64,000 nt of DNA, from NCBI GenBank assembly GCA_021205755.1, contig JAJPWX010000046.1, positions 1-64,000 of the forward strand. Direction: 5' to 3'. This document shows positions 1 through 64,000 of this stretch, in pieces (within the stretch, counting starts at the first letter, position 1; the number at the start of each line of letters is the position of its first letter). The notes beneath the pieces are model-generated. The model ran no database searches. It worked only from the letters and a program-made list of their open reading frames with translations, and was not told the origin of the DNA. Source of the DNA: Lachnospiraceae bacterium (GTDB lineage Bacteria > Bacillota > Clostridia > Lachnospirales > Lachnospiraceae). Made by a program: the position numbers and the translations under genes.

Positions 1-8
1 AATTGAGT

Positions 9-965
9 ATGCGCTGGAATAAATTTACCATAAAGACGCGTTCAGAGGCAGAGGATATTGTGATTGCTACTCTAGCTGAGATTGGCATTGAGGGCGTAGA
101 GATTGAGGATAAGGTTCCTCTTTCTGAGGAGGATAAGAAGCAGATGTTTGTCGATATCCTGCCGGATGGGCCGGAGGATGACGGCATTGCTTATTTAAGC
201 TTTTATCTGGAGGAGGATGCCGATACGGAGACGATGCTGGCCAATGTGCGGCAGGAGCTGGAGGATCTGCGAATGTTTCTGGACATTGGAGAGGGCTCTA
301 TTGCGGCCTCGCAGACGGAGGACAAGGACTGGATCAATAACTGGAAAGAGTATTTCCACCAGTTTTATGTGGACGATATTCTGATCATTCCCTCCTGGGA
401 GGAAGTCAAAGAGGAAGACCAAGATAAGATGATCATCCATATCGATCCGGGCACCGCGTTTGGCACGGGTATGCATGAGACGACGCAGCTTTGCCTGCGC
501 CAGCTGAAAAAATACGTGAATGGACAGACGGAGCTTCTGGATGTCGGCACGGGCAGCGGGATTCTTTCAATTGCCGCGCTGAAGCTGGGCGCAAAGCATG
601 CTGTTGGCACCGACCTTGACCCATGCGCGATTTCAGCGGTGCGGGAAAATCTGGAAGCCAACGAGGTGCCGGAGGGTGCGATGCAGGTTTTACTGGGGAA
701 TATTATCGATGATCAGAAGGTGCAGGACGCCGTCGGCTATGGAAAATATGACATCGTGGCTGCAAATATTCTTGCGGAGGTGCTGGTGCCGCTTACACCG
801 GTGATTGTGAACCAGCTGAAGCCCGGCGGGATTTATATCACATCCGGGATTATTGATGAGAAAGAGACGGTAGTCGTGGATGCGGTGAAAGCGGCAGGGC
901 TGGAAGTGCTGGAGGTGACGCATCAGAATGACTGGGTGTCGGTGACGGCGCGGAAAAATTTGTGA
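9..965 (+). CDS. prmA: Ribosomal protein L11 methyltransferase
   Basis: SAM-binding motif LLDVGTGSGILSIAALKLGA plus D-P-G-T-A-F-G-T-G-M-H-E-T motif typical of PrmA; ORF opens at 3, likely ATG at 9. Confidence 0.93.
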   Translation: MRWNKFTIKTRSEAEDIVIATLAEIGIEGVEIEDKVPLSEEDKKQMFVDILPDGPEDDGIAYLSFYLEEDADTETMLANVRQELEDLRMFLDIGEGSIAASQTEDKDWINNWKEYFHQFYVDDILIIPSWEEVKEEDQDKMIIHIDPGTAFGTGMHETTQLCLRQLKKYVNGQTELLDVGTGSGILSIAALKLGAKHAVGTDLDPCAISAVRENLEANEVPEGAMQVLLGNIIDDQKVQDAVGYGKYDIVAANILAEVLVPLTPVIVNQLKPGGIYITSGIIDEKETVVVDAVKAAGLEVLEVTHQNDWVSVTARKNL

Positions 966-1031
966 TCGGGCGACCAGACAGAGAGACTACAAAATATTGG
1001 TTCCGGCTTATTCGGATTAGGGTGGATAGAA

Positions 1032-1778
1032 ATGCATCATTTCTTTGTAAATAAAGATCAGATCGGAGAAAAAGAGATTCAGATTACCGGCAGTGACGTC
1101 AATCATATTCGGAATGTCCTGCGGATTCGTCCTGGCGAGCAGATAACGGTGAGCAGCCCGGATGCGGTTACCTACCGCTGCGAGGTGACAAAGACAGAGG
1201 AAGCCCTGGTAACGGCAAAAATTCTCTGGTCGCAGGAGGCGGATACCGAGTTGCCTTCGAAGATTGTGCTGTTTCAGGGTCTTCCAAAGGCTGACAAGAT
1301 GGAACTGATTATCCAGAAGGCAGTGGAGCTTGGGGTCAGTGAGATTGTTCCGATGGCGACCAGGCGCGCGGTGGTGAAGCTGGACACGAAAAAGGCGGAA
1401 GCCAAGCAGAAGCGGTGGAGCGCGATTGCAGAGAGCGCGGCGAAGCAGGCAAAGCGGACGATTATCCCGGAAATAAAGCCAGTCATGACATTTGAGGAAG
1501 CCGTGCGCTATGCAGAGTCTTTTGACCGAAAATTTATCCCCTATGAGCTGGCCAGAGGGATGGAAGCTACGAGGAAAGCATTCGGAGCAATTGCACCGGG
1601 AGAATCGGTCGCAATCATGATCGGCCCGGAGGGCGGCTTTGATGAGCAGGAGGTAGCTCTGGCCGGGGAGGCTGGTGTTCTTCCAATCACACTGGGGAGG
1701 CGGATTCTGCGCACAGAAACAGCGGGGATGACGGTGTTGTCCATTTTAATGTTTCTTCTGGAAGGGAAAACATCGTGA
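1032..1778 (+). CDS. rsmE: 16S rRNA (uracil1498-N3)-methyltransferase
   Basis: MHHFFVNKDQI..., IGPEGGFDEQEV and LGRRILRTETA motifs; directly follows prmA as in many Firmicutes. Confidence 0.93.
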   Translation: MHHFFVNKDQIGEKEIQITGSDVNHIRNVLRIRPGEQITVSSPDAVTYRCEVTKTEEALVTAKILWSQEADTELPSKIVLFQGLPKADKMELIIQKAVELGVSEIVPMATRRAVVKLDTKKAEAKQKRWSAIAESAAKQAKRTIIPEIKPVMTFEEAVRYAESFDRKFIPYELARGMEATRKAFGAIAPGESVAIMIGPEGGFDEQEVALAGEAGVLPITLGRRILRTETAGMTVLSILMFLLEGKTS

Positions 1779-1862
1779 AGAAATCGAGCAGAAATGGCTT
1801 GATTATTTTGGAGAGATACGGTATTTTTGTTAAAATGATTTCAGATGAGGAGGAGGACGAAT

Positions 1863-2168
1863 ATGGTATATCATATTGTAATGTGGAATTTTAAGAAGGA
1901 AATCCCAGAAGAGAAAAAGCCGGAGCTGAAAGCGGAGATGGAAAAGCAGCTGGGATCTCTGGTTGGAAAGGTGCCGGGACTTTTGACGGTGGATTTTGTG
2001 ACAGAGCCGATTCCGTCGAGTACGCATGAGATTGCTCTGGTGACGACAATGGAAAAGGCGGAGGATGTGGCTGTATACGGGAAACATCCGGCACATGTAG
2101 CGGTAGCGAATACGTATGTGCGGCCTTATGTCTGCGACCGCGCGTGCCTGGACTATGTAGCCAAATAG
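1863..2168 (+). CDS. Dabb family (stress-responsive alpha/beta barrel) protein
   Basis: MVYHIVMWNFKKEIPEE...H-P-A-H short ferredoxin-like barrel protein. Confidence 0.75.
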   Translation: MVYHIVMWNFKKEIPEEKKPELKAEMEKQLGSLVGKVPGLLTVDFVTEPIPSSTHEIALVTTMEKAEDVAVYGKHPAHVAVANTYVRPYVCDRACLDYVAK

Positions 2169-2190
2169 TCAGACGGGAGCGCCGGAGACT

Positions 2191-4035
2191 GTGGGAGAAA
2201 AAATGGGTGACAGTTATAACATTGAAGCTTTTCTGACGGCGGCGGGGGTGGTTCTTCTGGTCGTAGCCGTTTTTGCCGCCTTTATTTTGTGGGATCGCCG
2301 CCGGACGCGTCTCTATCTGCTTGCACGGATCAGGGAGGAATGGGGTAAGGAGCCGGATCGGGAGTATGACGCCGCGGAATTTGCCAATATCAGCCATTAT
2401 TATCTGAATAAGGAGTATGACAGTTTCCAGATTGATGATATTACCTGGAACGATCTGGATATGGATCACGTGTTCTGCCAGATGAACCATACCCGCTCGT
2501 TTATCGGTGAAAGCTATCTGTATTACCGTCTGCGGACGCCGCAGCTTTCCGGCGGGGAGCTGGAGGAGTTTGAACAGATGGTGGAGTGGTTTGGAGCCAA
2601 TCAGCAGAAGCGGGAAGAAATGGAATATTTCTTTGCAAAGATCGGCCAGTCTCACAACCGCTATTCGGTGTTTGACTATATCTATCATTTGCAGGACGCG
2701 ACGACGGCAGGCAGCAACCTGACGTATTATGCCTGCATTTTGCTGATTCTTTTCTCCATTGCGGTACTTTTGGTGTATCCGCAGCCGGGAATTCTGCTGC
2801 TTCTGGCGGCGATCGGGGTCAGCTGCTATATTTATGACAAGAGAAAAAAATGGGTTCGCCCTTATATCACTTCCTGCGTGGTGCTGGATCAGGTATTGCA
2901 GGCCGCAGAGAGTTTTGTGAAGCAGGATATCGAGTGGATGCCGAAAGAGCAGATGAAAGAAGCAATCCGAGTTTTTGCAGGGACACGCCGCAGGATGTTC
3001 TTCCTGGTCGCGGGAGAAGGCGGCAATGGCAGCCTGGAGCAGATGGTATTCACTTACCTGAATATGTTTTTTCATCTGGATCTGATTCAGTTTCGTTCTG
3101 CAGTATGCTCCTTTTCAGGGCACATAAAGGAACTGGAATATCTGATTGACCAGATGGGACGGATGGAAGCAGCGATAGCGGTGGCGTCGTTTCGCGTTTT
3201 GCATTCGAATTATGCGGTTCCGGTGCTGCATGAGGAGGGTCCGATTCGCCTGGCGGCGGTCAATATGTACCATCCGCTGATTGCAAACCCTGTGACGAAT
3301 TCGGTAGATGCGCAGAAGTGTCTTTTGATCACCGGATCAAATGCTTCCGGAAAATCTACATTCCTGAAAACAGCCGCGCTTCAGGCGCTGCTTGCCCAGA
3401 CAATCCACACCGTGACTGCGGATTCCTATGAGGCCAGGTATTTTCGGATTTACTCTTCGATGGCTCTGCGCGATGACCTGGCGGGCGAGGAGAGCTATTA
3501 TATGGTAGAAATCCGCTCTCTGAAACGGATTCTGGACCGGGTGGATGGGGAAGTATTTCCATCTGGAACGTTCTCCCAAAATGACGAGACAGGTTTTTCT
3601 GCAATATCCGGTACTGGAGCCCCGAAGCGTTCCTCTTTGCATACTGAGAAAAACAATCCACAGGAAACGTTTACTCCGATCCTGTGCTGTATTGATGAGG
3701 TATTGCGCGGGACAAATACGGTGGAACGTATTTCTGCGTCCTCCCAGATTCTGAAGTGGATGGCGGGAAAGCAGATGCTTTGTTTTGCGGCGACGCATGA
3801 CATTGAATTGACTTATATTCTGGAAGAGGTATATCGGAATTATCATTTTGAAGAGCAGGTAACCGACGAGGAAGTGACGTTTGATTATCAGCTGCGGGAG
3901 GGACGCGCCATGACGCGCAACGCGATCCGGCTGCTGCACCTGATGGGCTTCGAGGACGAGATTATCGCGGAGGCGGAAGCGATGGCCGCCAGGATGGCGG
4001 AGCAATCTGCGGATGGAGTGCTGCAGTTCTCGTGA
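2191..4035 (+). CDS. MutS-related (MutS domain V) ATPase with N-terminal/mid transmembrane segments
   Basis: Walker A TGSNASGKSTFLKT, SYYMVEI signature, CIDEVLRGTNTVER Walker B, ATHDIELTY. Confidence 0.88.
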   Translation: MGEKMGDSYNIEAFLTAAGVVLLVVAVFAAFILWDRRRTRLYLLARIREEWGKEPDREYDAAEFANISHYYLNKEYDSFQIDDITWNDLDMDHVFCQMNHTRSFIGESYLYYRLRTPQLSGGELEEFEQMVEWFGANQQKREEMEYFFAKIGQSHNRYSVFDYIYHLQDATTAGSNLTYYACILLILFSIAVLLVYPQPGILLLLAAIGVSCYIYDKRKKWVRPYITSCVVLDQVLQAAESFVKQDIEWMPKEQMKEAIRVFAGTRRRMFFLVAGEGGNGSLEQMVFTYLNMFFHLDLIQFRSAVCSFSGHIKELEYLIDQMGRMEAAIAVASFRVLHSNYAVPVLHEEGPIRLAAVNMYHPLIANPVTNSVDAQKCLLITGSNASGKSTFLKTAALQALLAQTIHTVTADSYEARYFRIYSSMALRDDLAGEESYYMVEIRSLKRILDRVDGEVFPSGTFSQNDETGFSAISGTGAPKRSSLHTEKNNPQETFTPILCCIDEVLRGTNTVERISASSQILKWMAGKQMLCFAATHDIELTYILEEVYRNYHFEEQVTDEEVTFDYQLREGRAMTRNAIRLLHLMGFEDEIIAEAEAMAARMAEQSADGVLQFS

Positions 4036-4171
4036 AAGTGAGTGTACACCAGAAGAAAGCAGGAGAAATCCTGCATTTGCGAGCTCACCATGGGTATTTA
4101 TGAAACAGTATATTTTACGAAAAAAGAGATGGGCGGATCAGTTTTCGCCCGATTAGAGAGGCGGCGCGGAT

Positions 4172-5329
4172 ATGGAAGCATATCTGGATAATTCAGCCAC
4201 CACCCGCGTGACAGATTCTGTGCGGAATGTGGTGGTACGGACGATGACGGAGGATTTTGGAAATCCTTCCTCCAAACATCGAAAAGGTGTAGAGGCGGAA
4301 CGCTATCTGCGGGACGCGCGGGAGACAATCGCGAAGACACTGAAGGTCAGTGAAAAGGAAATTTACTTTACTTCGGGCGGAACCGAGTCGGATAACTGGG
4401 CGATTCTTGGAGGCGCCGCGGCGAACCGGCGTGCCGGGATGCATGTGATTACTTCTGCTGTAGAGCATGCGGCGGTATTGATGCCGATGCGGTATCTGGA
4501 AGAGCAGGGCTTTCGCGTGACGGTTCTGCCGGTGGACGAAAAAGGGCGTATTTCTCTGGATGATCTGGCGGACGCGATCTGTGAGGAAACGATTCTGGTA
4601 TCCATCATGTATGTGAATAACGAGGTTGGTACCATTGAGCCAGTTGCAGAGGCAGGGACGCTGATCAAAAAGAAGAATCCGAACACTCTGTTTCATGTGG
4701 ATGCAGTGCAGGCTTATGGAAAGTATCCGATTTACCCGAAGCGTATGGGCATTGATCTGCTCTCTGTGAGCGGACATAAGCTGCATGGCCCAAAGGGCAG
4801 CGGTTTTCTGTACGTTGGCGAGAAGGTGAAGCTGCATCCATTGATTCTGGGGGGAGGCCAGCAAAAAGGAATGCGCTCTGGAACCGATAATGTGCCGGGT
4901 GCGGCGGGACTTGCACAGGCAGCGGCGGATACGTTTGCGACGATGGAGCAAGATCATGCGCAGCTGATTGCTCTTAAGGAACGGCTGATGAACGGCCTGT
5001 CTGACCTGCCGGATGTGGTGATCCATTCGGAGCCAGGTGAGGATAGTGCGGCGCATATTGTGAGCGCAGCATTCGTGGGTGTGCGCAGCGAGGTTCTTCT
5101 TCATGCGCTGGAAGAACGGGAAATCTATGTTTCAGCCGGCTCCGCGTGTTCTTCTAATAAGAAGACGCCGGTGAGCGGGGTGCTCAAAGAAATGCATTTG
5201 CCCAAAGAACAGTTGGAATCCACGCTTCGCTTCAGTTTTAGCCGCTTTACTACAGAAGAAGAAATTGATTACTGCCTGGATGCGTTAAGAGAGCTGCTGC
5301 CGATGCTGCGGCGATTTACGAGACGTTAG
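4172..5329 (+). CDS. Cysteine desulfurase (NifS/IscS-like, NifZ type)
   Basis: MEAYLDNSATTRV, SVSGHKLHGPKG PLP-lysine motif, SAGSACSSNK active-site cysteine; upstream of thiI. Confidence 0.93.
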   Translation: MEAYLDNSATTRVTDSVRNVVVRTMTEDFGNPSSKHRKGVEAERYLRDARETIAKTLKVSEKEIYFTSGGTESDNWAILGGAAANRRAGMHVITSAVEHAAVLMPMRYLEEQGFRVTVLPVDEKGRISLDDLADAICEETILVSIMYVNNEVGTIEPVAEAGTLIKKKNPNTLFHVDAVQAYGKYPIYPKRMGIDLLSVSGHKLHGPKGSGFLYVGEKVKLHPLILGGGQQKGMRSGTDNVPGAAGLAQAAADTFATMEQDHAQLIALKERLMNGLSDLPDVVIHSEPGEDSAAHIVSAAFVGVRSEVLLHALEEREIYVSAGSACSSNKKTPVSGVLKEMHLPKEQLESTLRFSFSRFTTEEEIDYCLDALRELLPMLRRFTRR

Positions 5330-5370
5330 AGGTATAGGAAAGTAATGCAAATGGAATGGAAAGGGAAATT

Positions 5371-6549
5371 ATGTTCAAAACATTTTTGATAAAATACGGA
5401 GAAATCGCGATCAAGGGCAAAAACCGGCATCTTTTTGAAGAAGCGCTGGTAAAACAGATCCGCCATGCGCTTTCGAAGGTGGACGGAGCGTTCGCCGTGA
5501 CAAGGGAGCAGGGCAGAATTTATGTGGACTGTGAGAGTGATTATGATTATGACGAAGTGGTCGAGGCTTTGCAGCGGGTATTTGGAATCGTTGGCTTCTG
5601 CCCGGTGATGAAGGTGGAAGACAGCGGCCTGGACGAGCTTGGCAATGATGTGATCCGTTTCCTTTCAGAAGTCTATGAGACGCACAATCAGACCTTTAAA
5701 GTGATGACGCGCCGGGCGAAGAAGAGTTATCCGATTGATTCTATGGAAGTCAATGCGGAACTGGGCGGGCGGATTCTGGACGCGTTTCCCGAAATGAAGG
5801 TAGACGTTCACACCCCGGAGCTTCTGGTTCATGTGGAGATTCGGGAAAAGATCTATATTTATTCCAAAGTGATTCCTGGCCCCGGCGGGATGCCGGTAGG
5901 CACGAGCGGACGTGCAATGCTGCTGCTTTCCGGCGGAATCGATAGCCCAGTAGCCGGATACATGATCGGCAAGCGCGGCGTAGTGATTGATGCTGTTTAT
6001 TTTCATGCGCCGCCCTATACGAGTGATCGGGCAAAGCAGAAGGTAGTCGATCTGGCGCAGATTGTGGCAAGATATACCGGCCCGATTCGGCTCCATGTTG
6101 TAAACTTTACGGAGATACAGCTCTATATCTATGAAAAATGCCCGCATGACGAGCTGACGATTATCATGCGCCGCTATATGATGCGGATTGCGGAGCGCTT
6201 TGCCGCTTTGGACGGTTCCATGGCGCTGATTACGGGCGAGAGCGTTGGCCAGGTGGCCAGCCAGACGATTCAGAGTCTTGCTGCGACGAATGAGGTATGC
6301 GACTTACCGGTCTTCCGGCCGCTCATCGGCTTTGATAAGCAGGAGATTGTTGAGGTTGCGAAAAAGATCGATACTTTTGAGACATCCATTCTGCCGTTCG
6401 AGGACTGCTGCACAATTTTTGTGGCCAAGCATCCGGTGACCAAGCCGAATCGGAAAGTGATCCAGCGCTCAGAACTGAAGCTGCAGGAAAAGATTGACGA
6501 GATGGTGGAGACTGCCATCGCGACCGCAGAGACGATACGGGTGGAGTAG
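5371..6549 (+). CDS. thiI: tRNA 4-thiouridine synthase
   Basis: THUMP region, LLLSGGIDSPVAGY PP-loop; no C-terminal rhodanese domain; ORF from 5356. Confidence 0.95.
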   Translation: MFKTFLIKYGEIAIKGKNRHLFEEALVKQIRHALSKVDGAFAVTREQGRIYVDCESDYDYDEVVEALQRVFGIVGFCPVMKVEDSGLDELGNDVIRFLSEVYETHNQTFKVMTRRAKKSYPIDSMEVNAELGGRILDAFPEMKVDVHTPELLVHVEIREKIYIYSKVIPGPGGMPVGTSGRAMLLLSGGIDSPVAGYMIGKRGVVIDAVYFHAPPYTSDRAKQKVVDLAQIVARYTGPIRLHVVNFTEIQLYIYEKCPHDELTIIMRRYMMRIAERFAALDGSMALITGESVGQVASQTIQSLAATNEVCDLPVFRPLIGFDKQEIVEVAKKIDTFETSILPFEDCCTIFVAKHPVTKPNRKVIQRSELKLQEKIDEMVETAIATAETIRVE

Positions 6550-6562
6550 AAATTTTTGTGCA

Positions 6563-6591
6563 GAAAAAAAGGAGACAGCTTTGCTGTCTCC
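6563..6591 (-). terminator. Intrinsic terminator of the minus-strand HPr-like gene, in the thiI convergent intergenic region
   Basis: Perfect 9-bp stem ggagacagc-ttt-gctgtctcc; minus-strand U-tract (aaaaaaa on + strand at its left). Confidence 0.8.
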
Positions 6592-6650
6592 GAAAATAGC
6601 GTATCTGATTCGCAAATGGGAAATCCATAGTCCGGAATAATATCGACCGC

Positions 6651-6884
6651 CTACTGGATAATGTAAGTATCAAGTACAGTCAGGATTTCATCAATGTTGT
6701 CTTCCGCATGGATGTTCAGATCGATTGGTTTGGAAAGATCCAGGCTGAAGATACCCATGATGGACTTTGCATCAATGACATAACGGCCGGACACGAGATC
6801 AAAATCGTTGTCAAATTTTGTAATGTCATTGACAAAAGATTTTACTTTATCAATCGAATTTAAAGAAATCTGTACTGTTTTCAT
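6651..6884 (-). CDS. HPr-like (PTS phosphocarrier family) small protein
   Basis: MKTVQISLNSIDKVKSFVNDITKF...DAKSIMGIFSLDLSKPI resembles HPr S-x-M-G-x-L region. Confidence 0.75.
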   Translation of the reverse strand: MKTVQISLNSIDKVKSFVNDITKFDNDFDLVSGRYVIDAKSIMGIFSLDLSKPIDLNIHAEDNIDEILTVLDTYIIQ

Positions 6885-7096
6885 AATATCACCCCTCCAT
6901 GTGTTTTATAGTTATAGAACCATTTATTATCTTACTGTCTGGCGCGTGAAAAGTCAAGAATAAATCAGCGGAAGTTCTGGCGCTTTCTTTGTAAAAACTG
7001 ACGGCTGTTTTACGCAGAATTTACATTTTGCGCCGGAACGGTATGAGCAAGATGCCTATATGGAGCTGGGATGACAATAGAAAAGAGGAATTGACG

Positions 7097-8536
7097 ATGG
7101 GAAAAAAAGCGGCGCTTCACAACCTTGGATGCAAAGTAAACGCATATGAGACAGAAGCTATGCGGCAGCTTTTGGAGGAAGCGGGATATGAGATTGTGCC
7201 ATTCGCGCCTGGCGCGGATGTATATGTGATTAATACCTGTACGGTAACGAACATTGCAGACCGTAAATCGAGACAGATGCTGCACAAAGCCCGGAAAATG
7301 AATCCGGACGCGATTGTAGTGGCGACGGGCTGTTATGTACAGACGGCGGAGCACCCGGTGGAGGAAGATGGGATGGCTGACCTGGTGCTTGGAAATAATT
7401 GTAAAAAAGAACTGGTGGATGCTCTGCGGATGTTTGAGTCGGTTCGTGGAGGAAAGACAGCGTCAGACGCTGCAGAATCCTGCGAAAACGCCGGATTGTG
7501 TGCCGGGGAGAAGGAACCCTTTGAGAGTACGGATGGTCGGGTGGTCGGAAAGATTGATATCAATCATAATCATGAATATGAAAATCTTTCCATTACCCGT
7601 ACAGAGGAGCATACGCGCGCTTATATTAAGGTACAGGACGGCTGTAATCAGTTTTGTACCTACTGCATTATCCCCTACGCACGCGGCCGTGTCAGGAGCC
7701 GCAGAATGGAGGATGTTCTGCGTGAAATAGAAGTTCTGGCGGAGAACGGCTGCCGCGAGGTGGTTCTGACAGGGATTCATTTAAGCTCTTACGGTACTGA
7801 TTTTGAACGGTCTCAGCTTCCGGAAGGTTCCTGTGATAAGGATACCGGGATTTCCCTTCTCACTTTGATTCAGGCGGTTCATGAGGTGTCGGGGATTGAT
7901 CGTATTCGTCTGGGTTCCCTGGAACCAGGGATTGTCACTGAAGAATTTGCGCTCGCTCTGCGGGCACTTTCTAAGGTCTGCCCGCACTTTCATTTATCTC
8001 TGCAGAGCGGCTGCACATCGGTACTAAAGAGGATGAACCGCCGATATACCGCAGAGGAATTTGAAAAAAAATGTGAGATCCTGCGGAAGGTTTTTGACCG
8101 CCCTGCGATTACGACCGATGTGATTGCTGGTTTTCCGCAGGAGACACAGGAGGAGTTCGATACAACTGTGAAATTTCTGGAGAAGATTCATTTATATGAA
8201 ACACATATTTTTAAATATTCCAGAAGACAGGGGACACGTGCGGCCGCTATGTCCGGGCAGATTCCAGAGATCGAAAAAGGCGTTCGCAGTGATCTTCTGA
8301 TCGAACTCGGCGAGCGGAACCGAAGCCGGTTTGAAGAGGAATGTGCCGGGAAAACCGTCGAGGTGCTTTTTGAAGAAAAGGCTCAGATTGACGGAACAGA
8401 GTATTTTCTAGGCTATACAAAAGAATACATTCGGGTGGCTGTGCTGGCGGAAAAAGATTATGCGAATCAGATCATGACCGGGGAACTGGGAAAGCAGATT
8501 GCGCCACATATCTATTTGCTAACGCATTCATACTGA
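7097..8536 (+). CDS. mtaB: tRNA (t6A37) methylthiotransferase MtaB
   Basis: HNLGCKVNAYETEAM, radical-SAM CxxxCxxC (CNQFCTYCIIPYARGRVRSR), TRAM-like C-terminus; ORF opens at 7028. Confidence 0.92.
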   Translation: MGKKAALHNLGCKVNAYETEAMRQLLEEAGYEIVPFAPGADVYVINTCTVTNIADRKSRQMLHKARKMNPDAIVVATGCYVQTAEHPVEEDGMADLVLGNNCKKELVDALRMFESVRGGKTASDAAESCENAGLCAGEKEPFESTDGRVVGKIDINHNHEYENLSITRTEEHTRAYIKVQDGCNQFCTYCIIPYARGRVRSRRMEDVLREIEVLAENGCREVVLTGIHLSSYGTDFERSQLPEGSCDKDTGISLLTLIQAVHEVSGIDRIRLGSLEPGIVTEEFALALRALSKVCPHFHLSLQSGCTSVLKRMNRRYTAEEFEKKCEILRKVFDRPAITTDVIAGFPQETQEEFDTTVKFLEKIHLYETHIFKYSRRQGTRAAAMSGQIPEIEKGVRSDLLIELGERNRSRFEEECAGKTVEVLFEEKAQIDGTEYFLGYTKEYIRVAVLAEKDYANQIMTGELGKQIAPHIYLLTHSY

Positions 8537-8563
8537 AAGTTCAGGAATCTTTTTTAAAAAGGA

Positions 8564-8592
8564 TTGAATTATTTCGCAAGATATATTAGAAT
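8564..8592 (+). promoter_or_regulatory. Sigma-70/SigA-type promoter upstream of ireB
   Basis: TTGAAT-17 nt-TAGAAT. Confidence 0.6.
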
Positions 8593-8631
8593 AAAAAAGC
8601 CTAGAACTGTGGTAACAAAGGACGTGAAAAA

Positions 8632-8907
8632 ATGGCAGAGATTAATAACACGCAGTACTTTAAATATACAACAGATCCGGAGACACGGGTGAAGACAGTG
8701 CTGGATGTGGTATACAATGCGATGGCGGAAAAAGGCTATAATCCGGTGAATCAGATTGTTGGCTATATCATGTCAGGTGATCCGACTTACATTACCAGCC
8801 ATAATAACGCGCGCAGCATGATTATGAAAGTGGAGCGTGACGAGCTCGTTGAGGAGCTTTTGCGGGAGTACATCAAAAATAAGTCGTGGGAGCGGAGAGA
8901 AGAATGA
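8632..8907 (+). CDS. ireB: IreB family regulatory phosphoprotein (DUF965)
   Basis: [34 protein letters not shown], characteristic; upstream of ruvX. Confidence 0.93.
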
Positions 8908-9371
8908 ACCGCGTGATAGGGTTGGACTATGGCTCAAAGACAGTTGGAGTGGCGGTGAGCGATCCGCTGGGATTGACCGCACAGGGGATAGAAACCATCA
9001 CACGGGCACAGGAGAATAAACTGCGGAGGACACTTGCGCGTATTGAAGAACTTGTCAGACTATATAATGTGGCAGAGATCGTGTTGGGCTACCCGAAGAA
9101 TATGAATAACACGGTTGGAGAGCGCGCTGAGAAATCACTGGAGTTTGGCGAGATGCTAAAGCGGCGTACAGGATTGCCGGTGGTGATGTGGGATGAGCGC
9201 CTGACAACGGTTGCCGCAGAACGGACTCTGATGGAGAGCGGCGTACGGCGCGAGAATCGCAAGGAATACGTGGATATGATTGCAGCCGTGTATATTTTGC
9301 AGGGGTACCTGGATTTCAAACAGAATCAGGGTACAAGCGGGGAAAGTATCACTTATAACGAAAACGTTTAA
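8904..9371 (+). CDS. ruvX: Holliday junction resolvase-like / pre-16S rRNA nuclease YqgF
   Basis: [23 protein letters not shown]...[11 protein letters not shown]. Confidence 0.93.
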
Positions 9372-9446
9372 GTACCATCTCATCACGGCTGGAAATTGAA
9401 AAATACGACGCGAAGCGGATAGGAAGGTTTAGAGATAGGGAGATAT

Positions 9447-9713
9447 ATGGAAAAAATAGAATTTCGCCCGGTAGAAGGAGGAGAGACGGTCTGGTTTTTT
9501 GTGTTGGAAGCGACCAGGCTCAATGGAGTCTCCTATCTGCTGGTGACAGAGTCCGAGAATGAGGAAGAAGATGCGGAGGTTTATATCCTCAAAGACACCT
9601 CGAAGGATGGAGAGACGGATGCCGTTTATGAGTTCGTAGAAGATGACAACGAGCTGGAGGCAGTGTCAAAGATCTTTGCAGAGCTTTTGGAGGACGTGGA
9701 CATAGAGCTCTGA
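9447..9713 (+). CDS. DUF1292 family protein
   Basis: Small acidic protein ...YLLVTES-E-N-E-E-E-D-A-E-VYILKD... downstream of ruvX. Confidence 0.82.
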   Translation: MEKIEFRPVEGGETVWFFVLEATRLNGVSYLLVTESENEEEDAEVYILKDTSKDGETDAVYEFVEDDNELEAVSKIFAELLEDVDIEL

Positions 9714-9752
9714 ATAGATAGATAAAAGCGGGCAGGCAAGGAAAGCTGGCGA

Positions 9753-11525
9753 ATGCCGCAAAAAAGCAGTTACACAGAGATGGTGCCTTATAGGGACACC
9801 TTACTATTTGTGCGTGAAAACGCAGGAAAGAGGTATGAGATATTGAAAAAAGAACAGAACAGACAGAACAATACAGGGAGATTGAAAATTATACCGCTTG
9901 GCGGACTTGGCCTGATCGGTATGAATATCACGGCATTTGAGTATAATGACAGCATTATTGTTGTGGACTGCGGTCTGGCGTTTCCTGAGGAAGACATGCT
10001 GGGGGTTGACCTTGTCATCCCGGATGTCACTTATCTGAAGGAGAACATAGAAAAAGTAAAAGGTTTTGTGTTTACACATGGCCATGAAGATCATATCGGG
10101 GCGATTTCGTATATTTTGAACGATGTAAATGTTCCGCTCTACGCGACGAAGCTGACCATGGGACTGATTGAACATAAGCTCGAGGAGAGCGGTCAGCTTC
10201 GCACCACAAGACGCAAGGTGGTGAAGCAGGGCCAGATGATCAATCTGGGTGATTTTCGGGTGGAATTTATCCGCACTAACCACAGCATCGCGGATGCAGT
10301 GGCACTGGCAATCTATTCTCCGGCAGGAGTCGTGATACACACCGGCGATTTCAAGGTGGATTATACGCCGGTTTTTGGCGATGCGATTGACCTGCAGCGC
10401 TTCGCGGAGCTGGGTAAAAAAGGCGTGCTGGCTTTGATGTGCGACAGTACAAACGCGGAGAACCCAGGCTTCACCGCATCGGAACGCACCGTGGGGAAGA
10501 CGTTTGACCATTTATTTTCTGAGAACGTGAATCACCGCATTTTCATAGCCACCTTTGCTTCCAATGTGGATCGTGTGCAGCAGATCATCAACACAGCTTA
10601 TAAATACGGCCGAAAAGTCGTGATTGAAGGCCGCAGCATGGTGACAGTCATATCGATCGCGTCAGAGCTGGGATATATTAACATTCCGCAGAATACGCTG
10701 ATTGATCTGGATGACATGAAAAATTATACAGACGAGCAGCTTGTGTTGATCACGACAGGCAGCCAGGGAGAACCGATGGCCGCACTTTCACGGATCGCTG
10801 CGAATATGCACAAAAAGATTGCGATCCATCCGAATGATGTCGTGATTTTCAGCTCCAATCCGATCCCCGGCAACGAGAAAGCGGTCTCCAAGGTGATCAA
10901 TGAGCTGTCTGAAAAAGGAATTAAAGTGATTTTCCAGGACACGCATGTTTCCGGGCATGCCTGCCAGGAGGATATCAAACTGATCTATTCTCTGGTAAAG
11001 CCTAAATATGCGATACCGGTGCACGGTGAATACCGTCATTTGAAGGCACAGGCGGAACTGGTGGAAGAGCTTGGTATTCCGAAAGATCATATTTTGATGC
11101 TCAGAGCCGGAGATGTGCTGGAGCTTGACGCGGAATCTGCGGCAGTGACTGGTCAGGTGCAGACTGGCTCCATTCTGGTCGATGGCCTTGGCGTTGGAGA
11201 CGTCGGCAATATTGTGCTGCGCGACCGTCAGCATCTGGCAGAGGATGGTATTGTCATCGCTGTGCTTACGCTGGAAAAATACAGCGGTCAGATCCTTTCC
11301 GGACCGGATATTGTATCCAGAGGCTTTGTGTATGTCCGCGAGGCGGAAGATCTGATGGAAGAAGCCTGCGCGGTTGTGGAAGAAGCGATGGATTACTGTA
11401 ATTCGCACCGCATTCTTGACTGGGCGAAGATGAAGAATACCATTCGGGATTCTCTTGGAGAATTTCTCTGGAAGAGAACGAAGAGAAGACCGATGATACT
11501 TCCAATTATTATGGAAGTCGAGTGA
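9753..11525 (+). CDS. rnj: Ribonuclease J
   Basis: Metallo-beta-lactamase HGHEDHIGAI, beta-CASP; TTGSQGEPMAALSRIA; HGEYRHLKAQAELVEELG. Start codon uncertain. Confidence 0.93.
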   Translation: MPQKSSYTEMVPYRDTLLFVRENAGKRYEILKKEQNRQNNTGRLKIIPLGGLGLIGMNITAFEYNDSIIVVDCGLAFPEEDMLGVDLVIPDVTYLKENIEKVKGFVFTHGHEDHIGAISYILNDVNVPLYATKLTMGLIEHKLEESGQLRTTRRKVVKQGQMINLGDFRVEFIRTNHSIADAVALAIYSPAGVVIHTGDFKVDYTPVFGDAIDLQRFAELGKKGVLALMCDSTNAENPGFTASERTVGKTFDHLFSENVNHRIFIATFASNVDRVQQIINTAYKYGRKVVIEGRSMVTVISIASELGYINIPQNTLIDLDDMKNYTDEQLVLITTGSQGEPMAALSRIAANMHKKIAIHPNDVVIFSSNPIPGNEKAVSKVINELSEKGIKVIFQDTHVSGHACQEDIKLIYSLVKPKYAIPVHGEYRHLKAQAELVEELGIPKDHILMLRAGDVLELDAESAAVTGQVQTGSILVDGLGVGDVGNIVLRDRQHLAEDGIVIAVLTLEKYSGQILSGPDIVSRGFVYVREAEDLMEEACAVVEEAMDYCNSHRILDWAKMKNTIRDSLGEFLWKRTKRRPMILPIIMEVE

Positions 11526-11560
11526 GCAAAAGAGACATTATATAAATAATAAGAGACTAA

Positions 11561-11594
11561 GAGCGCTGAATCAGGATCCTGATTTTTGGCGCTC
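11561..11594 (+). terminator. Hairpin between rnj and ylbF (weak terminator or leader structure)
   Basis: gagcgc...aatcaggatcctgatt...gcgctc nested inverted repeat; no strong downstream U-tract. Confidence 0.45.
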
Positions 11595-11623
11595 AAGTCA
11601 AATGATATGGAAATCAGGGAAGT

Positions 11624-11968
11624 ATGAGAACAATTGAGGAGAGTACACAGGAACTGATTCGCAGCATTCAGACTACAGAAGAATATCGGCGTTATCAGAA
11701 GCTGCGGGAAATAGTAGAAGCGGATTCCGAACTGCGTGGAAAGCTGAATGCGTTCCGAAGAAGGGTTTATCAGGCGCAGACCTCGGATGAGACGCTGAAT
11801 TATTTCAGTGAACAGTCCCGTCTGGGAGCAGACGCGGCGGAACTTCGAAAAAACGAACTGGTGGATGAGTACCTGAAGATGGAGCTGCATATCTGCCGGA
11901 CAATCCAGAAGGTGGCGTTTGAACTGGCAGACGCGATTGACCTTGACCTGGACGAGGTTCTGGGGTAG
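11624..11968 (+). CDS. YlbF/YmcA family regulator
   Basis: Short helical protein with IRSIQTTEEYRRYQKLREIVEADSELRGKLNAFRR. Confidence 0.85.
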   Translation: MRTIEESTQELIRSIQTTEEYRRYQKLREIVEADSELRGKLNAFRRRVYQAQTSDETLNYFSEQSRLGADAAELRKNELVDEYLKMELHICRTIQKVAFELADAIDLDLDEVLG

Positions 11969-12023
11969 CGGAAAATGTGTGTTTTTTTCGATTTAGAACA
12001 GCAGATGGGATGGGACGGAAACG

Positions 12024-12719
12024 ATGATTATACCAGAGCGGATGTCTGTTTACATTAATTCACTGGATACCGGAAACGATACGTTCCTGGATGAATTGGA
12101 GCGTACCGCGATCGCAGATCATGTGCCTGTGATCCGACCGGATATGCAGAGCTTTCTGAAGGTGCTGCTGGCGATCCATCGCCCGCACCGGATTCTGGAA
12201 GTCGGCACGGCAATCGGCTTTTCTGCACTTCTGATGGCTGCAAATACGGATTCTGACTGTCAGATCACTACGATTGAGAATTATGAAAAACGGATTCCGC
12301 TTGCACGGGAAAATTTTAGGCGTGCTGCAATGGAAGAGCGGATTACGCTGATCCCTGGGGACGCACAGGAAATCCTGCCGACATTGAAGGATCCGTTTGA
12401 TTTTATTTTTATGGACGCGGCAAAGGGGCAGTATATTCACTTTCTGCCAGAGGTGCTGCGGCTGCTGCGCGTGGGTGGTGTGCTGGTCTCTGATAATGTA
12501 TTGCAGGATGGCGATATCATGGAATCACACTATGCCGTTGAGCAGCGCAACCGCACGATTTATAAGAGAATGCGGGAATATCTGTATGTATTGAAGCACA
12601 CCGACGGCCTTCTGACCTCGATTGTAGCGGTTGGGGATGGGGCGGCAGTGACAGTGAAGCAGGCGGAAGTGCCGGTGGAATACCTATCAAAGATGAGAGA
12701 GAGGGGATCTGTCTCATGA
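12024..12719 (+). CDS. trmR: O-methyltransferase, tRNA 5-hydroxyuridine methyltransferase type (TrmR-like)
   Basis: ILEVGTAIGFSALLMA, FIFMDAAKGQY; overlaps a U32 peptidase gene as in trmR-trhP operons. Confidence 0.85.
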   Translation: MIIPERMSVYINSLDTGNDTFLDELERTAIADHVPVIRPDMQSFLKVLLAIHRPHRILEVGTAIGFSALLMAANTDSDCQITTIENYEKRIPLARENFRRAAMEERITLIPGDAQEILPTLKDPFDFIFMDAAKGQYIHFLPEVLRLLRVGGVLVSDNVLQDGDIMESHYAVEQRNRTIYKRMREYLYVLKHTDGLLTSIVAVGDGAAVTVKQAEVPVEYLSKMRERGSVS

Positions 12720-14035
12720 GACATCCAGAGTTATTGATCCCGGCGAGTTGCCTGGAGGTATTGAAAACAGCAGTGGTTTATGGCGCCGACGCGGTGTATA
12801 TCGGCGGAGAAGTCTACGGCCTGCGGGCGAAAGCAAAGAATTTTACAATGCCGCAGATGGCGGAGGGAATTGCTTTTGCGCATGCGCATGGCGTCAGGGT
12901 TTATGTGACGGTCAATATTCTGGCCCATAATCGTGATCTGGAAGGGGTGGAGTCGTATCTTCAGGAATTGAGGGATATGCGCCCGGATCCGCCGGACGCT
13001 CTGATTATTGCGGATCCGGGGGTATTTCAGATAGCGAAGCGCGTTTGCCCGGAAATTGAGCGCCATATCAGCACACAGGCGAATAATACGAATTATGAGA
13101 CCTGCCGTTTCTGGTGGGAGCTTGGCGCGAAGCGCATCGTCACCGCGCGAGAGCTTTCCCTGGCTGAGATCAGGGAGCTGCGCGCAAAAATTCCGGCAGA
13201 GATGGAGATTGAGACATTTGTGCACGGGGCGATGTGCATTTCCTATTCCGGGCGCTGCCTGCTCAGCAATTATTTTACCGGACGAGACGCGAATCAGGGA
13301 GCCTGTACGCATCCATGCCGCTGGAAATACGCGGTTGTGGAAGAGACGCGGCCGGGAGAATATCTGCCGATTGAAGAAAATGAGCGCGGCACCTTTATTT
13401 TTAATTCAAAGGATCTGTGCATGATCGAGCATATTCCGGATTTGCTGGAGGCGGGAATTGACAGCTTCAAGATTGAGGGGAGAATGAAAACTGCGCTTTA
13501 TGTCGCGACGGTAGCGCGCACCTATCGTAAGGCAATTGATGACTGTCAGCGGGATCGGGCCTTGTATGAGAAAAATCTGCCCTGGTACAGGGAGCAGATT
13601 TCTAATTGTACCTATCGGCAGTTTACAACTGGATTTTTCTATGGAAAGCCGGATCACGAGTCACAAATCTATGACAGTAATACGTATATAAAAGAATACA
13701 CATACCTGGGGATGATTGGGGACGCCCCCAAAACGAACTGCATGCCTGGCAACATGCCTCAGACGGAAGAAACTGCCTGCAAAACGGACAAGGATACGGG
13801 CGGCTGGTATTCGATTGAACAGCGCAATAAGTTTTCCGTCGGTGAGCTTATCGAGGTGATGAAGCCGGATGGCAGGAATATTCAGACAAGGGTGCTCGGT
13901 ATTCGCGATGAAAGTGGCGTGCCGATGGAGAGTGCGCCGCATCCGCAGCAAAAGCTGATGCTCCGGCTGGAGTGTGAGGCCGGGCAGTATGACATTTTGC
14001 GGAGAGCGGAGAAAACGCATACGCAGGCTGTGTAA
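12716..14035 (+). CDS. U32 family peptidase-like protein (tRNA uridine hydroxylation, TrhP-like)
   Basis: PELLIPASCLEVLKTAVVYGADAVYIGGEVYGLRAKAKNF; cysteine-rich CISYSGRCLLSNY...GACTHPCRW. Confidence 0.9.
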   Translation: MRHPELLIPASCLEVLKTAVVYGADAVYIGGEVYGLRAKAKNFTMPQMAEGIAFAHAHGVRVYVTVNILAHNRDLEGVESYLQELRDMRPDPPDALIIADPGVFQIAKRVCPEIERHISTQANNTNYETCRFWWELGAKRIVTARELSLAEIRELRAKIPAEMEIETFVHGAMCISYSGRCLLSNYFTGRDANQGACTHPCRWKYAVVEETRPGEYLPIEENERGTFIFNSKDLCMIEHIPDLLEAGIDSFKIEGRMKTALYVATVARTYRKAIDDCQRDRALYEKNLPWYREQISNCTYRQFTTGFFYGKPDHESQIYDSNTYIKEYTYLGMIGDAPKTNCMPGNMPQTEETACKTDKDTGGWYSIEQRNKFSVGELIEVMKPDGRNIQTRVLGIRDESGVPMESAPHPQQKLMLRLECEAGQYDILRRAEKTHTQAV

Positions 14036-14098
14036 AGCTTTTCCTGTGTTACGGAAACAGAATATGCGCGTACGGGCGCGCAAAGGAGGCGGTAATAA

Positions 14099-14941
14099 AT
14101 GCGTGAGATTCCGGTCAGCCAGCTGACGGAGACCATTGAACGGTTATGTATTGAAGCGAATGAGCATCTTCCGGAGGATGTGCAGTGTGCACTGAGAGAC
14201 TGCCGCGCCTGCGAGGATGGAGAACTCGCAAAAAGTGTTCTGGATGATATTATTGAGAATTTTGAGATTGCGGATGCCCAGCAGGTACCGATCTGTCAGG
14301 ATACGGGAATGGCCTGTGTGTTTCTGGAGATTGGACAGGATGTGCATCTGACGGGCGGTGATCTGACGGAAGCGGTGAACGAAGGGGTTCGCCGTGGGTA
14401 TGTCAACGGATATCTGCGAAAATCAGTGGTAAAAGACCCGGTTCGCCGCCAGAATACGGGTGACAACACGCCCGCGATGCTGTATACGGAAATCGTTCCG
14501 GGAGAAACGGTTCAGATTACGGTGGGGCCGAAAGGCTTTGGCAGTGAAAATATGAGTATGATCCGCATGTTTAAACCCTCCGCGGGCCTGCAGGGGATCA
14601 AAGATTTTATTCTGGAAGTGGTTGAGACAGCCGGACCGAATCCCTGTCCTCCGATGGTAGTCGGCGTTGGGATTGGAGGTACGTTTGACAAGTGTGCGCT
14701 GCTCGCGAAAAAAGCGTTGATGCGGCCGCTGGATGTAAGAAACCCGGATCCCTTTTATGCGGACCTGGAAACAGAACTGCTGGAAAAGATCAATGCCCTT
14801 GGTATCGGCCCGCAGGGATTTGGCGGCAGGACAACGGCGATTGGGCTGAACATTGAGACGATGCCGACGCACATTGCGGGGATGCCCTGTGCGGTGAATA
14901 TTAGCTGTCATGTGACGCGGCATAAGACGGCGGTTCTCTGA
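14099..14941 (+). CDS. Fumarate hydratase / L(+)-tartrate dehydratase alpha subunit (class I)
   Basis: PICQDTGMACVFLEIG, NTGDNTPAMLYTEIVPG, PCPPMVVGVGIGGTFDK. Confidence 0.93.
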   Translation: MREIPVSQLTETIERLCIEANEHLPEDVQCALRDCRACEDGELAKSVLDDIIENFEIADAQQVPICQDTGMACVFLEIGQDVHLTGGDLTEAVNEGVRRGYVNGYLRKSVVKDPVRRQNTGDNTPAMLYTEIVPGETVQITVGPKGFGSENMSMIRMFKPSAGLQGIKDFILEVVETAGPNPCPPMVVGVGIGGTFDKCALLAKKALMRPLDVRNPDPFYADLETELLEKINALGIGPQGFGGRTTAIGLNIETMPTHIAGMPCAVNISCHVTRHKTAVL

Positions 14942-14949
14942 AAACCCTG

Positions 14950-15006
14950 TTATAGGCCACACCTGTAGTGGCTGAAATAACATGAATTGTTCAGGGGAAC
15001 CTGTAA
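14950..15006 (+). repeat. Small structured repeat, family B, copy 1 (GGYCACACCTGTAGTGRYTGAA)
   Basis: GCCAC-acctgta-GTGGC hairpin inside TTATAGG...CCTGTAA arms; similar to 62617-62675. Confidence 0.55.
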
Positions 15007-15030
15007 CGAATTTAGCAGGAGGATTTCAAA

Positions 15031-15597
15031 ATGGAAAGAAGACGCGTGGAATTGCCGCTTACGGAGGAGCTTGCGCGTACCCTTCATGCGGGTGATCAGG
15101 TGCTTCTGACAGGCACGATCTATACCTCCCGCGATGCGGGGCATAAGAGAATGTGTGAGACGCTTGCAAGAGGCGAGGCGCTGCCATTTGATCCGACGGA
15201 TGCGACGATTTATTATGTCGGACCGACTCCGGCGAAGCCCGGACAGGTGATTGGCTCTGCCGGACCGACCACGAGTGGGCGTATGGATGCTTATGCGCCA
15301 ACCATGATGCGTGTCGGCGCGCGCGGGATGATTGGCAAAGGCGCACGGCTGCCGGAGGTTGTGGAAGCGATGAAACAATATGGCGGCGTGTATTTTGGAG
15401 CAATCGGAGGCGCGGGCGCTCTGCTTGCGAAGTGTATCAAAAAGGCGGAATTGATTGCATATGAGGATCTGGGCGCGGAGGCGCTGCGAAAATTGTACGT
15501 GGAGGATATGCCTCTGGTCGTGATCATTGACTGTGAGGGAAATAATCTGTACGAAGCGGGGCGTGCGGAGTATTTAAATCTACATAAAAAACCATAA
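15031..15597 (+). CDS. Fumarate hydratase / L(+)-tartrate dehydratase beta subunit
   Basis: GDQVLLTGTIYTSRDAGHKR, GPTPAKPGQVIGSAGPTTSGRMD. Confidence 0.93.
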   Translation: MERRRVELPLTEELARTLHAGDQVLLTGTIYTSRDAGHKRMCETLARGEALPFDPTDATIYYVGPTPAKPGQVIGSAGPTTSGRMDAYAPTMMRVGARGMIGKGARLPEVVEAMKQYGGVYFGAIGGAGALLAKCIKKAELIAYEDLGAEALRKLYVEDMPLVVIIDCEGNNLYEAGRAEYLNLHKKP

Positions 15598-15733
15598 TTT
15601 TGTTGATAAAAGAACTGATTTGCGGAGGTAACGCGACTTATATCAGGAGGCAGGAACAAGAGCTTGCGGGAACTATTATGCCACATATGAAGAAAATTTT
15701 TTGCGTGGCACTCACAGAGGAAGGAGAAAAATT

Positions 15734-17290
15734 ATGGCAATGAGAGGAATTTACACATCAGTGAATGATATCCGCAAGCGTGTTTTTGCGGAAGTCGCCA
15801 GGCTTTCTTATGATTACCAGGACGGCGATCTTTCGCAGATGGAATTGATTCCGTACCGGGTGATTCCGGGGGAGGTTTCCACATATCGCGAGAGTGTTTT
15901 TCTGGAGCGGGCGATTGTAAAGGAGCGTATGCGGCTTGCGATGGGCCTGAATCTGCGCTCTGCGTCGGAGCACGCGCCGGTATCCACCGGAGCGGAGGAA
16001 TGCGTCAAGCCGGAAAAATACTATCAGCCGCCGCTGATTAATATTATCAAATTTGCCTGTCACAAATGTCCGGATAATGAGATGCACGTAACAGACGCCT
16101 GCCAGGGCTGCCTGGCGCATCCATGCCGGGAGGTCTGCCCGAAAGGGGCGATTTCTTTTGTAAATGGGCGCTCTGTGATTGACCAGAATAAATGTGTAAA
16201 ATGCGGGAAATGTATGGCTGCCTGCCCTTATGGCGCAATTTTAAAGCTGGAACGCCCCTGTGCAAAAGCCTGCGGAATGAAAGCAATTGGCTCTGACGAA
16301 TATGGGCGTGCGGATATTGATCAGGATAAATGCGTTTCCTGCGGTATGTGTCTGGCAAACTGCCCGTTTGGGGCGATTGCGGATAAGGCGCAGATTTTCC
16401 AGACTATTCAGGCCATTAAAAGTGATACACCTGTATACGCGGCGATTGCGCCAGCGATTGCGGGACAGTTTGGTCCGGAGCTTACACCGGGGAAAATGCG
16501 CTCTGCGCTGCAGGCGCTTGGATTTGAAGATGTGGTGGAAGTAGCGATCGGCGCAGACCTTTGCACAATCGAAGAGGCGAAGGATTTTGTACAGGAAGTG
16601 ATGGAAGAAAAGAAGCTTCCCTTTATGGCGACTTCTTGTTGCCCAGCGTGGTCGATGATGGCGAAAAAACTGTTTCCACAGTATTCGGAATGTATTTCGA
16701 TGGCGCTGACGCCGATGGTTCTGACCGGGCGCCTGATCAAAAAACAGCATCCGGGCTGCAAGGTGGCGTTTATCGGTCCATGCGCGGCGAAAAAGCTGGA
16801 GGCTGGACGGCGCACCATCCGCAGCGATATTGATTTTGTCCTGACATTTGAAGAACTGATGGGGATGTTTGAGGCGAAAGAGGTAGATTTTTCTGCTCTG
16901 GAAGAGCAACCATTGCCACAGGAGGCGAGCGCGGATGGGCGTGGTTTTGCGGTGAGCGGCGGTGTTGCCGGTGCGGTGGTGAACTGTATCAAAGAGCTGT
17001 ATCCGGATCTGGAGGTGAAAACAGAGAGCGCGGAAGGACTGGAGAATTGTCGGAAGCTGCTCTCTCTGGCAAAAGCCGGGAAATACAACGGCTACCTGCT
17101 GGAAGGAATGGCCTGCCCGGGCGGCTGTGTGGCCGGAGCCGGGACGCGCCAGCCCATCGCTAAATCAGCGGCGTCCGTCGGACAGATCAAAAAACAGACT
17201 ACGGCGAAGGTGGCGCTGCAGAGCAGCTATAAAGAACTCTTGGAGGATCTCGAAGAGAGAGCCCAGCTGGTGGCTCCGCCCAAAGACTGA
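15734..17290 (+). CDS. [FeFe]-hydrogenase, monomeric group B-type (ferredoxin-like clusters plus H-cluster)
   Basis: CKCGKCxxxCPYGAI-type 4Fe-4S motifs, TSCCPAW (L1), GPCAAKKLE (L2), EGMACPGGCVAGAGT (L3); ORF opens at 15701. Confidence 0.9.
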   Translation: MAMRGIYTSVNDIRKRVFAEVARLSYDYQDGDLSQMELIPYRVIPGEVSTYRESVFLERAIVKERMRLAMGLNLRSASEHAPVSTGAEECVKPEKYYQPPLINIIKFACHKCPDNEMHVTDACQGCLAHPCREVCPKGAISFVNGRSVIDQNKCVKCGKCMAACPYGAILKLERPCAKACGMKAIGSDEYGRADIDQDKCVSCGMCLANCPFGAIADKAQIFQTIQAIKSDTPVYAAIAPAIAGQFGPELTPGKMRSALQALGFEDVVEVAIGADLCTIEEAKDFVQEVMEEKKLPFMATSCCPAWSMMAKKLFPQYSECISMALTPMVLTGRLIKKQHPGCKVAFIGPCAAKKLEAGRRTIRSDIDFVLTFEELMGMFEAKEVDFSALEEQPLPQEASADGRGFAVSGGVAGAVVNCIKELYPDLEVKTESAEGLENCRKLLSLAKAGKYNGYLLEGMACPGGCVAGAGTRQPIAKSAASVGQIKKQTTAKVALQSSYKELLEDLEERAQLVAPPKD

Positions 17291-17317
17291 CCGAACGTGT
17301 GACCTGTAACCAGTCTT
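17283..17317 (+). terminator. Hairpin after the hydrogenase gene
   Basis: AAGACTG...CAGTCTT inverted repeat enclosing gtgtgacctgtaac; overlaps the stop codon region. Confidence 0.4.
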
Positions 17318-17443
17318 GCGGTGGTGCGCAGACACCAGCGGTGCGTCAGGCAGAAGTGCGCGGATGGCAGGCAGATGATTTTGTGCGGAAAGAGGAATGT
17401 GCCTGAGTCATAAGAGAGACAGAAAGGAAGAAATACAGAAACG

Positions 17444-18325
17444 ATGACGAGAGAGGAATTTCAGAAGCTTACACAGAATCTTCTTTTGGTGGACGGAGCG
17501 ACCGGTTCGAACCTGATGGCGATGGGGATGCCCCGCGGTGTCTGCACGGAAGCCTGGGTACTGGATCATAAGGATGTGCTTCAGGGTCTGCAGAAAGCTT
17601 TTATTGAAGCGGGAAGCCGCGTGATTTATGCGCCGACGTTTGGCGCGAACCGCCATAATCTTGCAAAGCATGGCCTGGAGAATCAGCTTCGCGAGATGAA
17701 TCTGACACTGGCCGGATTCTCAAAAGAGATTGCAACGGACGGCGTGCTGGTGGCAGGGGATATCAGCCCGACCGGCGGGATGATGCAGCCTATGGGTGAC
17801 ATGACTTATGAGAGGGCGTTTGCAATCTATCAGGAACAGATGCGTTATCTGGCAGAAGCGGGGGTTGATCTGCTTGCAGTGGAGACGATGTATCAGATAG
17901 AAGAAACGATGGCGGCAATTGACGCGGCGCACAGTGTCTGCAACCTGCCGATACTCTGTACGGTGACGGTAGAGGCGGACGGCAGTATTTTTACCGGCGG
18001 CAACGCAACCGAAGCGGCGATGGCTTTTGAAGCCGCGGGAGCGGACGCGGTTGGTGTGAACTGCTCGGTGGGGCCGGATCAGCTGGTATCTGTGATCCGC
18101 AATATCCGCGAGAATGTGTCGATTCCGGTGATTGCAAAACCCAACGCGGGTATGCCGCAGATTGATGACGCTGGGAAAGCCATTTACAGCATGGGAGCGG
18201 AAGAATTTGCGCAGCATATGAAAGGCCTGGTGGAAGCAGGAGCGACCATCATCGGCGGCTGCTGCGGTACGACGCCGGAGTATATCCGGGCGGTGGCAGA
18301 GATGTTGGGAAAACTATCTTGCTAA
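17444..18325 (+). CDS. Homocysteine S-methyltransferase domain protein (MetH N-terminal-like, stand-alone)
   Basis: LLVDGATGSNLMAMGMPRG; GVNCSVGPDQ; GGCCGTTPEYI zinc-Cys motif; no B12 domain. Confidence 0.88.
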   Translation: MTREEFQKLTQNLLLVDGATGSNLMAMGMPRGVCTEAWVLDHKDVLQGLQKAFIEAGSRVIYAPTFGANRHNLAKHGLENQLREMNLTLAGFSKEIATDGVLVAGDISPTGGMMQPMGDMTYERAFAIYQEQMRYLAEAGVDLLAVETMYQIEETMAAIDAAHSVCNLPILCTVTVEADGSIFTGGNATEAAMAFEAAGADAVGVNCSVGPDQLVSVIRNIRENVSIPVIAKPNAGMPQIDDAGKAIYSMGAEEFAQHMKGLVEAGATIIGGCCGTTPEYIRAVAEMLGKLSC

Positions 18326-18452
18326 TTCGGGGTACTTGTGCTATCCTTGCGTATATGTCAGTGTCATGCGGGGAAAAGGAATGGCTTCCGAAGCATGGCA
18401 AGTGCCGGTCAGTCTGCACAGGATGAAGACTGGGTGACAGGAGGAGAAAATT

Positions 18453-20126
18453 ATGGAAGAAAAAACGGCAGTTTCGAGAAATTTCATTGAGCAGATCATT
18501 GACACCGATCTCGCGGAAGGCAAATATGAGACCATTTGCACCCGGTTTCCGCCGGAGCCAAATGGGTATCTGCACATCGGTCACGCGAAATCGATTCTTT
18601 TGAATTACGGTCTGGCAAAGAAGTATGGCGGCAGATTTAATCTACGGTTTGACGATACCAACCCGACAAAAGAAAAGACAGAGTTTGTCGATTCTATTAT
18701 CGCTGATGTAAAGTGGCTGGGCGCGGATTTTGAAGATCGGCTGTTTTTCGCGTCGAATTATTTTGATCAGATGTATGAGGCGGCAGTGAAGCTGATTAAG
18801 AAAGGTAAAGCTTTTGTCTGCGACCTTTCTGCGGAAGAGATCCGTGCATACCGCGGTACGCTGACGGAGCCGGGAAAAGAAAGTCCTTACCGGAACCGCA
18901 GCATCGAGGAAAACCTGGAACTGTTTGAAAACATGAAAAACGGCATGTATGAGGATGGCGCAAAGGTGCTCCGCGCGAAGATTGATATGGCATCCCCGAA
19001 CATCAATATGCGTGACCCGGTTATTTACCGTGTGGCACATATGTCGCATCACAATACCGGTGATAAATGGTGCATTTATCCGATGTATGATTTTGCGCAC
19101 CCCATCGAGGATGCGATTGAAGGTGTGACACATTCCATCTGCACGCTGGAGTTTGAGGATCACCGTCCGCTCTATGACTGGGTGGTAAGAGAGGTAGGCT
19201 ATGAGCATCCGCCTAAACAGATCGAATTTGCGAAGCTTTATCTGACGAACGTCGTGACTGGCAAGCGTTACATCAAAAAGCTCGTAGAAGAAGGAATTGT
19301 GGATGGCTGGGACGATCCGCGGCTGGTATCCATCGCGGCGCTGCGGCGGCGCGGTTTTACGCCGGAGTCGATTCAGATGTTTGTCGACCTCTGCGGTATC
19401 AGCAAGAGCCAGAGTTCTGTGGACTACGCGATGCTGGAGTACTGTATCCGCGAGGACCTGAAGATGAAACGCCCGCGTATGATGGCGGTGCTTGATCCGG
19501 TGAAGCTGGTGATTGACAATTATCCGGAAGACCAGATCGAGTATCTGGACGTGGAGCTGAATCTGGAAAATCCGGATCTTGGTATGCGCAAGGTCCCGTT
19601 TGGCCGTGAACTCTATATTGACCGCGAGGACTTCATGGAGAATCCGCCGAAAAAATATTTCCGCCTGTTCCCGGGCAACGAAGTACGCCTGATGGGGGCT
19701 TACTTTGTGAAATGTGTGAGCTTTGAAAAAGACGAAGCTGGAAACGTGACGGAGATTCACTGCACCTATGACCCGGAGACAAAGAGCGGCAGCGGGTTTA
19801 CTGGCCGCAAAGTCAAGGGCACGATTCACTGGGTGGCGGCGAAGTCTGCGCTTCGGGTGACCGTGCGTTTGTATGAGAACATTATTGACGAGTCAAAGGG
19901 CGTGTACAATGAGGATGGCTCTCTGAATTTGAATCCGAACTCTCTGACTGTGTTGAATAACTGTCCGGTGGAACCGGCATTTGCGGATGCAAAGCCATAT
20001 GACAGCTTTCAGTTTGTTCGTCAGGGATACTTCTGTGTGGACGCGAAAGACTCCAGAGAGGATGCACTTGTATTCAACCGGATTGTGTCCTTAAAGAGCT
20101 CCTTCCGTTTACCGAAAGCAGAGTGA
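18453..20126 (+). CDS. glnS: Glutamine--tRNA ligase
   Basis: [17 protein letters not shown] (HIGH), [33 protein letters not shown]. Confidence 0.95.
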
Positions 20127-20148
20127 GAAATGGCATATGCCATTCGTG

Positions 20149-20174
20149 TCTCTTACAGGTAATCCTGTAAGAGA
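20149..20174 (+). promoter_or_regulatory. Perfect 10-bp inverted repeat between glnS and the MocR-type gene (operator or terminator hairpin)
   Basis: tctcttacag-gtaatc-ctgtaagaga; preceded by the 14-bp palindrome atggcatatgccat at 20130-20143. Confidence 0.6.
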
Positions 20175-20211
20175 TGGTTTTACTGCCCCGGTTATAAGGA
20201 GATACGGCGTT

Positions 20212-21636
20212 ATGAATGATCTGACCATCAGCCTGGATGTCCATGCTTCGGTTCCTCTGTATGAGCAGATTTATCATTATATCAAGAACGAAATCCAGAA
20301 CGGAGGGCTGCCTTTCAAAGAAAGGCTGCCCTCTTCGAGAAAATTGGCAGATTATCTGCAGGTAAGCCGAACGACGGTCAATATGGCATATGACCAGCTG
20401 ATTGCGGAGGGCTTTATCGAAGCGGTGCCGCACCGGGGCTATTTTGTGTGTGATCTGGAGGGGCTTGTGCACATAAAGCCGACAATCACGCAGGCCGCAG
20501 GAGAGCCGGCATCGGGAGAAGAAGTATATCAATTTGATTTTTCTCCTCATGGTGTGGATCTGAACAGCTTTCCGCACAACGCGTGGAGAAAGCTTTCCAA
20601 AGAATTGCTGCAGGAAGAGGACAAATACATGTTCCGCCTGGGGGATCCCCAGGGGGAGAGAGAATTGCGGGAAACCATCGCGGTTTATCTGCATCAGGCG
20701 CGTGGAGTAAACGCGTGTCCGGAGCAGATCATTGTCGGCGCGGGGAATGATTTCCTGCTTCTTTTGCTGTGCAGCATGTTCGGGGGCAGCATGAAGATCG
20801 CGATGGAGAGCCCGACCTACCGCAAGGCGTATGACCTGCTTTGCAATTTTTCTAACGATGTGCGGATTGTAGAAATGGATGAATCCGGCATGCGGGTTGA
20901 TCAGCTCGAGAAAACGGGCGCCTGGCTGGCTTATGTGATGCCATCCCATCAGTATCCTCTGGGAACCGTTATGCCGGTGAAACGACGGATGCAGCTGCTT
21001 CGCTGGGCAAGCGCCGGAGGGGATGGGGAAGAACGCTATATTATTGAAGATGATTATGACAGTGAATTCCGTTACAAGGGCAAGCCGATCCCGGCGCTGC
21101 AGGGGTATGACCGGGACGACCGCGTGATTTATATCGGGACATTTTCCAAATCCATAGCGCCTTCCATCCGTGTCAGTTACCTGGTGCTTCCCATGCGGCT
21201 GATGGATTTGTACAGAGCCAGGGCGGGAAATATATCAAGTACGGTTTCCCGTGTCGACCAGATGCTGATCGCCGGATTTTTGAACCAGGGCTATTACGAG
21301 CGTCATCTGAACCGAATGCGCGCGGTATACCGCAGCCGCCACGATGTCCTGCTGGAAGAGCTGAAAGCATTCCGGGGAATTTGCCGGGTGAGAGGGGAAA
21401 ATGCGGGCGTGCATCTGCTGCTTACCTTTACGAACGGCATGACAGAGGAAGAGGCGATTCATCGTGCAGCGGCGCAGGGCGTCCGTGTTTACGGCTTATC
21501 CAGTTATTATGTTGGAGAAGCCAGAAAACCGGCGAAGGATACGGTTATTCTGGGATATGCCAACCTCTCTGAGCAGGAAATACGGGAGGCGGCCGGGCGG
21601 CTGCGGGCAGCGTGGCTGTCGACGGAAGAAATCTGA
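20212..21636 (+). CDS. MocR/PdxR-type regulator (GntR wHTH fused to class-I aminotransferase domain)
   Basis: ASVPLYEQIYHYIKNEIQNGGLPFKERLPSSRKLADYLQVSRTTV wHTH; YIGTFSKSIAPSIRVSYLVLP PLP domain; ORF opens at 20137. Confidence 0.92.
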   Translation: MNDLTISLDVHASVPLYEQIYHYIKNEIQNGGLPFKERLPSSRKLADYLQVSRTTVNMAYDQLIAEGFIEAVPHRGYFVCDLEGLVHIKPTITQAAGEPASGEEVYQFDFSPHGVDLNSFPHNAWRKLSKELLQEEDKYMFRLGDPQGERELRETIAVYLHQARGVNACPEQIIVGAGNDFLLLLLCSMFGGSMKIAMESPTYRKAYDLLCNFSNDVRIVEMDESGMRVDQLEKTGAWLAYVMPSHQYPLGTVMPVKRRMQLLRWASAGGDGEERYIIEDDYDSEFRYKGKPIPALQGYDRDDRVIYIGTFSKSIAPSIRVSYLVLPMRLMDLYRARAGNISSTVSRVDQMLIAGFLNQGYYERHLNRMRAVYRSRHDVLLEELKAFRGICRVRGENAGVHLLLTFTNGMTEEEAIHRAAAQGVRVYGLSSYYVGEARKPAKDTVILGYANLSEQEIREAAGRLRAAWLSTEEI

Positions 21637-21716
21637 GGTTTAAGAAGCGGAGAAACCGATCTTTGAGAAGCGCTGCAGGGCGGTTGCGAAATACAAAAAA
21701 AAGTGAGGTGGCCAAA

Positions 21717-22346
21717 ATGTTTTATGATGCGCTCACGGATTTCATTTTTGTGGAAGATGAGCCGCGGGAGGCGGACATTATTTTCATACCGGGAAGCTTT
21801 CGGCCGGAGCTGGCGAGGCGGGCATCCAGGCTTTATCACGAGGGATACGCTCCATATATCCTGCCTTCCGGGAAACACAGTATTACCATCGACCGTGCGG
21901 AACAATCAGAAGAGCGGAATATGACAGAGGCGGGAATGGCGCACAGCTCCGCTGCTTCGTACGGTTCTTATGTGTATGATACGGAATCGGATTTCCTTGG
22001 CGGGATTCTGCGCGAAGAAGGAGTTCCGGAGCAGGCTATTCTTCGGGAGCCGGAGGCTACCTTTACCTGGGAAAATGCGATTTATTCCAGGCGTGTGACG
22101 GACGCTGCACATCTTGTGATTCGCCGGGCAATTCTGTGCTGTAAGGCATTCCATGCCCGTCGCAGTCTCATGTACTACCAACAGCAGTTCCCCGATACTG
22201 AATTTATGGTCTGTCCGGTAGTGGTTGACGGGATCGGCCGGACCAGCTGGTATCAGACCCGGCTGGGGATTGATACCGTGCTCGGTGAAGTCGAGCGCTG
22301 CGGCGGACAGTTTCATGAAATCCTGGCGGACAGGATTACCGTTTAA
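21717..22346 (+). CDS. YdcF family protein (DUF218)
   Basis: ADIIFIPGSFRPELARRASRLYHEGYAPYILPSG ... ILREPEATFTWENAIYSR; likely start 21717 inside longer ORF. Confidence 0.85.
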   Translation: MFYDALTDFIFVEDEPREADIIFIPGSFRPELARRASRLYHEGYAPYILPSGKHSITIDRAEQSEERNMTEAGMAHSSAASYGSYVYDTESDFLGGILREEGVPEQAILREPEATFTWENAIYSRRVTDAAHLVIRRAILCCKAFHARRSLMYYQQQFPDTEFMVCPVVVDGIGRTSWYQTRLGIDTVLGEVERCGGQFHEILADRITV

Positions 22347-22480
22347 CTGAAAATATGACCGTTTAACTGAATCCTATTGAAAAAAATTTTATAACGTATA
22401 TTATGATAAAAAAGACAGACGTTACAGGATTGCTTTTGAGGTTAAATCGTTGAAAAGCAGATACAACAGGAGGTGGGGCG

Positions 22481-22849
22481 ATGGTTCGGTTTGTCATGTA
22501 CGCGGATAAAAAAGAAGATATCGATGGATATGCCAGCCTGCTGCGAGATGCAGTGCGGGAGCGCGGAGAGTGGCCGCTGATCCATACGTATGTCGGAGCG
22601 CACGAGCTGCTCCCATACTTGCATTTTGTACGCAAAAACCCCTGCCTGATTATGGTAGTAATGACCCGCGGTCAGCAGGGACGTAAGGAAGCTATGCGGA
22701 TTCGGGAAAACAACTGGGAAGCCAGAATGCTCTGGTTCTCTGATCCGGAGAACGAACCCTACTCTGATTCTATGAAGCTTACCTGTTTCGGTCGCCTTCC
22801 GGTTGAGGAAGAAGAGATAGGAGCCGTGCTCGATGCATGTGATCTTTGA
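22481..22849 (+). CDS. Small receiver-like (pseudo-REC) protein without output domain
   Basis: ~122 aa alpha/beta pattern MVRFVMYADKKEDIDGYASLLRDAV...LIMVVMTRGQQGRKEAMRIR; no other domain. Confidence 0.45.
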   Translation: MVRFVMYADKKEDIDGYASLLRDAVRERGEWPLIHTYVGAHELLPYLHFVRKNPCLIMVVMTRGQQGRKEAMRIRENNWEARMLWFSDPENEPYSDSMKLTCFGRLPVEEEEIGAVLDACDL

Positions 22850-22954
22850 TGCTTTATAGGCCGGAAACACAGTGAATAAGAAAAATATCAGAATAAAAAT
22901 CTGGGAAAAAGATAAACCTGTAATTGAAGCAGAAATCAGGATATAAACAGGAAC

Positions 22955-23248
22955 ATGACAAACAGGAAAAAGAAAGCAGGTAATGAAATGACATATAAAA
23001 AGGAATATCTGGAAGTTTTTTTAAAGAATCAGGAACGGCTCTTTGACGAACCTGTCGCTGAGACCCTGGAAGATGCGGACGAGTTTCTGGAAGAATGCAT
23101 GGCGATAGTCGTTGATAATTACAAAGAACTGAAAAAATACTTTAAAGAGAACGGCGGCGACATTTCCGGAATGACCAAAGAGGAAGTCCTGGAACAGGCA
23201 GAGGTTTTTGCATTGCCGGATGGAAAATTTCTGGTCGTCGAGGGATAA
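22955..23248 (+). CDS. Small hypothetical protein upstream of spoVAC
   Basis: 97-aa ORF with RBS-like upstream sequence; start possibly at 22988 (MTYKKEYLEVFLKNQERL). Confidence 0.6.
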   Translation: MTNRKKKAGNEMTYKKEYLEVFLKNQERLFDEPVAETLEDADEFLEECMAIVVDNYKELKKYFKENGGDISGMTKEEVLEQAEVFALPDGKFLVVEG

Positions 23249-23355
23249 CCGAATAAAAACAGGACATCCTATACTATAAGTTTATGCGCACGATCTTCGC
23301 TACAGGTGAGAATATTTGTGCGGAATCGTAAATAAAAAAGAAAGAGGATGTCATT

Positions 23356-23823
23356 ATGCCGGATATAGCAAAGCAAAAACAACAGAAAGAATACCAAAAA
23401 TATGTAAAAGAAATAACGCCGACCCACAGCCTTGCCCTGAATATGTGCAAGGCTTTTGTTACAGGCGGTGCAATCTGTGTAATTGGTCAGATCATCACAA
23501 ACTGGTGTACCTCCCTGGGAATGGAAGACCAGACAGCGGCGAGGTGGTGCTCTCTGCTCCTTGTTCTGCTCAGCGTGATCCTCACTGGATTTGGAATATA
23601 CCCCAAACTGGCAAAGTTTGGCGGCGCTGGTACGCTCGTGCCGATTACCGGTTTTGCGAATTCCGTTGCGGCTCCGGCGATCGAGTATAAGAAAGAAGGC
23701 CAGGTCTTCGGCATCGGCTGTAAGATTTTTACCATCGCCGGACCGGTGATTTTGTACGGGCTGTTCACCAGCTGGGTGCTGGGGCTGATTTACTGGGTGC
23801 TGAAGATGATTGGGGTGATGTGA
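23356..23823 (+). CDS. spoVAC: Stage V sporulation protein AC
   Basis: AFVTGGAICVIGQIITNW...AGTLVPITGFANSVAAPAIEYKKEGQVFGIGCKIFTIAGPVILYG. Confidence 0.9.
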   Translation: MPDIAKQKQQKEYQKYVKEITPTHSLALNMCKAFVTGGAICVIGQIITNWCTSLGMEDQTAARWCSLLLVLLSVILTGFGIYPKLAKFGGAGTLVPITGFANSVAAPAIEYKKEGQVFGIGCKIFTIAGPVILYGLFTSWVLGLIYWVLKMIGVM

Positions 23824-23993
23824 GCAGGGAAAGTTTTCTTTTTTTATTTCGAAGAAGCACCGCCGGAATGATGTGTTGATACTGCGAGTTTTCAATTGCT
23901 CAATATGTCTGCATCGGGGTGTTGGATTGAAACATTTTGTCCTTTGGTGCAACGTGGCGGAGATAATTAATAATGAGGCAGACATGATACAGA

Positions 23994-24033
23994 ATGGAAG
24001 ACATATCCTTGCGGAACAGGTCTTCCATTTTTC
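23994..24033 (+). terminator. Intrinsic terminator upstream of the Fic module
   Basis: atggaagac...gtcttccat 9-bp stem followed by ttttcatttt. Confidence 0.7.
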
Positions 24034-24128
24034 ATTTTAAGATGGCTATTTCTATCGCAATGTGTTATACTATAAAAATAAAAGATGTTTTAGGTTATGG
24101 CAAAGACGTATACAAGGAGATGATTTCA

Positions 24129-24299
24129 ATGTTAGTGAGTGCTGATAAAAAATGGGATTACGCACTTGGTATGATAAAAATAGATGGTCTGGAACCTACG
24201 GCAGAAATGAAGAAGCTTATTGAAAAGGAAAAGCATGGAGAGATGTCCATGGAGGATGTAAAAATAGCACTGGATCGCAAATATAAAATGAAACAATAG
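24129..24299 (+). CDS. VbhA-like antitoxin of Fic toxin
   Basis: 56-aa protein MLVSADKKWDYALGMIKIDGLEPTAEMKKLIEKEKHGEMSMEDVK immediately before fic; matches antitoxin VbhA layout. Confidence 0.75.
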   Translation: MLVSADKKWDYALGMIKIDGLEPTAEMKKLIEKEKHGEMSMEDVKIALDRKYKMKQ

Positions 24300-24307
24300 G
24301 AGAGAAA

Positions 24308-25072
24308 ATGCGAGACCCCTATCTTTATCCGAATTCAAATGTTTTGAAAAATCTTGCCGACTTGAGGGATCAGACTCTGTTGGACGACATGGAGGCAGAT
24401 TATACTGCCCTCAGACTTTCTGAGATTGTTACAGACATCAATTGGCTGGATTTTAATTTTCAATCTCTGTGTTACATGCATTATCTGATTTTTCAGGATG
24501 TGTACGAATGGGCTGGAAAGCCACGTATCATTAATATAGAAAAATCTGAGGCTGTGTTGGGCGATCTTTCTGTTGAATACTCTGATTGTTTTGACATTGA
24601 AAGAGATTCAGAAACTGTCTTGTCGGATATGAATGCTACTGACTGGAAAACTCTTGATCCAGAGTGTGCAACAAAACAGTTTTCTGATTCTATGTCAAAA
24701 CTCTGGAAAGTTCATCCTTTCCGGGAGGGCAACACACGTACAGTTGTTACGTTCTGTTCCCTGTTTATTGAAGCTCAGGGAATTTATATTGACAGTAATC
24801 TGTTTAAGGATAATGCAGCATATATGCGGAATGCGTTGGTAGCTTCTAATGCGATTTTTCATGACCTTGGCGATTTGCGTAAGTCTGAATATCTGGAACG
24901 AATTGTGCGGAATGCGCTTGATGAAGGTAGCCATATGCGAAATCGTGTGGAGAAACAAATTCAGAAAGCAGGAATTCCTGTATCGGATGATGTGGTTAGA
25001 AAAATTGTGTTCTGGAATCGGAAAACAGAATATGAACATACCTCACAGGAAATTAAGGAGTATTTGAAATAA
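24308..25072 (+). CDS. Fic domain protein (putative AMPylase toxin)
   Basis: Fic motif HPFREGNTRT at 24713-24742; YEWAGKPRIINIEKS flap region. Confidence 0.92.
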   Translation: MRDPYLYPNSNVLKNLADLRDQTLLDDMEADYTALRLSEIVTDINWLDFNFQSLCYMHYLIFQDVYEWAGKPRIINIEKSEAVLGDLSVEYSDCFDIERDSETVLSDMNATDWKTLDPECATKQFSDSMSKLWKVHPFREGNTRTVVTFCSLFIEAQGIYIDSNLFKDNAAYMRNALVASNAIFHDLGDLRKSEYLERIVRNALDEGSHMRNRVEKQIQKAGIPVSDDVVRKIVFWNRKTEYEHTSQEIKEYLK

Positions 25073-25114
25073 TAAATCATATTAGGATGTTACATTTTTT
25101 CTAATGTACCCCTG

Positions 25115-25246
25115 GCAGAAGGTCAAACTTTCGGAATAGGCTGCAAAATCTTTACCATTGCCGGTCCCGTAATCCTGTACGGGCTATTCACCAGCTGGGG
25201 GCTGGGATTGATTTACTGGGGGCTGAAGATGGTTGGGGTGATGTGA
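25115..25246 (+). pseudogene. Truncated spoVAC 3' remnant (44 codons including stop)
   Basis: Translates AEGQTFGIGCKIFTIAGPVILYGLFTSWGLGLIYWGLKMVGVM*, near-identical to SpoVAC C-terminus; shared downstream tgagcagggaaagttttcttttt. Confidence 0.88.
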
Positions 25247-25378
25247 GCAGGGAAAGTTTTCTTTTTATATTTCCAAGAAGCGCGCTCCCATTTTGATGTT
25301 TTGCCTGTTGATACTGGCTTTGTATGCTAAACTGTGCTCGTAGAGTTTAACGTATGGCAAATGGTGTGGATTCACTGA

Positions 25379-26545
25379 ATGTTGCTGCGGCGAGTGTGGT
25401 TGCGTTCTGGGAGTTATGTAAAAAAGGCGACTGAGAGGGAAAGTATTTTGCAATTATGGAATAGAATCTGGAAAAAAATGAATCAGGAATCCCTTTTTGC
25501 GAATGAAACACAGCGAACCGTTGTTTTGCTGCGCTGTGTTTATCTGGTTCTGATTGTATATTATGCAATTTTCTTTGTGCTGATGACTGTCTACAGTCAG
25601 ACAGAGGAAGGGATTTTCCGCATTTCATGGATTGCCATTGTGTCTATTTGCGCTACAGTATGGCTGCTTTGCCTTTCCTATCGGCAAAGAATCCGTAGGA
25701 ATCTGATACTTTTTATCGCCATGGAAATTATATGGCTGATCGGTTTTATTGCAGTGTTTGGCTGGAGTTGCGGCGCTCAGCAGATTATGTTTGTTTTGAT
25801 GGTATTGGTTTATTTTTCTTTTTATGATGCCCTTCCTCAGAAAGCAATTTTTACGGTTGGGCTTTTTCTGCTTCGTTTCATCCTCTTTGTTTTTTCACAG
25901 AAATATGGAGCGTATGCAGAGCTGCATGGCAGATTGTTAATTATCCTGCAGGTCTGGAGTTCTCTTTCTTTTTTTACATTGATGGGGATTATCTGCGGAT
26001 TTTTCAGTTCTAATATTGAAACTGCGGACAAGAATCTTGTTCTCTACAATCAGATGCTGCGGGAACAGGCCTCAACAGATCCGCTGACCGGGATCTGGAA
26101 CCGACGCCGTATGCGTACCTATCTGGCTGACAATATCCGGCAGTATCCACAGATGCCTTTTTCACTTGGAATGGGGGATATTGATCTGTTCAAGCGAATC
26201 AACGATACATATGGGCATGATTGCGGGGACGCAGTTTTGAAATGGCTTACGGATTTGCTGCAAAATACCATGGATGGAAAGGGACGGATCTGCCGTTGGG
26301 GTGGTGAGGAATTCCTTTTGTATTTTCCGGAAATGAATGGTGATGAGGCAACAAAGGTACTCATTGATTTTCTTTTGAAACTGGGAAGAACCCCTTTTCG
26401 GTGGAAAGAGGAAGAAATACATATTTCCATGACATTCGGTGTGGGAGAATATGATTTTCATTCAGAACTGGATGCACTGATCAAACAGGCAGATGAAAAG
26501 CTGTATATAGGCAAAAACAAAGGACGCAATCAGGTGGTATTCTGA
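25379..26545 (+). CDS. Membrane-bound GGDEF diguanylate cyclase
   Basis: N-terminal multi-TM region; DPLTGIWNRRRM, GDIDLFKRINDTYGHDCGD, RWGGEEF. Confidence 0.93.
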   Translation: MLLRRVWLRSGSYVKKATERESILQLWNRIWKKMNQESLFANETQRTVVLLRCVYLVLIVYYAIFFVLMTVYSQTEEGIFRISWIAIVSICATVWLLCLSYRQRIRRNLILFIAMEIIWLIGFIAVFGWSCGAQQIMFVLMVLVYFSFYDALPQKAIFTVGLFLLRFILFVFSQKYGAYAELHGRLLIILQVWSSLSFFTLMGIICGFFSSNIETADKNLVLYNQMLREQASTDPLTGIWNRRRMRTYLADNIRQYPQMPFSLGMGDIDLFKRINDTYGHDCGDAVLKWLTDLLQNTMDGKGRICRWGGEEFLLYFPEMNGDEATKVLIDFLLKLGRTPFRWKEEEIHISMTFGVGEYDFHSELDALIKQADEKLYIGKNKGRNQVVF

Positions 26546-26554
26546 GCGTCCTTG
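26518..26554 (-). terminator. Intrinsic terminator for tmRNA, overlapping the 3' end of the convergent GGDEF gene
   Basis: Minus strand caaggacgctcag-aatacca-cctgattgcgtcctttg followed by tttttgc. Confidence 0.7.
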
Positions 26555-26558
26555 CGGA

Positions 26559-26893
26559 TGGAGCAGACGGGAGTCGAACCCGTGTCCGAAAGCCGATCCA
26601 CTGTACTTCTACTATCATAGTCAGTTAATTGACATTCCCTCCGGCAGACGGCAACTGACAGTCTCCTGCTTTTAGTAGCTTCATGATACGCCCATATGCG
26701 CAAAGCTTAACATATGTCGTTTCCCGCATCGTCGATGCCTGGATCACAAAGTGCGAGTGCTCTGTGTCAGACAGCTGCCTCAGGCAGCGAGTGCTAAATT
26801 ATCTTCAGCGTTTAATTTTAATTTGTGATTTGACGCATCACCTGCGGATAGCTTCTCCAGATTCACAGCCCCCGTCGAAACCTTTACTACCCC
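26559..26893 (-). ncRNA. ssrA: Transfer-messenger RNA (tmRNA)
   Basis: Minus strand 5' GGGGTAGTAAAGGTTTCGACGGGGGC and 3' GGGTTCGACTCCCGTCTGCTCCA (acceptor stem pairs GGGGTAG/CTGCTCC); tag ORF ending ...NAEDNLALAA*; CCA not encoded. Confidence 0.95.
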
Positions 26894-27260
26894 GGGGATT
26901 CGCGCTTTCAGAACTCTTTGCAAATATGATAAATGAAAACACGAACATTGCTTTTCTCTTATAACTATAGTCTTTTCGCTCTGATTTGTCAAGAGGATTT
27001 TTTCTGATTAAAACTGCCCTTTAATTCCTCTGTTTACAAATCCCTGCGGAGCGGGTATACTAAGAAAAATCGGGAAGTGTTTGGAACGGCAGGCCGCAGT
27101 CTTACGCATTGGAACGGTTTTCACCTGTTGCTCAAAAGAATGACACAGAATTTACATATTTTCTCATAATTGCTTTCACAGGATTGTCATAATTCGATGT
27201 TACTATCAATCTAAAAGTGTACTTCGAGATATCTATCTGGCAGGAGAAAGGAGAAATCTT

Positions 27261-27938
27261 ATGGAACGTTTGAAGATACTTGTGGTGGATGATGAGAGCA
27301 GGATGCGCAAGCTGGTGCGCGATTTCCTGGTGAAGAAGGATTTTGACGTGCTGGAAGCGGAGGACGGTGCGCAGGCGATTGATATGTTTTTTGCACAGAA
27401 AGATATCGCACTGGTGATTCTGGATGTGATGATGCCAAAGATGGACGGATGGCAGGTTTGCCGGGAGATTCGGGCGTACTCGACGGTGCCGATCATTATG
27501 CTGACGGCGAAGAGCGATGAGCGGGATGAACTGCTGGGCTTTGAGCTGGGGGTGGACGAGTATATCTCGAAGCCGTTTTCGCCGAAAATCCTGGTGGCGC
27601 GTGTAGAAGCGATTCTGCGCAGGACAAGCGGTTTTTCTGCGGATGACGTTCTCCGCGCCGGAGCGATTGAGATCAATAAGGCGGCGCATGAGGTGACAAT
27701 TGATGGTAAGAATGTAGAACTCAGCTTTAAGGAATTTGAATTATTGACTTATTTTGTGGAAAACCAGGGGATTGCGCTGTCGAGGGAAAAGATTCTGAAC
27801 AGCGTCTGGAATTATGATTATTTTGGAGACGCCAGAACGATCGACACCCATGTAAAGAAGCTGCGCAGCAAGCTGGGAGACCGGGGAGACTACATTCGCA
27901 CGATTTGGGGGATGGGTTATAAATTTGAGGTGGAATAA
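27261..27938 (+). CDS. OmpR/PhoB-family response regulator
   Basis: ILVVDDESRMRKLVRDFL, LVILDVMMPKMDGWQ, C-terminal wHTH SVWNYDYFGDARTIDTHVKKLRSKLG. Confidence 0.95.
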   Translation: MERLKILVVDDESRMRKLVRDFLVKKDFDVLEAEDGAQAIDMFFAQKDIALVILDVMMPKMDGWQVCREIRAYSTVPIIMLTAKSDERDELLGFELGVDEYISKPFSPKILVARVEAILRRTSGFSADDVLRAGAIEINKAAHEVTIDGKNVELSFKEFELLTYFVENQGIALSREKILNSVWNYDYFGDARTIDTHVKKLRSKLGDRGDYIRTIWGMGYKFEVE

Positions 27939-27941
27939 CAG

Positions 27942-29555
27942 ATGAAGCATTCTTTGAGAAAGCAGCTTACGGTCATTTTTGGTGTCCTGATGGCGGTGAT
28001 GTTTCTGGCGAATTACCTGATCAATTCGTTTTTCCTGGAAAGCTTTTATTATACAAAAAAACAGGAGGTTCTGGTTGAGGCTTACCGGGTTCTGAATGAG
28101 AATATTGACACGCTGGGGAATCTGGATGAGGAATCGTCAGAGACACTGGATGTCCTTTGCAATAAAAACGGACTTTCTTATCTGGTGACGGATATGAGTT
28201 ATAATGAAGTCCTTGGTTCCAAGTCCAATTTTTATGCCAGCATTATGAAAGGCCGCTTAAATGGCTATGGTATTGGTGTGGACACAGACAATGTCACGGT
28301 GCTGGATTCGAATGACAGTTATACGATCCAGAAGAAGTACGATACGGAAATTGGCTTGAACTATCTTGAGATGTGGGGAATTCTGGATGAAGGCTTCTAT
28401 TTTATCATGCGTATTAATATAGAAGGAATCCATGACAGTGTTCAGATATCGAATGAATTTATAAAATACAGCTGCATCATTGGTGTGATTTTGACTGCGA
28501 TTCTTGTGTGGGGTGTTACCAAGGGCGTTACTCGGCCTTTGAATGAGCTGACGGAGCTCTCGAAACGTATGGCGGATCTGGATTTTAATGCAAAATATAC
28601 GAGCGGAGGTACGGATGAGATTGGGCAGCTGGGACAATGCTTTAATGAGATGTCGGAAAAGCTGGAGCAGGCCTACGCACAGCTGATGACTGCGAACAAT
28701 GAGCTTCAGCGGGATATCGCCAAAAAAGAGAAGATTGACGATATGCGGAAGGAGTTTTTGTCTAATGTGTCGCATGAGCTGAAGACTCCGATCGCTCTGA
28801 TTCAGGGATATGCGGAAGGGCTGCAGGAATGCATTAATGACGACCCGGAGAGCCGCGAGTTTTACTGCGACGTCATTATGGATGAAGCTTCTAAGATGAA
28901 TACGCTGGTGCAGAAGCTTTTGACGCTGAATCAGCTGGAGTTTGGCAATGATGAGGTAGTGATGGAGCGATTTGACCTGGCGCTGTTGATTCGCAATAAG
29001 ATGCAGGCGGTTGGGATTCTTGCGCAGCAGAAGAATGCAGAGATTCGTTACAGCGGGGAAGACTCGCTCTTCGCCTGGGGCGATGAGTTTAAAGTAGAAG
29101 AGGTTGTGAACAACTACGTGAGCAACGCACTGAACCATGTCAGCGGAGCCGGCAAGATCGAGATTACTGCAGAAATTCGCAAGGGTGAGACTCTGAAAGA
29201 TCAAAAGGTTCGTGTCACCGTATTTAATACGGGTGAACAGATTCCGGAGGAAGACATCGGGCAGATCTGGGATAAATTTTATAAAGTGGATAAGGCGCGG
29301 ACGCGAGAGTATGGCGGAAGCGGCGTGGGCTTGTCGATCGTAAAGGCGATCATGGATTCTTTCCATCAGGCTTATGGTGTAGAAAATCAGGAAGACGGCG
29401 TGGCATTTTGGTTTGAACTGCAGTGTGGTGACGCGCTGCATCACAAGGAAGAGCTGCATAATGCTTCCGGAAATGCACTGGAAAAGGAATCGGAAGTATC
29501 AGGGGTAGAAACCGATGACTCGGATGTGTGCGATGGAGAATGGAGACCTCAATAG
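27942..29555 (+). CDS. HAMP-domain sensor histidine kinase
   Basis: Two TM segments, HAMP, VSHELKTPIALIQGYAEGL H-box, GSGVGLSIVKAIM G-box. Confidence 0.94.
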   Translation: MKHSLRKQLTVIFGVLMAVMFLANYLINSFFLESFYYTKKQEVLVEAYRVLNENIDTLGNLDEESSETLDVLCNKNGLSYLVTDMSYNEVLGSKSNFYASIMKGRLNGYGIGVDTDNVTVLDSNDSYTIQKKYDTEIGLNYLEMWGILDEGFYFIMRINIEGIHDSVQISNEFIKYSCIIGVILTAILVWGVTKGVTRPLNELTELSKRMADLDFNAKYTSGGTDEIGQLGQCFNEMSEKLEQAYAQLMTANNELQRDIAKKEKIDDMRKEFLSNVSHELKTPIALIQGYAEGLQECINDDPESREFYCDVIMDEASKMNTLVQKLLTLNQLEFGNDEVVMERFDLALLIRNKMQAVGILAQQKNAEIRYSGEDSLFAWGDEFKVEEVVNNYVSNALNHVSGAGKIEITAEIRKGETLKDQKVRVTVFNTGEQIPEEDIGQIWDKFYKVDKARTREYGGSGVGLSIVKAIMDSFHQAYGVENQEDGVAFWFELQCGDALHHKEELHNASGNALEKESEVSGVETDDSDVCDGEWRPQ

Positions 29556-29651
29556 AAAATCCGTCGACCTCCTGTCTGAGAGTGACGGGAAAAGGAATGG
29601 CATTCCTGTTTGAGGAGAACAGCGAAAGGTTCTTATAGGAGAAAGAGAAAA

Positions 29652-30893
29652 ATGAGTTCGATCATTGTGATTGGCGGCGGTGCGGCAGGAATGATGGCTG
29701 CTGTGACCGCCGCCCAGGCGGGGCACGAGGTTCGCCTTTATGAAAAAAATGAAAAGCTGGGAAAGAAGATTTACATCACTGGGAAAGGGCGGTGTAATCT
29801 GACCAATGATTGCGGTGTGGAGGAGCTTTTACAGGCGGTGTGTGTAAACCGGAAGTTCCTCTACAGCGCATTTTATGGTTTTGACAGCCAGAGCACCATC
29901 CGGTTTTTTGAAGAAGCGGGAATGCCTACCAAAACGGAACGCGGCCGAAGGGTGTTTCCGGTTTCGGATCATTCTTCGGATGTGATTGCGGCCTTGATGC
30001 GGAAATTAAAAAAGACGGGAGTGAAAATATATCTGAACCAGGAAGTGAAAAAGCTGCTGCTGGAATCGGACGGGGAAGGGAAAAACGTTGTGCGGGGAAT
30101 TTTGCTCTCATCCGGGCGCCAGGAAAAGGCGGATGCGGTGATTGTTGCTACCGGCGGATTTTCTTATCAGACGACCGGTTCAACCGGGGACGGCTACCGG
30201 TTTGCAAGGGAGAGCGGGCATCAGGTGAGTGAGATTTCTCCGTCGCTTGTTCCCATAGAGACAGAGGGGACGGAAGCGCAGCAAATGCAGGGATTGTCTC
30301 TGCGCAATGTCGAGGCAGCTATATTTGATGGAAAAAAAGAGCTGTACCGGGAATTTGGTGAGATGATGTTTACGCATTACGGTGTGACCGGTCCGCTGAT
30401 TCTTACAGCCAGCAGCCAGATTCAGAAGCCTCTGAAGGAGCGCCCGCTCTTGCTGCTCCTGGATCTGAAGCCGGCGCTTTCCGAAGAGCAGCTGGATGCG
30501 CGTATTCTGCGTGAATTCGAGGCAGCAAAGAATAAACAGTTTAAAAATGTGCTGGGAACGCTGTTCCCCACAAAAATGATTCCGGTGATAGCCCAAAAGA
30601 GCGGTATCTCCGGGGAACGTCCGATCCATGAAATTACACGGGAGGAACGCAAAAATCTGATTCAGATTACAAAACAATTTCCATTGACATTGCTGCGGCT
30701 TCGAGATTATAATGAAGCAATCATTACACGGGGCGGTGTCAGCGTCAGAGAGATCAACCCGACGACGATGGAATCCAAAAAGGTCAAAGGGCTTTACTTT
30801 GCCGGAGAAGTATTGGACGTGGACGCCGTGACAGGCGGTTTCAATCTTCAGATTGCCTGGTCGACGGGCTACGCCGCCGGAGCATCCGTCTAA
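29652..30893 (+). CDS. NAD(P)/FAD-dependent oxidoreductase, HI0933/YhiN-like
   Basis: IIVIGGGAAGMMAAVTAAQAGHEVRLYEKNEKLGKKIYITGKGRCNLTN; ORF opens at 29610. Confidence 0.92.
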   Translation: MSSIIVIGGGAAGMMAAVTAAQAGHEVRLYEKNEKLGKKIYITGKGRCNLTNDCGVEELLQAVCVNRKFLYSAFYGFDSQSTIRFFEEAGMPTKTERGRRVFPVSDHSSDVIAALMRKLKKTGVKIYLNQEVKKLLLESDGEGKNVVRGILLSSGRQEKADAVIVATGGFSYQTTGSTGDGYRFARESGHQVSEISPSLVPIETEGTEAQQMQGLSLRNVEAAIFDGKKELYREFGEMMFTHYGVTGPLILTASSQIQKPLKERPLLLLLDLKPALSEEQLDARILREFEAAKNKQFKNVLGTLFPTKMIPVIAQKSGISGERPIHEITREERKNLIQITKQFPLTLLRLRDYNEAIITRGGVSVREINPTTMESKKVKGLYFAGEVLDVDAVTGGFNLQIAWSTGYAAGASV

Positions 30894-30908
30894 CGAGGAG
30901 AACAATTT

Positions 30909-31577
30909 ATGAGTTTTAATATTGCGATTGATGGTCCTGCAGGTGCGGGTAAAAGTACGATTGCAAAACGCGCAGCCGAGGAACTGTCTTTTATTTATGT
31001 AGACACAGGGGCAATGTACCGGGCGATTGCGCTTGGCCTGCTCCGTAGAGGAACAGACATCAGGGATGAGGCAGCGCTTACAGCGGCGCTGGACGAGATA
31101 AAAGTCAGTATCTGCTATGTAGATGGAGAGCAGCATGTTTATCTGAATGGGGAAGACGTTTCTTCTCTGATCCGTACGGAGACAGTGAGCGATATGACAA
31201 GTCGTTCCTCTGCGATTCCGATGGTACGTGCGAAGCTGACGGATTTGCAGAGAGATCTGGCCAGACGAGAGGACGTGCTGATGGATGGGCGGGATATCGG
31301 TACGGCGATCCTGCCGGATGCGGATCTGAAAATTTACCTGACAGCCAGTGTGGAGACGCGCGCGAAGCGCCGCTATCTGGAACAGGCGCAGAAGGGGGAG
31401 ACATGCAGTCTTGACGAAATTGAGAAAGATATCCGCGAACGTGATTATCGCGATTCCCATCGCGAGACGGCACCGTTAAGACAGGCAGAGGATGCGGTGC
31501 GGATTGACTCCTCTGATATGACAATTGAAGAGGTAGCAGCGGAGATTTTGCGCCTGGTGAAGGAGCGCAGATCATAA
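30909..31577 (+). CDS. cmk: Cytidylate kinase
   Basis: [42 protein letters not shown]. Confidence 0.95.
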
Positions 31578-31623
31578 TATATTAAGAAAGGAATGTCGGG
31601 AAAGTCTGCTCGACGAATATTTC

Positions 31624-34074
31624 ATGCAGTTAAACTATACGGAAAGCGCCCTTAAGGCGCAGCAATTGGCTCAGAAGGCAGCGAAGAGCTGCGGCCAGAG
31701 CTATGTTGGGTCGGAACATTTGCTGATTGGATTGTTGAGGGAGGAGCAGGGCTCCGCAGGCGTGATCCTGCGGGAAAATCATGTGGAAGAAGAAAAGCTG
31801 CTTGCCCTGATTGATCAGCTGATTACACCGGAAGGAGGCATGGCGGTAAAAGAACCGTCCGGCCTGACTCCGCGGACAGAGTCTATTCTGGAAGAGAGTG
31901 CGCAGCTGGCTGTTTTTTTTGATAATCGTGAAATCGGGACGGAGCATATCCTTCTGGCTATGCTGAAGGATATTGAGTGTGTTGCAACGCGCCTGCTTCA
32001 TACGATGGGGATCAATCTCCAGAAGCTTTTTTCAGATATTATCGATGTGACTGGAATTTCAGAAGAGAAATACCGCGAACTGGCAAAGCAGGTTCGGGCG
32101 GAAGGTTCGGGCGGAAGTACGACACCGATGCTGGATCAGTATAGCCGGGATCTGACGGAGCTGGCAGAGGCGCATAAGCTGGACGCGACGGTCGGACGTG
32201 AACAGGAGACCGAGCGGATCATGCAGATTTTGAGCCGCAGGACAAAGAATAATCCCTGCCTGATTGGCGAACCAGGAGTGGGGAAGACGGCGATTGTAGA
32301 AGGACTGGCGCAGAGAATTGTCAATGGGCAGGTGCCGGAACCTATGCAGGGAAAGCGCGTGGTGACGCTTGATATGGCAGGCATGGTTGCGGGCAGTAAA
32401 TATCGCGGCGAGTTTGAGGAGCGCATCAAGCGTATCATCAACGAGGTAATTGATAGCGGCGATGTGCTGCTTTTTGTGGATGAGCTGCACACCATTATCG
32501 GTGCGGGAGGCGCGGAAGGAGCACTTGACGCTTCCAATATTTTGAAACCAGCTCTCTCACGCGGGGAACTGCAGCTGATTGGCGCCACGACGATTGATGA
32601 GTATCGTAAATATATCGAAAAGGATGCTGCCCTGGAGCGGCGTTTCCAGCCGGTGACAGTGGAAGAACCGTCGGAAGAGGAGACGGTGGAGATTTTGAAG
32701 GGGCTGCGGCAGCAGTACGAGCAGCATCATGGCGTCCGGATTACGGATGAAGCGCTGATTGCTGCTGCAAAGCTTTCGAAACGTTATATCAATGACCGTT
32801 ATCTGCCGGACAAAGCGATTGACCTGATGGACGAGGCGGCCGCGCGCTGTCAGCTTGGGTATTATCATGCGTCGGAGGCACAGACTGAGCAGCAGCAGCG
32901 TTACGAGGAACTGGAAGGGCTTCGCGAGGAGGCCCTTAAGGCAGGTGATCTCGCGAAAGCGAAGACGGTCAACGAAGAAATGGAGCAGCTGAACAAAAAG
33001 CGGAACCGGCAGAAAAAACAGCAGAATTCCAGACAGAACGGGAAATCCAGAGCAGTGACGGAGGAGGATATCGCGGACATCGTAGCGATCTGGACAAAAA
33101 TCCCTGTGCAGAAGATCGCGGAGCAGGAAGGGAAAAAGCTTCTGAAGCTCGACACACTTCTCCATTCTCGGGTGATCGGTCAGGATGAGGCCGTACAGGC
33201 GGTTTCCAGGGCAGTCCGCAGAAGCCGTTCCGGTCTGAAAAGCCCCCAGCGCCCGATTGGTTCTTTCCTGTTTTTAGGACCGACTGGTGTGGGAAAGACA
33301 GAACTGTCAAAGGCACTTGCTGATCTGGTATTTGGTACGCCGAACGCGCTGATTCGCTTTGATATGTCCGAGTATATGGAAAAACACAGCGTATCGCGTC
33401 TGGTGGGTTCTCCGCCCGGATATGTCGGATACGATGAGGGCGGACAGCTTAGTGAAAAAGTGCGGCGTAACCCGTATTCCGTTGTTCTGTTTGATGAGAT
33501 TGAGAAAGCGCATCCGGATATTTTTAATATCCTTTTGCAGGTATTGGATGAGGGACATATCACAGACGCCCAGGGACGCAGGATTGATTTTAAGAATACG
33601 ATTCTGATTATGACATCCAATGCCGGGGCACAGTCCATTGTCACGCCAAAGCATCTTGGATTTGGCGCAGGTGATGACGCCGCAAAGAATCATGAGTCAA
33701 TGAAAAACAGCGTGATGGAAGAAGTGCGGCGCATTTTCAAGCCGGAATTTCTGAACCGCATTGATGAGACGATCGTTTTCCACGCACTCAGCGAGGAAAA
33801 TGTGCGTGACATTGCCGGGCTTTTGCTGGATGAACTGAAAAAGAGATGTGAAGAACAGACAGGAGTGAAGATTCATTTCAGTGCAGCCCTGAAGCAGTTG
33901 ATCGCGAAGGAAGGCTATGATCCTAAATATGGGGCGCGGCCGCTGCGCCGCGCGGTGCAGGCAAAGATTGAAGATCCGCTGGCAGATGAAATTCTCTCTG
34001 GACGCATTGCAGCCGGACAGGAGGTGTCGGCAGGTGTGGAAAAAGGGAAGATTGTGTTCCGGGTGAAGGAATAA
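31624..34074 (+). CDS. clpC: ClpC-type ATP-dependent Clp protease ATP-binding subunit
   Basis: N-terminal Clp repeats, two Walker A ([18 protein letters not shown]), C-terminal D2 domain; downstream of cmk, no mcsAB in window. Confidence 0.92.
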
Positions 34075-34250
34075 AGGATGCACATAGCAACGGCGCAAAG
34101 GAAAACGATTTACGTCGTTTGCTATATATTTTAGAAACGATTTACTGGTTTTTCAGGAACATTTATGCTATAGTAACAATAGTTGTAACTGCAAGGATAC
34201 GGAACCGTTCGTATTCGTCATAACTGTGAGGGCACATAGCCCGCATTCCC

Positions 34251-34273
34251 GGCCTGCTGAGCAGGTCGGGGCA
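34251..34273 (+). promoter_or_regulatory. Strong leader hairpin just upstream of the 34297 CDS
   Basis: cccggcctgc-tga-gcaggtcggg, ~10 bp stem, 24 nt before start codon. Confidence 0.45.
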
Positions 34274-34296
34274 TATTGATCGGGAGGGCATTTTCA

Positions 34297-34710
34297 ATGT
34301 CGGAAATTCATGAGCTGATTTATACAGAAAAGGATGGCACACTGGGATTTGGCAATTATGAGCTGACGGAGAAGTCAAAGAAATCGGATTTTGAGCATGA
34401 TGGAGATCTGTACAAAGTGAAAACATTCGCAGATATTACAAAGCTGGAGCGCAATGGAATGTTTGTGTATGAGTCCGTTCCGGGCACCTCCGTACATAAG
34501 TTTCATGCGACAGGCAACGGTGTTTCCTTTGAGGTGGAAGCGAAGAAGGACGCGCAGATCATTTTAGGCATGGAAGAGGATGCGGAATACAAGGTCTATA
34601 TTCAGGATGTGAATATCGGAAATGTGAAGACCAGCATGGGCGGTAAGCTGGTGCTTAGTGTAGAGACAGGTGCCGCGGATATGGTTTCCGTGAAAGTTGT
34701 GAAGCTCTGA
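34297..34710 (+). CDS. Conserved hypothetical beta-rich protein between clpC and radA
   Basis: MSEIHELIYTEKDGTLGFGNYELTEKSKKSDFEHDGDLYKVKTF; ORF opens at 34276. Confidence 0.7.
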   Translation: MSEIHELIYTEKDGTLGFGNYELTEKSKKSDFEHDGDLYKVKTFADITKLERNGMFVYESVPGTSVHKFHATGNGVSFEVEAKKDAQIILGMEEDAEYKVYIQDVNIGNVKTSMGGKLVLSVETGAADMVSVKVVKL

Positions 34711-34724
34711 AATAAGGAGTAGGT

Positions 34725-36092
34725 ATGGCTGCAAAGACAAAGAGTGTATTTTTCTGTCAGAACTGTGGTTACGAGTCTTCCAAATGGATGGGTCAGTGTC
34801 CCGGCTGCAGAGAATGGAATACGTTTGCGGAAGAACCGAAAGTGGTAAGCAAAAAGGCAGCGTCCGGGACGATACGGCGGGATTCAACGCCGCGTCCCCG
34901 GACGCTTTCTCAGATTGAGATGGGAGAAGCGCCCCGGGTGACGACTGGGATGGGAGAGTTTGACCGTGTCTTAGGAGGCGGGATCGTACAGGGTTCCCTG
35001 GTTCTGGTCGGCGGAGATCCCGGCATCGGCAAATCCACCCTTCTTTTGCAGATGTGCCGGAATCTTGCCGCAAATGGGAAAAAGATTCTTTATGTTTCCG
35101 GTGAAGAATCGCCGCAGCAGATCCGGATGCGCGCGCAGCGTATGGGGGATTTTTCAGAGAATCTGAAAATCCTTTGTGAGACGAACCTGGCGGATATCCG
35201 GGAGACGATTTCACAGGAACGCCCGGATATTGTGATCATTGACTCGATCCAGACCATGTATCACGAGGAAGTGTCTTCTGCTCCGGGCAGTGTGTCACAG
35301 GTACGTGAGAGTACCGGTATCCTGCTTCAGATCGCGAAGGGGATGAATATTACAATTTTTGTGGTTGGCCATGTAACTAAGGAAGGTGTCGTGGCAGGAC
35401 CTCGGGTGTTGGAGCATATGGTAGATACGGTTCTGTATTGTGAAGGGGATCGCTATGCGGCTTACCGTGTGCTGCGCAGCGCGAAAAACCGATTTGGATC
35501 GACCAATGAGATCGGTGTGTTTGAGATGCGCCAGGAAGGACTGGTCGAGGTGCCGAATCCGTCTGAATATATGCTGGAGGGCAAACCGGAGGGAGCGTCC
35601 GGTTCCATTGTGGCTTGCACGATGGAGGGAACCCGACCGGTGCTTTTGGAGGTGCAGGCATTGGTCTGCAAGACCAATCTGGCCTTTCCGCGGCGCACGG
35701 CTGCCGGCACCGATCTGAATCGGGTCAATCTTCTGATGGCTGTTCTGGAAAAACGAGCCGGGCTGCGGCTTTCCTCCAGTGACGCATACGTTAATATAGC
35801 GGGCGGTATCCGTATGAGTGAACCGGCGCTGGATCTGGGAATTGTGCTGGCCGTAGCGTCCAGCTTCAAAGACCAGCCGATTGATGAGAAAACTATCGCG
35901 TTTGGCGAAGTCGGCCTGAGCGGAGAGGTGCGTTCTGTCTCCATGGCAGAGCAGCGCGTCCGCGAGGCAAAGCGACTGGGCTTTACGTCTGTCATTCTTC
36001 CGGAAAGCTGCCGGAAGCAGCTGGTACGTGTGGAGGGAATCGAGCTGATTGGTGTGCGCAGTGTCAGGGATGCGATAATGAAAATTGGATAA
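34725..36092 (+). CDS. radA: DNA repair protein RadA
   Basis: Zn finger CQNCGYESSKWMGQCPGC; GGDPGIGKSTLLLQ; KNRFGSTNEIGVFEM. Confidence 0.96.
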   Translation: MAAKTKSVFFCQNCGYESSKWMGQCPGCREWNTFAEEPKVVSKKAASGTIRRDSTPRPRTLSQIEMGEAPRVTTGMGEFDRVLGGGIVQGSLVLVGGDPGIGKSTLLLQMCRNLAANGKKILYVSGEESPQQIRMRAQRMGDFSENLKILCETNLADIRETISQERPDIVIIDSIQTMYHEEVSSAPGSVSQVRESTGILLQIAKGMNITIFVVGHVTKEGVVAGPRVLEHMVDTVLYCEGDRYAAYRVLRSAKNRFGSTNEIGVFEMRQEGLVEVPNPSEYMLEGKPEGASGSIVACTMEGTRPVLLEVQALVCKTNLAFPRRTAAGTDLNRVNLLMAVLEKRAGLRLSSSDAYVNIAGGIRMSEPALDLGIVLAVASSFKDQPIDEKTIAFGEVGLSGEVRSVSMAEQRVREAKRLGFTSVILPESCRKQLVRVEGIELIGVRSVRDAIMKIG

Positions 36093-36105
36093 AATCTAAA
36101 CAAAA

Positions 36106-36132
36106 AAAGAACCTATAAAACATAGGTTCTTT
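36106..36132 (-). terminator. Terminator hairpin between radA and tRNA-Trp (best U-tract on the minus strand)
   Basis: aaagaacctat-aaaac-ataggttcttt 11-bp stem; minus strand continues ttttttg. Confidence 0.75.
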
Positions 36133-36134
36133 AC

Positions 36135-36205
36135 CAGGGGTTGAGAGAATCGAACTCCCACTAAGAGTTTTGGAGACTCCTGTCATACCACTTGACCAAA
36201 CCCCT
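36135..36205 (-). tRNA. tRNA-Trp (CCA anticodon)
   Basis: Minus strand AGGGGTTTGGTCAAGTGGTATGACAGGAGTCTCCAAAACTCTTAGTGGGAGTTCGATTCTCTCAACCCCTG; anticodon loop CTCCAAA; CCA not encoded. Confidence 0.92.
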
Positions 36206-36375
36206 ATTTGTGACTCACCAGACATTTATACCACAAAAATAGTGGCCTGTCAATCTGTTTTTTTAAAATATTAGAATCAGGAATTAGCAATCACTGGATA
36301 GCTGGGTTACAAAGCGGCCGGGCTATGGTATGGCTCTTGCGTGGCCTGTAAAGGCGCGAAAGAGCGGTGATGGGA

Positions 36376-36404
36376 TTGACAGTTTCAGGGTTCATTGTTA
36401 CAAT
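36376..36404 (+). promoter_or_regulatory. SigA-type promoter upstream of metY
   Basis: TTGACA-17 nt-TACAAT. Confidence 0.75.
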
Positions 36405-36531
36405 ATTCTTTGTGTGCAAATGAATTATTTTGCAATCCGATGCCTGAGGCAGAAGAAAAGAATACCAGAGGGAGCTGTTGGGCGCAGAGTGCGGGAATGG
36501 TTCTCCATAAAAAGGAAGGAAGGACAAAAGG

Positions 36532-37815
36532 ATGAGCGATTATAAAATTGGGACTCGCTGTGTGCAGGGAGGCTATACGCCGGGGAATGGTGAGCCGCGT
36601 CAGATACCAATTGTGCAGTCGACGACATTTCGTTACACAACAAGTGAGGATATGGGAAAACTGTTTGACCTGGAGGCGAGCGGCTATTTTTATTCACGGC
36701 TGCAGAATCCGACGAATGACATGGTGGCAGCTAAGATCACAGAGCTGGAAGGTGGTACCGCCGGGATGCTGACCTCCTCCGGGCAGGCGGCAAACTTTTT
36801 TGCGCTTTTTAATATCTGTGAGTGCGGAGATCACATTGTTTCCTCCTCTTCGATCTATGGCGGTACATTCAATCTGATCGCGGTCACGATGGCAAAAATG
36901 GGGATTACGGCCACTTTTGTCAGCCCGGACGCGAGCGAAGAAGAACTGAATGCGGCGTTTCAGCCGAATACGAAGGCCGTCTTTGGGGAGACCATTGCGA
37001 ACCCGGCGCTGACCGTGCTGGATATTGAAAAATTCGCGAAAGCGGCTCACGCGCATGGGGTACCGCTGATTGTGGACAACACATTTCCAACGCCGGTAAA
37101 CTGCCGCCCATTCGAATGGGGAGCAGACATTGTCACGCATTCGACGACGAAGTATATGGATGGCCACGGTGCGTCTCTGGGCGGAGCAATTATTGATCAC
37201 GGCGTCTTTGACTGGATGGCGCATGCGGAAAAATTCCCGGGGCTGTGCACGCCGGATGAGAGCTATCATGGGATTACATACGCGGAGAAATTTGGCAAGG
37301 AAGGCGCGTTTATTACAAAATGTACCTCTCAGCTGATGCGCGACTTTGGATCTATGCAGTCTCCACAGAATGCCTTTATCCTGAATCTGGGTCTGGAATC
37401 GCTGCATGTCCGCATGCCGAAGCATGTAGAGAATGGGCAGGCTGTGGCAGAATTCCTTTACAACCATCCGAAGGTGGCTTATGTGAATTATTCCGGTCTG
37501 CCGACGGACAAATATTATGCGGTGGCGCAGAAATATCTGCCGAACGGCGGCTGCGGTGTTGTCTCTTTTGGTTTAAAGGGCGGCCGTGAGGCAGCATCAA
37601 TCTTTATGCGGGAATTGAAGCTTGGCGCGATTGAGACCCATGTAGCGGACGCGCGCACCTGCTGTCTGAATCCGGCGACCTCCACGCATCGGCAGATGAA
37701 CGATGAGCAGCTTGCAGAGGCTGGTGTACCGGCAGAGCTGATCCGCATCAGTCTGGGGCTGGAGGATAAGGAAGATCTGATTGCGGATATTGCGAACGCG
37801 CTGGACGCGATCTGA
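36532..37815 (+). CDS. metY: O-acetylhomoserine aminocarboxypropyltransferase / cysteine synthase
   Basis: TRCVQGGYTPGNGEPRQIPIVQSTTF; HSTTKYMDGHG PLP-lysine motif. Confidence 0.92.
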   Translation: MSDYKIGTRCVQGGYTPGNGEPRQIPIVQSTTFRYTTSEDMGKLFDLEASGYFYSRLQNPTNDMVAAKITELEGGTAGMLTSSGQAANFFALFNICECGDHIVSSSSIYGGTFNLIAVTMAKMGITATFVSPDASEEELNAAFQPNTKAVFGETIANPALTVLDIEKFAKAAHAHGVPLIVDNTFPTPVNCRPFEWGADIVTHSTTKYMDGHGASLGGAIIDHGVFDWMAHAEKFPGLCTPDESYHGITYAEKFGKEGAFITKCTSQLMRDFGSMQSPQNAFILNLGLESLHVRMPKHVENGQAVAEFLYNHPKVAYVNYSGLPTDKYYAVAQKYLPNGGCGVVSFGLKGGREAASIFMRELKLGAIETHVADARTCCLNPATSTHRQMNDEQLAEAGVPAELIRISLGLEDKEDLIADIANALDAI

Positions 37816-37918
37816 GTATGAAGCACGTCTTGTATATGTGAATTTTGATAATGAAATACTGCAGTATGCTTTGTCTGCCGGAAAGTACAGGGGAGGACGA
37901 AGCTTATTGTATGGAAAA

Positions 37919-37970
37919 CCCAAAGAAGAAGGTTGTTAAGGGTAACTTTCTTTCTTTGGGCTTTTCTTTT
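37919..37970 (+). terminator. Intrinsic terminator after metY
   Basis: cccaaagaa...ttctttggg stem followed by cttttctttt. Confidence 0.75.
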
Positions 37971-38010
37971 GAATCGAAACTGCGAAGTACTGTCCCTGAA
38001 TAATTACAGC

Positions 38011-38039
38011 TTGACAAATAAATAAGATGGATTTACAAT
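38011..38039 (+). promoter_or_regulatory. SigA-type promoter upstream of degV-family gene
   Basis: TTGACA-17 nt-TACAAT. Confidence 0.75.
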
Positions 38040-38100
38040 CACATCATAACACAAGACGTAGATTTAAAAACCAGATAATGCGAATTTGAGGGAGGATGTT

Positions 38101-38991
38101 ATGAATCGGGATTATGTTTTGAGCTGTTGTTCGACGGTAGATTTGTCAAAGGAGCACCTGGAGAAACGGAATATCCGGTACGCCTGTATGCATTATTCTC
38201 TGGATGGGAAAGAATATTTCGACGATCTGGGGCAGTCGATGCCGTTTGACCAGTTTTATAAGGCAATGCAGGATGGGGCGGAAACAAAGACTTCTCAGAT
38301 TAATGTAGAGGAATTCCTGAAATATTTCCGTCCGTTTTTGGAGCAGGGTCTGGATGTGTTTCATGTGAGTCTCTCAAGCGGGATTTCGGGCACTTATAAT
38401 TCTGCGTGTATCGCGCGGGATACACTTCAGGAGGAGTTCCCGGAACGGAAAATCTGGGTCATCGACTCCCTGGCTGCTTCTTCGGGTTATGGTTTGCTGA
38501 TGGATTTGCTTGCGGACAGACGGGATGCCGGAGTCTCTGCGGAAGAATTGTACGATTGGGTACAGAAGAACCGGCTGACGGTTCATCACTGGTTTTTCTC
38601 GACAGATCTGACTTTTTTTATCAAAGGAGGACGGGTTTCGAAAACAGCCGGTTTCTTTGGAACGATGCTGAATATCTGCCCGCTTCTGAATGTGGATGAT
38701 GAGGGCAAGCTGATTCCGCGCAGTAATATCAGAGGAAAGCGTGCGGTGATCCGCAAGCTTGTAGAGAAAATGAAAGAGCATGCACTGGATGGCACAGCTT
38801 ACAGTGGAAAATGCTATATCTCCAATTCTGCGTGCCCTGAAGACGCCAGGGCAGTTGCGGACCTGGTGGAAAAGACCTTTCCCAACCTGCCTGAGCCAGT
38901 GCTGATTAATAGCATCGGCACGACGATTGGCAGCCATACCGGTCCGGGAACGGTTGCTCTGTTTTTTGTGGGAAACGAAAGAGTTCATTGA
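38101..38991 (+). CDS. DegV family fatty-acid-binding protein
   Basis: LSCCSTVDLSKE, HVSLSSGISGTYNSA, FIKGGRVSKTAGFFGTMLNICPLL, IGTTIGSHTGPGTVALFF. Confidence 0.94.
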   Translation: MNRDYVLSCCSTVDLSKEHLEKRNIRYACMHYSLDGKEYFDDLGQSMPFDQFYKAMQDGAETKTSQINVEEFLKYFRPFLEQGLDVFHVSLSSGISGTYNSACIARDTLQEEFPERKIWVIDSLAASSGYGLLMDLLADRRDAGVSAEELYDWVQKNRLTVHHWFFSTDLTFFIKGGRVSKTAGFFGTMLNICPLLNVDDEGKLIPRSNIRGKRAVIRKLVEKMKEHALDGTAYSGKCYISNSACPEDARAVADLVEKTFPNLPEPVLINSIGTTIGSHTGPGTVALFFVGNERVH

Positions 38992-40466
38992 TCTTCCAGC
39001 TCTTCGCGGTCAATGATCAGCTTGATCGCCCACGGCGGCACATCGACATCGCAATAGTCTTCTTTCAGGAATACAAAAGCGGTGTCATAGGGCGGCTTTT
39101 TGACCGGAAAGATGCCGTAGCCGTCCGTAAAATAGATCAGTCCGCGAAGCTTCGTAAAACAGCCCTGGCGGGCCAGCTCCTGCACACGCGCAAACGGCGG
39201 GCGGAAGTCGGTTCCGCCGAAGCCTCGGATGGTGAAATGCTCCAGATAGTCCCGCATCTCTTCCTGATTTGTGATGAGGACGTCCTCCTGCACCTGATCA
39301 TCACATTGCAGGATATGGACGTGGATTTTTCGGAAAAAGCTTTCTGATTCGCTTAAGATGCGGTAGGTTTCTTCCAGAAAATGCTGCAAAAGCTCACCCT
39401 TGCAGGACATGGAGGTATCCAGCACGATTACGAAATCTTCGATCTTTTTCACTTCTTTTGTCTCAAGCGGCTCAATGAGCGGCATATTGCCGTACAGACC
39501 CATACCGTAATTGTAGTATATGTAGTCGAACGCGTCCAGGTCGACCTGCATTTCTTCTTTTAATACTGAGAACTTTCGCAAGAATTCCCGGTAATCATAG
39601 TGCCTGCGGTTCGCGGCGCTGACCTGTTCTTCCAACGCTTTCACATCGTCAGAGGAATCTTTTCCAAATGTCTCCATTTCCGTCTGCATGCGGTCGCGGA
39701 TGTCTTCCCAGCGTTTTTTTGCTTCGGAAGAAGAAGTATTTGTCTGGTTTGCGGTCGGCGGCTGTTCTTGTGGGCTGTTATTTGGGTTGCTCGAAGCTTC
39801 CTGCTGCGGTGCGGGTATATAAGGCTGCTGCGCACGGTCTGCTTTTTGCCAGCGACTATGGTCGTCTACAGCAAATTCCCGTTTCAGGCGGTCAAGCTGT
39901 GCCTGCACGGGGTGAATCCGGCAAAGGCAGCGGTAAACGCGCTGGGCGGTCAGAGCAGGGCGGGAAGCTGTTCCGCCAGAGGAGGAATTTCTGCCAGAAG
40001 AAGGGCGCGTATTTGTAGAGTCTGGCATATCCGCGTCTTCGGCCAGCGTATGGTAAAATTCCCTTCTAAGAGCCGACATTGGCCGGTGCAGCGCGCGGAT
40101 ATAGAGGCCGTCAATGATCGATTCGACCGCAATGTCACAGGCGAGATTCCAGTATTCCAAATCGCGATCTTTTTGTGTCCAGAGATGCGCAAAGAGACAG
40201 TGCAGGATGCTGTGCAGATAAAGACGGTTCACGTATTCTCGTCCTCTGCGGAAGACCTCGGTCAGCTGATCTGGCTGAAAATAGTAAAAAATACCGTCAG
40301 TGCCTGCCGTACGGATCTGTCCGTCAGGAAGAGGCCTTAGAGTGGCGAGCGCTACATCCAGAAACCGCATATTCAGATATAATTCATTTTGCGCACCGCG
40401 TAAGATGTCCTGCGCGATCTCCGCGAAAGCGAGTGAGCGCGCCTGCTCGTCATAAATAACACTCAT
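38985..40466 (-). CDS. VWA-like / putative metallopeptidase domain protein (DUF2201 type), MoxR partner
   Basis: FVIVLDTSMSCKGELL MIDAS-like motif, IRGFGGTDFRPPF, LIYFTDGYGIFP; likely start MSVIYDEQ at 40466. Confidence 0.85.
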   Translation of the reverse strand: MSVIYDEQARSLAFAEIAQDILRGAQNELYLNMRFLDVALATLRPLPDGQIRTAGTDGIFYYFQPDQLTEVFRRGREYVNRLYLHSILHCLFAHLWTQKDRDLEYWNLACDIAVESIIDGLYIRALHRPMSALRREFYHTLAEDADMPDSTNTRPSSGRNSSSGGTASRPALTAQRVYRCLCRIHPVQAQLDRLKREFAVDDHSRWQKADRAQQPYIPAPQQEASSNPNNSPQEQPPTANQTNTSSSEAKKRWEDIRDRMQTEMETFGKDSSDDVKALEEQVSAANRRHYDYREFLRKFSVLKEEMQVDLDAFDYIYYNYGMGLYGNMPLIEPLETKEVKKIEDFVIVLDTSMSCKGELLQHFLEETYRILSESESFFRKIHVHILQCDDQVQEDVLITNQEEMRDYLEHFTIRGFGGTDFRPPFARVQELARQGCFTKLRGLIYFTDGYGIFPVKKPPYDTAFVFLKEDYCDVDVPPWAIKLIIDREELEDQ

Positions 40467-40725
40467 ATGAAATCCCTCCTGCAGATAAATGCCCGTGTTG
40501 TATAGAATTTGCCGCAAATGGCTGCGTTTCCATATCCTCAAAGTTACACGGTTCATGTGCTCTTACTATACCATGTAAGCTTTCGTATCTGCAATCTTTT
40601 TCTCGATTGTTTCGAATGCCGTTTTGATGAATTCCAAGCCCTGCCTTTTGTTTTGAGCGGGAATGTTTTCCATGAAAAACCCAGAGAAACTCTTGACAGT
40701 CCCTTTTTGCAAGCGTAAACTGAAC

Positions 40726-40945
40726 GTAACAGTTCAGAACAGCATCAAAAAGAAAAGACAGACTGTGCAGATTTATCTGCTAAAGGCTGTATTTTCTTTT
40801 TGGGATGGGCGGGTGCTGATCGTCCAGTGGACGATCGTTTAGCACCGACCGAAGTGAAACGGAGACGCCCATCAGCCACAGACATATGACGCGTTAGCGG
40901 CATATAGCCTGCTTAGCAGGCGGTCTGCGGCTTGCTGTTCTGAAC
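40726..40945 (+). repeat. Structured TIR-bounded repeat, family A, copy 1 (upstream of ilvE)
   Basis: gttcagaacagca (40732-40744) / tgctgttctgaac (40933-40945) inverted termini; internal hairpins gcagat-tt-atctgc, gatcgtcc-agt-ggacgatc, gatgggc...gcccatc, cctgc-tta-gcagg. Confidence 0.9.
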
Positions 40946-40990
40946 CCCGAAAGCTATATTTTTATTTTACACAAAGGAAGGTTTAAAATT

Positions 40991-42016
40991 ATGGAGAAAA
41001 AGAATATTGACTGGGCAAACCTTGGGTTTGGCTATATGCAGACCGATAAGCGGTATGTGGCAAATTATAAGGACGGCGCCTGGGATGACGGCGCTCTGAT
41101 TTCGGACGCGACTGTTACGATCAGCGAGTGCGCGGGTGTGCTGCAGTATGCGCAGACCTGTTTTGAGGGGTTGAAAGCCTATACCACGGAGGACGGTCAT
41201 ATTGTAATGTTCCGCCCGGATCTGAACGCTTCCCGCCTGAAATCCTCCTGTGAGCGCCTGGAAATCCCTGTATTTCCGGAAGAGCGTTTTATCGAAGCGG
41301 TTGCCAAGACCGTAGCTGCGAATGAAGCGTATGTACCACCCTATGGTTCTGGCGCGACGCTTTATATCCGTCCGTATATTTTCGGCAGCAGCGCGGTGAT
41401 CGGCGTGGCTCCGGCTGCAGAGTATCAGTTCCGCGTATTTACGACGCCGGTAGGCCCATACTTCAAGGGCGGAGCAAAGCCGCTGACGATCCGTGTGTCT
41501 GACTTTGACCGTGCGGCACCTCATGGCACTGGACATATCAAAGCAGGACTGAATTACGCGATGAGCCTCTATGCGATCGTTGACGCGCATCAGAAGGGCT
41601 TTGATGAAAATATGTATCTGGATCCGGCTACACGGACAAAGGTAGAGGAGACTGGCGGTGCGAACTTCCTGTTCGTAACGAAGGACAATAAGGTCGTGAC
41701 TCCGAAGTCGGGCAGCATTCTTCCGTCCATCACGCGCCGTTCCCTGATTACGGTCGCGAGAGATTACCTTGGTCTCGAGGTAGAGGAGCGTGAGGTTCTC
41801 TTCGATGAGGTGAAGGATTTTGCGGAGTGCGGTCTGTGCGGCACGGCGGCCGTTATTTCCCCGGTCGGCAAGATCGTTGATCACGGAAATGAGATCTGCC
41901 TGCCGAGTGGCATGACGGAAATGGGTCCGGTGACAAAGAAGCTCTATGACACTCTGACCGGTATCCAGATGGGCCGCATCGAAGCACCGGAAGGCTGGAT
42001 TCATGTGATTAAATAA
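40991..42016 (+). CDS. ilvE: Branched-chain amino acid aminotransferase
   Basis: DWANLGFGYMQTDKRYVANYKDGAW; FEGLKAY; AGLNYAMSLYAIVDAHQKGFDE; SGSILPSITRRSLI. Confidence 0.94.
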   Translation: MEKKNIDWANLGFGYMQTDKRYVANYKDGAWDDGALISDATVTISECAGVLQYAQTCFEGLKAYTTEDGHIVMFRPDLNASRLKSSCERLEIPVFPEERFIEAVAKTVAANEAYVPPYGSGATLYIRPYIFGSSAVIGVAPAAEYQFRVFTTPVGPYFKGGAKPLTIRVSDFDRAAPHGTGHIKAGLNYAMSLYAIVDAHQKGFDENMYLDPATRTKVEETGGANFLFVTKDNKVVTPKSGSILPSITRRSLITVARDYLGLEVEEREVLFDEVKDFAECGLCGTAAVISPVGKIVDHGNEICLPSGMTEMGPVTKKLYDTLTGIQMGRIEAPEGWIHVIK

Positions 42017-42040
42017 AGAACAGAAACTGCCATACGGATT

Positions 42041-43541
42041 TTAGAGATTGAGCTCTTGCAGCCGCGCCTCGATGGAGCGGCTGCGTTCTTCGAAGAGCAA
42101 TTCTTTGTTGTAGCGGTAATAGCGCTCACAATCATATTCCTGCAGGAAGCGAATACAGTAGTAGTCTGTGTTCAGGTTTGTAATAAAGATAACGGTTTCC
42201 TGACCGTTTCCGAAGGCTGTTTCGATGAAGTCAAAGGCATGCTCCAGCATCTCTGCGGCTTTCTCAAAGCTCTCATCTAAAGCGTCCTGCTCCTGATCAA
42301 ATTGTTCCTTGATCCAGGCGAAGGTATCCTCTGGTCCCCGCAGGTCGGAGGTCTGTAAGGCATGATTCCAGGCTTCTAGCTTCTCTGCTGCCTGGCGATA
42401 GCGGCGGTCTTCTTCACGGGAGAGCAGACCAGCCGTTTTTTTCTGCTCATATTCCTGATAGAAACGCTCCATTCGGTCAGCGAGAGCGTTGTGTGAATGA
42501 AACATGGTTTCTTTCAACAGCTTCAGCTGTTCAAAGAGCAAAAGGATAAATTCTTCCTGGCGAATCTGCGCGGCAAAGCTTTCCCGGCAGCGGGCGAGCA
42601 AAAGATTGACGACACTGAACCTCTCATCGAAAGGCGCGTTTGCAGCCTTTTTCAGAAGAACCTCGTCGATGTGCCCGGAGAGCACGGCATCTAACTGGTA
42701 ATCCATCTGATATTTCCGGTATAATTCGAGATAATTGGCAAAATCTTTGGCGATCATTTCGTGCTGGATATACTGGACGACTACCTCACGGTCCATTTCT
42801 TTCCCTAATGTCTCGTAGACTTTTAGCATAGTTGAGAGGTCTTCCCAGCCGCGCGGGGTCGCGAATTTACGCCCGTCTACGGTTGTTTCCATTTTGTAAA
42901 AGCTGCCGGGGCGTGTGTCGAGATAAGAGATGACGGCAGAATGGATCTGCTCTTTTTGCGCGTATTCTTTCCAGACCGCGTAGTCTGGTTCTACTTCGAT
43001 CTTTTTCACACGGTCCATCGTGACAACGTCAAATTCCCGGACAGATTTGTTGTATTCCGGCGGATTTCCGGCCGCAACGATGACCCAGCCCTGCGGAATC
43101 TCGTGGCTTCCGAAGGTCTTGCACTGCAGAAACTGCAGCATGGCGGGCGCAAGCGTTTCTGAGACGCAGTTGATTTCATCAATAAATAAAATTCCTTCCC
43201 GCAGGCCGGTTGCTTTCATTTTTTTTGTAAATCGATGCGACGATCTCACTCATGGTGTATTCAGTCACGGAGAATTCCTGTCCGTTGAATTCCTGCTTTG
43301 AGATGAAGGGCAGGCCAATCGCGCTCTGACGCGTGTGGTGGGTGATCGTATAGGAAACCAGGCCGATTCCGCATTCGCGGGCCACCTGCTCCATGATCTG
43401 TGTCTTGCCGATTCCGGGCGCGCCGAGCAGTAACACCGGACGCTGACGAATCTGGGGAATGACATAATCCCCGAATTCGTCTTTTAGCAGATAGGCTTCG
43501 ATGGTATCTTTAATCTCATTTTTTGCGCGTTTGATGTTCAT
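42041..43541 (-). CDS. MoxR-family AAA ATPase, interrupted by a frameshift at an A8/T8 run (43219-43226)
   Basis: Two overlapping ORFs (43179-43580 and 42041-43249, minus) encode Walker A GAPGIGKT and Walker B ILFIDEIN halves; continuous reading needs 7 rather than 8 A. Confidence 0.85.
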
Positions 43542-43613
43542 AAGTCTAATTGCCTTCCTTTGCTCACCCTGGTTTTGCACGGGCTTTTGTTTGCAATTCC
43601 TGCATGCTTTTCT

Positions 43614-44114
43614 TTACCGGAGGAGTATTTTATGCTGTATTCTTTCTGCTGCTTCTGCTACGCTTAAGCCTGCGATGTCGACGGTAATATCTGCGTATTT
43701 TTCATAAAGCGGGATGCGCTCGGTGTAGAGATTATCCAGCGTTTGTCCGGGCTTTATGGTGACGCCTCTTTGGGAGAGATCGCCAAGCCGCCTGGCAAGC
43801 TCTTTACAGCTGATTTTCAGGTAGACAATTGTTCCGATGGAATGCAGATGCTCCATCGCCTGTGGGCAATAAACAACGCTGCCGCCAGTCGCGATAACGG
43901 TTTTGTCTGCGGTAATCTGCCCGTTCACGCGCTCTTCGATCGCGCGGAAGCCATCCAGACCACAGCGCTCAATAATCTGCCACAGCAGTTGTCCTTCTTC
44001 TTTCTGAATTAAGAGATCCGAGTCGATAAAATCATAGCCAAGCACTTTGGCGAGGACGATGCCTACGGTGCTTTTTCCCACGCCGGGCATCCCGATTAAC
44101 GTAATATTGTTCAT
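43614..44114 (-). CDS. aroK: Shikimate kinase
   Basis: MNNITLIGMPGVGKSTVGIVLAKVLGYDFIDSDLLIQ; ATGGSVVY. Confidence 0.93.
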   Translation of the reverse strand: MNNITLIGMPGVGKSTVGIVLAKVLGYDFIDSDLLIQKEEGQLLWQIIERCGLDGFRAIEERVNGQITADKTVIATGGSVVYCPQAMEHLHSIGTIVYLKISCKELARRLGDLSQRGVTIKPGQTLDNLYTERIPLYEKYADITVDIAGLSVAEAAERIQHKILLR

Positions 44115-44228
44115 TTTTTGTTTTTCCAGATTTATATGTATATGAAAGCTGTAACGGTGCAGCCGCCGCTAAAGATCTGTGCAAACACGGCTGCCTGGCT
44201 CACGGTTTCGCGGGTATATAAGAAAATG

Positions 44229-44404
44229 GTAACTATTCAGAACAGCAGGCCGCAGACCGCCTGCGATGCAGGCTATATGCCGCTAACGCGTCATATGTCT
44301 GTGGCTTGATGGGCGTTCCGCCCATCCCGAAATGAAAATACAGCCTTTAGCAGGTAAACCTGCACAGTCTGTCTTTTCATTTCGATGCTGTTCTGAACTG
44401 TTAC
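44229..44404 (-). repeat. Structured TIR-bounded repeat, family A, copy 2 (upstream of aroK, minus orientation)
   Basis: Minus-strand gtaacagttcagaacagca ... tgctgttctgaatagttac termini; gcaggt-tt-acctgc; gatgggcg-ttc-cgcccatc; cctgc-atc-gcagg. Confidence 0.9.
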
Positions 44405-44421
44405 AGAAAATGTGCGGGGTT

Positions 44422-44898
44422 TTAAGAAAACAAAACCCCGATTGCACCGAGCAGCCCATTGCTGGCGAGGCCCATAATGATTCCGGCAAGCAGAACACCA
44501 AGCATCACTGCGGTAATGGTGGATTTGAAATCCATCTTCAGGATGCTGGCGGCGAGGGTGCCGGTCCATGCGCCTGTACCCGGAAGCGGAATTCCAACGA
44601 AGAGAAGCAGGGCAACAAAAAGTCCCCTTCCGGCTTTGGCCTGCAGCTTTTGTCCGCCCTTTTCCCCCTTCTCCAGGAAAAATGTGAACAGTTTTCCGAT
44701 TAAAGGCTTATCCTGCCCCCAGATGAGAACTCTGCGCGCGAACAGATAGATAATCGGTACAGGGAGTATATTTCCAATGATCGCTACGATGTAGGTCGGG
44801 AGCGTCGGCAGCCCGAAAAGTACGCCATAGGGAATGGCTCCGCGCAGTTCAATCAGGGGGAGCATGGAAATCAGAAATACAATCAGATAACTTTTCAT
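44422..44898 (-). CDS. COG2426 / small multidrug export family membrane protein
   Basis: MKSYLIVFLISMLPLIELRGAIPYGVLFGLP; VGIPLPGTGAWTGTLAA. Confidence 0.85.
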   Translation of the reverse strand: MKSYLIVFLISMLPLIELRGAIPYGVLFGLPTLPTYIVAIIGNILPVPIIYLFARRVLIWGQDKPLIGKLFTFFLEKGEKGGQKLQAKAGRGLFVALLLFVGIPLPGTGAWTGTLAASILKMDFKSTITAVMLGVLLAGIIMGLASNGLLGAIGVLFS

Positions 44899-45080
44899 AG
44901 AAAACGTAATCTCCTTATATGGTATTCATTCAGTCATCGCTAAACGTGTGTCACGACTTGCGCTGTTTACTTAATATAATATATCAACAAAGGAAAGAAA
45001 ATGCAATCAGAATATGAATCGGTGAAACGCTTTTGGGACATACTGGGAGTAATACAGAATGTTATAAGGAGATATCTGAC

Positions 45081-46439
45081 ATGGCAGAACCGCAGAAAAT
45101 TTACTGGAAACTCTGGCAGAATGTGGCGTGCATGAAGCATTTGCTGCCGATTGATGAAAGCTTTGATCTGGTTCAGAGAGATATCCGTCTCGGCGGAAGA
45201 GAAGCGTCGTTTTATTTTCTGGATGGCATGATGAACGATGAGGCAATGCTGAAGATTCTGGATTCCATCCTGAAAATCACACCGGAGGAGATGCCGCAGG
45301 ATGCGGAAAGTCTTACACGGAAAATTCCGTACTCAGAAGTAGATACAGTGGAGGATTTTGACCAGGCGGTACGCCTGGTGCTTTCCGGTATTACCATGCT
45401 TTTTGTGGATGGGTACGGCGAGGGCATCCAGATTGACTGCCGTTCCTATCCGGTCCGCAGCGTGGATGAGCCGGGGATGGACAAGTCTCTGCGCGGGTCG
45501 AAGGATGGTTTTGTTGAGACGGTTGTGTTTGATACCGCGCTGATTCGCAGGCGCATCCGTGATCCGAATCTGATCATGGAAATTCTGGAGGTTGGAAAAG
45601 CTTCGCGCTCCGATGTTGTACTCTGTTATATGAAAAATCTTGTTGACCCGAAGCTTCTCGAGAAGGTGCGTGCAAAAATTCAGGCGATTGAGACGCCGGA
45701 TCTGTGCATGAACCAGCAAAGCCTGGCGGAAGCGCTGATCGGCACGCGCTGGTACAATCCGTTTCCGAAATTCAAATTTACGGAGCGGCCGGACACGACA
45801 GCTGCCTGCATTATGGAAGGAAAGCTGGCGATCTTGGTGGATAACGCACCTTCGGCGATGATTTTGCCGACTTCCATATTTGATATGATCGAGGAAGCAA
45901 ACGATTATTATTTCCCAGCCTGGACTTCGCTGTACCTGAAAATTTCCCGCATCCTGATTTTGATTGTTACCGTGTTTCTGACGCCGGTTTATCTGCTTCT
46001 GATGCAGAATCCGCAGTGGGTGCCGCCGCTGTTTGATTTTATTCTGATACGGGATACAATCAATATTCCGCTGATCTGGCAGCTGTTAATCCTGGAACTG
46101 GCAATCGACGGCCTGCGTCTGGCGGCGCTGAATACTCCAAATATGCTCAGCACCCCTTTAAGCATTTTCGCCGGACTTGTGCTTGGGGAATTTGCCGTGA
46201 CCTCCGGATGGTTTAATACAGAAGTTATGCTGTATATGGCCTTTGTGGCGGTGGCAAACTATACCCAGCCGAACTTCGAGCTTGGCTACGCAGTGAAATT
46301 TATGCGGCTCATCCTGTTGGTTCTGACAGCAGTATTCGATTTGCCGGGCTTTTTTGCTGGCTGCCTGATTCTGATTTTACTCCTCTGCACAAATCAGACC
46401 CTTTCCGGGCGGAATTATCTGCATATCAGCCGGAACTGA
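45081..46439 (+). CDS. GerA-family spore germination protein, SpoVAF-like
   Basis: DESFDLVQRDIRLGGREASFYFLDGMMNDE; DNAPSAMILPTSIFDMIEEANDYYFPAW; ORF opens at 45033; no gerB/gerC-type genes adjacent. Confidence 0.85.
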   Translation: MAEPQKIYWKLWQNVACMKHLLPIDESFDLVQRDIRLGGREASFYFLDGMMNDEAMLKILDSILKITPEEMPQDAESLTRKIPYSEVDTVEDFDQAVRLVLSGITMLFVDGYGEGIQIDCRSYPVRSVDEPGMDKSLRGSKDGFVETVVFDTALIRRRIRDPNLIMEILEVGKASRSDVVLCYMKNLVDPKLLEKVRAKIQAIETPDLCMNQQSLAEALIGTRWYNPFPKFKFTERPDTTAACIMEGKLAILVDNAPSAMILPTSIFDMIEEANDYYFPAWTSLYLKISRILILIVTVFLTPVYLLLMQNPQWVPPLFDFILIRDTINIPLIWQLLILELAIDGLRLAALNTPNMLSTPLSIFAGLVLGEFAVTSGWFNTEVMLYMAFVAVANYTQPNFELGYAVKFMRLILLVLTAVFDLPGFFAGCLILILLLCTNQTLSGRNYLHISRN

Positions 46440-46599
46440 AGCTGTATCTTTTGGCGGGCATCGTTCTCCTCGCGGCCTCTGCGCGGGAGATTGAAGACGG
46501 TGCCGCACGTTGCAAGTTACGCTTGCAGGACAGGAAATACTGTAAATCTTGTTAAGGTGTGACTTGCAACTGAATTTGTGCAAAATGTCAAAAAAGTTC

Positions 46600-46628
46600 T
46601 TGAAAAAATGCGAGTTGTTGTGTATGAT
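46600..46628 (+). promoter_or_regulatory. SigA-type promoter upstream of PRTase gene
   Basis: TTGAAA-17 nt-TATGAT. Confidence 0.65.
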
Positions 46629-46661
46629 AGACCCATACTAAGATTCCAGGAGGGACTGTCT

Positions 46662-47303
46662 ATGGAAAACAGGGCAAACAGAATTGAGTCAAAGCTAAAC
46701 AAGAATGTGATTATCCGGACGATTCCGGGACATTTTGCTACGAATCACTCCCACATTAACAATTATGTGGATATGACCATTATGAAGTGCAGGAAGAGTG
46801 AAGCCGCTGCGGCAGCATCTGTGTTGGCGAGAAAGTATACGAATTCTACGTACATAGATACGATTATCTGTATGGATGGCTGCGAGGTGATCGGCGCCTA
46901 TCTGGCGGACGAGTTGACGGAATCGGGGATTATGTCTCTGAACCGCCATCAGACGATGTATGTGGTGACGCCGGAGATGAATCCGGGCGGACAGCTGATT
47001 TTCCGCGATAACATGCAGATGATGATTAAGGGAAAACACTGCATTCTCCTGCTGGCATCCGCGACAACCGGACGGACAATTGCCAGTGCGATTGACTGCA
47101 TCCATTACTATGGCGGCATCCTGGAAGGAATCTCGGCGATATTCAGCGCGAGCTCGGAAGTGGAAGGTTATGAGATCAACAGCATCTTCCACGGGGAGGA
47201 TATCGGCGATTATCAGACCTATGAGGTAGGACACTGCCCGATGTGCGCGGCAGGGCAGAAAATTGACGCGATTGTGAACAGTTTTGGGTATTCGAAGCTG
47301 TAA
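46662..47303 (+). CDS. Phosphoribosyltransferase-like protein (orotate PRTase-like)
   Basis: Typical type-I PRTase spacing: YIDTIICMDGCEVIGAYLADEL, ILLLASATTGRTIASAIDCIHYYGG. Confidence 0.75.
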   Translation: MENRANRIESKLNKNVIIRTIPGHFATNHSHINNYVDMTIMKCRKSEAAAAASVLARKYTNSTYIDTIICMDGCEVIGAYLADELTESGIMSLNRHQTMYVVTPEMNPGGQLIFRDNMQMMIKGKHCILLLASATTGRTIASAIDCIHYYGGILEGISAIFSASSEVEGYEINSIFHGEDIGDYQTYEVGHCPMCAAGQKIDAIVNSFGYSKL

Positions 47304-47352
47304 GAAAGTAAAGCTCTATGTTATTCAGAAAATTATTTAAGTAAATAAAAAT

Positions 47353-47393
47353 AAGAAAAGACAGTCTGAATTTGATACAGGCTGTCTTTTCTT
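47353..47393. terminator. Bidirectional terminator between convergent genes
   Basis: aagaaaagacag...ctgtcttttctt 12-bp inverted repeat. Confidence 0.8.
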
Positions 47394-47402
47394 AATGCCT
47401 AA

Positions 47403-50400
47403 TTATCTTTCCGCCGCTTCTTTTTTCAGATTCTTCTGAGCGGTGGAGAGCATCAGCTTGATGCGGTTGAGCTGGTTGACCTCGCTGGCGCCCGGATCGT
47501 AGTCGATGGCTACGATGTTGGACATCGGATACTGGCGGCGCAACTCTTTGATGACGCCCTTGCCGACTACATGGTTCGGCAGACAGGCGAACGGCTGCGT
47601 GCAGACGATGTTGTTGACACCGGAATGGATCAGCTCCAGCATCTCGCCGGTCAGGAACCAGCCCTCACCGGTCTGGTTGCCGAGGGAGACGATATCCTTT
47701 GCCATCTCGCCGAGCTCGTTGATCTTTGAGGGCGGGTCAAAATGGACACTCTTGCGTAGCTCGTCGCCTGCAGCGGCACGCAGCTTTTCAAGAAAAGCAA
47801 TGCCGAGGTTCGCGAAAGTGGCCGTACTCTTTTTCGTCCCTAGGTTCTGGCTCTTGAAGTTCTGGTTGTAGAAGCAGTAGAGGAAAAAGTCCATCAGGTC
47901 CGGCACGACCGCCTGTGCGCCTTCTTTTTCGAGCAATTCCACGAGGTAATTGTTGGCGGCCGGCATGAATTTCACCAGAATTTCGCCTACTACGCCGACC
48001 TTTGGCTTTACCTCGTCGGTGATCGGAAGATTGTCAAAGTCGCGGATGATTTCGCGACACAGTTTTTTGTATTCCAGGTAGGAAGGATTGCCGGAGACAA
48101 ATTCACAGCAGCGATCCTCCCATTTTTTGAACAGCGCATTTGCTGAACCCGGTTCCTTTTCGTAGGGGCGCATCCGGTACAGGCAGCGCATGAAAATATC
48201 ACCGAACTCGAGCGCGAACAAGGCACGCTTAAGCAGGGAATAGCTCAGTGTGAAGCCAGGGTTCCCTTCCAGACCGCTCAGATTCAGGGAGATCACCGGG
48301 ATCTGCTGCATACCCGCTTTTTCCAGCGCGCGGCGGATGAAGCCGACGTAGTTCGAGGCACGGCAGCCGCCGCCGGTCTGTGTCATGATGACAGCTGTGT
48401 GATCCAGATCGTATTTGCCGGAGAGCAGCGCTTCCATGATCTGGCCAACCACCATCAGGGACGGATAGCAGGCGTCGTTGTTGACGTAGCGCAGTCCCAT
48501 GTCAATTGCGTGGCGGTTGTCGTTCGGAAGCACTTCCAGATGGTAGCCGGAGGCGTTCATCGCGGCGGAAATCACCCGGAAATGGATCGGCGACATCTGC
48601 GGACACAGAATCGTATAATCCTTGCGCATTTCTTTTGTGAACTGGACACGCTCGATGTTCGCCGGGACAATCTGGCGCGGCTCATCCCCCCGCTCTTTGC
48701 GCACGCGGATGGCGGAGAGCAGGGAGCGGACGCGGATGCGGGCGGCGCCCAGGTTGTTGACCTCATCGATTTTCAGGCAGGTATAGATTTTGCCGGAGCG
48801 GGAGAGGATGTCGTTTACCTCATCGGTGGTGACGGCGTCCAGACCGCAGCCGAAGGAATTCAGCTGAATCAGGTCCAGATCTTCCCTGGTTTTTACAAAG
48901 TTCGCCGCACCGTAGAGACGGCTGTGGTACATCCACTGGTCCAGCACCTGCAGCGGCCGCTCGACCGGGTTCAGGTTGGAGACGGAATCCTCAGTCAGCA
49001 CTGCGACACCGTAGGAATTGATCAGCTCTGGGATGCCGTGGTTGATCTCCGAGTCAATATGGTAGGGACGACCCGCGAGCACAATGCCGTGGCGTCCGGT
49101 CTCTTCGAGGTATTTCAGCGTCTCCTGTCCTTTATCGTACATTGCCTGGCGTGTTTTGGCCATTTCCTCCCAGCCGGCCTTTGCCGCGGCGGTCACCTCA
49201 GTGGCCGGGATATCCGGGAAGACTTCTTTCAGGCGTTTTGTCACCGTATCCAGATTTGTGAAAGCGATGAACGGGTTTTCGAAACGCACATGCTCCGAAC
49301 GCAGGCTTTCTACGTTATTTTTAATATTCTCCGCGTAGGAGGTGACGATCGGGCAGTTGTAATGGTTCGGCGCGTCCTCAAACTCTGTGCGTTCGTAAGG
49401 AATGCACGGATAGAAGATGTATTTGATGCCTTTTTTGATCAGCCATTCAATATGCCCGTGTGCGAGCTTTGCTGGATAGCACTCGGACTCGCTCGGGATG
49501 GACTCGATGCCCAGCTCGTAGATCTTGCGTGTCGAGGGCGGCGAGAGGATGACCCGGTATTTCAGCTCCGTGAAAAAGCGGAACCAGAACGGGTAATTTT
49601 CATACATATTCAGCACACGCGGGATGCCGACGATACCGCGCTCGGCTTCATCCTCCGGAAGCGGCTCGTAGGAAAAGAGCAGCTTGTTCTTATATTCAAA
49701 TAAATTCGGCACATGATCCTTGTTGCGCTCCTTGCCGATGCCGCGCTCACAGCGGTTGCCGCTGATAAACTGGCGGCCGCCGGAGAAACGGTTGATTGTC
49801 AGACGGCACTGGTTCGTACAGCCTTTGCATTTCGCCGAGGAGGTCGTGTACTCCAGCGCATTGATGCGCTCAATGGAGAGCATCGTGGATTTAGGAAATG
49901 CAGGAGTTTGTGAGGCGGCTGCTTCTGCATCCGCCGCATCGGATTCGGACCAGGTCGGACAGGTGGTCTGTGCGTCGGCAATGCGTTTTGCTTTTTCATA
50001 TTTCGCCACTTCTGCCTGATAGCGTTCACGCGCCACAAGCGCTGCGCCGAACGCACCCATGATCCCGGCGATGTCCGGGCGGATGGCTTCACAGTTTGCG
50101 ATGCGCTCAAAGCTGCGCAGCACGCCGTCATTGTAGAACGTGCCGCCCTGTACGACGATATGATGCCCAAGCTGGGAGGCGTCGGATACCTTGATTACCT
50201 TATATAATGCGTTTTTAATAACCGAGTAAGCCAGGCCGGCGGAGATGTCGGAAACTTCCGCGCCCTCTTTCTGTGCCTGCTTTACCTTGGAATTCATGAA
50301 AACGGTGCAGCGCGTTCCCAGATCAATGGGATGCTTTGCGAACAGTGCGGCCTTTGCAAAATCCTGCACCGAATAATTCAGAGACTTAGCGAATGTCTCG

Positions 50401-51899
50401 ATGAAAGAGCCGCAGCCGGAGGAGCAGGCTTCGTTCAGCTGCACACTGTCCACGGTACCATTTTTAATTTTAATGCACTTCATGTCCTGACCGCCGATGT
50501 CGAGGATACAGTCAACCTCCGGGTCAAAGAAGGATGCGGCGTAATAGTGCGACACCGTCTCCACTTCACCCTCATCGAGCAGCAGGGCGGATTTAATCAG
50601 CGCTTCCCCGTAGCCGGTCGAGCAGGACCAGGCGATATGCGCGTCCGCAGGAAGCAGAGAATAGATCTCCTGCACGGCCTGGATGGTCGTGCGCAGCGGA
50701 CTGCCGTTGTTATTGCTGTAAAACGAATACAAAAGTGTGCCGTCCTCGCTGACGAGGGCCGCTTTTGTCGTGGTGGAACCGGCGTCAATGCCCAGGAAGC
50801 AGTTGCCGCTGTAGGCGGAGAGATCACCGGTCTTTACCTTGTGATGGCTCTGCCGTTCAATGAAATCGTCGTAATCCTGCTGGGTGGCGAAAAGCGGCTC
50901 CATGCGGGCAACCTCAAATTCCATGTGGATGTTGCCGGACAGCCGGTGAATCAGCGCCCCGAAAGTTGTCACTTCCCCAGTATGATCCGTATGTGTATCT
51001 ACAGAAGCTTCGCTTCGGCCGCAGCTTTCACAGCTGCAGTCCTCACAGCCGTCCTCCATGACGGTAGAATGGAACTGATATTTTTCAGAAAGCTTCTCCA
51101 CATTCGCGTTCAGCGCAGATCCAATCGCCGCGAACAGGTGGGAATTCTCCGGTGTGATCGCGTGTTCTTCATCCAGCTTCAATGTGCGGATAAATGCCTC
51201 GCGCAGCTCGGAGAGGAAATGCAGCGGGCCTCCCAGGAATGTGATGTGTCCCCGGATCGGCTTGCCGCAGGCCAGGCCGCTGATGGTCTGGTTGACAACC
51301 GCCTGAAAAATCGAGGCCGACAGATCTTCCTTGGTCGCTCCGTCGTTAATCAGCGGCTGAATATCGGATTTCGCAAACACGCCGCAGCGCGCCGCAATCG
51401 TATACAGGGAAGAATAGTTCTTCGCGTACTCATTCAGCCCTGCGGCGTCTGTCTGCAGCAGGGAAGCCATCTGGTCAATGAACGAGCCGGTGCCGCCTGC
51501 GCAGACACCGTTCATACGCTGCTCCACATTGCCTCCTTCAAAATAGACAATTTTTGCGTCCTCGCCGCCAAGCTCGATTGCTACGTCTGTCTGCGGCACA
51601 TAGTGCTGCAGCGCAGTCGCGACCGCGATCACCTCCTGCACGAACGGTACCTGCAGGTGATTCGCCAGCGAGAGCCCGCCGGAGCCCGTGATGACCGGAG
51701 CTACCGTCAGGTCGCCGAGCTTTTCGGAGGCTTCCTGCAAAAGCGCAGAAAGTGTCTCCTGTATGTTGGCGTAATGCCGTCTGTAATCAGAAAATAATAA
51801 CTCTTTCTCCGGACTAAGTACCGCCACCTTGACTGTAGTGGAACCGATATCAATCCCGAGCGTATGTAAAAGAATGGTGGAATCGTTTGCCATAAACAT
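47403..51899 (-). CDS. Giant 2-hydroxyacyl-CoA dehydratase activator-like protein (two BadF/BcrA/HgdC ATPase domains + DUF2229 + dehydratase-like C-terminus)
   Basis: Two ASKHA motifs [17 protein letters not shown] and [40 protein letters not shown]; 1498 aa. Confidence 0.9.
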
Positions 51900-52012
51900 T
51901 GCGGATATGCCGCACCCTCCTTTGTATCTTTTGCGCTGAAGTTTTATTCAAGCATTCCGTATTATAGTACAAACCTTTGAAAATAGCAAATACTACATTT
52001 CACCATTCCGAA

Positions 52013-52061
52013 AAAGTCAATCATAAAATTGATTGACTTTGCGAATCAGGAATATTATGAT
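52013..52061 (+). promoter_or_regulatory. tgt promoter with 10-bp inverted repeat overlapping the -35
   Basis: aaagtcaatc-ataaaatt-gattgacttt (52013-52040); TTGACT-17 nt-TATGAT (52033-52061). Confidence 0.65.
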
Positions 52062-52110
52062 ACAAAGGATTTTGAAAACACGGGCGATGTTCCGTTCTGG
52101 GAGATATGGA

Positions 52111-53247
52111 ATGTATAAAATTATAAAAAGAGATCACCTTGCGAAGAGGGCAGTTTTTGAGACCGTGCACGGGACGGTGCAGACACCCGTATTTATGAAT
52201 GTGGGGACAGTTGCGGCCATCAAGGGCGCGGTGGCGACGACCGATCTGTATGAGATCGGCACACAGATTGAATTATCCAATACGTATCATCTGCATGTGC
52301 GTCCGGGAGATGAGGTTATAAAAAAGCTGGGCGGCCTGCACCGTTTCATGAACTGGGAGCGGCCGATTCTCACGGACTCAGGCGGATTTCAGGTGTTTTC
52401 CCTTGCCAGTCTCCGCAAAATAAAAGAGGAGGGCGTTACCTTCCAGTCGCACATCGACGGGCATAAGATTTTTATGGGACCGGAGCAGAGCATGCAGATT
52501 CAGTCTAATCTCGGTTCGACGATCGCGATGGCGTTTGATGAGTGTCCGTCAAGTGTAGCAGACCGTAGCTATGTGCAGGCTTCTGTTGACCGCACAGCGC
52601 GCTGGCTGGTACGCTGTAAGGATGAGATGCAGCGGCTGAACGCTTTGCCGGATACCATTAATCCGCACCAGCTGCTGTTTGGTATCAATCAGGGTGCGAT
52701 CTATGAGGATATTCGCATTGAGCACGCGAAGCGCATCTCGGAGCTGGAGCTGGACGGTTATGCGATCGGAGGTCTGGCGGTCGGAGAATCGCACGAGCAG
52801 ATGTACCATATACTGGATGAGGTCGTACCTTATCTGCCGCAGGACAAGCCGACGTATCTGATGGGGGTAGGGACGCCTGTGAATATCCTGGAAGGCGTCG
52901 CGCGCGGCGTAGATTTTTTTGACTGTGTCTATCCGAGCCGGAACGGACGTCATGGTCATGTTTATACCAAAAACGGCAAATTAAACCTGTTTAACGCGAA
53001 ATATGAACTGGATTCACGCCCCATCGAGGAGGGTTGCGGCTGCCCTGCCTGCCGCCACTACAGCCGTGCTTATATCCGCCATCTGCTGAAAGCGAAAGAA
53101 ATGCTTGGAATGCGGCTTTGCGTATTGCATAATCTTTACCATTATAATCACTTGATGGAGGAGATTCGCGAAGCGATTGAGCAGGAGCGTTATGAGGTCT
53201 TCAAAAAGGAAAAAATCGATCGTTACTCACAGGGAGCAGACGCCTGA
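52111..53247 (+). CDS. tgt: Queuine tRNA-ribosyltransferase
   Basis: MYKIIKRDHLAKRAVFETVHGTVQTPVFMNVGT; LTDSGGFQVFSL; FDCVYPSRNGRHG; CGCPACRHYSRAY zinc site. Confidence 0.95.
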   Translation: MYKIIKRDHLAKRAVFETVHGTVQTPVFMNVGTVAAIKGAVATTDLYEIGTQIELSNTYHLHVRPGDEVIKKLGGLHRFMNWERPILTDSGGFQVFSLASLRKIKEEGVTFQSHIDGHKIFMGPEQSMQIQSNLGSTIAMAFDECPSSVADRSYVQASVDRTARWLVRCKDEMQRLNALPDTINPHQLLFGINQGAIYEDIRIEHAKRISELELDGYAIGGLAVGESHEQMYHILDEVVPYLPQDKPTYLMGVGTPVNILEGVARGVDFFDCVYPSRNGRHGHVYTKNGKLNLFNAKYELDSRPIEEGCGCPACRHYSRAYIRHLLKAKEMLGMRLCVLHNLYHYNHLMEEIREAIEQERYEVFKKEKIDRYSQGADA

Positions 53248-53288
53248 GAACCATACATTTCCATATATGCATGCCAAACAAATGTTCC

Positions 53289-53316
53289 TCACCCATTTTC
53301 AATCCGAAATGGGTGA
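53289..53316 (+). terminator. Hairpin downstream of tgt
   Basis: tcacccattt-tcaatccg-aaatgggtga 10-bp stem, no strong U-tract. Confidence 0.5.
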
Positions 53317-53406
53317 TGTCAGGCAAGAAAAAGCATGATATAATCACGGCAGGTAAAAAAAACGATGTGACGGCTATGCCTGACAGGAAAGAAGAAGGAG
53401 GTGCAG

Positions 53407-53712
53407 ATGGAAAAGAAATTACGACACTATGAATTCGAAGGCGCGGTATTTGATATACCGATGTACTACGATCAGCTGGCAGACATGTATATTGAAGAAT
53501 ACCGGAATTTTTATGAAAATCCTGCCTGGACGAAAGACGGACATCCGATCATGGGTTCCGTGGAGGAGGCCTGCCTCTGCGGGGAATGGGACAAACCGGA
53601 GCGATGCAATACCTGTGGTTCCTGCCGTTTCTTTCAATTACTCGCTCCGCATACCCTGATCGGGGTGTGCAGGCAAAAAAACGGCTTTGGGCGAATAAAA
53701 AATAGTGGCTGA
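53407..53712 (+). CDS. Small cysteine-rich protein, possible Fe-S or zinc site
   Basis: ACLCGEWDKPERCNTCGSCRFFQLLAPHTLIGVCRQKNG. Confidence 0.65.
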   Translation: MEKKLRHYEFEGAVFDIPMYYDQLADMYIEEYRNFYENPAWTKDGHPIMGSVEEACLCGEWDKPERCNTCGSCRFFQLLAPHTLIGVCRQKNGFGRIKNSG

Positions 53713-53852
53713 AGCAAAAAAAGACTTGATTCGTGGAGATGGATTGTGTATTATGGTATGCAGTCAGCCGAAACATCTCGCCTGAAATGCGCCAGGGGCG
53801 AGTTTCGGAAAGATGTTGCGGCGAAATACGAGAGAATCAGGAGGCTCATGAG

Positions 53853-54167
53853 ATGTTGAACTTATTAACAGATTCCACCACATCGACTGGCAGCAGTATG
53901 ATCGTGCTGATTATTTACATTGTGGTGATTGGTGTTGCGATGTATTTTTTTGCGGTTCGTCCGCAGAAAAAGGAGCAGAAGCGGATGCAGGCGTTGATTA
54001 ATTCCGTGGAAGTCGGGGACACCGTTGTCACGACGAGCGGCTTTTACGGAGTGGTGATTGACCTGACAGATGAGGATTGCATTGTAGAGTTCGGGAGCAA
54101 TAAAAACTGCCGGATTCCGATGAAGAAGTCGGCGATTGCGGATGTGGAGAAAGCCGGACAGGCATAA
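53853..54167 (+). CDS. yajC: Preprotein translocase subunit YajC
   Basis: Single N-terminal TM, FAVRPQKKEQKRMQALINSVEVGDTVVTTSGFYGVV. Confidence 0.93.
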   Translation: MLNLLTDSTTSTGSSMIVLIIYIVVIGVAMYFFAVRPQKKEQKRMQALINSVEVGDTVVTTSGFYGVVIDLTDEDCIVEFGSNKNCRIPMKKSAIADVEKAGQA

Positions 54168-54245
54168 GGATTGTGTATGGAGTACCGGGAAGGTACGGAT
54201 AAGCGCTATGCGTCAGACTGGCTGCATGGCGTTTTTATCATATGG

Positions 54246-54325
54246 AGTAACAGTTCAGAACAGCATCGACCGGAGCGAAACGGAGATGTGCAGGTTTACC
54301 TGCTAAAGGCTGTATTTTCTTCATG
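54246..54325 (+). repeat. Structured repeat, family A, copy 3 (5' half only, upstream of leuB)
   Basis: gtaacagttcagaacagcatcgaccgg...gtgcaggtttacctgctaaaggctgtattttct. Confidence 0.88.
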
Positions 54326-54348
54326 AAAAATTGTAGAGGAGAACGGAT

Positions 54349-55431
54349 ATGAACTATAAGATAGCGGTCATTCCGGGCGATGGGATTGGCCCGGAGATTG
54401 TGAAGCAGGCACAGCGCGTACTGGATGCGGCTGCTGCGAAATTTGGCTTTGAACTGGAATACACCAGTCTTTTGATGGGCGGCGCATCGATTGATGCGAA
54501 TGGTGTTCCTCTGACAGAGGAAACCATCTCCATTGCAAAAGCGAGCGATGCGGTACTGATGGGCTCCATCGGCGGCGACGCGAAGACGTCTCCGTGGTAT
54601 CAGCTTCCGCCGAATCTGCGCCCGGAAGCAGGGCTTCTGGGGATTCGCAAGGCTCTGAATCTGTTTGCGAACCTTCGGCCTGCGTATCTTTATGAGGAGT
54701 TAAAGGCAGCCTGCCCGCTCTCGGATGAAACCATCGGTGATGGTTTTGATATGGTGATTGTGCGTGAACTGACTGGCGGCCTGTATTTTGGCGAGCGGCA
54801 CACGGAAACAGTGGATGGGGTACGGACAGCGACCGATACACTGGTGTATAATGAAAATGAGATTCGCCGGATTGCGAGGAAAGCCTTTGAGATCGCACAA
54901 AAGCGCCGCAAAAAGGTGTGCAGTGTGGATAAGGCGAATGTGCTGGATTCCTCACGTCTCTGGAGAGCTGTAGTCGAGGAAGTCGCGAAGGATTATCCGG
55001 ATGTTGAATTGTCTCATATGCTGGTGGACAATTGTGCGATGCAGATTGTAAAGGATCCGGCGCAGTTTGATGTGATTCTGACAGAGAATATGTTTGGAGA
55101 TATTCTTTCGGATGAGGCGAGCATGGTGACCGGTTCGATCGGGATGCTTTCCTCCGCCTCTTTGAATGAGACAAAGTTCGGTCTTTATGAGCCGAGTCAT
55201 GGCTCCGCTCCGGATATCGCGGGGCAGGGCATCGCGAACCCGATCGCTACCATTTTATCTGCGGCGATGCTCCTTCGATATTCGCTGGATCAGGACGAGG
55301 CGGCGGACGCGATTGAGAATGCGGTGAAGCAGGTGCTGAGTGAGGGTTACCGTACTGTGGATATTATGAGCGAGGGCTGCGAAAAAGTCGGCACGGAAAA
55401 GATGGGTGAGCTGATCGCCGAGCGCGTGTAA
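54349..55431 (+). CDS. leuB: 3-isopropylmalate dehydrogenase
   Basis: [48 protein letters not shown]. Confidence 0.96.
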
Positions 55432-55465
55432 GATTGAGAATGAGTAAAGAGAGGAGATTTGTGAA

Positions 55466-57139
55466 ATGAGAAGTGACGCAGTAAAAAAGGGCGTGCAGCA
55501 GGCGCCGCACCGTTCTCTGTTCCATGCATTGGGATTGTCAGAGGAAGAGATGAAGCGGCCGCTGGTCGGCATTGTAAGTTCCTATAATGAAGTGGTTCCG
55601 GGACATATGAACCTGGATAAGATTACAGAAGCAGTGAAGCTCGGCGTATCGCTGGCCGGCGGTGTACCGCGGGAGTTCCCGGCGATTGCCGTCTGCGATG
55701 GTATTGCGATGGGACACATTGGTATGAAGTATTCGCTTGTGACGCGCGACCTGATCGCGGATTCGACCGAGTGCATGGCGATGGCGCATCAGTTTGACGC
55801 GCTGGTGATGATCCCGAACTGTGACAAGAACGTGCCTGGGCTTCTGATGGCGGCTGCGCGGCTAAATATTCCGACAATTTTTGTCAGCGGCGGTCCGATG
55901 ATGGCAGGCCACCACAGAGGACGCAAGCGCAGCCTTTCCAGTATGTTTGAGGCGGTCGGCGAGCACGCGGCCGGGAAGATGACGGATGAAGAACTGACCG
56001 AATTTGAGCATAACGCATGTCCGACCTGCGGTTCCTGCTCCGGCATGTATACCGCGAATAGTATGAACTGTCTGACCGAGGTGCTCGGCATGGGCCTGAA
56101 GGGGAATGGTACGATTCCGGCGGTATATTCTGACCGCATTATTTTGGCGAAGATGGCCGGTATGCAGGTGATGGAGCTTCTGAAAAACGACATCCGCCCG
56201 CGTGACATTATGACGGAAAAGGCGTTTATGAATGCGCTGACAGTGGATATGGCGCTCGGTTGCTCGACAAACAGTATGCTGCATCTTCCGGCGATTGCGC
56301 ATGAGGCAGGCGTAGAGCTGAATGTAGACATAGCCAACGAAATCAGTGCGCGTACACCGAATATCTGTCATCTGGCGCCGGCGGGTCCGACCTATATGGA
56401 AGACCTGAATGAGGCAGGCGGCGTATACGCGGTGATGAATGAACTGACGAAGAAGAACCTGCTGAACCTGGACTGCATGACAGTGACCGGAAAGACAGTA
56501 GGAGAGAATATTAAGGACTGTGCAAACCTGAATCCGGAAGTCATCCGGCCGGTGGAGAATCCATACAGTACGACTGGCGGACTTGCTGTCCTGAAAGGCA
56601 ATCTGGCGCCGGAGGGCAGCGTAGTAAAGCGTTCTGCGGTTGCGCCGGAGATGATGGTGCATGAGGGACCGGCTCGTGTCTTTGACTGTGAGGAGGATGC
56701 GATTGAAACCATCCTTGGCGGAGGAATCCATCCGGGGGATGTAGTTGTCATTCGCTATGAAGGACCAAAAGGCGGACCGGGTATGCGCGAAATGCTGAAC
56801 CCCACTTCCGCGATTGCTGGTATGGGGCTTGGCTCTACCGTGGCTCTGATCACGGACGGGCGTTTCAGCGGCGCCTCCAGAGGCGCTTCGATCGGACATG
56901 TCTGCCCAGAGGCAGCGGTCGGCGGACCGATTGCGCTGGTCGAAGAGGGCGATATTATTAAGGTGAATATTCCGGAATGCACGCTGACGCTGGACGTAGA
57001 TGAGGAAGAACTTGCGAAGCGGCGGGCGGCATGGCAGCCAAGAGAGCCGAAGGTAAAGACTGGCTATCTGGAGCGCTACGCAGCGCTGGTGACAAGCGCG
57101 AGCCGCGGTGCGGTGCTGGAAGTACCGGGAAAGAATTAA
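55466..57139 (+). CDS. ilvD: Dihydroxy-acid dehydratase
   Basis: [63 protein letters not shown]. Confidence 0.96.
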
Positions 57140-57188
57140 TCATATAGTCGGAAAGATTAAACAGAAGGATTCGAAAGGAAATACACGG

Positions 57189-58862
57189 ATGAAATTAAAT
57201 GGTTCTCAAATTGTAATCGAGTGCTTAAAGGAGCAGGGCGTAGACACGGTCTTCGGCTATCCGGGCGGCACGATTCTGAATATCTATGATGAACTGTATA
57301 AACACAGCGGGGAGATTCGCCATATCCTGACGTCCCATGAGCAGGGCGCCTCCCACGCGGCGGACGGATACGCGCGTTCTACCGGAAAAGTGGGCGTCTG
57401 CCTGGCAACCTCCGGACCGGGCGCGACGAACCTGGTGACCGGTATCGCGACGGCTTATATGGATTCGATCCCAATCGTGGCGATCACGGCGAATGTGGCA
57501 GTGTCCGCGCTTGGCCGTGACAGCTTTCAGGAGATCGATATTGCGGGTATCACCACACCGATTACGAAGCATAATTTTATTGTGAAGGATATTACAAAGC
57601 TCGCGGATACGATCCGCTGGGCCTTCCAGATCGCGCAGGAGGGACGTCCGGGACCGGTTTTGGTAGATATTCCGAAGGATGTCACTGCGGCAGTCACAGA
57701 GTTTGAACCGCAGGTGCCGGAAAAGCCGGAGCGCAGTACGGAGTATATCCGGGAAGCAGATCTGGATGCGGCCGTGAAGCTGATTAATGAGTGCGAAAAG
57801 CCATTCGTGTTTGTCGGCGGCGGCGCGGTGCGCTCGGACGCGTCAGAGGAACTGAAAAGATTTGTAGATAAGGTGCATGCGCCAGTGGCGGATTCTCTCA
57901 TGGGCAAGGGAGCATTTGACGGCAGAGAAGAGATGTACTGCGGCATGCTCGGCATGCATGGGACAAAGACCGCAAACCTTGGCGTGAGCCAGTGCGACCT
58001 GCTGATTACGATTGGTGCGCGTTTCAGCGACCGTGTGATCGGAAATGCCGCAACCTTTGCCAGAAACGCAAAGGTTCTGCAGATTGACGTTGACCCGGCG
58101 GAGATCAACAAGAATATTCAGGTGGATACCAGCATCATCGGCGATGTCCGTGAAGTTCTGAAGCGGCTGAATGCGCGGATTGAGGATCACCGTCACGATG
58201 AATGGGATGATTCGATCAAAGAACTGAAAAAGAAATATCCATTGAAATACAATGAAAATGGCCTGACCGGCCCCTATGTGGTGGAAGAGATTTACCGCCA
58301 GACGCAGGGCGACGCAATTATCGTAACCGACGTTGGTCAGCACCAGATGTGGACCGCGCAGTATTACAAGTTCTCCAAACCGCGCACGCTTCTTTCCTCT
58401 GGTGGCCTGGGCACGATGGGCTATGGTGTCGGAGCCGCGATTGGCGCGAAAGTGGCGAACCCGGATAAGACGGTGATCAATATCGCGGGCGACGGCTGTT
58501 TCCGCATGAATATGAACGAGATTGCCACAGCGGTACGCTACAACATACCGATCATTGAAGTGGTGATCAATAATCATGTACTCGGTATGGTGCGCCAGTG
58601 GCAGACCCTGTTTTATGACAAGCGCTATTCCGCGACGATACTCAACGACCAGGTGGATTTTGTAAAGCTGGCGGAGGCCATGGGTGCGGTTGGTATTCTG
58701 GTGACGGAAAAAGAAGAGGTCGGACCGGCGATTGAAAGAGCGATCGGCCTGGGACGTCCGGTGGTGATCGACTGTCAGATTGACGCTGATGATAAGGTGT
58801 TCCCGATGGTATCGCCTGGAGCGGCGATTGATACTGCGTTTGACCAGGATGACCTGAAATAA
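57189..58862 (+). CDS. ilvB: Acetolactate synthase large subunit
   Basis: YPGGTILNIYDEL; GPGATNLVTGIATAYMDSIP; GDGCFRMNMNEIATA. Confidence 0.95.
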   Translation: MKLNGSQIVIECLKEQGVDTVFGYPGGTILNIYDELYKHSGEIRHILTSHEQGASHAADGYARSTGKVGVCLATSGPGATNLVTGIATAYMDSIPIVAITANVAVSALGRDSFQEIDIAGITTPITKHNFIVKDITKLADTIRWAFQIAQEGRPGPVLVDIPKDVTAAVTEFEPQVPEKPERSTEYIREADLDAAVKLINECEKPFVFVGGGAVRSDASEELKRFVDKVHAPVADSLMGKGAFDGREEMYCGMLGMHGTKTANLGVSQCDLLITIGARFSDRVIGNAATFARNAKVLQIDVDPAEINKNIQVDTSIIGDVREVLKRLNARIEDHRHDEWDDSIKELKKKYPLKYNENGLTGPYVVEEIYRQTQGDAIIVTDVGQHQMWTAQYYKFSKPRTLLSSGGLGTMGYGVGAAIGAKVANPDKTVINIAGDGCFRMNMNEIATAVRYNIPIIEVVINNHVLGMVRQWQTLFYDKRYSATILNDQVDFVKLAEAMGAVGILVTEKEEVGPAIERAIGLGRPVVIDCQIDADDKVFPMVSPGAAIDTAFDQDDLK

Positions 58863-58938
58863 ATGATTTTCCCTTGTAACGGTCTGTGAAGGTACAGGAC
58901 AGTTATGAATGGGAAATATACGAGGAGGAAATGAAAAA

Positions 58939-60021
58939 ATGAGCAGAGTGTACAACTTTTCAGCCGGTCCGGCGGTATTGCCGGAGGAGGTTCTGCGCGA
59001 AGTGCAGGACGAGATGATGGATTATGGCGGCAGCGGGATGTCCGTGATGGAGATGAGCCACCGCTCGAAGGTGTTTGATAACATTATTCAGGAAGCAGAG
59101 CAGGATCTGCGCGATCTGATGGGGATTCCGGACAATTACCGCGTGCTGTTCATGCAGGGCGGCGCGAGCCTGCAGTTTGCGATGATCCCGATGAACCTGA
59201 TGAAGAACCGGGTAGCGGACTATGTGATTACCGGCCAGTGGGCGAAAAAAGCATGGCAGGAAGCGCAGAAGTACGGTACCGCGAACGCAGTGGCGTCCAG
59301 CGCAGACAAGACGTTCTCCTATATTCCGGATTGCAGTGATCTGCCGATCAGTGAGAATGCTGACTATGTGTACATCTGTGAGAACAATACCATTTACGGG
59401 ACAAAATACAAAAAACTCCCGAATACGAAAGGAAAGATTCTGGTTTCCGATGTATCCTCCTGCTTCCTTTCTGAACCAGTAAATGTGACAGATTACGGCA
59501 TTATTTATGGCGGCGTCCAGAAGAACATCGGACCGGCCGGGATGGTGATTTCCGTGATTCGCGATGACCTGATTACGGATGATGTGATGGAGTGCACGCC
59601 GACTATGATGAAATTCAAAACACACGCCGATGCGGGCTCTCTTTACAACACCCCGAACTGCTGGTGCATTTATGTGTGCGGCAAGGTCTTCAAGTGGCTG
59701 AAAGCGATGGGCGGTCTTTCTGTGATGAAGGAGCGCAATGAGAAAAAAGCTGCGATTCTTTATGATTTTCTGGATAACAGCCGGTTGTTCCACGGTACGG
59801 TGGTGAAGGAAGACCGTTCCCTGATGAATGTTCCTTTCGTGACCGGGGATAATGAGCTGGACGCGAAGTTTGTCAAAGAAGCAGAGGCAGCCGGATTTGT
59901 GAACCTCAAAGGTCACCGCACCGTTGGCGGTATGCGCGCCAGCATCTACAACGCGATGCCGCAGGAGGGCGTGGAGAAGCTGGTGGAGTTTATGAAAGAT
60001 TTTGAAGAGAAAACTCTGTGA
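58939..60021 (+). CDS. serC: Phosphoserine aminotransferase
   Basis: MSRVYNFSAGPAVLPEEVL; GGVQKNIGPAGMVISVIR. Confidence 0.96.
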   Translation: MSRVYNFSAGPAVLPEEVLREVQDEMMDYGGSGMSVMEMSHRSKVFDNIIQEAEQDLRDLMGIPDNYRVLFMQGGASLQFAMIPMNLMKNRVADYVITGQWAKKAWQEAQKYGTANAVASSADKTFSYIPDCSDLPISENADYVYICENNTIYGTKYKKLPNTKGKILVSDVSSCFLSEPVNVTDYGIIYGGVQKNIGPAGMVISVIRDDLITDDVMECTPTMMKFKTHADAGSLYNTPNCWCIYVCGKVFKWLKAMGGLSVMKERNEKKAAILYDFLDNSRLFHGTVVKEDRSLMNVPFVTGDNELDAKFVKEAEAAGFVNLKGHRTVGGMRASIYNAMPQEGVEKLVEFMKDFEEKTL

Positions 60022-60108
60022 GTGCAAGTATGGATAAACTCGCAGGTATCGTATAATACAAGCAATTTGCATGAATGAATGATTCTTATTAAAGAGGCAT
60101 AAAACAAC

Positions 60109-61272
60109 ATGTATCAGTATAAATGTTTAAATCCAATCGCGACAGCGGGACTGAATCAGCTGTCCGGCCAGTATGCGCAGGTAGAGAATCTGGAAGAGGC
60201 GGACGCGGTGCTGGTGCGCAGCGCAAATATGCATGAGTTGGAGTTGCCGGATACCCTCCAGGCCATCGCTCGTGCGGGAGCCGGGGTAAATAATATCCCG
60301 CTTGACTTATGTGCCGAAAAAGGCATTGTTGTATTTAATACACCGGGTGCGAATGCGAATGGTGTAAAAGAGCTGGTGATTGCGGGGATGCTGCTTGCAG
60401 CCCGCGATATTGTCGGCGGGGTTGGCTGGGTGGAAAGCCAGGCGGGCAACGCAGATGTACAGAAACAGGCGGAAAAAGAGAAGAAACGCTTTGCGGGAAC
60501 GGAACTGCGCGGCAAGAAGCTTGGTATCATCGGTCTTGGCGCGATTGGCGTGCAGGTGGCGAACGCGGCGACACATCTTTGCATGGAAGTGTATGGGTAC
60601 GACCCCTATATTTCCGTAGACGCAGCCTGGAATCTTTCACGCAGCATTCATCATATCACGGATGTAGAGCAGATTTACGCGCAGTGCGACTATATTACGA
60701 TTCATGTTCCACTGATGGATTCCACCCGCGGTATGATCGATCAGGCGGCGATTTCCAAAATGAAGCCGAACGCAGTGGTGCTGAACTTTGCGAGAGATCT
60801 TCTGGTAGATGAAAAGGCAATAGTTGCAGCTCTGGAAGAAGGGCACATCCACCGTTATGTATCCGATTTTCCAAATCCGGAGACGGTTGGCAAAAAAGGC
60901 GTTATTATTACACCGCATCTGGGCGCATCTACTGCGGAAGCGGAAGAAAACTGTGCAGTGATGGCAGTGAATGAGCTGCGGAATTTCCTGGAAAACGGCA
61001 ATATCCGCAATTCTGTGAACTATCCGAACTGTGACATGGGCGTGTGTACGCACATGGCCCGTGTGGCGATTTACCATAAGAATGTGCCGAAAATGATCAG
61101 CCGGTTTACCGATGTGCTTGGCGATATGAATATTCAGAATATGAGCAACACCAGCCGCGGTGACTATGCCTATACGTTGGTTGATCTGGATGCTCCGGTT
61201 TCGGACGAGATTGTGGCCGGGCTCAGGGCGGTAAAGGATGTCATTAAAGTGCGTGTGGTAAAAAACGGCTGA
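60109..61272 (+). CDS. serA: D-3-phosphoglycerate dehydrogenase with C-terminal ACT-like region
   Basis: IARAGAGVNNIPLDLCAEKGIVVFNTPGANANGVKELV; LGIIGLGAIGVQVANAA; ITPHLGASTAEAEENCA. Confidence 0.93.
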   Translation: MYQYKCLNPIATAGLNQLSGQYAQVENLEEADAVLVRSANMHELELPDTLQAIARAGAGVNNIPLDLCAEKGIVVFNTPGANANGVKELVIAGMLLAARDIVGGVGWVESQAGNADVQKQAEKEKKRFAGTELRGKKLGIIGLGAIGVQVANAATHLCMEVYGYDPYISVDAAWNLSRSIHHITDVEQIYAQCDYITIHVPLMDSTRGMIDQAAISKMKPNAVVLNFARDLLVDEKAIVAALEEGHIHRYVSDFPNPETVGKKGVIITPHLGASTAEAEENCAVMAVNELRNFLENGNIRNSVNYPNCDMGVCTHMARVAIYHKNVPKMISRFTDVLGDMNIQNMSNTSRGDYAYTLVDLDAPVSDEIVAGLRAVKDVIKVRVVKNG

Positions 61273-61345
61273 AGTAACATGCTTCTGGTTTGGCAGTGTC
61301 CGCATTGCGGGTACAGAAGTTTAACGAAATAAACGGAGAAAACGA

Positions 61346-62587
61346 ATGGCAGAAATCATTCCATTTTACGGCGTACTTCCGGCAAAAGAATACGCCTCCC
61401 GCGTGGCAGCGCTTCCCTATGATGTTTACAGCCGTGAGGAAGCGGCTGCAGCTGCGTCAAAGGATCGGCTGTCCTTTTTAAATATTGACCGTCCGGAGAC
61501 ACAGTTTGATCCAGCGCAGGACATGTACGCGCCGGAAGTGTACCGCAAAGCAGATGAAATGCTTCACGCGGAAATTGCGGAGGGCATTTTTAGACAGGAT
61601 CAGGAAAAGAATTACTATATTTACGAGCTGACCATGAATGGGCGCAGCCAGACCGGGCTGGTGGCTTGTGCTTCGATAGATGATTACATCCATAATGTGA
61701 TCAAGAAGCATGAGAATACCCGTGCGGAAAAGGAAGAGGACCGCGTCCGCCACGTGGATCAGTGCAGTGCGCAGACCGGACCGATTTTTCTGGCGTATCA
61801 CCGCGATGAACGGATCGCTGCGGTAATTGCCCGCGCAAAGGAACAGGAGCCGATTTTTGCATTTTGTTCAGAGGATGGGATCGGGCACCGTGGCTGGCGC
61901 ATCGGAGATACCTCGGATATCATTGAGATCTGCGAAGCTTTTGCGGGGATTGACCACATTTATATCGCAGACGGGCATCACCGGGCTGCTTCAGCGGTGC
62001 GTGTCGGATTGCAGCGCAGGGCGGAGCATCCTGATTACGAAGGGGACGAGGAGTTCAATTATTTTCTTTCTGTGCTTTTCCCGGATGATGAACTGATGAT
62101 CATGGATTATAACCGGCTGGTGAAAGATCTGAATGGCCTGACCGTGCCGGAATTTTTAGAGCGTACGGGTGAGGTGTTTGAAGTGACCCCCTGCGAGAAA
62201 GGGAAAAAACCCGAAAAGAAGGGCTGCGTCACCATGTACCTCGACTCACAGTGGTATCATTTAGAGTTAAAACCAGAGTATCGCAGTGCAGATCCGGTTC
62301 TGGGGCTTGACGTGTCGGCACTTCAGAACCATCTGATTGCCCCGGTACTGGATATTCAGGATCCCAAACGGAACCGCCGGATTGACTTTGTCGGCGGAAT
62401 TCGTGGACTGGAAGAACTGAAACGACGGGTAGATGAGGACGGATGGGCGGCAGCGTTTGCGATGTACCCGACTTCGATTGGGGAACTTTTCGCGGTCGCC
62501 GATGCAGGGCTTTTGATGCCACCGAAATCAACCTGGTTTGAACCAAAGCTGCGCAGCGGATTGTTTTTGCATCTTTTTGAAAGATAA
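61346..62587 (+). CDS. DUF1015 family protein
   Basis: IIPFYGVLPAKEYASRVAALPYDVYSREEA; IYIADGHHRAASAVRVG; downstream of serC-serA. Confidence 0.92.
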   Translation: MAEIIPFYGVLPAKEYASRVAALPYDVYSREEAAAAASKDRLSFLNIDRPETQFDPAQDMYAPEVYRKADEMLHAEIAEGIFRQDQEKNYYIYELTMNGRSQTGLVACASIDDYIHNVIKKHENTRAEKEEDRVRHVDQCSAQTGPIFLAYHRDERIAAVIARAKEQEPIFAFCSEDGIGHRGWRIGDTSDIIEICEAFAGIDHIYIADGHHRAASAVRVGLQRRAEHPDYEGDEEFNYFLSVLFPDDELMIMDYNRLVKDLNGLTVPEFLERTGEVFEVTPCEKGKKPEKKGCVTMYLDSQWYHLELKPEYRSADPVLGLDVSALQNHLIAPVLDIQDPKRNRRIDFVGGIRGLEELKRRVDEDGWAAAFAMYPTSIGELFAVADAGLLMPPKSTWFEPKLRSGLFLHLFER

Positions 62588-62616
62588 AGCGCAGCGATTT
62601 AATTAGCCGGATGCCG

Positions 62617-62675
62617 TTACAGGTCACACCTGTAGTGATTGAATAAGGTAAATTTGATCAAGGTGTGACCTGTAA
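62617..62675 (+). repeat. Small structured repeat, family B, copy 2
   Basis: ttacaggtcacacct (62617-62631) / aggtgtgacctgtaa (62661-62675) perfect 15-bp inverted repeat; internal TCAC-acctgta-GTGA. Confidence 0.75.
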
Positions 62676-62708
62676 TGGCTGTGAAGCGACAGAACAGGAG
62701 GATTCTCT

Positions 62709-64000
62709 ATGAATGAAAAACTGTACGATTTAATGGACTGGGCTGGAATTGAAGCACTTGTTTATTCTGAAGAGGACAACCCTCATCAGAACCTGGGTCC
62801 CCATTTGACGGAGGACGGCGTCGTTTTCCTTGCATTTTTTCCGGGCGCTGCAGAAGCGTCTGTTCGGATTGAGGGGCAAAAAGATCCGCTTCCTATGGAG
62901 ATGGAAGACGAAGCCGGATACTTTGCGGCGATGATGGAAGGGGATGCCATTCCTGCTTATTCTTATCGGGTGGTTTATGAGGACGGAAAAGAAGCGGAAT
63001 ACGGAGATCCTTATGCGTTCGCGCCGCAGCTGACTGAAAAAGATACAAAGAAATTCAATGCCGGTATTTCCTACGAAGTCTATAAAAAGCTGGGAGCGCA
63101 TCCGATGACGATCGACGGAAAGTCAGGCGTGTATTTTGCCGTCTGGGCACCATATGCGATGCGCGTCAGTGTGGTTGGTGATTTTAACAGCTGGGATGGG
63201 CGGATGTATCCGATGCGCAGACTCTGGGATTCCGGTATTTTTGAACTGTTTGTACCGGGAATTGCTTCTGGAGCGCTTTATAAGTTTGAGATCAAGGCAA
63301 AAGGAGGTCTGACCTATCTGAAGGCAGATCCTTATGCGAATGCGTCCGAGCTTCGTCCGGGAACGGCTTCGGTTGTGACAGACCTGAGTGATTTTGTGTG
63401 GACCGATGAAAAATGGCTCGCCGCCCGCAGCAGCGCGCAGGCAAAAGATGTCCCGATGGCGGTTTATGAGGTTGACCTTGCGACATTCCGGAAGCCGATT
63501 ACGCAAAACGAGAAGCAGGAAGCTGCCGCTGAGAGTATGGGCGCAGCGTTTCCTCAGATTCGGCCTGCAAAGAGTCCGGAGAAAGCAGAGGCTTCCGTTT
63601 CGAAAAACGCGGAGAAGGCGGATTCCCAGGTTTTGCCGGGGCAGAGTGAAGAAAATGGCGGCGGGAACGTGGACGCAGCGGAAGTCCGTGAATTTTACAA
63701 TTACCGTGAACTGGCTCCGATGATTGCGGATTATGTGAAAGCGCTTGGCTATACTCACATTGAACTGTTGCCGGTCATGGAGCATTATTCGGACCGTTCG
63801 TATGGCTATGAAGTGACCGGCTATTATGCGCCGACCGCCCGCTTTGGTACGCCGGAAGATTTTATGTATTTCATGAATTACATGCATGAGCAGGGCATCG
63901 GTGTGATCCTTGACTGGGTACCGTCGCAGTTCCCGCGTGACACACATGGTCTGGCAGCTTTCGACGGGACATTCCTGTATGAGCATCTGGATCCGCGCAA
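62709..64000 (+). CDS. glgB: 1,4-alpha-glucan branching enzyme-like protein (partial, runs off window)
   Basis: MNEKLYDLMDWAGIEALVYSEEDNPHQNLGPHLTEDG; VSVVGDFNSWDGRMYPMRR; YTHIELLPVMEHYSDRSYGYEVTGYYAPTARFGTPEDF; FDGTFLYEHLDPR; frame open to 64000. Confidence 0.88.
   Translation, partial: MNEKLYDLMDWAGIEALVYSEEDNPHQNLGPHLTEDGVVFLAFFPGAAEASVRIEGQKDPLPMEMEDEAGYFAAMMEGDAIPAYSYRVVYEDGKEAEYGDPYAFAPQLTEKDTKKFNAGISYEVYKKLGAHPMTIDGKSGVYFAVWAPYAMRVSVVGDFNSWDGRMYPMRRLWDSGIFELFVPGIASGALYKFEIKAKGGLTYLKADPYANASELRPGTASVVTDLSDFVWTDEKWLAARSSAQAKDVPMAVYEVDLATFRKPITQNEKQEAAAESMGAAFPQIRPAKSPEKAEASVSKNAEKADSQVLPGQSEENGGGNVDAAEVREFYNYRELAPMIADYVKALGYTHIELLPVMEHYSDRSYGYEVTGYYAPTARFGTPEDFMYFMNYMHEQGIGVILDWVPSQFPRDTHGLAAFDGTFLYEHLDPR

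Follow-up and report, generated by a model that had tools for sequence, protein, structure and literature searches.

How is serine completed in bacteria that encode enzymes for making phosphoserine and show no sign of the phosphatase SerB? The question is raised by a locus of a Lachnospiraceae bacterium, situated in the window analysed here, i.e. the whole stretch of 64,000 nucleotides at the beginning of contig JAJPWX010000046.1. An initial annotation of this DNA pointed to serC and serA followed by a gene of the DUF1015 family, with no serB in sight, and suggested that DUF1015 might act in the missing step, either on phosphoserine itself or as a regulator of the pathway. On the grounds of sequence comparison and structure prediction, it is considered likely that one type of this family (type A) turns O-phosphoserine into serine with an active site of the SerK type, replacing SerB, and that it is probably responsible for the missing serine step in many bacteria of gut, soil and sea. 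The genes concerned are the following:

55466 to 57139, forward strand: ilvD-like dihydroxyacid dehydratase gene; open reading frame and translation read directly
57189 to 58862, forward strand: ilvB-like acetolactate synthase large subunit gene; open reading frame and translation read directly
58939 to 60021, forward strand: serC, phosphoserine aminotransferase (NF003764, 545.6 bits; TIGR01364, 504 bits; both above the cut-off); start read from the sequence
60109 to 61272, forward strand: serA-like phosphoglycerate dehydrogenase gene, 387 amino acids (PF02826 and PF00389)
61346 to 62587, forward strand: DUF1015 (type A) gene, ATG start, 413 amino acids; PF06245 is its sole Pfam match (378.6 bits against a cut-off of 25.8), covered over positions 1-325 of 325

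These genes form a row on one strand, ilvD-ilvB-serC-serA-DUF1015, in which DUF1015 is the fifth and last, some 74 nt beyond serA. The order serC-serA-DUF1015 had been correctly described, and the row is now found to begin earlier, with ilvD and ilvB, whose identities we take from knowledge of such sequences, without a family-library scan. The serA-like product is a 2-hydroxyacid dehydrogenase, for which the top NCBIfam models are phosphoglycerate dehydrogenases with scores below their cut-offs. The absence of serB from the window extends to the whole genome (4.02 Mb, 99.86% complete), since a search with the SerB model at E<=10 returned weak, mostly partial matches, the best of them at 31 bits against a cut-off of 144.

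Such a gap has been documented elsewhere. Of 2856 human-gut genomes, 450 encode SerA and SerC together with none of four known SerB types (PMC9026213), the ilv-ser operon of Roseburia is devoid of serB (PMC7478625), and the growth of C. perfringens and E. faecalis without serine is unexplained (PMC7311316). In a sample of 299 genomes of the clostridial phylum, SerB exceeded its cut-off in 1, while DUF1015 was found in 150 and this type of SerC in 91, the two occurring together in 61 (odds ratio 2.7, above chance). Moreover, in the genus to which Enterococcus ureilyticus belongs, type A DUF1015 is present in 22/22 genomes. The sample also contains 30 genomes with serC and without DUF1015 which, save at most one, lack a SerB above the cut-off, so other phosphatases exist. 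It might be supposed that an unrecognised phosphatase of the HAD or histidine family, encoded elsewhere and comparable to YsaA of Bacillus, does the step, and that DUF1015 is accessory or regulatory, for instance a sensor of phosphoserine or serine. Alternative phosphatases are indeed known (PMC9026213), YsaA, which is also carried by Paenibacillus, has phosphoserine phosphatase activity (PMC8002221), and generic HAD frames are present in the genome of the window. This reading is nevertheless judged quite unlikely, the evidence on its regulatory part being given below with the motifs and with the distribution of SerB. As regards the known enzymes, namely SerB (TIGR00338, HAD), ThrH, YsaA and the histidine-family PSP, type A DUF1015 would share with them the reaction and the place in the pathway, whereas it has no sequence or fold relation to any of them. 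Membership among the HAD phosphatases was rejected, as no HAD family appeared in the Pfam and NCBIfam scans and the significant fold matches include no HAD structure.

The relationships of DUF1015 itself were approached through a structure model. Aligned type A proteins, 76 in all (that of the window and 75 from named genomes), were used as input for AlphaFold2, and the resulting model has a mean pLDDT of 96.7. Its comparison by Foldseek with 350,542 PDB chains gave nine matches at the significance threshold of E<=1e-3, all of them SerK (1vk1 and 5x0b/e/g/j/k) or SbnI (6nr6, 5uje and 5ujd), with E values from 1e-8 to 7e-6 and a Foldseek probability of 1.00 in each case; the next-best PDB match has an E value of 0.03. 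The TM-scores are 0.49-0.60 by target and 0.32-0.38 by query. Furthermore, a profile built from 18 diverse DUF1015 proteins and run against the PDB had no matches other than 1vk1 and SerK chains (E 2.8e-4 to 6.6e-3), the match being collinear at two stretches, DGHHR and a C-terminal one ending in PKTT in SerK and in PPKST in DUF1015. The diverse profile was needed for this purpose, the window protein alone giving no match among the PDB sequences; a SerK fragment used as query found no plasmid homologue. The kinship that the initial annotation had guessed from a single pentapeptide is thus borne out, both by a fold comparison whose significant matches are SerK and SbnI only and by an independent profile match to SerK. 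As far as models and profiles allow, the computation establishes that DUF1015 is homologous to SerK/SbnI and has kept their motifs.

The likeness has its limits. With SerK (T. kodakarensis TK0378, PDB 5x0b; P. furiosus, 1vk1), DUF1015 shares the fold (Foldseek E 1e-8 to 2e-7), the nucleotide/phosphate motif DGHHR and the C-terminal PKxT, and its HE dyad probably corresponds to the one that in SerK holds the catalytic E30, whereas SerK has 242 amino acids against 413, about 15% identity, and P-H-E where type A has K-H-E; in addition, DUF1015 has a fixed partnership with serC and serA in bacteria and is proposed to run the reaction the other way. The staphylococcal SbnI (PDB 5uje, 5ujd and 6nr6) likewise has the fold (E 1.8e-7 to 6.6e-6) and the substrate class, serine and phosphoserine, in common with it, but is an ATP-dependent serine kinase of a siderophore pathway, with about 254 amino acids and 11-12% identity in the fold alignment. 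The ParB-CTPase/sulfiredoxin fold is the remote superfamily of SerK, yet the window protein gives no match to PF02195 and no ParB or sulfiredoxin structure is among its significant fold matches, by which canonical membership in ParB was ruled out. In the portions consulted of a survey published in 2025 on the ParB-CTPase fold, a 'DU1015' fusion figures among the 50 proteins tested and is not listed among the nucleotide binders (PMC12704722).

Three stretches of the gene encode the motifs in question:

61709 to 61714, forward strand: H122-E123, invariant, candidate counterpart of H29-E30 of SerK (E30 being the catalytic Glu) by a weak profile alignment
61970 to 61984, forward strand: DGHHR motif, residues 209-213, invariant in types A-C and aligned to DGHHR of SerK
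62516 to 62548, forward strand: MPPKSTWFEPK, residues 391-401, counterpart of the C-terminal PKTT of SerK according to alignments and the SerK profile match

The DGHHR codons lie exactly where they had been placed initially. Residues A208-R213 are invariant in the 18 diverse proteins and in 76 close relatives, which excludes a chance occurrence of the motif. The pattern H-E-x-T is also invariant in the diverse alignment, reading KKHENT in type A, LPHEET in type B and IRHEKT in a third group. In SerK, E30 lies in KPHEQ. It is the position altered in the complexes that contain phosphoserine and AMP, in which the mutant chains read PHA and PHQ. The HE of DUF1015 is paired with that of SerK, weakly, in the full-profile alignment and is not paired in a shorter profile alignment; on this sequence evidence, E123 is the probable counterpart of E30. 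Residues fixed in type A as against the other DUF1015 types surround these motifs, namely K120-K121 before HE, A215 after DGHHR, P393, W397 and E399, and they may underlie a change of direction. HE, DGHHR and PKxT are retained together in 160 of 177 proteins, which would not be needed in a regulator. The PDB annotates SbnI as a bifunctional regulator and phosphoserine synthase, and a sensory role might be argued from this; all catalytic motifs being kept, however, the option of a pathway regulator raised by the initial annotation has become the less likely one.

The gene context in relatives has been studied in 60 neighbourhoods, picked to span the DUF1015 family in the phylum, up to a distance of six genes. 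Within that distance a serA-like gene was found in 20 of them and SerC in 12, while 11 have an alternative transaminase. A serine gene lies at most three genes away, and on the strand of DUF1015, in 41 of the 79 named loci, and in Bacteroidota 72 of the 83 type A genes lie within 4 kb of serC. The arrangement differs from group to group: serC-serA-DUF1015 in Lachnospiraceae, Peptoniphilus, Listeria ilorinensis, Enterococcus ureilyticus and Bacteroidales; alternative transaminase-serA-DUF1015 in Clostridium, Lutispora and a Bacteroidetes MAG; DUF1015-serA-serC in a Gemmatimonadetes MAG; DUF1015-transaminase-serA in an Acidobacteria MAG; serC-DUF1015 in Chitinophagaceae, and DUF1015-serC in a Bacteroidota group. 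One partnership that persists through varied orders and with two different transaminases is hard to account for without a shared pathway. It could be objected that the neighbourhood is incidental and that the substrate is some other small molecule, because 42 of the 113 members with at least 500 bits have no ser gene nearby (partly on account of short contigs) and because distant DUF1015 types adjoin unrelated genes. Given the closeness to serC in Bacteroidota and the diversity of gene orders among phyla, this objection is very improbable.

If type A replaces SerB, the two should seldom meet in one genome. SerB above its cut-off was found in 0/39 genomes with a named type A locus, which, judged by their record titles, belong to at least seven phyla. 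Among 198 Bacteroidota genomes, with type A taken as at least 400 bits to the type A alignment, 83 have type A, 56 have SerB and none has both, against about 23 expected (Fisher p 3e-17, relatedness ignored). When only the 113 Bacteroidota genomes with serC are considered, the figures are 79, 10 and 0 (p 2e-6, relatedness ignored), and in the order of Enterococcus (121 genomes) they are 37, 13 and 0 (p 0.009, relatedness ignored). These p-values overstate the evidence, as kinship is ignored, yet the pattern recurs in separate clades. The pathway context and the pattern of SerB replacement in type A are results of the computation itself. Exclusion from SerB in three data sets is not predicted for a regulatory DUF1015.

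At a looser cut-off of at least 280 bits, SerB and a type A-like DUF1015 occur together in four Bacteroidota genomes. The proteins concerned come from a subclade of six (support 1.0) that has no serine genes in its neighbourhood and whose C-terminal motifs are altered. This subclade (L172-L175, L190 and L191), which adjoins a 3-hydroxyacyl-CoA dehydrogenase-like gene, has its C-terminal motif changed to KST-F/Y-I-EPK, and SerB is present in four of its six genomes.

The exclusion of SerB is also predicted if DUF1015 is a true serine kinase, which would send serine through reversed SerC and SerA to glycolysis, or provide phosphoserine for cysteine, the absence of SerB avoiding a futile cycle. 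SerK and SbnI have been characterised as kinases, i.e. in the direction opposite to the one proposed here; in Desulfurococcales, the archaeal serK has serA and a transaminase in its vicinity, which has been interpreted as serine assimilation (PMC5120207), and some COG4198 genes have a glycine riboswitch in front of them (PMC2211319). Such a kinase is nonetheless unlikely. Phosphoserine is already made by SerA and SerC, the window gene ends a biosynthetic row, ilvD-ilvB-serC-serA, and prototrophs without SerB require a step from phosphoserine to serine (PMC7311316).

Regulation also speaks on this point. T-box leaders were identified with Rfam 5' of transaminase-serA-DUF1015 in Clostridium magnum (L125), Clostridium sp. 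cel8 (L131) and Lutispora (L133), about 150-330 nt before the first gene, and in all three the specifier, read from the alignment, is the serine codon UCC, followed by a purine. Ser(UCC) has likewise been predicted for the serA T-boxes of C. acetobutylicum and C. tetani, and serine starvation induces through the serine T-box in Paenibacillus (PMC8002221). Genes that are induced by lack of serine should make it, and this counts against a kinase that consumes it. A search for riboswitches and T-boxes near the operon of the window found none, so the argument is based on its relatives. In another genome (L012), a SAM riboswitch (90.6 bits; 1042-1146, reverse strand) adjoins the DUF1015 locus.

The proposal that type A acts in the missing step of serine synthesis cannot be carried over to the whole family. 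Distant DUF1015 proteins (about 140-200 bits) coexist with SerB and adjoin other genes, so that the family in its entirety is no SerB substitute and the claim is limited to type A; the distant types probably do something else, and most of those coexisting with SerB retain the P-H-E of SerK. A single function for all DUF1015 was rejected for this reason and because a further type lacks DGHHR and HE. This subfamily (L056, L057, L058, L059, L062 and L063, e.g. L056:5548-6906, forward strand; PF06245 about 175-220 bits) is without DGHHR and HE-x-T, and has GDGNHS and LPRKTFS in their place. As noted by eye, other distant types have neighbours of their own: a conserved small MazG-like gene in Bacillota (L040, L045, L051, L054 and L064), ScpA-like and TsaE-like genes in one Bacteroidota group (L199-L203), and a biotin-carboxylase-like gene in another (L204-L206 and L208).

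For type A, a part in the missing step of serine synthesis is therefore supported by gene context in several phyla, by SerB exclusion in three data sets and by serine T-boxes upstream of related operons. As to the mechanism, SerA and SerC, encoded in the same row, would supply phosphoserine, which would be bound between the lobe with DGHHR and the C-terminal one with PKxT; E123 would act at the place of E30 of SerK, and the phosphoryl group would pass to an acceptor, which could be water, Pi or a nucleotide. The direction, the chemistry and the acceptor of the reaction are what we infer from these comparisons. Passing the phosphate of phosphoserine on to ADP or AMP costs some 20 kJ/mol, transfer to Pi is feasible if pyrophosphate is low, and hydrolysis is downhill. 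These energetics favour water or Pi over a nucleotide kinase literally run in reverse. ADP or AMP would accordingly be the acceptor that is thermodynamically least attractive, while hydrolysis and transfer to Pi fit the data equally. A more far-reaching version, which is doubtful though conceivable, is that type A saves the phosphate by passing it to Pi, with formation of pyrophosphate, or to a nucleotide; it would then be a serine kinase evolved in reverse, giving an energy-conserving last step widespread in anaerobic Bacillota and Bacteroidota, and the distant types that coexist with SerB would be forward kinases.

In the literature searched, which left out preprints and most subscription journals, no function for DUF1015 and no link between it and serine were found, nor any mention of a PPi-serine phosphotransferase; the two papers that name DUF1015 deal with other matters than what it does, and papers on Desulfovibrio genetics say nothing of it in the passages on serine consulted. 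The superfamily is a known one, of which the enzyme would be a variant, while the biological assignment appears to be new. If correct, the assignment could close much of the documented phosphoserine phosphatase gap and correct auxotrophy predictions for gut communities. It would also give a function to a family found in half of the sampled genomes of the clostridial phylum and in 86% of the sampled Bacteroidota genomes, and provide an example of a kinase scaffold recruited to dephosphorylation.

Some further elements of the window may be recorded. Downstream of DUF1015, a gene resembling those of 1,4-alpha-glucan branching enzymes, with a low-complexity insert (judged by eye), occupies 62709-63998 on the forward strand and extends past the end of the window. 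Between the two genes lies a long hairpin at 62613-62679 (z-score -5.5), for which a weak microRNA match was dismissed as surely due to chance. One of its arms, TTACAGGTCACACC, has five matches in the window at no more than two mismatches, against 0.2 expected, and being recurrent it may be a dispersed repeat. Elsewhere in the window, both on the reverse strand, are a tmRNA gene at 26556-26893 (RF00023, 128.8 bits) and a tRNA gene at 36135-36205.
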